A DNA stretch of 44,142 nt from Chromera velia. Taxonomy: Eukaryota > Sar > Chromeraceae. A program made the translations under genes and the position numbers. Position 1 is the first letter of the stretch. Each line of letters starts with the position of its first letter. Location: positions 1 to 44,142 of the forward strand of contig JAHBMJ010000605.1 of the NCBI GenBank assembly GCA_018398765.1, read 5' to 3'. Below, in pieces: positions 1 through 44,142 of the stretch. A model generated the notes under the pieces. It saw nothing but the letters and a program-made list of their open reading frames with translations. It was not told where the DNA came from and searched no databases.

Positions 1-839
1 GAGGAAAAGGTAAACAAGAAAGCAACGAAAACGTACAGAAGGCAAGGTGTAGTCTGTCCGTCTGTCAGTTAGTCTGCTGGTCTCTTTTTGAAGAAAAAGA
101 ACAGAAAAGGACGTCATATCATACAGTCTATCTACCAGATTCTCTGTCTGCACGCCTGCCTGCCTGTTTCTTAGCCTGCCTGTCTCTAGATCTTTTCGCT
201 CTCTGTCCTTGTCTGCCTGTGTGCCTGTCTAACCAGCCCTGTAGCTCTCCCTTGTGCGCCAGCACAAAAGAACACTCCCTTTCCCGCCCTGCATATCTCT
301 ATTGGCGGTGTTTGGCTTAGATGATTGACGGAAGTATCTTTTGTCTTGTTGTGCACGCAGACGATGATGGTCCTTCGTTCCACCACCATGGCTACAAAGA
401 TCCTTTGTGAATTTCTTGTCAACTGAGCCCCGGCGTGATATGTCACTGACCCGGTTAAACTTTGCACACAGGGGGCGGGGGGGGGGAGAGGTAGGATGGG
501 TCGGTTCGAAGGCAGAGAAAAAAAAAGGAAGCACTTTGTACACATCCCCCCCCTGCTTGCCCCGTGCGCCCTGCATGCCGTGTGAAATGGTCCAGTCTCC
601 CCCCCGTACTACCTCAGTCCCTTCTATCTCCCCCACCTCCTCCTTCTCGCGCCATCTCTTTCTGTCTGTATAGGACTGCCTGTCTCTCTGTGCGTGTGTC
701 CCTGAATTTTTCTCTCTCGTTCTCCCCCTAGCTCTGCGTGCGTGCTGGCATGTGTGCCTGTGTGTTCAAATGTCTCTACCCGTCCCTCTCTATCTATCCA
801 TCCGACGATCCACTCGTCTGTTCGTTTTCCTTCCATCGA
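1..839. repeat. Pyrimidine-rich simple sequence, no gene seen
   Basis: The stretch is rich in CTGT/CTGC and TCTC runs and resembles the simple sequence around 16-18 kb, including an 'agaaaagg..gtc' module followed by TCTG-type runs. The short ORFs on either strand are low-complexity and I see no domain in them. Confidence 0.6.
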
Positions 840-2893
840 GGTGCCTCTATTCTCTATGTATATTCTTGCGGTCTGGGTGCCTCTATTTGTAGTCTTGCGG
901 TCTGGGTGCCTCTATTTGTAGTCTGGCGGTGTGGGGGCCTCTATTTGTAGTCTTGCGGTCTGGGTGCCTCTGTTTGTTGTGTTGCGGTCTGGGTGCCTCT
1001 ATGTATAGTCTTCTACGTAGTCTTGCGGTCTGGGTGCCTCTATTTGTAGTCTGGCGGTCTGGGTGCCTCTATTTGTAGTGTTGCGGTCTGGGTGCCTCTT
1101 TTTGTAGTGTTGCGGTCTGGGTGCCTCTATTTGTAGTGTTACGGTCTGGGTGCCTCTCTTTGTAGTCTTGCGGTCTATATACCTCTATTTGCAGTTTTGC
1201 GGTCTGGGTGCCTCTATTGGTAGGTTTGCGGTCTGGGTGCCTCTATTTGTAGTGTTCCGGTCTGGGTGCCTCTATTTGTAGTGTTGCGGTCTGGGTGGCC
1301 TCTATTTGTAGTCTGGCGGTGTGGGTGCCTCTATTTGTAGTGTTGCGGTCTGGGTGCCTCTCTTTATAGTCTTGCGGTCTCGGTGCCTCTATTTGTAGTC
1401 TTGCGGTCTGGGTGCCTCTATTTGTAGTCTGGCGGTGTGGGGGCCTCTATTTGTAGTCTTGCGGTCTGGGTGCCTCTATTTGTAGTCTTGCGGTCTGGGT
1501 GTCTCTATTTGTAGTCTGGCGGTCTGGTTGCCTCTATTGGTATTCGTACGGTCTGGGTGCCTCTATTTGTAGTGTTGCGGTCTGGGTGCCTCTTTTTGTA
1601 GTCTTACGGTCTGGGTGCCTCTATTTGTAGTCTGGCGGTGTGGGTGCCTCTATTTGTAGTCTTGCGGTCTGGGTGCCTCTATTTATAGTCTTCTACGTAG
1701 TCTTGCGGTCTGGGTGCCTCTCTTTGTAGTCTGGCGGTCTGGGTGCCTCTATTTGTAGTGTTGCGGTCTGGGTGCCTCTTTTTGTAGTGTTCCGGTCTGG
1801 GTGCCTCTTTTTGTAGTCTTGCGGTCTGGGTGCCTCTATCTGTAGTCTTGCGGTCTGGGTGCCTCTATTTGCAGTTTTGCGGTCTGGGTGCCTCTATTGG
1901 TAGGTTTGCGGTCTGGGTGCCTCTATTTGTAGTGTTGCGGTCTGGGTGCCTCTCTTTGTAGTATTGCGGTCTAAATACCTCTTTTTGTAGTGTTCTGGTC
2001 TGGGTGCCTCTATTTGTAGTGTTGCGGTCTGGGTGCCTCTGTTTGTTGTGTTGCGGTCTGGGTGCCTCTATTTGTAGTCTTGCGGTCTGGGTGCCTCTCT
2101 TTGTAGTGTTGCGGTCTGGGTGCCTCTCTTTGTAGTCTTACAGTCTGGGTGCCTCTATTTCTAGTCTTGCGGTCTGGGTGCCTCTATTTGTAGTCTTGCG
2201 GTCTGGGTGCCTCTATTTGTAGTCTTGCGGTCTGGGTGCCTCTATTTGTAGTGTTGCGGTCTGGGTGCCTCTATTTCTAGTGTTGCGGTCTGGGTGCCTC
2301 TATTTGTAGTGTTGTGGTCTGGGTGCCTCTTTTTGTAGTCTTGCGGTCTGGGTGCCTCTATTTGTAGTCTTGCAGTCTGGGTGCCTCTATTTGTAGTGTT
2401 GCGGTCTGGGTGCCTCTCTTTGTAGTCTGGTGGTCTAGGTGCCTCTATTTGTAGTCTGGCGGTCTGGGGGCCTCTATTTGTAGTCTTGCGGTCTGGGTGC
2501 CTCTCTTTGTAGTCTGGCGGTCTGGGTGCCTCTATTTGTAGTCTTGCGGTCGCTGCCTCTATTTGTAGTCTTGCGGCCTGGGTGCCTCTATTTGTAGTGT
2601 TGTGGTCTGGGTGGCAGTGGGTGCCTCTATTTGCAGTCTTGCGGTCTGGGTGCATCTATTTGTGTCCTTGCGGTCTGGGTGCCTCTATTTGTTGTCTTGC
2701 GGTCTGGGTGCCTCTCTTTGTAGTCTTGCGGCCTGGGTGCCCCTATTTGTATTGTTGCGGTCTGGGTGCCTCTATTTGTAGTGTTGCGGTCTGGGTGCCT
2801 CTTTTTGTAGTGTTGCGGTCTGGGTGCCTCTCTTTGTAGTCTTGCGGTCTGGGTGCCTCTATTTGTAGTCTTGCGGTCTGGGTGCCTCTATTT
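840..2893. repeat. 29-bp minisatellite array (about 70 units) with a 680-bp higher-order repeat
   Basis: The unit is about 29 bp and reads roughly TCTGGGTGCCTCTATTTG followed by TAGTSTTGCGG. Variants alternate among 'agtcttgcgg', 'agtgttgcgg' and 'agtctggcgg'. Two rare variants recur exactly 680 bp apart: a unit with the extra block 'ttctacgtag' (1011 and 1691) and a 'gcagttttgc' unit (1191 and 1871). A 23-unit block was therefore duplicated within the array. Because 29 is not a multiple of three, the array is not a protein repeat; the ORFs across it are chance open frames. It ends directly before a likely 3' splice site ('tttggag') and may lie in an intron of the exon that follows. Confidence 0.95.
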
Positions 2894-2894
2894 G

Positions 2895-3536
2895 GAGAGG
2901 AGACGGCGAAAGGCGAAAAAGCAAATTCGGATGCCGCTGGGGGGTTACCGCCTGAGCTCTACCGGACGGCACTGGATCGACAGAATGGGGCCAGCACGTC
3001 GGGAGCAGATAAAGTCGTGACGATCACAGCAGTGCTCAGTGCCACTGAGGCACAAGGGCAGGATGTTGGTCTCATTGATGGAGACACAGGGGCGGTGATG
3101 AGAGAGGCGGTCCCCCCACCTGATGAGAAGAAGAACAAAAAGTCAAAAGGCTTAGCCCGTACAGAGACGCGTGCCGAGAGGCTTGTTCAGAGGCAAGAGA
3201 AGAAACGGAAGGTTAGCAGGCGTCCGAATCCTTCTATCCAGCTTCAGTCTGGCAGCGACGATCATCAGGAACCTCCCGCTGCTTTTGGATCAGCCCCCCC
3301 CCCCGCCCGAGACTGGCAGCGTCTCTGGAGACGACGAGGTGGAATTTGTCCGGCAGATTGGCCAGACATACAGCGGCTCTGTGGGCCCCAGCAGCTCACT
3401 GGCAGCAGCAGAAGCTGCAAGGTCCTCAGCAACGAAGCCCAGTCTTTGGTGGTGCCGCCGCGTGTTGCGAGAAAGAGAGGCACTAGCAAGTTTCCGAAAA
3501 AACGTTGACGTGAAGCCCAGGGTCGAAAATGCTTAG
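2895..3536 (+). CDS. Orphan 3' coding exon, hydrophilic protein of unknown function, frame break at a C run
   Basis: I do not recognise this protein. From just after the minisatellite an open frame encodes a polar segment with a Lys/Arg-rich stretch (around 3130-3220) followed by a Ser/Asp-rich one. At 3294-3304 there is a run of eleven C. Beyond it the first frame becomes low-quality, while the neighbouring frame gives a plausible acidic-to-basic sequence starting near SVSGDDEVEFVRQIG and ending in TAG at 3534-3536. I infer one exon with a one-base length change in the C run, either a mutation or an assembly error. No Met start is visible, so the 5' part must lie upstream beyond the array. 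The composition and polar bias look coding, but no family can be named. Confidence 0.4.
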
Positions 3537-3768
3537 TCTCAGACCGTGTAGAACCATACGTGCCGATCGGTGTCTTGGAATCAGTTCTGCGGAAGCGGGA
3601 GGCGAATGGAATTGGGGAGAAGAGGGCCGAACATTATTACATACACACACATAGAAGGTGACCACACAGATTCTGATCGATGCACGTGCACGCAGTGGCA
3701 CGCACGCCCAGTTGGACAATGGGATGCAATGGGCACTTTTGCCTTTTTGTCGTTGTCCCTCTCTGTCT

Positions 3769-3770
3769 CC

Positions 3771-3820
<50 letters not shown>

Positions 3821-3822
3821 TG
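3769..3822. repeat. (CT)n-(GT)n compound microsatellite
   Basis: Uninterrupted CT dinucleotides pass directly into GT dinucleotides. The several overlapping ORFs here on both strands are products of this repeat. Confidence 0.95.
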
Positions 3823-4864
3823 TATGCGGGTATTTGTGGGTCTGTATATATGCATGCGTGTGCCCATTTACTCATGCATGTCTCTAACTCACCCACAATT
3901 AGTCTGTTGGAGACGGTGAATCTCAACATGGGCAGAGGATAACAGAGTGTGACGGGTAGGCTGGTCGTAGTGCGAGCGTGAGCGAGCGCCCCACCCTCCT
4001 GCATCGACTGTGATTGTCAATGAGCCGGCCCGCGTGTGCGTCTTTCCGGGCCGTGATTGAAGTGAACGCGTGCGTCGTTGCATGGGTCTTAGCCACACGA
4101 ATCAACAGTCGCGTTTCTGTTGCCTAATCTGTTGCATGAGAGAATAGAATCAGAGTGATGATAGGAACAAAGTGAGCGTCACTGAGCGAAGGAATAGCAA
4201 CGAACACGTCGGAACGCCTGACTTGACAGACCTTCGTGTCTGAATCTGTGAATCACCTAGTAGTCACATTACTGTTATTACACAGAGAGTGTTTTAGTAA
4301 GTACTTAAACTTACAAGTGTAGCTACAAGTCTAGCTAGTAGACTCTAGTTATAAGTAGCTCCATACTATTATATATGATTCGATTATAATCTAATTTATC
4401 TAAATTATAATCCAATTCTAAAAAACTTAGGTAAAAAACTATAATGTCAATTAATAAAAAACTTTCAACAAGGGCATAATGTTTGACCATAGTAACCGGG
4501 GTGCATACTGTTCATATAGGCAACTTAATGCAAGTCTGAGTGGGAGAGCGTCTGACTAGATATTAAGTCCCGGTATGATCCCTATAGTATGAACTGAGTG
4601 TGAAACAGCTAGAAATGCAACGGGTGCACATAACAGTTGCTAGTAACCTTTTGTATCATAATTAATAAAACACGTATATGTATGGTCACATAGTTTTAAA
4701 TTTTCAATAACAGGAAATGTTTTATTTTTTAATTCTATAATATATACACAATGCTTACGTTATAGCTCTAGTGCTAGCTGTTAGGCTAGCTCACACATAA
4801 TTGAAGACCTCAGGCTGTCATAGGATTTCATTCCAGAGACGTAACACTGACATCCCAGACCGAT
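3823..4864. other. Intergenic, no gene seen
   Basis: AT-rich, notably 4300-4800, with frequent stops in all frames. It lies between the orphan + exon and the 3' end of the ankyrin gene. I see no RNA gene or conserved motif. Confidence 0.6.
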
Positions 4865-5365
4865 TTAATACTTTAAGAGCTTAAGTATTTTGTCATAATT
4901 TTTTGCCGGACCGTTGAGGTTTGCAACTTTCAGCGGTGTGTTGCCATACTACAGACACAAAGCCATTAATTCATGCAGAAAATGAAAGGAAAGATAAAAA
5001 GAATCCAAACTTATAGGTGTAACAATTTATTAATTCATACTGTCATCGTTTTCACTCAGTGACTCTTTCTTCCACCACTTTCGATCACTCTTCAGTTCTG
5101 TCTGTCGACCCGGATAGCACAACTGCCAGCCAGCAAATTAACACAATATAAATGAACGAGGGCGAATCAAAAGGTCGGGCCCGGAAGGGAGAGCATGCAC
5201 AAAAACACCACAGGAAAAGTAACTGTTCGTAGAATACTTTTCGGATGTTGAAGGCAAATCTGGCGGTTGCCAGGCTTCTTAGTTGCAGGAGGAACGAAGG
5301 AGAAGAAATCAATGAAAAAACATAGAAACGAAGTCACGGAAGATCAAAAGGAGGAAAAAGAAAAG

Positions 5366-5403
<38 letters not shown>

Positions 5404-5560
5404 AGAAGAAGAAGAAGAAGAAGAAGAAGAAAAAGAAGAAGAAGAAGAAAATGTCTCTGACCAAGTCTGGCTTAATTTTGTTGGCTCCTGCCCTGACGAG
5501 AACTTCCACCACGTTCACGTGTCCCTGCATTGATGCCTTCAAAAGCGGCGTCTGGCCGTC

Positions 5561-5597
<37 letters not shown>

Positions 5598-5885
5598 GAG
5601 GGGAAGGAACCATGGGAGTGGATGGAGGAGGAGCGGGGGGGGAATCTGAATGCATGAAACGGGGTTGCGCGGGGCGGAGACATACAATCCCTGCGACTAA
5701 GTAAACATACTCACTTATTGACCGCTCGCTAGCTTCTCTGAAATCACTTAAGTGCATGTGCTTGTGACAGCAGTTGCATGCACGACGTTCGCTCTATTTG
5801 AGTGTCCCTGCATCCATCCATGATCCACAGACAGACAGAGCCCATTCAACTTTCATGCCATTCAGTCAATCAAACAAACTTTTAT

Positions 5886-5919
<34 letters not shown>

Positions 5920-6527
5920 TGACGCACGCACACCTTGTCTGCCCTGTCCTTGTCAGCTCCTGCCGCAAGGAGAGCCCTCACCACTCCCGTGTAACCGTTC
6001 TTCGCTGCCATCCAGAGGGGAGTCCTTCCAAACTGCACACATACATACAGATGTACATCCATCCATCCATACATACATACATACTTGCATTCTTCAAATC
6101 AGCGCGCATGCAATTTCCCATGAGCAGCCAGCCAGCTAGTGGAGTTCATTCCCAGGAACAGATGCAAAATGCAGAAGAATAGATTAGATCGATCGAGAGA
6201 TTGGAAGCTAGCTAGGTGAAAGCACGGCAAAAACAAACGCAAGACCGATCGAGTCCAACCCGACGCTCGACAGGGTGAGGTTGTTTGTGCTCTTCACCTA
6301 TGTGCAAACATACAGTAGCTGTCCGACAGTAGCCGGGCACATTGCTGACGAGGATCTATGCAGACTAGAAGGAGCGCATTGAATCACCCTTGCACGCACC
6401 CACTTCGTCTGCCTTGTTGGTGTCGGCCCCTGCCCTCAGCAGGGTGAGGAGGAGCCCTTGATGCCCGTTCTCTTCTGCAAGGAAGAGCGGCGTCCGTCCG
6501 ACCTGCAGACAGACAGATTGACAGATG

Positions 6528-6580
<53 letters not shown>

Positions 6581-7615
6581 ACACACACACACACGCACAC
6601 ACTCACTCATTCATTCTAGCACTCGTTTAGTCACTCACTGCTAATATGCGCTCGCAGGTGCAGACAGACAAGGGAGAAGGCAGAGAGTTAGAGGGGCAGT
6701 GAGTGTGGCGACAGGGAAGGAGAAACACACACAGACTCGGATGCATTCAACCTTTCAGAAAATTGAATGAAAAAACGAGCCAGCCAGTGGAAATCTGCAC
6801 GCATGCATGTATGCAGATATTGATGGATAGATGAAATTCAATCACCTGCTTCGTCTGCCTTATCCTTGTCGGCCCCCTTTTTGAGGAGGATAGACACCAC
6901 CTCTGTATGGCCGTTCTCGGCAGCGATGCACAGCGGCGTGCCTCGGTTCTGCAGGAATGAAGGGGAAGAAATTAAGAGGTCTAACAAAAGTATGGAAGCA
7001 AGAGAAAAGGGAAATGGAGCACGGTCACTTTGGAAACCGCAGAAGAGAAATCACAGAAAGAAGAAAGGTGGAAAGGAAGAAAGGAACACAAGAAAAAAAC
7101 AAAAGAGAAGGAACTGAACAGAGAGAGAAAGAAGGACTGATGACCCCAGGTGCATCAGAAACGAACGGCATCTCACGTAACATGCTTGCCTGCCCAAACC
7201 AAAAAGCCAAATCCTGTATGCAGCAGCAAAAGATTAATTTGCCTACATGTCCCCCTCAAGCAGGCCTCCCGAAGATTCTTCGAATGAAAGAACGAACTCT
7301 CCCCAACCCAAATCAACCCAAGTAACTCCACCCCCCCTCACCCTGTTATCCCGTGGGCTTTCCCAGTTGATCTTCCGAGGGTCTCTGTTCGTCCAGGAAT
7401 CCCCGTTGAGGCTGCTGGTCACCTGGCTTGCGTCACCTCTCATCGCTGCCCAGTAGAGGGCCTCGCCCTCGTCGTCTAACTGCTTTTTTTCCTCGTAGGA
7501 GAGACGCCGCAGACTTGAAGGATCCGACTGCAAGGAAAGGATGGTCAGGAGTCAGAAACAAAGAGACTGTCAAGCAGACTGGGAGAGAGGCTATATGAAT
7601 GCACACGCACGCACG

Positions 7616-7657
<42 letters not shown>

Positions 7658-9184
7658 AAGGGGGGGGAGAGAGAAAGAGAGAGAGAGAGAGAGATTACTC
7701 GAGAAAAAAAAAAGAAAAGTAATATAAGAAAAGCGAATCCAAAAGAATGAATTTGGCAGCATACGCCGTGAATCTTCCTCATCTAGAATACAGAACACAT
7801 TTTCTCCTCACTGTCCTTTTGTTCTTCTTGGAAGACCAAGGCCGCACATGCAACTCAACAGAGCAGCCCGTTTTCCTGTCTTCTCTGAATCGATCAAAGA
7901 GACCTGAAATCAGCCCACAACACACTGTCTTCTCTGAATCGATCAAAGAGACCTGAAATCAGCCCACAACACACACAATCGAACTTGAAAATCCACACAA
8001 ACCAGTCAGACAGCCTTTTCCGCTCTCTTCTCTGAATCAATCAAAAAGGAAGAAAACAAACCCCGTCCCTGTGCCTTTGGACTTGCCTTTTTCTTGTCTC
8101 CCTCAGATTCGCCTCTTCCGCCCGTCTCCCTCATTCCTGACGTATGCTCTGCTGAGTCTTTCACCGTCTCTTTCACCACCAGCCGAAGGAGGTCCAGCGC
8201 CCCCTCCACTCGGGGGGATCGGGGGCTCGGGACGCTCTGCAGCACTCCTAGGGCGGCCTCGATTGCCGCAGTGCCACCCACACTCTGCAGGCAGGGAGGC
8301 AGGGAGGATGGTTGGTTGGTTGATTTCCCCATCATCGGTCGACCATTTTTCAGACAGCATGCAAGTTCCTCCTCAAAAATCAAGTTTTGACTTGTACCTG
8401 CATACTTCAGTAAAAGAACGTCCTGCAGGGTGACTATCGTCAAGTAAAAAGGGAGGGGCGAAGGGAGGGAGGAAGGAGAGAAGAAACGAAGGAGAGAGAG
8501 AGGAAGGGAGGGAGGAAGGAAGAAAGACAGAAAGGAAGGAGAGAGGGAGCTAGGAAGGGATGGGCAGCGGCGTCCATTGGATGAAGCCAGGCAGGCAGGT
8601 GCAGGGTGAAAAGAGCGCACGCAAAGATGAAGGAAGGACCAGACGAGGGAGAGAGAGAGCTCGGCGAGACGGGAAGCGAAGAAGCGAAGGAGGACGAACC
8701 ACGGGGGTGCGCGCGTGTGGAACAAAAAAAGAAAAAGAACAGAAGTAAGCAATAGCGAAGGAAATGCTGTGAGACTCTGACGAGCCTCGATCGGGGGGAC
8801 TGTATGCAGGTCAGACCGACAATACGAAGCAGCATGCGAAAACGTGCATGCATTTAGTGCACAACCTTGTTTGTATTCCTCGACGTCTGAAGTATATACA
8901 TGGAGCCCAGGTGCCCGGCCGAGTAGGAGACGAAATTGTACGCCTGCGGCTTTACGTACCTGGATGTCGATTCTACTCTCCCCCGAAGAGAGGTGTCTCA
9001 CGAGGTCATCCATGTACAGGGTTCCCACCGCGCGGTTCTCCAGGAAGATCTGAAATTTCTTCCTGTTGGGGTCCAGGCTCTTCATCGCGTTTCGTTTTGT
9101 GTCCCTGGCCTCCGACACGCGCAGTCCAGAAGCCAGAAGACACATGCAAGTCGTGACCGCCACAAATAGGGACAAGCTGCGCAT
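4865..9184 (-). CDS. Ankyrin-repeat protein with signal peptide, eight exons
   Basis: Model exons in transcript order: 9184-8960, 8422-8087, 7527-7342, 6948-6850, 6502-6404, 6032-5934, 5560-5462, 4948-4865, all joining in phase 0; predicted length about 408 residues. Residues 1-26 form a hydrophobic signal peptide (start MRSLSLFVAV), so the product probably enters the secretory pathway. Each of the four 99-nt exons encodes exactly one 33-residue ankyrin repeat beginning at the (D/V/F)G(R/Q)TPL turn and ending near GADKDKADE. The last exon holds a degenerate repeat (YGNTPLKVA) and a TAA stop. Exon 3 carries a diverged first repeat (GEALYWAAMRGD). Ankyrin repeats are protein-binding scaffolds; the partner is unknown. 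Exon 1 ends at CAG|GTACGT. Two donors appear to be GC (AAG|GCAAGT after exon 2, GAA|GCAGGT after exon 4). A GT..AG segment inside exon 2 is possible but breaks the frame at the obvious sites, so I kept exon 2 whole. Confidence 0.8.
5365..5594. repeat. Intronic (GAC)n, (GAA)n and (CA)n tracts flanking an ankyrin exon
   Basis: A (GAC)n tract at 5365-5402 and a (GAA)n tract at 5403-5450 lie in the intron just past the donor of exon 5560-5462. A (CA)n tract at 5563-5594 lies directly on the acceptor side, so the polypyrimidine tract on the minus strand is a (TG)n repeat. Asp- or Phe-rich ORFs over these tracts are artefacts. Confidence 0.9.
6521..6601. repeat. Intronic (CT)n-(CA)n microsatellite
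   Basis: This lies just upstream, on the minus strand, of the acceptor for ankyrin exon 6502-6404. Similar tracts at 5889-5915 (CT), 6061-6083 (CATA type) and 7609-7694 (CA then GA) occupy other introns of the same gene. Confidence 0.9.
7609..7694. repeat. Intronic (CA)n and (GA)n microsatellites
   Basis: Dinucleotide runs separated by a short G run, in the intron between ankyrin exons 2 and 3 of the model. Confidence 0.9.
7877..7974. repeat. Perfect tandem duplication of a 49-bp unit
   Basis: The 49-bp unit starting 'tgtcttctctgaatcgatca' occurs twice back to back (7877-7925, 7926-7974) with no difference I can see. A partial third relative ('ctcttctctgaatcaatca') lies near 8020. The location is intronic. 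Identity implies a recent duplication or an assembly artefact. Confidence 0.95.
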
Positions 9185-9482
9185 GGTGGTGCGTTAAACC
9201 TCTCCGCCTTGTCAGTGAGGTGTGTGGAAATATAGACACTCCAGTCTCCAGTTATATATCAGAAGTGTGTGTGCAGTTTGAGTACAATGTACATAAGGGT
9301 TCGCACACTCCTCCAAGCGACTCGATTCCAACGATTCCAAGACAAAGTATGTTGCAGGACCAACCGAAACGGACATGTGGTCCATCATGTGGGAACGCGT
9401 GAGTGTGGACTCAAAAGAATCCATCCATTAATTAAAAGACATATATAATGAAAATCATTTTTGAAAAAAAAAAATTAAAATC

Positions 9483-9518
<36 letters not shown>

Positions 9519-10755
9519 GTGCATGCAAGCAGAAAAAAGAATTCATAAATTCGATCAAAAATCATGCAAACAAATTAATTATACTCTTCAAGCAACGTGC
9601 GCGCGTTTTGCGCGCGCGCTATACTAACGAAGCAAGAAACATGTAAAAAATGCAATGAGCCTAAATTTTGATACTGAACTTCTAGACTGAACCGAATGCA
9701 TATTGAATTTTAATTTTCAGATAAGCCTCCTCATTTCTTTGAAATTCTTTCCCCCCCTTGTTGTTTCCTGCTTTTTCTTTTGCTCTCTCATTTTTTTTCC
9801 CTCTTTTTATAAAGGAAGAAGCATACGCACATAGACGTGACCCGCATGCACGGACAAAAAAAAATATATAGTTGTTTTAAACAAGCCTAAAATAGCACCT
9901 AAGATTAGAATACACACTTCAGACAGATACTGGCTACATATGCATAACTTAGAAACACGTAATTGAAGGAATCTGAAGAAATTTAGTTTGGAAACTAGTT
10001 TGGAAATATTTGGAAATCCAGTCTTGTTCTAAGTCTAATTCTAAGTCTTAATAACACACTTCATCAAAGAACTTCATTAAAGAATTTAATTAGAAAAAAA
10101 ATTGAAAATATGCATTTCAAAGTTAGCAATAAATTACAGTAAATTGCCAGTGATTGATAGAAAATTAATTAAGATTAATTTTTTACTATTATAATTCTGT
10201 AATTTAAAAAGAGTTACAAAAGTTATAGAGAAGTTGTTCCAAAAATGATAGACAAATCTTGTGACAGAGTTACAAAACATCAATCAAATGGGGTACCTGT
10301 TACTAATAAAATAAATATCTTTATGGCTTCAATGGAACACCTGTTACTAAGATATATACCAAGATACAACTGTGTTAAAAGATCTAGTAAAATTAATTAA
10401 AATACGTACATTCAAAATGATTTGAAGAATATTTTCCATAAAATAATTTTAGAAACTATCCAACAATCAGGCAGAGACCGACGAATCTAGAGAAATTTAG
10501 AAAATTTTAGAACTATATAGAACAGGAATCTAAAAGATGACTGGGAGGACGACAGAAAGCGTTGCAGTCTAGCTTGCAATGACACCACTGCATGCAGGCT
10601 GATGCAGTGTTATTTGAAGCAGAGTTGTGGTGCTGCACGGCTTGATCGACAGTGATTCAACACCTGACTCCGAGCTTACCTGTGCTCATGCACATTGAAG
10701 TTCACCTAGAAGTTCACACATAGCGGACACGATCTATCACAGAGCTCACTGGCGG
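9185..10755. other. AT-rich intergenic region, upstream of the ankyrin gene
   Basis: No credible ORF. It contains an (AT)n microsatellite at about 9486-9517 and a self-complementary 'gcgcgcgttttgcgcgcgc' stretch near 9600. It separates the ankyrin start at 9184 from the stop of the receptor-L gene at 10756, so any ankyrin promoter should lie at its left end; I cannot identify promoter motifs. Confidence 0.6.
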
Positions 10756-12997
10756 CTACAGCAAAGCTGGACCGTTTTCTCCCTGGACTTCTTTTTCGAG
10801 ATCTTCAACATCGCGCATGACTGCCTCAGAGTCAGCTGTAGATAGAGGTAGAGGCTCACTGATAACAATGCCGTCAAGTTTGATCTCTTGGACGTTTTTT
10901 GATCCCTCCACACTAAGGGGACGGCACACTTCTTCAGAAGGGTCTGATGAGGAAGGCTGATGGGGCAATTCCTGCGAGTCCGTTGCATCCATTTCATCAG
11001 TGTGTGTTGCCTCTCCCTCTTCATCCCCAGCCACTGAGTCACTGATCTCTTCCTCCTCCTCCCCTTCGCCAGCAGGAGGCACAGGAGAGGAGCACGTCCG
11101 CAGTGCCAAGATCTTCAGGGACTCGTTGTTCGTCACTGTGAAGTTGCCCCCCACACTTCTCAACTGCTCTATCCTGACTGTGGTCAGCGCCGAATTCGTC
11201 GTGTTCCTCCCTCTCCAGTCAGTTCCCCCCACAGTGAAGTGACGTCCCACCGACTCCAAACCGTGCATAGAGAAGAAAGTCAACGCGTCATTCCCCCCAA
11301 TGTACAAATCCCCTCCTACGGATTCAAGCGCGTCCATGCTGAAACTGGTCAACACACAGTTTCTGTGCCTGTCTATACTTCTTGTCAATTCACACACGAC
11401 GTGAAAGAAGCCCCCCACAGATTTCAACCCCCCCAGATCAAAAGTTGTCAACGCACTGTTTCGGCGAATCCGCAAAAACGAACCCACTGACTCAAGAGCA
11501 TGCATCCCAAAAGAGCTCAGACCTGAATTGTCTCGGATGTAAACGCTTCCTCTCACCGATGACAGTGCGTCAAGACTGAAAGTTGTCAGAGCACTACTGT
11601 CTCCAATAAACACGTTACCACCCACCGAAACCAGAGAACTGAGAGAAAAAAGAGCCAACTGTTCATTACCACTCACGGTCAAATTACCAACCGACACCAA
11701 AGAACGACAAGACAACGCAGTCAACCCCCCATTCTCTTGTATCCGAAATTCTCCCCCCACATTTTTCAAAAACCCAAAGTTGATCTCCCTCAAAAAAGGA
11801 TTCCCACCCCCAGGAGCCCCGACCTCAAAACCTGCTTCAACAGTCTCAAGCGCCTCAAAAGACAAACTCTCAAGACGAGAGCAATTCCGAGCTATCACAT
11901 CCCCCCCCTCTCCTGTCTCCCCGTCCCCCCTCACTTCACGAAGCGAAGGGAAGGAGACGGAGAACGGGGTCTTGAACAACGTGTTCTCTATCCGCACCGA
12001 CCCCTCCACCTCTTCCAGATCACTCACGAAACCTAAATCAGGTAGCGCATCTGCTGCACACCGGGAGTCGATCACCAGATCCCCCACCAGCCGTCTCACT
12101 CCCTCCAGGGGAGAAAGGTCGCAAAAGACAGAGACGCTCAGAGTTGAAGTCTCATTCAAAGGAGCGCCTGCTGTCACAACCTCTTCTGCAGATTCATCAC
12201 TCGCAAGTTGAATCTGCAACCACACATGCACCCCACGCATTGAGATGAGAGAGACAGGATAAAAGATTGCACAACGAAAGTCATCCAAGAGAGAGTCCTC
12301 TGAAGAGCAGCCTTGCTTTCTCGCCGACTTGTTCAGTGGTCCGACCTCTCTCGCACAAAACAGGGCACGGGCGAACGAAGCGACAGGTGTGGGTGGGTGG
12401 TGAGGGACGAGACTGGATCTAGAGCGCTCCGTATGTTACACGATGGGGGAGGGTAATGGGAGATAGCCGCTTGTATGCCCTCTGGAATTTGGGCGGACTG
12501 CCCGAGGGGGGGCTCCGCAGAACAACAGAATGGCAGGGCAGACGAAAGAAGTCAGAACTTCCCCGCAGTTTGAACAGCAGGGAGAGGACAGGCAGGGCAG
12601 AGGGAGCTGGATTGAAGAAGATTCGTGGGACAAAAGGGAGTCGGAAAGGGGGAGAAGATCGAGGAGGGGCACGAGTTGCTCGGTTGCAGAAGGGAACTGA
12701 AGTTGAAGCCAGGGAATATCACAGGGAAATCACGATGGAGTAGCGTGTCGGGGAAGGAAAGTAGAGCCACCGGGAGAGAAGAGGAAGCAAAGAAAGTCGA
12801 AGAAAGAAAACGAGACGGCAGTGAAGAGGGCATGGACTTACCGCACGTCTGGGTGCCCCTGTATCAGCATCTCCAAATCTCTTCGCGTCATGGAGAGGTG
12901 ATGCACCCCATCGTAATCTAAGTGGGCGGTTGGGAACTCCACAGACAGTAAAACTGAAGAAGCACAAGAGAAGGAACCACGTAACTGGTACCTTCAT
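10756..12997 (-). CDS. Receptor-L-domain/LRR-type protein, two-exon model with signal peptide
   Basis: The main exon (12297-10756) encodes about 510 residues built from repeats of about 24-28 residues with the pattern LxSVGGxLxIxxNxALTxF, for example ESVGGDLYIGGNDALTFF. This is typical of receptor-L-type beta-helix repeats, as in fungal Ecm33-like wall proteins and receptor ectodomains. The C-terminal 100 residues are acidic and Ser-rich, with no membrane segment. The exon has no early ATG at its 5' edge. I therefore join it to a short exon 12997-12842 that starts MKVPVTWFLLLCFFSF (a good signal peptide) and ends at a GTAAGT donor in phase 0. The acceptor would be CAGAG|GAC at 12298/12297, also phase 0. 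The join is inference: another frame of the first exon (containing DYDGVHHLSMTRRDLEM) also looks protein-like, and the internal ATG at 12240 is an alternative start. A secreted or surface role is likely if the signal peptide is right. Confidence 0.65.
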
Positions 12998-13510
12998 GCT
13001 GCTTGGATCTGATCGAAGAATTGGCACTGAGAGAACCACAGCCAGGTTGGACTCTGGGCCCAAAACAGACGGACACTGAGCTGATTGGTCGCACGTTTCG
13101 ACAGGACAGGTTGAAGACTGCGAGGCTTGAAACAAGACACTTATAATTGAAGATGCTGTAATCACAGCACTCAGCACATCTGAGAACGGATTGTTGGACG
13201 AGTTTTTGACGCACGCAGGGAAAGGGGCAGCTTAGGGGCTGCGATCGATGCGCGCCGCCACAATGAAAAAGGGTCCCGGGCCGCGCCCCCCGCGCCGCCT
13301 GGAGCGCGCGAATCTGGATCGAGCGATTCCATAATATTCCATGTGTTTCCTGAAGAAAGAAACAGAGTCGAGCCAGTCAACTCGCGGACAGCTAGATGCA
13401 TTCTCAGCCAATTGTCTAGCTCGGTGCCATCTACGGGAAGGGAAAAACTTTCGATCGGAAAGACCCTGAGGTCTCCACGTCTGTGTCGGCAGGGAGCGGC
13501 AGCGTGCAGG
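12998..13510. promoter_or_regulatory. Probable divergent upstream region between two genes
   Basis: This 0.5-kb interval lies between the putative start of the receptor-L gene (-) and the start of the transporter gene (+). It should contain both 5' UTRs and promoters. It includes a GC-rich block at 13230-13320. I see no TATA box or other named element, so this is a positional inference only. Confidence 0.35.
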
Positions 13511-16500
13511 ATGTTGCTCAAAGTGCTCATCACTGCAACAGTGGCTGGGGTTCTCCATGTGTTGTTGGGACCCGACCACATAAGTGCGATTGTGACAATC
13601 TGTGTGTGCCAGCGATGCACAGCTTTCTTCTACGGAATAAGATGGGGCATAGGTATGTTCCTGGAAGCCGCTTGCTGCATGTGTCGCCGCAGACCCAAAT
13701 ATTTTGTGTATTTTAAACTGTCTTTCTGACCTTGCTTCTTCTGGATGCCTTCAGGTCACTCTATCGGCTTGCTGCTCTGCGGCATGCTGATGCGGTTGTT
13801 GACGATGATGAACACCGAAGCATCTGCCTCTGGGACAAAGAAGGTAGACACGGTATTGAACTACATTGCAGGGGTTGCGATGGTTCTCTTCGGTGTCTAC
13901 TACGCCTTTGAGTCAGCCAAAGAGCTCTCGAAGCCTCCAGCTGAGCAGGACGGCCAAGCGGAGGTGGTGGAAGTTCGCGTCCATCCCTCAGCATCTGGCT
14001 TCGCTTATACAACAGACATTGCACTAGAGGACGCGAGGGATGAGTTTGGGGAGGAGGAGGGTAGTCCGGAAGGGGAGGGGTCACCCAGATGGAAGCCCAA
14101 ACCAGGAGACGAAAGGAGACGGATTGTTGGTCAGCCTTCCTTTGTTCGGGTACCGTGCGATGACGGTGGGAGTTCCGAAAGCTTACAGGACTCTCTACTT
14201 GAGTCTGGCACGCATGCAAGTGCTGGAGAGTCGCGGTCACCGACTGAGGCGGGGAGTTTTCGGGAATGGGAGCGGAGGTCGGAGGCTGGTGAGGGGGATG
14301 CACAAATGCATCTTGAGGAAGGGGCGGGGGTGCATAAAGCTCCGTCAGCACGGCAGAAGAGGAAGAAAAAGCGGAAGGGCTTTGTACCGTTGGTGTCTTC
14401 TGGAAGCCCTGTATTTCCGTCTGTGTCTGCATCTTCCTCTTCTTCTCCCGGGCCTGCATTGAATGTTTCCAATTTAACACCCACAACCATCGAGCCCATA
14501 GGGAAGGAGGGAGAGGGCATGGACGCCGAATCGTTCAGCAATAGTCCAGCAGAAGGGAGGGGAGGGGGAGAGGATTCTTCCCTACCACCATCCCCGGTGG
14601 GAGGGAGGGAGGGGTTGACGCACGATGGCGCTAAAGGAAAGCCGCACAATTCCAAAGTGGTCCCGCTAGGCGCTAGATGGGAAGGGGGAGAAGGCTCAGA
14701 TCCAGACGTTGCCTCCTGGGCCGCTTTCGGGACACAGGAGCGAAGACGCTTCGAGTCTGCATCAAGCCCTTCTGAGACGCCAGTAGGTAGTCGTGACAGA
14801 TTGCGTCAATCGAATGGGGCCTCTCCTGAGAGTGCCGTCTCTCCCGCGGTTGACGTTCGGCTGCAGACGTTTGGAGCCGAATTTGGAGGGGGGGGTGTTT
14901 GGAAGGGGTTCACATCTCCCACGATGGTGGGGGCGTTGGATGAGGGTGGCGTGGGGGTGTCTGGGAGGGCGGGGGAGCACGAGCCCGGGAAAAAAAGATT
15001 TTGTTGCGGTTGCACTGTGCAGACTGCTGCCTCTCTTGCTTGTGGTGTTCTCCATGGGGTAGCAGGTTTGTGGGGTGTGTCTGCCTATAGGTTCATCTGC
15101 CTTTCTACATGTCTACTTGTTGTGTCGCTGTGTGGCCCGTTCAAAGAGTGCGTTGGTTTTCTAGTCTTCCGCGCGATCGCTATTCCTGTGTCGCAGAGGA
15201 CCTTCTGCATCTTGATCCGTGCGCCTTCACCGACCCCCCCGAGCTCGACGTGTACCGTTGATCGGCTCTCGTTTCTTTTCTCTTTCTGGCAAGGTTGCAT
15301 AAAACACAAAAAGAGTGGGAAGGAATGCATTTCAGGCCCCTGCTCTGCATCTTTTCCGCCTTCATACATCTCTATACGCATGGCATTTTTGTTTGGCTGC
15401 CACTCATTCATTGCAGCAAGGCTTGTATAGATGCATAGATCTAGTCCACATATTTGGCTGCTCTTTCTCGGAATGCGCCCGTAGGACTCTGACAAAATGG
15501 GAAACACAATCGAGAGGAGGGTTCATGATGACGACTAAGTTCGAACGAGGGATTTCTTCCTTTCCTCTGTCGTGTCCTCTGTTCTCCCTGCGTGTTGCGA
15601 ATTTCCGTCTGTTTTCCTGCAGGTCCTGGAGGCATTTTGGGTCTCCTGCCTGCCTCTCGGTACAAGAGCATTGTGGACTCTGTGGTGTACCTGTTTGTGT
15701 TCCTGGCAGTAACAACTCTGACGATGGGGATGCTTGCTGCGGGATGGGGAGAATGTCAGTCAGTCTCTCTCTCTGTCTCTCTCTCTCTCTCTCTTATCTG
15801 CCTGGCTGTTCTTCGTGTTTATGTTTCTCTCTGTCCCTTCGTTTCTCCTCAGTATGGTTGATGGTCTCTGCCTGTACGGAAGAGAGGAAAAAGAAAGAAA
15901 TCTGCAGTCTGCCTGCCTGCTTGCCTGTCCGTTTTGACGATCAGGCAAGTGAAGGAAAGGAAAGAAAAGGAAAAACACGTGATCGGCCTGTCCATTTTTC
16001 TCGATGTTCTTTTATTTGTTAGTTCGCGACTTAGGCCGTCGCTGCCTGCCTGCCAACGTTGCTTTGATGACCGCATCACTGCTTTGTTTTTTATTATCTT
16101 CTTTCACTCCGTCCTTCCTTCCTTCCTTCCTTCCTTCCTTCCTTTCTGGTCTTTTGCACACGTGAACAAAAGAGAAAAGGTGAAAAGACTTAGTGTGTCT
16201 GTTCGTCAGCGGCGGGGACTGAAGAGAGGGACAGAACAATCTTTCCCTCTGCCTTTCCGTCTGTCTGCCTGTCTGCCTGCCTGCCCGCGTTGCTTGATTG
16301 TTGTTCTGTTCTTTTGTCTTTGTTCTTTCTTCCTTCTGTCTATTGTGTACATGAAGAAAAGAAGGGAGAAGAAACATATAGTCTGTCTGTCTGGGTGGGT
16401 GGAATGACGGAAGGAAGGAAGGAGGGAAGGAAGGAAGGAAGGAGGGAAGGAAGGAAGGAAGGAAAGAAGGAAGGAAGAGAGAAAGTAAAGAAAAGACGAA

Positions 16501-16621
16501 ATACTCTGTCTGTCTTGCATCAAAAGGAACAAAGGAAGCGAAAAAGCGAAGTCATATGATCTGTCTGTCTGCCTGTCAGAAAGAAAGGAAGCGAAAAAGT
16601 AAAGTGAGGAAAAGACGATTA

Positions 16622-16656
<35 letters not shown>

Positions 16657-17978
16657 CCCCACAATAGAAACGATGACGGTGAATGGAAGTGTCCAAAATG
16701 TAAAGCGACCTTCTCAAGCGAACGGGGTCTGACGACCCACCAAACCCACCCCAACGGAAAGAAGAGGTGCAAAGAGAACATCCAAGCAGCAGCAGTGCTT
16801 CACGAGCCCCCTCCCCCCGCCCCCGCCCCGGCCCCCCCGCAGTCTTCTTCATCTTCCAATCCGGATCCGAACCCTCCCCTCCCACCTCCCTTCCTTCCCC
16901 CTTCTTCCTCCTCTTCATCGTCTTGCTCCTCCTCCTCCTCCTCAGCTATCGCAGCAGCAGTACCGAATCTTCCGGCTCCCCCCGAAGACCCTCCCCCTGA
17001 AGCCCCACCATTATCGCAACCCCCCTGGAGAAGGTCGTCACCAGAAAAATCAAGAAGGCTGCACCGAACAGAAGAGAACGAGCCAGAGCCAGATGCAGCC
17101 GCCGCCCCAGATCCCATGCCAGCCCCCGTCTCTGGCCCAGCCGCAGCACCCAATTCCGCCTCGGCTTCTGCTTCTGCTTCTAGCGACATCCCCCACCGAG
17201 CTTCCACGCACGACCAAGAACATCAAAACCCGTCCCCTTCAGAACAGGAATCCTGAGAGAGAGAAGAGGTTCTGGAGAAGGTTTTCAGCCCCACCAGCAC
17301 CGTCGCTCTTTCGGTATGGGACTTTGAGAGTTTCGTTACCGCCGAAAGAGTCCTCCCGCAAGATAAGAAGACAAAGCATCAGAAGAATCCCCCTCCGCAG
17401 GGGCGCCCCCCCACCCCCCCACCCCTGTCTAAAGACCATGACGGTGCCGGTCCCCGCGTGCAGTTTTCTTTTTTTTTTTTTTCTTTTTTCAATTTCTGAA
17501 TTTTTTCCGTCTTGTCTTTTTTTCTCTTTCCTGTCTTGAGTGGAAGCAGCAGAGGAGTAGCGTGTGAAACCAGTGATCACGTGAAAGTCTGTCGGGAGGT
17601 GGAGAGGCAAGGGGCGCTTAACTCTCACCTTTCGGGCCCTCTGCCCACGCTGTTTGATTGTTGGTGCTGTTCTTTTGTCTTTGTTCTTTCTTTCTTTTTG
17701 TCTGTGGTGTTCACGAAGAAAAAGAGGGAGAAGAAGAAACATATAGTCTGTCTGTCTGTCTGTCTAGAAAAGACGATATAGTCTGTCTGTCTGTCTGTCT
17801 GTCTGTCGGGCCCCCTGCCCACGCTGTTTGTTGGTGCTGTTCTTTTGTCTTTGTTCTTTCTTTCTTTTTGTCTGTTGTGCTCATGAAGAAAAGAAGGGAG
17901 AAGAAGAAACATGTAGTCTGTCTGAGAAGAAGAAACATATAGTCTGTCTGTTTGAAAAGGAGGGAAAGAAACTATATA

Positions 17979-18010
<32 letters not shown>

Positions 18011-18613
18011 TGTCTGAATGAATGAAGAAGGAGAAAAAGGGAAAGAAAAGACGATATAGTCTGTCTGTCTGTGACGTTGTGCCTATCAGTCGGTCGGCTG
18101 GTCTTTGTTTCAGCTGGGTTGAAAGAGATCGTTTGGGGAACGGGAACAAAATTAAGGGAAGGGAAACATTATGATGCAGAATGTCTCTTGGGCTCTTCTA
18201 TGAGTAGAAAGGATCTGTACGTGATTTCTTGCTGGATTAAGGTGGATTAGTTGTGTCTGACCATGTTTGAACATGGGTGTCCTTCCTTCCTCTTCCGAAG
18301 GGCTCTTTGGTTGCGCGTTTTCAGTTTGGACTCTCCGGCGTGGTGGACTCGGTGTGCATGCAGTTCAATTTCCCCCTAAGGCTTGTGCATCATGCAGGCC
18401 TCGCCCTTACATAAACGTCGCATACGGTGAATGCAAAGAGACGCGTGATTCCCTGTGTCCGCCTGCATGCATGCAGTCACGTACCGAGTATCGGCACCTT
18501 CTCGGGCCGTGTTGATAGGCGTCCACATCTTCTCCTGCCTTGCGTCCATTGGAGTGGGGGTGTTGTGGATCGTCCTCACAGCCATGGGTATACTGGATGA
18601 AGTTTTCGATTAG
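13511..18613 (+). CDS. Nickel/cobalt-transporter-like (NiCoT/UreH-type) membrane protein, four exons
   Basis: Model exons 13511-13652, 13755-15065, 15623-15754 and 18477-18613 join in consistent phases to give about 573 residues, ending at TAG 18611-18613. The first membrane segment carries GVLHVLLGPDHISA, the metal-binding H..GPDH signature of the high-affinity nickel-transport family found in plants and algae. Exon 2 starts GHSIGLLLCGMLMRLL and contains a third segment (about residues 78-103). A second signature, GVLHGVAGPGGILGLLPA, spans the exon 2/3 junction. Exon 3 gives a further segment, and exon 4 the last (GVHIFSCLASIGVGVLW). Between segments 3 and 4 sits a roughly 355-residue Ser/Gly/Glu-rich insertion (about 104-459), far longer than usual for the family. 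It is probably a disordered loop. Metal specificity and target membrane cannot be told from sequence. The GTG at 13343 is in frame, but the first ATG at 13511 starts just before segment 1, so I chose it. Confidence 0.8.
15755..18476. repeat. 2.7-kb transporter intron filled with interspersed and simple repeats
   Basis: The intron holds (CTTC)n at about 16112-16145, a complementary (GGAA)n-type tract at about 16410-16480, and many (TCTG)n runs. It also holds at least three copies of a module of about 110 bp (near 16290-16400, 17645-17765 and 17822-17940). Each starts around 'ctgttcttttgtctttg', passes through 'gaagaaaagaagggagaag' or similar, and ends in 'catatagtctgtctg'. Between these lies a zinc-finger ORF fragment. 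Confidence 0.8.
16603..17781 (+). pseudogene. C2H2 zinc-finger ORF fragment inside the transporter intron, possibly retroelement-derived
   Basis: A frame open from 16603 encodes a canonical C2H2 finger at about 16690-16755, CPKCKATFSSERGLTTHQTH (C-x2-C-x12-H-x3-H). A Pro/Ser/Ala-rich linker of about 150 residues follows, up to a TGA at 17254-17256. The same frame stays open past the TGA to 17781, first as a plausible acidic segment (SVWDFESFVTAERVLPQ) and then as low-complexity sequence. A single finger followed by a Pro-rich linker resembles the N-terminus of non-LTR retroelement proteins, but no RT or endonuclease follows, so that origin is inference. It lies on the same strand as the host gene and has no clear start codon (upstream is a TCTG repeat). 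Confidence 0.45.
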
Positions 18614-20190
18614 TCCGCTTTCGTTTAAAAGAACGAACGGTCGTAAAAAAACACTATAGTGACTAGTAAGACCGGTGATCGACGAGCTTAACTTTATTTT
18701 TATGTCATACTCACCATCATGCATCACCTAGTGCATCACCACCATAAACCTATAGTCATAACTAGGGTCATAAACCCTAGCATAAACCATGCATCATTTT
18801 AGTGAGTGTAGTGATTAGTGGTGCCCTAGAGCACTGTCGCCGTTTTATCTCATAGAGGTCGCCCCCGCATACAGGTTTACAAAATTACATTGTGTTCACT
18901 ATTTAGGGCTGGAGCCCTAGGCCTGCCGCCTACGTAGCAGTTGTCTGACGTCCTAGCTGACGTCCGTCTTGCACCATATATACATCCATGCGCATTACTA
19001 AGTATATTACTCTACACCTAGCTTCATACATTTCCACACCATACTACATACATACATGTAACGACACATCCCATCGATCATATACCATCCGAGTCACTAT
19101 CGGATCATATATCCTAGTATACATGATGATACATCGAATGATCTTCAAATGAGTGTTTAATTTAAATTCTATATTGTCTAAGTATGACCTAGAGTGTGAC
19201 ATATAGTGTGGTATGTGATTGCTATATATATGTCTTCATTGAGGTCATCGATCATCAGAAAAAAAAGTTGTTATAAACTCGGTGCTAGACTCCGAGTCGG
19301 TGTAAGGACTATTTTTTTTTGTTTGAAAATCACTCCTATAGGATTCAATAAATACAAATTTAAAAACTGAGTTAAACTGTATCAAAAACCGTATATAATT
19401 CAACACATAAATTTATTGGTACGTTTAAATATATGTATAGGGAAAACACAAGAAAATGCTTAAATTAAATTAATTTGAAATGAAATAAGTCTTTATAGAA
19501 AAAACGTATTTTTTGTTGCAAGATCTGTACAGTACAGTCTAACCATACAGACTGTACCGGCGAACTCGAATCTTTATCCCCGAATTAAAGTTCTCTTGTT
19601 CATTATAGCCTAGTCGTTCAAGCTCAAGTTAGCCTACCACCAAACTGCCTTTCTTAATAAAATTTTATGATGTTTGCTTCATGTACTTGACTATCGCACT
19701 CCGAGTCTGATCGAGTGGCTGCCTCTTCAAGTTCTTTTTTTAACCAAAAAATTAAGACAAAGCTATACAAAACCCTGAAGACCTTCACAAGTGACGGAGC
19801 TAGCTGTGTATTCTTGGCTACCCCATATGATTACCTTAAGGTGTACTTGTTAGCGCAACATGGCATGTACATGGCATGTCTTTGGGGCCACGGTCAAAGC
19901 TAGCCAATTTTGATCAATCAATCGAGATTTCGATTGACATGTACGTTTGCAACACTGCACTGCAGAAACCGAACTGATCGACCGTTTGTCTAGGGAAAGT
20001 ACTGAACCAACAGAACTTCTGAATGTGTTGAGAAGGGATCTGTGAGCTCTAGACTTAATTCAAGAACAGTCAGACTGGATCCTAGTAGATCTTAGAAGTA
20101 GTAAGAAAGATAGTAGGACAGATTGTATTTATATCAGCGTGTCAGACTCCTGTGTCGCTATATCCGATTTTCTTCTCTTTCCTTCATCCC
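18614..20190. other. Intergenic, no gene seen
   Basis: AT-rich with many stops in all frames. Short palindromic pieces occur, such as the 'cggtgctagactccgagtc' region near 19280-19305. It separates the transporter stop from the 3' end of the retroelement. Confidence 0.6.
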
Positions 20191-20378
20191 TAAAGGAGAT
20201 TCTAGGAAATTGAAAGTCTCTTCTAACAGCTGAGATCCTATGTTGTCTGTGTACAAATGTATCGGTAGGAGCACACAGTCAATCTACCATAATCCAGTAC
20301 AATCCAACAGGCTGCTGTCTGATTCAATTGGAATTTATCGAATACATGCTAATTACATGACATACAAAAAACGCATGC

Positions 20379-20441
20379 ATGCGAAAAACCATCGGAGACT
20401 GACGCTTCGCATACACGCCGAGCTAAACATTAATAGCTCGG
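20379..20441. repeat. Two hairpins in the element 3' UTR
   Basis: Stem 1 pairs ATGCGAA (20379-20385) with TTCGCAT (20406-20412). Stem 2 pairs CCGAGCTA (20418-20425) with TAGCTCGG (20434-20441) around an 8-nt loop. Both stems are intact in copy 2 (for example 26229-26252) despite nearby substitutions. They could be part of an RNA recognised by the RT. I could not fit the surrounding sequence to a hammerhead core. Confidence 0.5.
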
Positions 20442-20561
20442 AATCAGCATGCCAATTAATCGCAGTATTACGTCGATCCTTGCAAGTTGATGGATAGACC
20501 GTAGGCATGATTAGAGAACACACGTAGTGTCCCGCGCGCGACGCCCCTCCGTATCCATACC

Positions 20562-20581
20562 GCTGTCTCTTGTCTATCGCT
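20562..20581. other. Conserved 20-nt 3' UTR block, copy 1
   Basis: The sequence 'gctgtctcttgtctatcgct' has one mismatch to the identical 20-mers of copies 2 and 3, and lies about 75-95 bp past the RT stop. Confidence 0.55.
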
Positions 20582-20655
20582 GACGGTTCTCAGGTGTACT
20601 TGCGGAAGTAAACGACAACAAAAGGCCGTAACGTTAAAAATCAGTCATATGTAGA

Positions 20656-22320
20656 TTATTTTAGAACAAAACAAAGAAAGGACAAACGCGCCTTCCAAAG
20701 AGAACGAAGACCATCATCACCAGTCTGACGGACTGCAGACATGAATAAATCAAGCAAAAATGAAACAGGCCATCTCAAAATATACAACTCCAAAAACAGA
20801 AAAGTAAGTTTGTCAACCAGGACAACCGCAAATACATTACAAGAAAGAAGTGTCCGGATAAGATGAGAGGATATTAGGCCCTTCTTGGCCGAAACAGAAG
20901 GAACACAGGAGAAAGCATGCATCAGACGCACTCTACGAAGTGAAGGTAGGTTAAGAAAAGACGACCATCCTCCAGAAATGGGCAACAGAGAAAAAGCAAC
21001 CAAATCATGAAAGAAATTAAAAAGAACATCACGGTTAGGATTAACAGCAGCAAAAAGCAAAATCGAAGGAGATTCCAGCAAAGAGAAAAGATATAGACCA
21101 AGCACCGTAGATCCCTTCTAACGCTCTAAAATGCATGTAGGACTGTAGAAGTCTTCCTCAAGTAACTTTTCCATCATAGGGTCATCCGACACGTCACTCA
21201 TACCACAGTCAGACCTAAAAACAATCGTTCTATCGTCCATGTATCTCCCTGCCATCCATTTTTCCCCCTCCCATGAAGGCTTCAATCTCATCAATGCAAT
21301 AGAGTACTCTTTCTGCGCGGCAAAAAATCGGGCCCCACCAGGAGAGTATGGACTCCTTTGAGGAAAACCTTCATGCTGTCTGACCATCTTCCGTTGAACC
21401 CAAATTACATTCAAAACAAAATCAAGATTAATTATACGAGCCAGCATATCAAGAGGGCAAGAAAGTGTATTCGTATAATTGCAGTGGAAGGATAAAAAAG
21501 CAACAGGTTTTAAGTAACGTCTCCGAGAATACCACTTCTCACCCTCTCCCGGACCCGCCTCCTTAATATAAAAAGACTTATGGGTGGGCAACACAACAAA
21601 GCGATATCTAGAGGAAGAATGAATGAAATAAACAAAGTCATTCAAACAAGAAAGGAAATCAGCTCTGGGTAGAGAGGGAAAAAATGCTTTGATGTCATCC
21701 ACCAACAGACCAAGTCCACCCTAAGGCTAATACGAATTAGAAGAAACACACGAGCTATGATCTGCAAGTCTCCTAAACCCTGAATTAAATATCCCAACCT
21801 TATCCTGAAAAACAAAGACAGAGTCAAAGTCATAATGTGGCGAAAAGTAAGAAAGACAGCCATTCAAAGCCTTGCAAAGGAAAGAGAAAATCTCACGTCT
21901 GGCGTGTCTCTTGTAAGATACCAATGGCCTGTATTTCAAAGAGGACCAAGACTCAAGGAGCTCCCCCTCAACTCCCCAAGACTTACGTTTCACCCAAAGG
22001 ATCCCAATCCCAAAGTAGTGTTTCTTCCTGTCGAATTTCTTGAACTGATTCAAAAAAGACACCCATGTATCCTTTTCATTCGGAAAACCATTCTCCAGAA
22101 GGTCCAAACAAGCAGAAAACTCACCCTCCCCAATTCTTCCATAAGAAGAATAAAAAAGAAAAGCTCTCGCCACTGCCTCAATGTAGTTCCCTTTACATAA
22201 AAAAGCCAGATCTCTTCTGGCCTTGTCAACTGGCACAACCGTTAGAGCAGTCAATAACTTTCTGATTGTCATAGACTTCCTTGGGACGGCCGGCCCCTTT
22301 CTTATTTGCCTGAGCATACG
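20656..22320 (-). pseudogene. Reverse transcriptase region of copy 1
   Basis: This frame follows the proposed +1 shift. Order of motifs: VVPVDKARRDLAF (the DK-containing finger block), SSLKYRPLVSYKRHARRE (motif 2-like), DDIKAFFPSLPR (motif A), EGFPQRSPYSPGG (motif B), then RYMDD at 21246-21232 (motif C, catalytic Asp pair) and CILER leading to the thumb. The thumb continues in the same frame after a TAG at 21118-21120 and ends at 20656. Two further stops (TAG CCT TAG, just after SCVSSNSY) replace Trp codons that copy 2 still has. Without these point mutations the frame would be about 554 codons. The enzyme would copy element RNA, probably primed by the endonuclease nick. Assignment rests on the A/B/C motifs and their order; the subfamily is inferred from the fused GIY-YIG. 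Confidence 0.8.
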
Positions 22321-22327
22321 AAAGCGT
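22321..22327 (-). other. Candidate +1 frameshift site ACG-CTT-T (copy 1)
   Basis: The endonuclease frame is conserved through RERWVSTL (ending CTT). The RT frame is conserved from the base after the following T. Copy 3 switches at the aligned position (ACC-CTT-T). CTT followed by T allows the Leu tRNA to re-pair on TTT after a +1 slip, as at known CTT-type +1 sites such as in yeast Ty elements. Confidence 0.5.
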
Positions 22328-24261
22328 TGAAACCCACCGCTCCCGAAGGTCGACAATCATTGCAGGAGACAAGACCCCTTTCATCGACCTGCCTCTTGTA
22401 TTCTCCCTCCCCCTCCCCCTTCCCATTGTCCTCCCTAGACCAACCCCCTCCCGAGTGCCACCATCAGAAGTGAGAACAAAACGGAGGAAAGACTCAATAC
22501 CCTTCGAAACAACATTCCATGCACCAGTGTTAGGCCATAATTTGGCCTTGGAAGAAAAGTGAGGAGGAAGAGAGAAGAAAGATCTAAGAGAGGAAGACGC
22601 AGACAGTAGATAACACACATGACCATCAAGCAAAGGAAGATCAAATAATTCCGCAATCTCTCTACAACGACACGATGATCCACAAGAAGAACATTCACCC
22701 CCTCCTCCTTCCCCACAAATCCCATATGTATTGTCTAAAATCTGTTGAAGATCAGTCAGCTTAGTGGGGAGAAGGCAAAGCCTCACGTTTGATAATGGAG
22801 ACACAGTTTTCCTTATCTCCTCAAACATGGCAAAATAAAAAGATCGGAAAAAAGACAAGTCAGCGAGGGGCACCCGAATCGTAATCAGCTCCCCTCTGAG
22901 CAAAGTCGCTGCTGACCAGCCATTCAACTTGCACATTCGTCTCACATTCAAGTCAAAAGTTGCCTTCCCTCCCCCAAGAATCCCGCCCCTGGGCACCATG
23001 CACATACATGCACTCAAATCATTCTTTGTCGCATCAAATGAACGAAGAGGCGAATCGGGAAGGACCTTCTTGAACAATGCAGTCAGCAATCGTGCACGAA
23101 AAAGAGAAAATTTAATCACGTCCCCTTCCCCTCTCTTCGCCCCTACACCCTCTTCGCCAGTGACCCTGTAGAGGAAAAGGGAGCGAGATTGGAAAATGCC
23201 CCCTCTATCAACTCTTCCCGCCAACTTCGACATGTGAACAGAAGATTCAAGTCTCTTTCTCAGACTTGAGACCCTGTCACTACACCTGTACGCAATTGAG
23301 CGAACATCCCTTTTATTAGGGTCCCTCAGATTACGCACCAGGTCATTCTTGAATCTCCTCAACACACCAACTGTATTCCATGTAGGTTTGTATGCACGAC
23401 TACATAAGTATTCCATCATGCGCAAATTTATCGGACCACCCTCAATCTTTGCAATAGGAAGGATAACAAAGAGGCCGTATCTGGAAGCATCAGCAGACAG
23501 AACAGAATAGAAGCGATGTGCATACCCATGACCCGTCTTATTACATTTCTTCCCAACGTGACATGGTTTTAATGCACTCGTGAGGTGCTGAAAGAACCGA
23601 TTGAGCGCCCTACCAACGGTACTTCTAATATAAAAGCCTCTCTTCCATCGTGACCAAATCAAATATATTACTCCCTTGTCCCACCATGATGCATCCTCTC
23701 CCACCCCAGTACAAGCATCCTTGACCTCTCTCAAAAAGGAAGAGTATTTCGTATCAGACAGACCCAACCATGTAGAAGCAGCCAGCGAATGGGAATATAC
23801 AAGTCTCTTCAAACATTTCTGACCAAACCCTCTCTTAAAGACAGTCCGAAGCTTGCAAGAAGGATTCATCACATCCTAGGGGACGCAGGCATAACATGGA
23901 GAGTGTATGAAGGTGGCTGTGTTGTCTGAATGACAAGAACCGTCGTCAACGGGCAATCGCATCTGTGAATCTCTGATGCGCAAACAGGACAGGCTTGAAC
24001 TGCGTGCACATGGAGGGATGCAACAAACATCCGCACCCCAGCCAATCTGAGGGAAAGACGATCAAGGTCAGACTCCACTTTCTCTCTGACACTTTCCCTA
24101 CCAAAACCCCTTCCATTCCCTGTATCCTTCTCAATCACTCCAACCAGTTCCCTCACTTTCTCATGCAATTCATCAGACAAAGACAACAAAAAAGAAGAAT
24201 CAAAATTAATTTGAACATTCAACTGACCACTGTTCCTCCCGATATGCTCTTGAATCCCTAG
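22321..24261 (-). pseudogene. ORF2 of copy 1: GIY-YIG endonuclease, Cys motif and RGG-like linker
   Basis: About 645 codons. The frame starts directly after the ORF1 stop TGA, with no ATG until GVRMFVASL about 70 codons in, which is already inside the region conserved with copy 3. An N-terminal domain of unknown function (about 150 residues, with CPVC) is followed by GIY-YIG: GVIYLIW at 23674-23654, FYIRST at 23635-23618, RFFQH, then RMMEYLCSRAYKPTWNT with the conserved Glu and terminal Asn. The YIG Gly is Arg here (it is YLG in copy 3). Later come a Cys cluster (SSCGSSCRC), a DGHV motif and an Arg/Gly-rich linker ending at RERWVSTL. One base is missing near 23870 relative to copy 3, breaking the frame. 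Known GIY-YIG domains of Penelope elements nick target DNA for priming. Confidence 0.75.
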
Positions 24262-24264
24262 TCA
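24257..24264 (-). other. Candidate stop-codon readthrough site TGA-CTA-GG (copy 1)
   Basis: The ORF1 stop reads TGA CTA GG on the minus strand. The downstream ORF2 is in the same frame. The identical eight bases occur at the same place in copy 3 (43446-43453). TGA CTA G is an established high-readthrough context in mammalian genes and is related to alphavirus readthrough sites. Confidence 0.55.
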
Positions 24265-25920
24265 CTCAAGTCCCACCTGGCGACCTCCCATTCCCTTCCC
24301 CCCCCCTCCCTCCTTCTCCTGTTGTAGACAGAGAGCCTCAACCCTCTTCTTCTGTATGATGAAAGCATAAACGAGTTCCAGAAGGTCACAGCCCTCCAGA
24401 TCCCCGTCCACTGCACTGTCCCTCAGTGCTGAGATCATCTCTCTCCTCACCTAGCCCCTCCGTGTTTCACTGCACATGACAGACACCATCAGTCTGGCAT
24501 CATCCATACATTTTTGCCAGAGTTTCCCCCCCAGACCTCCATTCTTCGGTTGTCGATACACCGGAAGGTCGACCAGTGTCTCATATGCGATCCTCCCACC
24601 TACCATCGGCACATTTGGGGGGAAGATTTGCATTTCATTCATTGTGGGCCTGTCCCTCCCGGCAGACGACGGTCTGAAGGGCGTCACAGCTCTCTTTCAC
24701 ATTTGCTGACCCTCCCCCTCTCTCTCCCCCATAGATCTTGGAGTCACAAACCCCGAGTCTGTGTTTCCTTGCTTCCCCTCCGAGGAATGCGTTACCTGCC
24801 TCACTCGCTTAGGTGACCCTGCCCCTGTCTGCCTACTAAAGCTATCCTGCATCCCTCCCCCCCCCCACCCCGTTCACCCCTGTATTACCGTTCACTCTCG
24901 GCCTTCCGTTAGGCACCATCAGACTAATTCCCCCATCCCCCTTCTTCCCATCATTCATCCCTCTATTCACCATTCCACTCCCCCCAGTCTGGCGTACATC
25001 CACCCCTGTGTTCGAAATCCCCTTCTCTGTCACCCCAGCGCCATCTACATCTACATCCTTAACTGTGATCCCCCCTGATTGGATGTCACAGGTCGGGTAC
25101 ATAGAGTGTTTCCCACCCATTGGCCCACTCCCCCCTCCTCTCCGAGTTTTCTTCATCTCTCCCTGAAGACGAACAACCCGCCCATGAATTTCCATGACTC
25201 CATGCTCTTTCACCATCTCCGCCACTGAGCACAACATCTCACTCGCCACATCTACCTGTGCCCCCGCTCTGGCAGCTATATGTTCAGTGGCCAGGTGTGC
25301 ATCAATGTATGCAGCCCCCTCGCTTCTCACTTTGTTCGTCAGCCTTCAGTTATATTCTCTGTATTCCATTCCCTTCTGCATCATCATATACTCCCTTCTG
25401 GATTTTGTGAACACCCCGTCGAGCGGCATCTGAAGCATTAGCATCAATACCCCCTCTACCATCTCATCACACGCTTCCTTCACCTCCATCATTCCAATAT
25501 GTGCCTTTTCGTTTATCTCTCCCCCTTTCTTCATTTTCCTCGACGGCACGATCAGTCTATCGTATGCCTGTTTATTTATTACCTCCACCTTTATAGAGGA
25601 CTCGAGGGCATCTTTGTTCATGGCTTTCAAATTCGCAGCGTCTGCCACCCTCATCTTCACCAGGACCCATTCTGTCATTCCCGTCTTCTCTGTGTCGAAC
25701 GTATGGACGATGACTTCGTCCGCCTTCAGCTCATGACCCGGCAAATATGGTTTCATAACCATTCTATCAGGGAACCTCTTCCTTAGCTCAATCATTCTCC
25801 CCGTATCTGGAAGCGCCTCTTCCACTTCCATCTGACCAAGCCGTTCTTTCACTGACTTGTACATCTCTGAGTCCCTCAAGTGCCTACGAATCAGTTTACA
25901 GGGACAGCAAAGAGACTGGT
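24262..25920 (-). pseudogene. ORF1 of copy 1, unknown function
   Basis: I do not recognise this protein. Pieces in transcript order: 25920-25346 (starts near a CCPCKLIRRH stretch, possibly zinc-binding; first ATG at SEMYKSV), an in-frame TGA, then 25330-24842 (helical AHLATEHIAARAG region, then Gly-rich), a frame change at a G run near 24860, and finally 24687-24262 with an in-frame TAG at 24451. The last part matches copy 3 well: PSSAGR, VPMVGGRI, LVDLPVYRQPKNGGLGG and LRDSAVDGDL all have counterparts. Its position before the endonuclease suggests an RNA-binding or chaperone role like other ORF1 proteins, but that is inference. The stop at 24262-24264 is conserved with copy 3; the other stops are not and look like decay. 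Confidence 0.55.
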
Positions 25921-26372
25921 CTCAGGACTTCAGTGCATGCACGTGACGGTCTATAGAATTCCAAGGTTCAAGGCAAGGAGCCAACCCGGAAAAAGAATCT
26001 ATAAAGAAGATTCTAGGAAATTGAAAGTCTCTTCTAACAGCTGAGATCCTATGTTGTCTGTGCACAAATATGTCGGTAGGAGCACACGGTCAATCTACCA
26101 TAATCCAGTACAATCCAACAGGCTGCTGTCTGATTCAATTGGAATTTATCGAATACATGCTAATTACACGACATACAAAAAATGTATGCATGCGAAAAAC
26201 CATCGGAGACTGACGCTTCGCATACACACCGAGCTAAACATTAATAGCTCGGAATCAGCATGCCAATTAATCGCAGTATTACATCAATCCTTGCAAGTTG
26301 ATGGATAGACCGTAGGCATGATTAGAGAACACACGTAGTGTCCCGCGCGCGACGCCCCTCCGTATCCATACC

Positions 26373-26392
26373 GCTGTCTTTTGTCTATCGCT
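26373..26392. other. Conserved 20-nt 3' UTR block, copy 2
   Basis: Identical over 20 nt ('gctgtcttttgtctatcgct') to 39759-39778 in the divergent copy 3, at a matching distance past the RT stop. Confidence 0.55.
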
Positions 26393-26466
26393 GACGGTTC
26401 TCAGGTGCACTTGCGGAAGTAAACGACAACAAAAGGCCGTAACGTTAAAAATCAGTCATATGTAGA

Positions 26467-27625
26467 TTATTTTAGAACAAAACAAAGAAAGGACAAACGC
26501 GCCTTCCAAAGAGAACGAAGACCATCATCACCAGTCTGACGGACTGCAGACATGAATAAATCAAGCAAAAATGAAACAGGCCATCTCAAAATATACAACT
26601 CCAAAAACAGAAAAGTAAGTTTGTCAACCAGAACAACCGCAAATGCATTACAAGAAAGAAGTGTCCGGATAAGATGAGAGGATATTAGGCCCTTCTTGGC
26701 CGAAACAGAAGGAACACAGGAGAAAGCATGCATCAGACGCACTCTACGAAGTGAAGGTAGGTTAGGAAAAGACGACCATCCTCCAGAAATGGGCAACAGA
26801 GAAAAAGCAACCAAATCACGAAAGAAATTAAAAAGAACATCACGGTTAGGATTAATAGCAGCAAAAAGCAAAATCGAAGGAGATTCCGGCAAAGAGAAAA
26901 GATATAGACCAAGCACCGTAGATCCCTTCTAACGCTCTAAAATGCATGTAGGACTGTAGAAGTCTTCCTCAAGTAACTTTTCCATCATGGGGTCATCCGG
27001 CATGTCACTCATACCACAGTCAGACCTAAAAACAATTGTTCTATCGTCCATGTATCTCCTTGCCATCCATTTCTCCCCCTCCCATGAAGGCTTCGATCTC
27101 ATCAATGCAACAGAGTACTCTTTCCACGCAGCAAAAAATCGGGCCCCACCAGGAGAGTATGGACTCCCTTGAGGAAAACCTTCATGCTGTTTGACCATCT
27201 TCCGTTGAACCCGAATTACATTCAAAACAAAATTAAGATTCATTATACGAGCCAGCATATCAAGAGGGCAAGAAAGTGTATTCGTATAATTGCAGTGGGA
27301 GGATAAAAAAGTAACAGGTTTTAAGTAACGTCTCCGAGAATACCACTTCTCACCCTCTCCCGGACCCGCCTCCTTAATATAAAAAGACTTATGGATGGGC
27401 AACATAACAAAGCGATATCTAGAGGAAGAATGAATGAAATAAACAAAGTCATTCAAACAAGAAAGGAAATCAGCTCTGGGTAGACAGGGAAAAAATGCTT
27501 TGATGTCGTCCACCAGTAGACCAAGTCCACCCCAAGGCCAATACGAATTAGAAGAAACATACGAGCCACGATCTGCAAGTCTCCCAAACCCTGAATTAAA
27601 GATCCCAACCTTATCCTGAAAAGCA
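26467..27625 (-). pseudogene. RT palm/thumb fragment in copy 2
   Basis: It starts inside the fingers and contains the intact Trp-Pro-Trp site that copy 1 has lost, then DDIKAFFPCLPR, EGFPQGSPYSPGG (the standard PQG form of motif B), RRYMDD and CILER. It shares with copy 1 the in-frame TAG after CILER (26929-26931), followed in frame by the thumb to 26467. Apart from the 5' truncation and this TAG it looks undamaged. The shared TAG is absent from copy 3, so it arose before copies 1 and 2 split. Confidence 0.8.
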
Positions 27626-27656
27626 AAGCTCTCTCTCGGTCAGAAGCTTCTCCGCC

Positions 27657-28097
27657 ATGTCTGCTCCCTCTCATTACTCTAGCGTTCCTCTTTTTAGTCT
27701 GTACTATGAAGATGGAACATATAAGGAATAACAAGTCTTTCGCGAGGTTCTTGAATCAGTCCTTGCAGTATATTTGAACCGTAACTCTCGTCTCCATTCG
27801 ATCATTCTTGTCGCCGGTCAGAGAAAGGATAGACGTCCTAACACCCACTATATGCAGATTGTAAGGATAGCTTTGGACACTGCTATGGCTGCCCGTGCTC
27901 AGAATATTGATCCCATCCGCAAGAAAGACGTCATTGACTCTATCGAAAAGAAGGTTCTTGAGGACGCTCTGCGTCTTTGTCTGGATCTTCTCGCTGCGGT
28001 TCATGTCATCGAACAACAGGAGAAAGAATCGATTAAGGATTTCCGCGAGCGTTTCTACAAGCTCATTGGCAGTTACAATGCACTGGAAAGATCTTAG
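27657..28097 (+). pseudogene. Gag-like ORF with an in-frame stop
   Basis: From ATG 27657 (MSAPSHYSSVPLFSLYYEDG) the frame runs 24 codons to a TAA at 27729-27731, then continues in the same frame to TAG at 28095-28097, about 146 codons in total. The C-terminal half is helical and charged; its ESIKDFRERFYKLIGSYNAL segment resembles the end of retrotransposon gag domains of copia/gypsy type. No protease, RT or zinc knuckle follows; downstream is AT-rich non-coding DNA. The copy 2 retroelement ends about 30 bp before the ATG, so the insertion may have separated the ORF from its 5' region. The family call is tentative. Confidence 0.4.
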
Positions 28098-28100
28098 GAG

Positions 28101-28928
28101 ATGATGACAATTATGGCCCCCTGCCAGTGCAACTTCTTAACTTAAATTTTATTAAAAATTTATAAGTTTTAAATTAAAGGCAGAAATGTGTGAAGATAGT
28201 CAAATTGGCAAAATATTTTATGTTTAAAAAGGCTTTCATTAATTTTTATGATAACTATTAACTATTATCTATATTGCTTGATTGAAACCTTAGGTTTTGT
28301 TCTGCATACCGCATATCGGTATAAAAACGTAAAAACTGTTTCTAAAAGGCTCCCGCCTGACTTGTGCATGATAAGCATAGATAATCACGCTTTAGAGCTG
28401 CCTAATCATCTCCTTTAGAAGAAGTTTTAACCTTTAAGACTCGATTGGTTTCACAGTATCACAGAGACTGATAGACGGATTCTACTATTTTGCTCCCTCT
28501 ACCCTTTAAGATTTTCCTTCTTTTTTAGTTTCCCTTTTTTTCTTCCTGCCTGAAGTTTAAGTTATAAAAAAAAGTTTTTGTACGGACCTAGGGGGACCTT
28601 AGCGGCGGGCGCAGAATCCGCTGCACATATATAAAACTTCTATATGCATGCATCTATGGTTCAGTTAGACTAAAAATAGTTAACTATTTTAACTATTACT
28701 ACCTCACCATATTTCCTAGTTAGAATAGTAACTACTTACTATTTTCACTATTTTTACAGGCGAACTGAAATACTATTTTCAAAATGAACCAGCTATTGAA
28801 ATAGTTGAAAATAGTAAACTATTTTAACTATTTTTATGTTCATATGTCTGTCTTGAAAAACTGTTACAAATGATTTTGAGTCCCCCATAGGATCGAGTGA
28901 GGGCACTGAGGCGGCTGGAACTCAGGCT
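28101..28928. other. AT-rich region with repeated ACTATTTT-type words, no gene
   Basis: 28660-28850 contains many copies of 'aactatttt'/'aaaatagt' on both strands, so the segment could fold back on itself. I find no clear terminal repeats and no coding potential. Confidence 0.5.
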
Positions 28929-29190
28929 CTAGTCATCGTCAGAATCAGCCTTCTTTGCATCGCCGGACTCGGAGTCTGGCTCGTCCTCGTCTAAGCCGAA
29001 AGGATTAGGATTCGACGGCTTTTCCCCGATCGCGGCTCGCCACTTTTGCCTCTTCCTCCCCTTCTTCTTCTGCGTCTTCCTGCTCGAACACACCGATTCT
29101 GGCAAAGCAGTCTTTAGTGTATTCGGCAGGGAATCGGAAGGGAAACACCAGCCTAGCATGGATTTTCCCCTCCTCCCTAAGCTTCTACTC
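28929..29190 (-). CDS. Possible C-terminal coding fragment, function unknown
   Basis: Two overlapping minus-strand frames look partly coding. One (from ATG 29159) ends in a plausible acidic tail, FGLDEDEPDSESGD, before its stop at 28929. The other, open from about 29190, begins KIHARLVFPFRFPAEYTKD and turns acidic before stopping. A single frameshift near the Glu/Lys-rich middle would join the better halves. There is no recognisable domain and no confident splice structure; it may be a gene relic. Confidence 0.25.
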
Positions 29191-29274
29191 GGGACTCCGC
29201 ATTCAGTCGCTCTGATGAACTCCTTTTCTGAAACTCCGGTCTCCCCCCAAACATATACTCCACCAGATCCATCA

Positions 29275-29620
29275 GAGTCTGCTTTCTGTCAGCACGAGGG
29301 CCCGTCTTATAAAAGAAAATATTTGCCTTGCTGTTGTGTGGATGGGAAGAAAGGAAAAGAAAGAGAGACATCGAGTTGGGGGAGGATACACTCACTGCTT
29401 GTGCTGTGGAACTGATGATGAGTCTGCTTTTGGTCAGCAAGAGGGCCCGTCTCACAAAAGAAAATGTTTGCCTTGCTGTTGTTTGGATGGGAAGAGAAGA
29501 AATTTAAAGAAAGAGAGACGTCGAGTTAGGGGAGGATACACTCACTGCATGTGCTGTGGAACTGATGATGAGTCTGCTTTCGGTCAGCACGAGGGCCCAT
29601 CTCACAAAGGAAAATGTTTG
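29275..29620. repeat. Tandem repeat of about 145-150 bp, 2.3 copies
   Basis: Landmark 'gagtctgctt' recurs at 29275, 29420 and 29570, each followed by 'gtcagca.gagggcc'. The units include a near-identical stretch ending 'ggatacactcactgc'. Copies differ by several substitutions and short indels. Confidence 0.9.
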
Positions 29621-29653
29621 TATGCACGGCGCGTTAGGCGTAACGCCGGATAA
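29336..29653 (+). CDS. Cys-rich repeat ORF, possible zinc-binding fragment
   Basis: One plus-strand frame reads through the tandem repeat: YTHCLCCGTDDESAFGQ, then HKRKCLPCCC, then a basic linker, then YTHCMCCGTDDESAFGQ and HKGKC. The regular CxCC...CxxCCC spacing could bind zinc, as in the C-terminal Cys-rich modules of some transposases. The first unit is in another frame owing to its 145-bp length, so this is probably a decayed coding repeat. No start codon or upstream domain is seen, and function is unknown. Confidence 0.3.
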   Translation: MWMGRKEKKERHRVGGGYTHCLCCGTDDESAFGQQEGPSHKRKCLPCCCLDGKRRNLKKERRRVRGGYTHCMCCGTDDESAFGQHEGPSHKGKCLYARRVRRNAG

Positions 29654-30024
29654 CCCTGAAGCCCACATATCAAACAAGTACAGTTATACAAACAAAAAAA
29701 AAGTAAGCAATCAGCAAGCAACTGTTTCAAGCAAAAAAACCTAAGACTTTAAATTTAGCCTGTCTAACCCGCACCCTGACTGCAGTCAACACAACAAGGT
29801 ACTCTTTGCCAGCTTACCCCCCACTCTCTGCACAAGCGGGAGCACGCCTGGCACTCCGCCTTCTCACCCGTAACGCTTGGGCAAATGAATGCTTCTGCCT
29901 GTTCCAGATTCAAACACAGAGGCTATGGTCGGACCCAAGAGTCCCAACGAGACCCGGGGCGGCGGGGAGAAATCATCACTCGCAGACTCTGCAATTTGCA
30001 TGCACCACCGATGATTGCAGCGAT
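29654..30024. other. Short intergenic stretch
   Basis: 3' flank of the LRR gene on the minus strand. No feature recognised. Confidence 0.5.
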
Positions 30025-31923
30025 CTAAGGAACCTGATAAACCGCCCCCGGAGAGATGTTCACTGACTCCAGACTCTGGCCCCCTCCGATCGCTTCTGCT
30101 GCCTCTTGGAACAGCACGCGTATAGAGGGCGTGTGTTCTTTCAAAGACAGGTCTCTCAGTTTCGGTGTCCGACAAATGGCAACAACCTCCTCTGACCCAC
30201 ACACCACACCATCTAAAGTCAGTTCTTCCAGGGCCCTGCATTCACCAATTGACTTGGCTGCCTCTAAAGAGAGCCTCATCGAGTACCCCACCACCGACTC
30301 CTCTATCTCCAACTTCCTCAGCTTGGGAGCCCGACAAATGGCGGCAATCTGCAAAGACCCACAACGAGGACCACGATCATGCCGGATCTCTCCCTCCCCC
30401 CCCCACTCCCCCTTATATCCAGTCAATGACACTACCTCCAGGCTCGCACCCAGACCCAGAGACTCAGCAGCTTCGAGAGAAAGGGACCCGTGCACGCCAT
30501 ACGTCTCTTTCAACGTCACTTCTTTCAACGCAGGCGCAGAGCACAACGCAGTGACTACCGCCGAGCCGAGAGAATTCACCTTATCAGAAAGCTGCAAATC
30601 GATACTCTCCAACACGTGCCATGGACTCCCTCCCTTCACAACACCCCCCCAGGCAGTGGTTTTCTCAGGCATATGATCCCGTGCACCCTCTGATGAGTCA
30701 GGTGTCCTCTTCCTAAAACTGCAGTGGAGATACTTCAAAGCGGGTGCTCTGCTTACAGCAGCCAAGCACGAGGAATCTAGCTCTACTCTGGGGAGCCATA
30801 ATCTTTCGAGAGTTGGACTGCTGCCAATTGCTTCGGTAGCTGCTTGCGGAATCGGCCCTCGGAGTCCCCCCAGCAGCCCGACGAATTTCAATCGGGGCAG
30901 TCGGAGGAACCGGACGATTCCCGGTTCCTCCCCAGTCCCACTCGCACCGTCATCTCTCCAGCCTGTGTCATGACATAGGGAGGCAGTGAAGTCCTCGAGC
31001 TTTATCGCGTTAGACAGAGCCTGTAGACCTCCGTCGGACACGTGCAATCCGTCTCCGTCCAGAGAGAAGGGACTGTCCGTCTTGAAGTCAATCACACGAA
31101 TCTTTGGGCAACGCTGACCGAGCATCACACACAGGTCGTCCCCCCCTGCCCCCTTATAAGCCCCATGAATGTGTATTTCCTCCAAAGCTGGGGAAGCAAG
31201 CGCACGCACTACTTCCTCTTTATACAGCAAATTCCGATCGTATTTTCTCACATGAGCACGCAAAGACCTGACAGACAGCTGCTTGAGCTTCTTCGCAATC
31301 CTTACTTGCTTAAAGACTCCGAAACGCAAGGAGAAGTGCATAACGAGCTCAGGCCAGAGCTCGCGGAGCTTCCGTACGCTCTCTGTAGTGGAGACTGAAA
31401 GGGTCTGCAGCCACGCCAGGTGCGGCAGCGCCCGGTGAAGGGCTGAAAGGTGAGTAGGGGAAAATTTCAAATCCTCCGCGTCGGACAGGAAAAGCCAATC
31501 GTCATCGAGGCCTGCCTGACTCAAGCACAGCTCTCTCAGATATAGAAGGTGGCAGCCTTCAAGAATATCAACAAAAGACTTCATTTGAAGCTCCATACCC
31601 GCATCAGGGTCTTGATCAGACTCGACGTTGGGGTCCTTCTGCTCTGCGTCCGAGAAGACTACACACAACTTCGACAATCCCTTAGAAAACCTTTGCAGAA
31701 GCCCTCTGCACCCCCGGATAGAGTCAATAGAGCCAGTCGGGAGCTTCAGATTGAAACACCTCAGTGACTGGTTCAGAAGCGAAAAGACATGCTTATTGGA
31801 AGTGCATAGCTCTACCACGTCCTTTGATGACAGGAAGCGAGGAAGGGCCTCATTGGAGTTGGCACCGAAAAGAACTGCGGAGTGTTTGAGCTCAAAATCA
31901 CCATAAGAAATCGAGTTAATCAT
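30025..31923 (-). CDS. F-box-like/leucine-rich-repeat protein, intact single exon
   Basis: A 632-residue ORF from ATG 31923 to the stop at 30025, with no intron needed. Residues about 25-60 (LPRFLSSKDVVELCTSNKHV) resemble a degenerate F-box: Leu-Pro start, then a hydrophobic helix pattern. From about residue 110 there are repeats of LRR type, such as LEEIHIHG, LKFVGLLGG, LERLWLPRV and LRKLEIEE, spaced 25-40 residues apart, alternating with conserved LSLEAAxSxG helices in the C-terminal half. F-box/LRR proteins recruit substrates to SCF ubiquitin ligases; the F-box call here is weak, the LRR call good. It is the only long undamaged ORF between 20 and 44 kb, flanked by mobile DNA on both sides. 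No signal peptide or membrane segment. Confidence 0.75.
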   Translation of the reverse strand: MINSISYGDFELKHSAVLFGANSNEALPRFLSSKDVVELCTSNKHVFSLLNQSLRCFNLKLPTGSIDSIRGCRGLLQRFSKGLSKLCVVFSDAEQKDPNVESDQDPDAGMELQMKSFVDILEGCHLLYLRELCLSQAGLDDDWLFLSDAEDLKFSPTHLSALHRALPHLAWLQTLSVSTTESVRKLRELWPELVMHFSLRFGVFKQVRIAKKLKQLSVRSLRAHVRKYDRNLLYKEEVVRALASPALEEIHIHGAYKGAGGDDLCVMLGQRCPKIRVIDFKTDSPFSLDGDGLHVSDGGLQALSNAIKLEDFTASLCHDTGWRDDGASGTGEEPGIVRFLRLPRLKFVGLLGGLRGPIPQAATEAIGSSPTLERLWLPRVELDSSCLAAVSRAPALKYLHCSFRKRTPDSSEGARDHMPEKTTAWGGVVKGGSPWHVLESIDLQLSDKVNSLGSAVVTALCSAPALKEVTLKETYGVHGSLSLEAAESLGLGASLEVVSLTGYKGEWGGEGEIRHDRGPRCGSLQIAAICRAPKLRKLEIEESVVGYSMRLSLEAAKSIGECRALEELTLDGVVCGSEEVVAICRTPKLRDLSLKEHTPSIRVLFQEAAEAIGGGQSLESVNISPGAVYQVP

Positions 31924-32296
31924 GTCACAGCTTCGGTGCTTGAGATGACAGGAGAGCGGTCAGATGCGAGTCTGAAAGAATCAACACAGTTAAAAAAAGG
32001 TCAGACATGGGAGATCTTGAGTAACAGACTGTTGTCCTTAGTCACCGAGTGAAATGTTTTGATATTTGCTGACGGGGGTCAACTTGATGATCACTACTCA
32101 AGAGTGTTGAGTTGAAGAATCGTCCGGAACACCATGGAAGGGGAATGTGGATCGATGTCATAGAATCGTGTCCCATGAATCTATATATATATATATATAT
32201 ATACATGGATTCGATCGATCGTGCTTTCAGATACATGGCCGGAAATTTGATTTGTGTGACCTGTCGCGCAATGATACGCGCATCGGCCCATGGCCA
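31924..32296. other. Upstream flank of the LRR gene with an (AT)n microsatellite
   Basis: Probable promoter/5' UTR of the minus-strand LRR gene, by position. (TA)n lies at about 32182-32203. No motif recognised. Confidence 0.5.
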
Positions 32297-33875
32297 CGGT
32301 CATTTTGACGTATTGCCGCGAAAAACTTTTACCGAGCGCGGCAAGCGGCCTTCATGAAGTGCTCAGCCGATATACAGGCGCTCTCAGAAAGAGGATTTCA
32401 CGACGGTCCTCTTTGGGTCTCTTTTGGTTCTCTAAATGTGCCAGGTGACTTTCTTAGCGGGCAGATCTTCTAGTTAGGTGGTATAAGGCAGGTTTGCGTC
32501 AAAAGAATGGCTTCCAACAGTGTCTGGATGGTCGAGAACCGCGAAATGTCGATTCGGGTTATTCTTCGACTTCCTGCTCAGACCAATCTCCTAAGGTATG
32601 ACACTCTGCAGACACTTTATAATACACAAGAGTTCTAGCAGCAAGAACTGCATTTAATACATTTATTTTCACCCGTCCACATCTTTTTTTGAAGAGAAAA
32701 CATCTTGATATACAAGAAAAACACGTTTTCATGGTGGTTTAAAAGAAAAGGGGGGGGTTCTGCACGGTTACAGGTCGGGTACTAATGTTAGTTCCAGCTC
32801 TCCATACGATGGTGGTTCTTAAACCGATAAACTCATAATGGGAACTTCTGGAACTCATCTGAACCATCAAAAACCAAAGCACTTGCAATTCTTGGTTCCA
32901 TAAAGTTTTTCATGCAAAAGAACTTAAAACAAAGTGAAATAAATATAATAAAAGGTTTTATCATTTGGTTTAGGGGGGGGGTGTTTTGGTTCCTAAACCG
33001 CCAGAACCGGCAAATCAGAACTTTTGTTGGCATCAACATGTTTTTGAGTGTTTTTGGGTTAAAATCGTTCAAAAACTGGTAGACTTTTCATCTTTATTTG
33101 GTTTTTTTGGTCCAATAACCACAAAAAACATGTTTTGACCTGTTAATATGTTGTATACGGGATAAAAAGGGGATATTGCTGAGTGAAACTGACTGACGAG
33201 GCTCAAGAGTGTCATACCCTAGCCAATCTCTTCCCTCTAGTATCAGCAAAAGAGGCTACTGACATGGTCAGCTGGCATAGCAGGACTCCTTGGGTCCGTG
33301 GCCAAGTGCTATCCAAATGGGAGAGTAAATGATGGCCTCTAACCGAACTTTGACCTTCGACTCTGGTTGCTCACTGAGATGGATGTCTGACTCAGACTGA
33401 ATTCTATGAGCAACCAGAGTCGAAAGTCGAAGTTCGGCTAGAGGTCACCATTTGCTCTCCCATTTGGACAGCACCCGGCCATGGACCCAAGGAGTCCTGC
33501 TATGCCAGCTGACCATGTCAGTAGCCTCTTTTGCTGACACTATATAGAGGGAAGAGATTGGTCTGAGTAGGAAGTCGGAAAATAACTCGAATCGGCATTT
33601 CGTGGTTCTCGACCATCCAGACACTGTTGGAAGCCATTCTTTTGACACAAACCTGCCTTACACCACCTAACTAGAAGATCTGCCCGCTAAGAAAGTTACC
33701 TGGCACATTTAGAGAACCAAAAGAGACCTAAAAAGGACCGTCGTGAAATTCTCTTTCTGAGAGCGCCTGTGTATCGGCTGAGCACTGCAATACATGCAGG
33801 CATGAAGGCCGCTGAATTTCTTGCCGCGCTCGGCAAAATTTTCTTGCCGCGGTGGCAATGCGTCAAAATGACCGG
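32297..33875. mobile_element. Large foldback (inverted-repeat) element
   Basis: The left arm (32297-33373, interrupted by a MITE) is complementary to the right arm (33407-33875). Landmarks: CGGTCATTTTGACG at 32297 pairs with its complement ending about 33875; the inner ends 'ctctggttgctca' (33361-33373) and 'tgagcaaccagag' (from 33407) are perfect complements around a 33-nt loop. The arms are about 440-470 bp without the insert, with scattered substitutions and small indels. No coding capacity is seen. It would extrude a very long hairpin. Confidence 0.85.
32591..33222. mobile_element. 632-bp TIR element (hAT-like MITE) nested in the foldback arm
   Basis: 16-bp terminal inverted repeats CTAAGGTATGACACTC (32591-32606) and GAGTGTCATACCCTAG (33207-33222) differ at one base. 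The element is flanked by an 8-bp target-site duplication, CCAATCTC (32583-32590 and 33223-33230). The uninterrupted right arm of the foldback has a single CCAATCTC, which confirms the empty site. An 8-bp duplication fits the hAT superfamily (P elements also make 8 bp). The interior is AT-rich and non-coding. Confidence 0.85.
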
Positions 33876-33903
33876 CTGCAAATAATAAATGAACTTTGTA
33901 TTA

Positions 33904-34700
33904 GGTAATCTAACTAATGAAGAGTCAAATGTATATCTAGATATATGTGGCAGCTGCACTAACAAAAAAAATGAGCCCCATTTTTAAAGGGCATCTTGGC
34001 TGTGAACTTTGTCTCTATTCTTTTCCATTATTATAGTGGTGTCAGTATAAACACTCCAATTGTGGACCCGCTCATAGTCATCAGGCAGTCAGTCAGAGAA
34101 AAGAGAGCTCTATATGCAAGGAACGGGGTTGCACATACAGAGAGGAAGGTAAAAAAGTGAAATCTGCATTGCATTTTTCCTCCCTTCTGCTTTTTTCTAC
34201 ACATGCTTTCACTACCAGAGGAACCAAAACACCCGTATTTTTGCCTCAAACCTGTCGGGTAATCTTTGAAAATATAGGAGACCTTCAATCAAGTATCCAA
34301 TTTTTAAGATGTCCACTGAGAGTCTCTCCAGAAGACGACATGTTGCCATATAGCAATGCATTCACACAAAGCACAGAAAGGGTTTGCCAGACGCATACTG
34401 TTGTTTGCTTTCCTTACCCATTGCATCTGCTCGACAGAATTTATACCTGGCTAGGCACCCGGGCCTTGCATTACACACAGTAATGCACAGGCAGGATCTC
34501 CGCTGCTGAGGTGTTTCATACAAAGATCCATAAATGTTCTAGCTTCACGGTCAAAGCAGGTATGTACAAGTTTGGCTGAGAGAGGAATACATATAAAGAT
34601 GGAGGGATCGACATGCTCACAGAATTCTACTGCGTATAGCCCCGGAAAGCACCTGTGTATACAAATTTGTATTAGGTGACTCTTCATGATTCGGATTACC
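33904..34700. mobile_element. TIR element copy A, about 797 bp
   Basis: It begins GGTAATCTAACTAATGAAGA and ends in the imperfect complement TCTTCATGATTCGGATTACC. Flanked by TA on both sides, consistent with a TA target as in Tc1/mariner-type elements. Similar throughout to 35225-36010. Short ORFs inside both copies (for example with PSIFICIPLS) are similar to each other but have no recognisable domain. Confidence 0.75.
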
Positions 34701-34826
34701 TAAGGAAACTTTATTTTCAGAAAGGAACAATTTGGGAAGTCGGAATGAAGTTGGGGCTGTGACAAAAGATGCACTGGGCAAAATCTAACTCTATCAATTT
34801 TTTCCCCATTTTTTGGCTTGCTACAG

Positions 34827-35031
34827 GGGGGGCAAAAGAGAAGAAAAGAAAAAATCGCTCGTCGTGCCGACAATTTTGTAGAGTTTGCGAGTAAAAGAGA
34901 CCAATACGGGACAAAAGAGACAGACGAAGGGGGAAAAAATCCGCCACGCATAGAACATAGAGTGGAAAGAAGTGGCAGACAGTCAAGTACTGACCGAAGA
35001 GAGCAAAGAGTGCAGTGGAGGGAAGGACCAG
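34827..35031 (+). CDS. Candidate internal exon of an unknown plus-strand gene
   Basis: A stretch bounded by a good acceptor (ttgctacag) and a donor (CCAG|GTATGC) encodes a polar, Lys/Arg/Glu-rich sequence containing DNFVEFASKRDQYGTKE. It sits between the two TIR copies. No domain is recognised and no clear partner exon. It may belong with the exons near 38.5 and 39.4 kb, but phases cannot be verified. Confidence 0.25.
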
Positions 35032-35224
35032 GTATGCGCATGGTCAGCGAGGCACCCGACAGGCCTGCAAAGACCCCAAAAAAACATATATTCACCCCTG
35101 TCTCCTCAAGCAGATAGAGCAACGCTTTGAAAGTTTTATGAAAGAAGAAGGTATGCCAGCACTGCAACATATCGAATCATCTTTGCTCTCTTCTCTCTCT
35201 CTTTCTTGAAATAAAAGTTTTTTT

Positions 35225-36010
35225 GGTAATCCAACTAATGAAGAGTCAAATGTATGACAGCTGCACTAGCAAAAAAGATGAACCCCATTTTTGAAGGGCA
35301 TCTTAGCTGTGGACTTTGTCTCTATTCTTTTTTATTATGGTGGTCTCAGCACAAACACTTGAATGGCGGACCTGCTTGTAGTCATTAGGTCTAGTCATCA
35401 GGTAGTCAGCCAGAGAAAAGAGAGCTCTGTATGTAAGGAACGGGGTTGTATATGCTGCATTGCAGAGAAGAAAGCAAAAAAATGAAATCTGCATTGCATT
35501 CTTCCTCCCCTCTGCTTCTTTTTACACATGCTTTCGCTACAAGAAGAACTAAAACAGCCATATTTTTGTCTCAAACCTGTCGGGTAATCTTCATAAAATG
35601 TAGGGGACTTTCAATCAAGTATTCAATTTTCAAGATGTCCACTGAGAGTCTCTCCAAAAGACGTCTGACTCATGTTGCCATATAGCAATGCATTCACACA
35701 AAGCACAGAAAGGGTTTGCCAGACGCATACTATTGCTTGCTTTCCTTACCTGTTGCATCTGTTCGACAGAATCTACACCCGGACCCTATATTACACACAG
35801 GCAGGGTCTCTGCTGCTAAGGTGTTTCATGCAAAGATCCATAAACATTCTGGCTTCACGGTCAAAGCAGCTGTGTGGAAACTTAACTGAGAGAGGAATGC
35901 ATATAAAGATAGAGGGATCGACACGCTCACGAAATTCTACTGTGTGTAGCCCCGGAAAGCACCTATGCATACAAATTTGTATTGGGTGACTCTTCATGAT
36001 TTGGATTACC
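35225..36010. mobile_element. TIR element copy B, about 786 bp, same orientation as copy A
   Basis: Ends match copy A (GGTAATCCAACTAATGAAGA ... GATTTGGATTACC). The left flank is TT and the right TA, so a TA duplication is not preserved on the left. Overall similarity to copy A is high, with frequent transitions and small indels. Confidence 0.75.
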
Positions 36011-37708
36011 TAATGTAACCTACGAATGCCTAAAAAAGTAGGGTATTTTTTCACTCTAAGTTTAACCAGGGATGGTAGCCTTTTTTTGCGGCATTTTCTT
36101 TCCCTCAGTATGAATATTCATATGCCTGACCGGCTGTCAATCATCAGCTGCCAGTCAACCAAAAGACTAACAGCCCGAAGGGTTGGGTACTTGCAGACAG
36201 GCAGGTGCATACATGCATCCATATAGAGTCACCCTCATCCCAACACCCCTCTTCAAAAGAGAAACCACTTGGTCATCGTCTATCTACCTTGCTTACCCTT
36301 TTCCTCTTGCGTTCTTTGCATTGTGCATTAAATATTCTCTCCAATTTCTTCCAGCTGAGGCACAAGACACAGATCCATGATGGCGGCGCAGCCGCCATTC
36401 CCCCCCCCCTTACTTAGCAAAAAGCGGCCTCCTCTACACTTTTTTACATAAAAAAAAACAAGCTATTTTAACCTGAATTGAAGTGGCTTCATCCGGACAA
36501 ATCGGCATGATGATGGTTTGAATGTTGCTTTCTGTCTCTCTAACACCCTTATCCAGCACTTTTCAGATGAACAGATCCATGTATAAATGAATAAAAACAC
36601 TCTGCATGTGTTTTTGTATGCAATCAGCTCGACATGCTGATCGTGCGTTGCACGCACGAACACCCAGCCAAGCTGCCCCAGGCAGTCGCGTCACATACAC
36701 ATAAAAAGAGTTCGTTTATTAGTGAGTATTCCTATAGCTGTAGGACACAGATGTGTATGATGCGCATACACGTAGACTGTAGTATAACAAAGTGGACTCC
36801 AAAGTAGGACTTAGTGGAATTCAAAGTAACTTTTAAATTTACTATATTCTAGCTTTATTATAAAGTAAAACTTGATGATTGAGGTTTTTGTTATGCATGC
36901 CGCGTCCCCGTGTATGAGGGGCAGATCTAGCCTAGTCTGCCAAAAGGTTCCGGTTCGTCCCGTCTGTTCTGAATCTAGGAACACTGCTCATTGATCACTT
37001 TTACTGCGGCTTATTTCTTAAGCGGCGATAGAGTAGAACTTGGAGAACAACGAAAAGAAGGGAGAGGCAGAGCAAAGTTACTTAAAGCAATCTAAAGTTT
37101 TTTAGAGCATTTAAAATCGTTACTTCTGTGCAAATCTGCTCAAATATGCTCAAAAGACTGGTTGATTAGCTAAGGTGCATGGTGGGAAAAATTACGATCA
37201 CCGTGGTATATAGAAGTTAGTGAATGTTACCTGCAAAGAAATACATAGACACAACACTAATGGATATGCTCAACAACAACGTTTAGCGCCGCCAATCAAG
37301 TATAAAGAATTGCTTCTTCTACAAAGGAAACAGTGCAGGAAGGAGGGTTTCACAGCTAGGCTGGTCAGACCGGACAGGAGATGGTCAGCAGGGGTCAGAG
37401 AGGATTCTGAAGAACAGAGCACAGAGACAACATAATTTTATTCACAAAGAACTCACACTCCACGGCGTAAAAGCTTGCAAATCGTTCTATGTGTGTCAAT
37501 GAGAAACTGTGAAAAAGAAGGACAGGTCTGTAGGTAGATCCAGATATTCAGAGGGAGACCAGTACGGAGTGCCATAAATGAGAAAGGATGAGTGAGTAAG
37601 GAGCACTTGCGTCAGAATAGTATGGACCGCTTTGAAAGACTGACACACAAGGAACAAGTGGAAGACATTCAAATGCATGAAAGCTGAGCGATTGGTCTGG
37701 GTGGAAAA
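36011..37708. other. No convincing gene
   Basis: A strong polypyrimidine-AG acceptor-like site occurs near 36355 (ctccaatttcttccag), but the following frame stops soon. The rest holds only short ORFs without motifs. Confidence 0.45.
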
Positions 37709-38053
37709 ATGTCTGGCACGACTGAGAGCTATGCAAAGCTTCAGAAGAGGCGGTCAAAAAATGGAGGCTCCAGCAGACTCTCCATCAACCCTCTCTCAGT
37801 GACCTCCCTTGTGCGTTTCTGTCAAGCTCGTAGCAGAACAAAGAAGCTAGATGCTAAGCAAATCATCATACAAAGCGAGAGAGCAAGCCGTGCTTCCTTA
37901 ACTGACCTGCAGGTGCTCCCAAGTCTCCGTCTACCGACACCTGTAAACATGGAGAGACAGGCGTTCACGCTTTGTGCAGTCATTAACAAGGAAGCACTTC
38001 TATCCAGCTTATTCTGCATGCACAAGGTCCTAAGGAAAAAACTAAGAGCCTAA
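37709..38053 (+). CDS. Small ORF, 114 residues, unknown
   Basis: ATG 37709 (MSGTTESYAKLQKRRSKNGG) to TAA/TAG near 38053. Basic N-terminal half; C-terminal helix with ALLSSLFCMHKVLRKKLRA. No domain recognised. An antisense ORF overlaps its start, so coding status is uncertain. It could be a single-exon gene or part of the plus-strand exon series in this region. Confidence 0.25.
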   Translation: MSGTTESYAKLQKRRSKNGGSSRLSINPLSVTSLVRFCQARSRTKKLDAKQIIIQSERASRASLTDLQVLPSLRLPTPVNMERQAFTLCAVINKEALLSSLFCMHKVLRKKLRA

Positions 38054-38368
38054 GAAGCAGCGGGTTTAGACAGGCTAACCTGGGGGTTGACCCCGGGGCT
38101 CCCAAGACTGTGACCTGCAAGGAAAGAGTAAGAAGAGCGATGAGGGCAGCAGTACTTTAATACCTAGATAAGGCCAGCAGCCCTTCCCCGCTTGAACAGG
38201 AGGAGAAGCAACAAGCAGAAAGACGTTGGAAACAAGACTAAGACGGCTGGTGTCCACTGGACCCACCTCCAAGCTCCACTTCGTGCCAATCCGAGGTGAC
38301 CAAGCAACACCCGTCTCCTCCAGAGCCCCGAAAGTGCACTCCCGAAAAAAAAATCAAAACCGAGAAAA

Positions 38369-38417
38369 CGCTCTGTCAGACATCTTCTAAAACCATCAGA
38401 AGACATCTGACAGAGCG
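38369..38417. repeat. 49-nt hairpin
   Basis: CGCTCTGTCAGA pairs with TCTGACAGAGCG (12 bp), and an inner TCTTCT pairs with AGAAGA around a short loop. It lies about 45 bp upstream of the candidate acceptor at 38460. Confidence 0.7.
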
Positions 38418-38460
38418 CTTTTTGTGGCAACATTTATGTGGGAAAAGTTCGTTTGCTCAG

Positions 38461-38615
38461 AGGTTCAGGATTCCGCAGTTTTGAACCTGTGGACCTTCAA
38501 GATGGACAAAAGATTTCAGACCCGATTATTGGCCAACAGAGGCAAAGTCGGCTGCATGCGTCGAAGGAACAGGGTGCCGCCACCCCCTCTGGCAAAAAAC
38601 TCGTTCTCATAATTG
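38461..38615 (+). CDS. Candidate exon overlapping a palindromic element
   Basis: Bounded by the acceptor 'tttgctcag' and the donor ATTG|GTAAGG. The best frame reads GSGFRSFEPVDLQDGQKIS and later GKKLVLIIG up to the donor. The last 22 bases lie inside the left arm of the palindrome at 38594-38924, so the donor site appears to be supplied by, or duplicated in, that element. The protein is unknown. Confidence 0.35.
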
Positions 38616-38924
38616 GTAAGGAGATAGAAGCTGAAACTTTGTGTAAGAAGACGTTGTAATGATAGAAAAAAAACCATGAAACAGATTTTTTATATCATTT
38701 CTAAAAATATAGGCTACCATACAAATTTTATGAGTTTTTTGCCATTTTTTAACGGTTTTTAACAATAAAAAAAGGTATAAAACTCACAAAATTTGTATGG
38801 TAGCCTGTATTTCTAGAAATAATATAAAAAGTCTGTTTCATAGTTCTTTTTCTATCATTACAACGTCTTCTTATAAAAAGTTTTAGCTTCCAACTCCTTA
38901 CTAATTATAAGAACAAGTTTTTTA
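38594..38924. mobile_element. Palindromic (foldback) MITE-like element, about 330 bp
   Basis: Arms of about 150 bp: 'ctaccatacaaattttatg' on the left matches the complement of 'cacaaaatttgtatggtag' on the right, and the outer ends match around 'aactcgttctcataatt' and its complement near 38900-38920. The centre is an AT-rich loop near 38750. No ORF. Confidence 0.85.
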
Positions 38925-38990
38925 TAGAAAAGCGCCGATCTCCTATACAGAAAGGGGGGTAAAAAGCACCCCACTCGCCCCCGGCATGCA

Positions 38991-39002
38991 AGAGAGAGAG
39001 AG

Positions 39003-39035
<33 letters not shown>

Positions 39036-39088
39036 AACAGACAGAAAGATAGACAGACAGACAGACCGACAGACAGACAGATAGAGAG

Positions 39089-39119
<31 letters not shown>

Positions 39120-39164
39120 CAGAGAGAAAGAGAAAGAGGGAGAGAAAGAGAAAGAGAACTTCAA

Positions 39165-39222
<58 letters not shown>

Positions 39223-39285
39223 AGAGAAAGAGAAAAAGAGAAAGAGAGACAGAGAGGGAAAGAAACAGAGAGAGAGAGAGAGAGT
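38991..39285. repeat. (AGAC)n/(AG)n purine-rich microsatellite
   Basis: A 300-bp run of AGAG and AGAC words. The long Ser/Leu-rich ORF on the minus strand is an artefact. Confidence 0.95.
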
Positions 39286-39362
39286 ACTGATTTATACATT
39301 ATACATAGCCGTAAAATGATTTACATAGGAATGTTCTAGTATGATTAGTTCTCTTTCAACAG

Positions 39363-39472
39363 CCGAGACAGTCCTGCTATGCACGTACTGTTCGCTAAAG
39401 GACCGACGGTGGACTCTACCGAAATCAGCGACTCCAAGATTGATCAATTCGATGGCATGCTCTCACTTCTGG
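39363..39472 (+). CDS. Candidate 110-nt internal exon
   Basis: Flanked by 'ctctttcaacag' and a consensus donor CTGG|GTAAGT. One frame (MHVLFAKGPTVDSTEISDSK, then a short hydrophobic end) looks protein-like, but it does not match the phase of the candidate exon ending at 38615. The matching frame is open but less convincing. Gene identity unknown. The retroelement copy 3 begins about 170 bp downstream. Confidence 0.35.
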
Positions 39473-39758
39473 GTAAGTCAAATAATCGAGTGAAAAGAAT
39501 GCATGCAAAAAATTCAACTTTTGTGCGATCCGGGTGGGGACGCCGAAAAAAGTGAATAATTAATGTATGCACCTTCTACCCGCATATCATTCACAAGAAG
39601 TTATGGGTCTGATCGCATAATATACAATGGTGCTGACACACTGGAACCATGTATGCAATATCAGACGGACTGACTCCAAGAATGCAACATCTGATCAATC
39701 GAGAAACACAAGACAAGGCATGAGAATCGATGTGCGTGACCCCTTTTTCCCTTTTGCT

Positions 39759-39778
39759 GCTGTCTTTTGTCTATCGCT
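39759..39778. other. Conserved 20-nt 3' UTR block, copy 3
   Basis: Identical to 26373-26392 although the surrounding UTR has diverged beyond recognition, at a similar distance (about 85-105 bp) past the RT stop. Confidence 0.55.
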
Positions 39779-39862
39779 TCCAGCAGGTGAATAGTGCACT
39801 CAATGGTATAAGCAGGAAAGAATATAAGAAGATCAATCATCAAAAGAGGGAATGTAACAAAA

Positions 39863-41548
39863 TCAACCAAGAACAGTAAAAAGAAAGAAAGTTCTTTCAT
39901 TCCATAATGCGATCAATGAAGGACTCCTCGAACGAGCAATGACACCAGAAAAAACCTTCACAAGAAAATGAAAAGGCCAACAAAGAAGAAAGCATTCAAG
40001 AAAAAGAAAAGTCAGCTCATCAATAAGAACACAAGCAAGGGCATTACAGGAAAGCAAAAAACGTAATACATTCAAACTCATCTGTCTGATCATTCTCTGC
40101 AACCGAGGAATGCAAGAAAAACTATGGATGAATCTAACTCTCTTCAGGGTAGGAAAGGGAGGGAATAGAAGAGCATTATCGAAATCATGGGGGCAAGAAA
40201 AGGAAAAAGCATAAAGGTCATAATATCATTCGACGAGAGCATCCCGATTAGGGTTTGCAGCTGCAAAAAGCAAAATAGAGGGTGCCTGTTGGAGAAAGAA
40301 AATCCGAAGCCCCAGCACCGTGGAGCCTCCCTCTCTTTCCAAGACACATTCAGGACTGTAAAGATCTTCCTATAAAAGTAAAGCAGGAGGGCTCCCATCC
40401 CAAAGACTCATTATATCAGAAGAAGCACAGCCAGGAAAACGAATAAAAAGAGAGCGGTCATATCTATATATCGTGCACCAAACCATGACTTGTCTTCCCA
40501 AGATGAAACAGAGAAAGAATCAGCAACCGAGAACTCTTGCCAGGCTGCAAAGAATCTAGCCCCCCCAGGAGAGCATGGACTCCTCTGAGGGAAGCCTTCT
40601 TTCTATCAAATCAGTTATCCATGAACATGAATCAGATTAGTATGAAAATCAAGGTCAACAATCTCCGGTAGGACATCAATAGGGCATGAGATGGTATCTG
40701 TGAATCTGTTGTGAGAGGATAAGAAGGCAACAGGCTTTACATATTGTTTGCGTGACACCCATGCCTCTCCATATGCCTCCCCAGCCTCCTTCTTACAGAA
40801 AGGATGGAACTTCAGCAGAACAATATATCTGTGTCGAGATTCTACCTTCACCCTCGTGACGAACTTTCTAAGTGACAACAAAAAGGCATCGCGTGGGAGG
40901 GAGGGGAAGAAAGCCTTGATGTTATCAACAACCATCTTAATGTGACCAACAGGCCAATCAGGCTTCAGCAAAAGCCGTTCGGACCGATCAGCGGAATGTC
41001 CATACCCGGCGTTGAATTTAGACACACATTTCTAAAAAGAAAAAGTCGAGTTCAAGTCACAGTGAGGACCGAAGTAACAAAGCAAGCCATTTAAACATTG
41101 ACATGCAAAGGAAAAAAGAGACTTACGTCCATGCAAAGCATATGAGACAAGCGGCCGATATTTGATTAACGACCAGCCCGCGGGCAACCAACCATCGTCC
41201 CTCCAAGACTTCCTTTTTGCCCATAGAAGACCAGTCCCAAAACGATGCTTCCTTCTATTCAAGGGACCTAAACATAAAAGAAAAGACTTCAGGGCAGTAG
41301 ACTGGTCCGCAATGCCACTCGCCAGATCATTAACAGTGCAATCAAGGTCCGCCTGTTGCAAGACAGCATACGATCCGTTATCGATGAAAGCTGCTCTTAC
41401 AGCTTGGCTGTACTTCCATGCATATAGAAAGGCTAGATCGCCCCGAGCCTTATCCACCGGGACCACAGCCAACATATCCAACAACTTCTTCACCACCCCA
41501 GCCTTCTTCGGAAGAGGAGGCCCCCTCCTCAGAGCATGGAGCACATAA
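39863..41548 (-). pseudogene. RT region of copy 3
   Basis: Contains VVPVDKARGDLAF, SLIKYRPLVSYALHGRK, DNIKAFFPSLPR (motif A), EGFPQRSPCSPGGARFF (motif B), and RYID in place of RYMDD, after which the frame is lost. The thumb is recognisable from CVLEREGGSTVLGL to LNVLRFLLSCNALACVLIDE, ending at 39863. At the site where copies 1 and 2 have TAG it has Glu-Gly, so that stop is not ancestral. In-frame stops at 41032 and just before motif B make it non-functional. Confidence 0.75.
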
Positions 41549-41554
41549 AAGGGT
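41548..41554 (-). other. Candidate +1 frameshift site ACC-CTT-T (copy 3)
   Basis: Aligned with ACG-CTT-T of copy 1. The RT frame upstream of this point is closed by a TGA only four codons before, so the switch must occur within a few codons of CTT. Confidence 0.5.
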
Positions 41555-43450
41555 AGTCACCCACCTCTCTCTTAGGTCTGCCATAACCGCCACAGACATA
41601 TCTCCGCCACCCCCCCTCCCCTGACCATGCCGGGCAGAGCCGAAACGTCCCCTTCCGCAACCCCTTGGGGAGACAAGAGAAGAAATAAAAAAGTCAATCC
41701 CCTTCTCAACTATTGCCCACAATCCACTGTTCGGCCATAATTTACGTGAAGATGAGAAATTCAAAGGGAGAGAGAAAAGCAAACGGAGAGACGGAGAAGA
41801 AGAAAGAAGTGCGCATGCATGTCCCTCCAGAAAGGGTAGATCGAGAAGTTGAGCGATTGAATTTCGAATGCAAGGACAATCATCATGCAAGTTACCATAC
41901 AATTCAGAAGGAGCATCACAACAAACCTTATGTATATTGTTAAGCATCTGTTTCAAATTCTTAAGTTTTGACGGCAGGAGTCTCAGATAAACTAAGCTCT
42001 GCGGAGCAACTTCCTTTCTGATCAATTCAAACTGACAAAAGTAAAAAGCCCTGAACTTTAGACAGTCAGCAAGCGGAAGGCGAATAAAAATCGACGTCCC
42101 TTTCAGTATCTCCATCATTGACCATCCATTTAGTTCACATAGACGTTTAACGTTCATGTCGAATGTCTGTCTGCCTGTAGCAAGAATTCCCCTTCTCGGA
42201 ACCCTCCTCACACATGCCTTGATATCATCCTTACTGGCATTGACAGATCTGATCAACCTATCAGGAAGCACCTTCTTGAAAAACATCACAAGAAGTCTAT
42301 CATAAAAAAGAGAAACATATGCATTCCCAGACTCATCCCCCCTTTTCCCACCCACTCTCTGCATAAATTCATCACGACAGAGGAAAATACCTCCCCTCTC
42401 AAGTTTCCCCGACTCCTTCATTATGCACAGAGAGGAGCGAAGCTTGTGTCTTAGCTGAATGTAACCTGAACCTCTCTTGCACGCACGGGCAGACAAACGG
42501 GAGCGTTCAGGTTTCAGTTCAATCGAAGGGTCATTCCTTTCCTTCCTCGAGACATCCACAGTATTCCACATCGGTTGATATGCTCTAATACAAAGCAATT
42601 CCATCATACGAAGACTTATCTGTCCACCATCCACCCGTGCCAGAGGCAATACAACGAAGAGAGCATGACGAGAAGTATCACTAGACAGTACTGAGTAAAA
42701 ACGATATGCATACCCCCGCCTAAATTTATTCGCTGCCCGACCTCCCCTCCTTGATCGCAAAGCCGCATAGAAGTGCTTCATGATGCGATCAAGCGCCATT
42801 CCCACCGTACTCCCGAGGTACAAGCCTCTCTTCCATTAGGACCAAACCATGTAAATCACTTTCCTGTCCCACCACCCAGTATGCCCACCTGTTTCTCTAC
42901 ATGCACTCCTCACCTCCCTTAAATATTTACTGTATGCACTATTCCCCAACTCAAGCCAGACAGAAGCAGCGATACAATGAAAGAGGATCAATCTCCTCAT
43001 GATCTTCTGTCGACATTTTTTCCTGAACAAGGTCCGACTGTATGACCACGCCCTACATTGATCATCAGGAGATTCTGAAGCCGGCATCACCTTCAAAGTG
43101 TACGAAAGAGGATGGGAAGGCTTAGCAACCAAGACAACTGTCAACGCGCATTTGTATGTTTCCACTCTCTGTGCACAGACCGGATATGGTTCCCCCCCAT
43201 GTACATTAAGTAGTGCAATAAGCATCCTACACCCACCGAGCTTGAGTGTAAGACAGTCTAACTCAGCCTTGATCCTTTGCCTCACGTTCTCCCTGCTAAA
43301 GCCCCCATAATCCCTCAGATCAGTATCAAGACAGTCATTCAACCCTGCCAACTCATCCCTCATTTGGTCTACCATAGATGAAAAGAAAGAAAAATCAAAG
43401 GCCACATCAAACATGCACTGATCAGAAAAACAGTCCATCACAGGTCCTAG
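41549..43450 (-). pseudogene. ORF2 of copy 3: GIY-YIG, CPC motif, Arg/Gly-rich linker
   Basis: One continuous frame from the ORF1 stop to RERWVTTL with a single TAA at 42836-42838 inside GIY-YIG (VIYMVWS, stop, WKRGLYLGSTV). YLG is intact, followed by KHF, RRGYAYRFYSVLSSD and RMMELLCIRAYQPMWNT with the conserved Glu and Asn. A CPC motif and EGHAC precede a Gly/Arg-rich linker. Unlike copy 1 it has no deletion near the MPAS segment, so it shows the undamaged reading frame there. Confidence 0.75.
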
Positions 43451-43453
43451 TCA
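43446..43453 (-). other. Candidate readthrough site TGA-CTA-GG (copy 3)
   Basis: Identical eight bases and same frame relation as in copy 1, between ORF1 and ORF2, although flanking codons differ. Confidence 0.55.
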
Positions 43454-44142
43454 ACCATGTCCCTCCCTCTTACCCTGTCCCTCCCCCCTCTCAGCAAGGA
43501 GTCCATGTAGATGCTGCCTTGCCACCACTATCGCGTAGATCAGCTCGGTTAGGCCTAGGGAATCCAAATCCCCCTCGACTGAGCAGTCCCTGAGGAAGGA
43601 GAGAACTTCCTCCCTCGCCTCCCTGGGACTTGTTTCCTGCCTTATGATAGCCTCGATTGTTCTCGTTTTGTCCATGCTATACTGCCATCTCTATCCCCCC
43701 AACCCACCATTTCTGGGCTGCCTGTACATAGGCAGATCTACGAGGTCAGCGTAGTTAATCCTCCCTCCATCCATTGGGACACTCGGGGGATGAATCCGGT
43801 GTGCGCTTAGCACCTTCCTCCCCCTCCCCGCAGATGCAGGGCGGAACCGAGGGACCGCCCGTTTTGGGGTCCTGTGTTCCGCCTCCTCCTCTCCCGACCT
43901 CGGTATGGCAAAGCCGGAGCTCGCCCCTCCGTCATGTTCCCCCGACGATGCCGATCTGACCCGATCCCTTTTTGTGGAGCTCTCTCTCATCTGTGCACCT
44001 GTATCCATACTCTGCACTCTGGCCCCCATCACCAGCCTATCCCTTCCCTCCGGTACCGATAGACTCATTCCTCCCCTCCCACCCCCCCTAGGCCTGCTCC
44101 TGGGTCTGCCTGTCCCATTCCTCCCAGTACCTCCCCCCCCCC
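43451..44142 (-). pseudogene. ORF1 of copy 3, partial at the window edge
   Basis: Two in-frame parts: 44068-43691 (ends LPMYRQPRNGGLGG then TAG) and 43675-43451 (LRDCSVEGDL, LTELIYAIVV, ending EGHG then TGA). Corresponding segments are present in ORF1 of copy 1, but the internal TAG is not shared. Function unknown. The N-terminal part lies beyond the window. Confidence 0.6.

Follow-up and report, generated by a model that had tools for sequence, protein, structure and literature searches.

How is a reading frame translated when the frame before it ends in a stop codon and it simply continues from there? The window, by which we mean the whole stretch of 44,142 nucleotides analysed, poses this question twice. 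On its minus strand, in one copy of an element family that we call F1 and one of a second family, F2, an upstream frame (ORF1) runs up to a TGA and goes straight on, in the same frame, as ORF2. The two junctions, candidate readthrough sites at 24257-24264 in F1 and 43446-43453 in F2, both read TGACTAGG (from 24264 to 24257 and from 43453 to 43446), with the stop codons at 24264-24262 and 43453-43451. A sequence-only reading had noted these eight identical bases, flanked by protein similarity that is poor next to the stop and good farther out on both sides, and our comparisons between families agree on each of these points. The 8-mer alone is uninformative, since two occurrences are found in the window and 1.29 are expected; its weight comes from its position between two ORFs in the same frame.

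Structure and class of the elements

The F1 copy is a decayed element of ~6.1 kb (20191-26331, minus strand, as are all element features below) whose ends are common to other F1 loci. Its 5' terminal direct repeat, or pseudo-LTR (26002-26331), is 96.7% identical over 330 bp to the 3' terminal direct repeat (20191-20520). Terminal direct repeats of ~330 bp are paired in 8 of 20 fetched F1 loci; upstream of the window copy lies instead a tandem, 5'-truncated F1 copy (26002-27628), 96.9% identical to 20191-21817, which makes a 1.6-kb repeat. ORF1, taken from the first ATG of the open frame to the junction stop, spans 24262-25864 and is broken in this copy. The first part of ORF2 (22226-24261, frame broken near 23870) contains a conserved N-terminal region, then a GIY-YIG-like region (23585-23674) and a CxC (22664-22672), the first with columns invariant in our alignments A1 and A3 and the second itself invariant in both. 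An RT with YMDD (21243-21232) follows, in a frame that is +1 to ORF2 and carries stops (20656-22356). In the F2 copy, the 3' part of ORF1 (43454-44142) is cut by the window end, the first part of ORF2 (41450-43450) has one stop, at 42836, and the RT region (39863-41556) is decayed.

On an F1 relative (L033), the GIY-YIG profiles PF01541 (E 0.042, 14.6 bits with a cut-off of 22.6) and TIGR01453 (E 0.045) match the same residues, and the motif residues are invariant in alignment A1; GIY-YIG profiles gave no match on a second relative (L107), none in Pfam on a third (L108), and none on the seven window pieces. RT profiles also match below their cut-offs (TIGR04416, E 0.011; RVT_1, E 0.18), and an AlphaFold model of the RT had a pLDDT of 32 and was not used. 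If both domain calls stand, the endonuclease precedes the RT with the CxC between them (C529 and C531, invariant in A1), and pseudo-LTRs and tandem truncated copies are found as well, as described above. Structure, motifs and sub-threshold profiles thus make F1 and the three families related to it (F2-F4, below) probable Penelope-like elements of the N-terminal endonuclease type, probable rather than proven because both enzyme profiles are sub-threshold and the RT model is unusable.

Relatives elsewhere were not found with either an F1 piece or alignment A1 (8000 candidates scored each), and none was confirmed in viral_contigs and genome_contigs. A PDB sequence search returned no match for the RT piece and E 0.85 or worse for A1, and no Rfam family reached the gathering threshold in the window. 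The A2 query recovered a single EukProt protein (P0001, 97 residues) named Prorocentrum lima, an RT fragment 89% identical to F2. Prorocentrum lima is a dinoflagellate, and the fragment could be due to horizontal transfer, to shared ancestry (a true relative) or to contamination.

Other repeats were also observed. A long tandem array with self-match offsets at multiples of ~29 bp occupies 852-2894 of the window, two near-palindromes of ~330-340 bp (33223-33561 and 38594-38923) match their own reverse complements at 87.6% and 86.4%, respectively, and 33948-34703 is repeated at 35255-36013. Elsewhere in the genome, one F1 copy (L039, on contig C180) contains a 958-bp direct duplication, 99.9% identical, ~1862 to 3778 nt past the junction stop, which is either a recent event or an assembly effect.

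Conservation of the stop and its context

The assembly searched comprises 177.8 Mb in 4040 contigs. The start of ORF2 had at least 103 matches with the F1 query, at least 110 with F2 and at least 126 with F4, in lists that overlap. The 103 F1-query rows reduced to 88 places once we had set aside fragments lacking the ORF2 start and further pieces of a copy already listed. All but one of these places were read (87/88), the exception, C2251, having a match that starts at residue 34, and L099 (C3629), with unrelated sequence upstream of ORF2, was excluded from the junction count. The resulting 86 ORF1/ORF2 junctions fall into four families (F1 45, F2 17, F3 5, F4 19); no fifth family was recognised among the at least 126 matches to the F4 ORF2 start, with C870 (67%) and C972 (21%) left out.

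Collected genome-wide and aligned, 86 of 86 junctions have a stop codon in frame at the same place: TGA in 80, TAA in six (four F1, two F2) and a sense codon in none. The six TAA copies count against readthrough. They fit G-to-A decay, because the G of the stop is read as A in 8.9% of F1 and 11.8% of F2 copies, compared with a mean of 6.1% and with 5.6%, respectively, at other G columns. The next four bases, at +4 to +7, read CTAG in 66/67 F1-F3 copies (45/45 in F1, 16/17 in F2 with one TTAG, 5/5 in F3); in the 19 F4 copies they are CTGG in 17, CTAG in one and GTGG in one. Position +6 is therefore A in F1-F3 and G in 18/19 of F4, while the elements of the readthrough signal, UGA, C, U and G at +7, are present in the majority of all four families. 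A different stop context, which would have spoken against the sequence-only reading, does not occur at the family level beyond CUG replacing CUA in F4, nor does ORF2 lie in another frame: it shares the frame of ORF1 in all four families, even though no two of the four representatives have a linker of the same length from the last ORF1 helix to the stop. When 20 F1 loci were aligned across ORF1 and ORF2, only the junction proved to be a stop in every copy (20/20), the next column reaching 7/19.

This context is kept across considerable divergence. Family representatives are 32-46% identical over 134-139 residues of the ORF2 N-terminus, and where they share one of eight degenerate amino acids, they use the same codon in 13-39% of cases. 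Over the TGACTAGG site, 8/8 bases are identical in F1-F3 and 6/8 in the four families, compared with 10.3% and 3.4% of the 175 columns that flank it; the chance of such identity at random codon starts is 4e-6 and 7e-6, respectively. Among the Leu codons of seven element ORFs, CTA makes up 8.1%. The 14-mer GGTTGACTAGGACC has 16 matches in the genome, 13 at F2 junctions and three at F3 junctions, and its reversed control has one. Within families, 7-column windows as conserved as the site or more number 18 of 343 in F1, 177 of 343 in F2 and 83 of 343 in F4, which counts against readthrough. Such unexceptional conservation is expected of young, decaying copies, and the within-family comparison lends no support.

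Up to the TGA, ORF1 stays open over 565 codons in L037, which belongs to F1, and over 538 in L109, which belongs to F3. It is similar between F1 and F2 (E 1e-42, the relation to F1 being shown with L108) and between F3 and F4 (E 3e-46), and only weakly so between F1/F2 and F3/F4 (profile E 1.5e-4 at a probability of 25%, BLASTP E 2.1), another point against readthrough. On the other side of the stop, codons ~10-70 of ORF2 match from family to family with E values of 1e-14, 8e-12 and 3e-5. We measured selection as nonsynonymous/synonymous changes over expectation, using variants present in at least three copies. The values for the ORF1 and ORF2 sides are 0.63 and 0.65 in F1, 0.24 and 0.19 in F4, and 0.87 and 1.12 in F2, the last on counts of 3 and 0; all F1 variants pooled are near neutral (ORF1 side 1.00). 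Coding conservation on both flanks, a point raised in the sequence-only reading, is borne out between families and mixed within them, F1 and F4 falling below 1 and the ORF2 side of F2 above it.

Probable readthrough and its alternatives

We think it likely that selection maintains the TGA at the ORF1/ORF2 junction as a leaky stop, at which programmed UGA-CUR-G readthrough would yield ORF1 and an ORF1-endonuclease fusion. Our commitment to this explanation comes from the match with published readthrough motifs. In human, UGA CUA forms the consensus for high readthrough, and values seem to peak with G at +7 (PMC4359377); UGA CU is a core readthrough motif in fungi and animals (PMC4207609), and UGA CUA G has been termed a high-TR motif (PMC12233894). 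Most ribosomes would terminate at the UGA and release the ORF1 protein. A minority would insert an amino acid there and continue in the same frame to give the fusion, which with the RT part added would be an enzyme polyprotein, and the ratio of ORF1 to fusion would be governed by the bases around the stop, as in gag-pol readthrough. Conservation of the junction supports such a fusion; that ribosomes pass the stop, how often they would do so and what ORF1 does are the parts we infer.

Three further observations count against readthrough. For UGA CUG, the context of F4, no readthrough value was found in the literature. No 3' RNA fold was found downstream of the stop in one copy per family (z +1.78, +0.96, -0.06 and -0.48). 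In Tca2, a UGA separates gag and pol, but the junction gave no readthrough in yeast (PMC2194720).

The same Tca2 junction holds a cryptic promoter (PMC2194720), and reinitiation is known from LINE and SART1 elements (PMC5972666), so ORF2 might be initiated on its own, by reinitiation after the stop, at a non-AUG start or from an internal promoter. We judge this unlikely. In F2, 88% of copies have an in-frame ATG at codon 13 of ORF2, and a CTG directly follows the stop in F4, as initiation within ORF2 would allow. However, conservation of ORF2 begins at ~codon 10-15, upstream of any in-frame ATG in F1 and F4. In the 20 F1 loci, ORF2 has its earliest ATG in frame downstream of conserved sequence, at codon 78 in 16, codon 80 in one, codon 62 in one and codon 42 in two, and the majority letters of F4 contain none from -60 to ~+120. 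The window F1 copy, said earlier to have no early ATG, indeed has its first at codon 78, and F3 has its first at codon 37. A conserved ATG ahead of the conserved part of ORF2 is accordingly absent from F1, F3 and F4, F2 being the exception with its codon 13. Furthermore, F1-F3 have CTA, not CTG, after the stop, and separate initiation leaves both the kept frame and the kept context unexplained.

The conserved bases could instead belong to a 3' splice site, with TGACTAG as branch point plus TAG, so that the stop would be spliced out or ORF2 joined to another leader. TTGACTAG does resemble a branch site with an acceptor, introns are present in some Penelope elements (PMC3846280), and GGTGAGG occurs at -186 in 84% of F1 copies, though its phase does not fit. 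This is very unlikely, and we reject it for want of a conserved in-phase GTRAG donor within 240 nt in any family (at most 2% of copies). F4, with CTGG in 17/19, is without the AG there, and an intron exceeding the short linker would delete the conserved ORF1 C-terminus.

It is highly improbable that UGA is routinely read as an amino acid, through a code change, a suppressor tRNA or selenocysteine, or that the RNA is edited. Naiad elements carry selenocysteine UGAs. Perkinsus mitochondria read TGA as Trp, and candidate suppressor tRNAs have been discussed (PMC9550989). Against this, the codons at F1 reference Trp positions are TGG in 179 cases, TGA in five and TAG in nine, on which we reject a code change to UGA = Trp; no other TGA in the frames is common to all copies, and Rfam, whose library includes SECIS families, matches nothing in 20000-27700 at E values up to 1. 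The absence of TGA from the seven ORFs used for codon usage is no evidence, because these were picked as open. Finally, a functionless stop inherited by chance in elements moved in trans, which the decay of most copies and the near-neutral pooled F1 variants would suit, is scarcely credible given the same stop and context in four families this divergent, with both flanks coding.

A candidate +1 shift and comparison with known systems

A second candidate recoding lies farther downstream. Unexpectedly, the RT is in the +1 frame of ORF2 in F1 and F2, a shift that is absent from F3/F4. The zones of the candidate shift are 22292-22336 in F1 and 41519-41563 in F2. Judged from the coordinates of matches (69 for the N-terminus and 63 for the RT, chosen from contigs with both), the RT frame of F1 (n=37) is +1 in 22, 0 in 11 and +2 in four; F2 is +1 in 12/16, F4 in frame in 7/7 and F3 in 2/3. 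At the DNA level the spacing is the same in 17/17 F1 loci reaching the zone (15 by pattern, L035 and L041 by eye), and 12 of 13 F2 loci (12 fetched plus the window copy) pass to the RT block by +1. One of these 12, L121, has a later insertion; in L116, an insertion within the zone brings the RT block into frame with ORF2. ORF2 and RT are continuous in 4/4 F4 and 2/2 F3 loci.

F1/F2 have a spacer of 40 nt and F3/F4 one of 30 nt, too small an excess for an intron to be likely. CTTT and GCTC are common to F1 and F2. Counting against frameshifting, the F1 RT frame contains ATGs inside the zone, at which separate initiation may take place; the F2 loci shown have no ATG between the upstream RT-frame stop and the conserved GP block, and most have one ~9 codons later. 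We give about even chances to the full proposal, that of a Penelope-like lineage, probably alveolate, with two recodings, UGA-CUR-G readthrough in F1-F4 and a programmed +1 frameshift from EN to RT in F1 and F2, giving tiers of ORF1, ORF1-EN and ORF1-EN-RT. Within one genome, F1/F2 and F3/F4 would then offer a natural contrast between double and single recoding.

The host's alpha-tubulin has its nearest PDB entries in 7tnt and 7miz, from Toxoplasma, and this, taken with the assembly size, suggests a chromerid such as Chromera velia as host. The Chromera velia genome is 193.66 Mb with ~30 Mb of TEs, and the word Penelope does not occur in the text searched of its genome paper (PMC4501334). A 2025 paper places the first report of Penelope-like elements in TSAR in Ectocarpus (PMC12477816); should the host be an alveolate, F1-F4 would widen the range of these elements. 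The sequence-only reading knew of no readthrough in this class, and the open literature searched, with PMC3846280 and PMC12477816 included and the clade's main paper not covered, yielded no description of readthrough or ribosomal frameshifting for Penelope-like elements. The junction would be a candidate signal for setting protein ratios in these elements, common to four families and directly testable with a reporter.

N-terminal-endonuclease Penelope-like elements (Chlamys/Naiad) were reportedly described by Craig et al. in 2021. Chlamys/Naiad-type elements have one main ORF, with Sec UGAs in some animals. F1-F4 resemble them in having the endonuclease ahead of the RT, the CxC between, pseudo-LTRs, tandem truncated copies and no hammerhead found, and differ in having a distinct ORF1 that is linked through a UGA in frame and, in F1/F2, in the +1 shift needed to reach the RT. 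Ty1/Ty3 also use +1 frameshifting, which is mentioned in PMC9550989; F1/F2 likewise reach their RT by +1, with a candidate shift site that is a zone rather than a pinpointed position. In gag-pol readthrough, as in MuLV (PMC5009743) and in the UGA arrangement of Tca2 (PMC2194720), an upstream protein, an in-frame stop and an enzyme domain follow one another as in F1-F4. However, MuLV uses UAG with a pseudoknot (PMC5009743), whereas no 3' structure was found in F1-F4, which belong to an unrelated element class. In sequence, the junctions resemble the UGA CUA G genes LDHB, MDH1, OPRL1 and AQP4 (PMC4359377, PMC4207609, PMC12233894), with which F1-F3 share the same heptanucleotide and F4 shares UGA CU and the G at +7. 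Those genes are cellular and gain short C-terminal extensions, while the extension in F1-F4 is an enzyme; if readthrough is true, the UGA CUA G signal would extend to a retroelement polyprotein.
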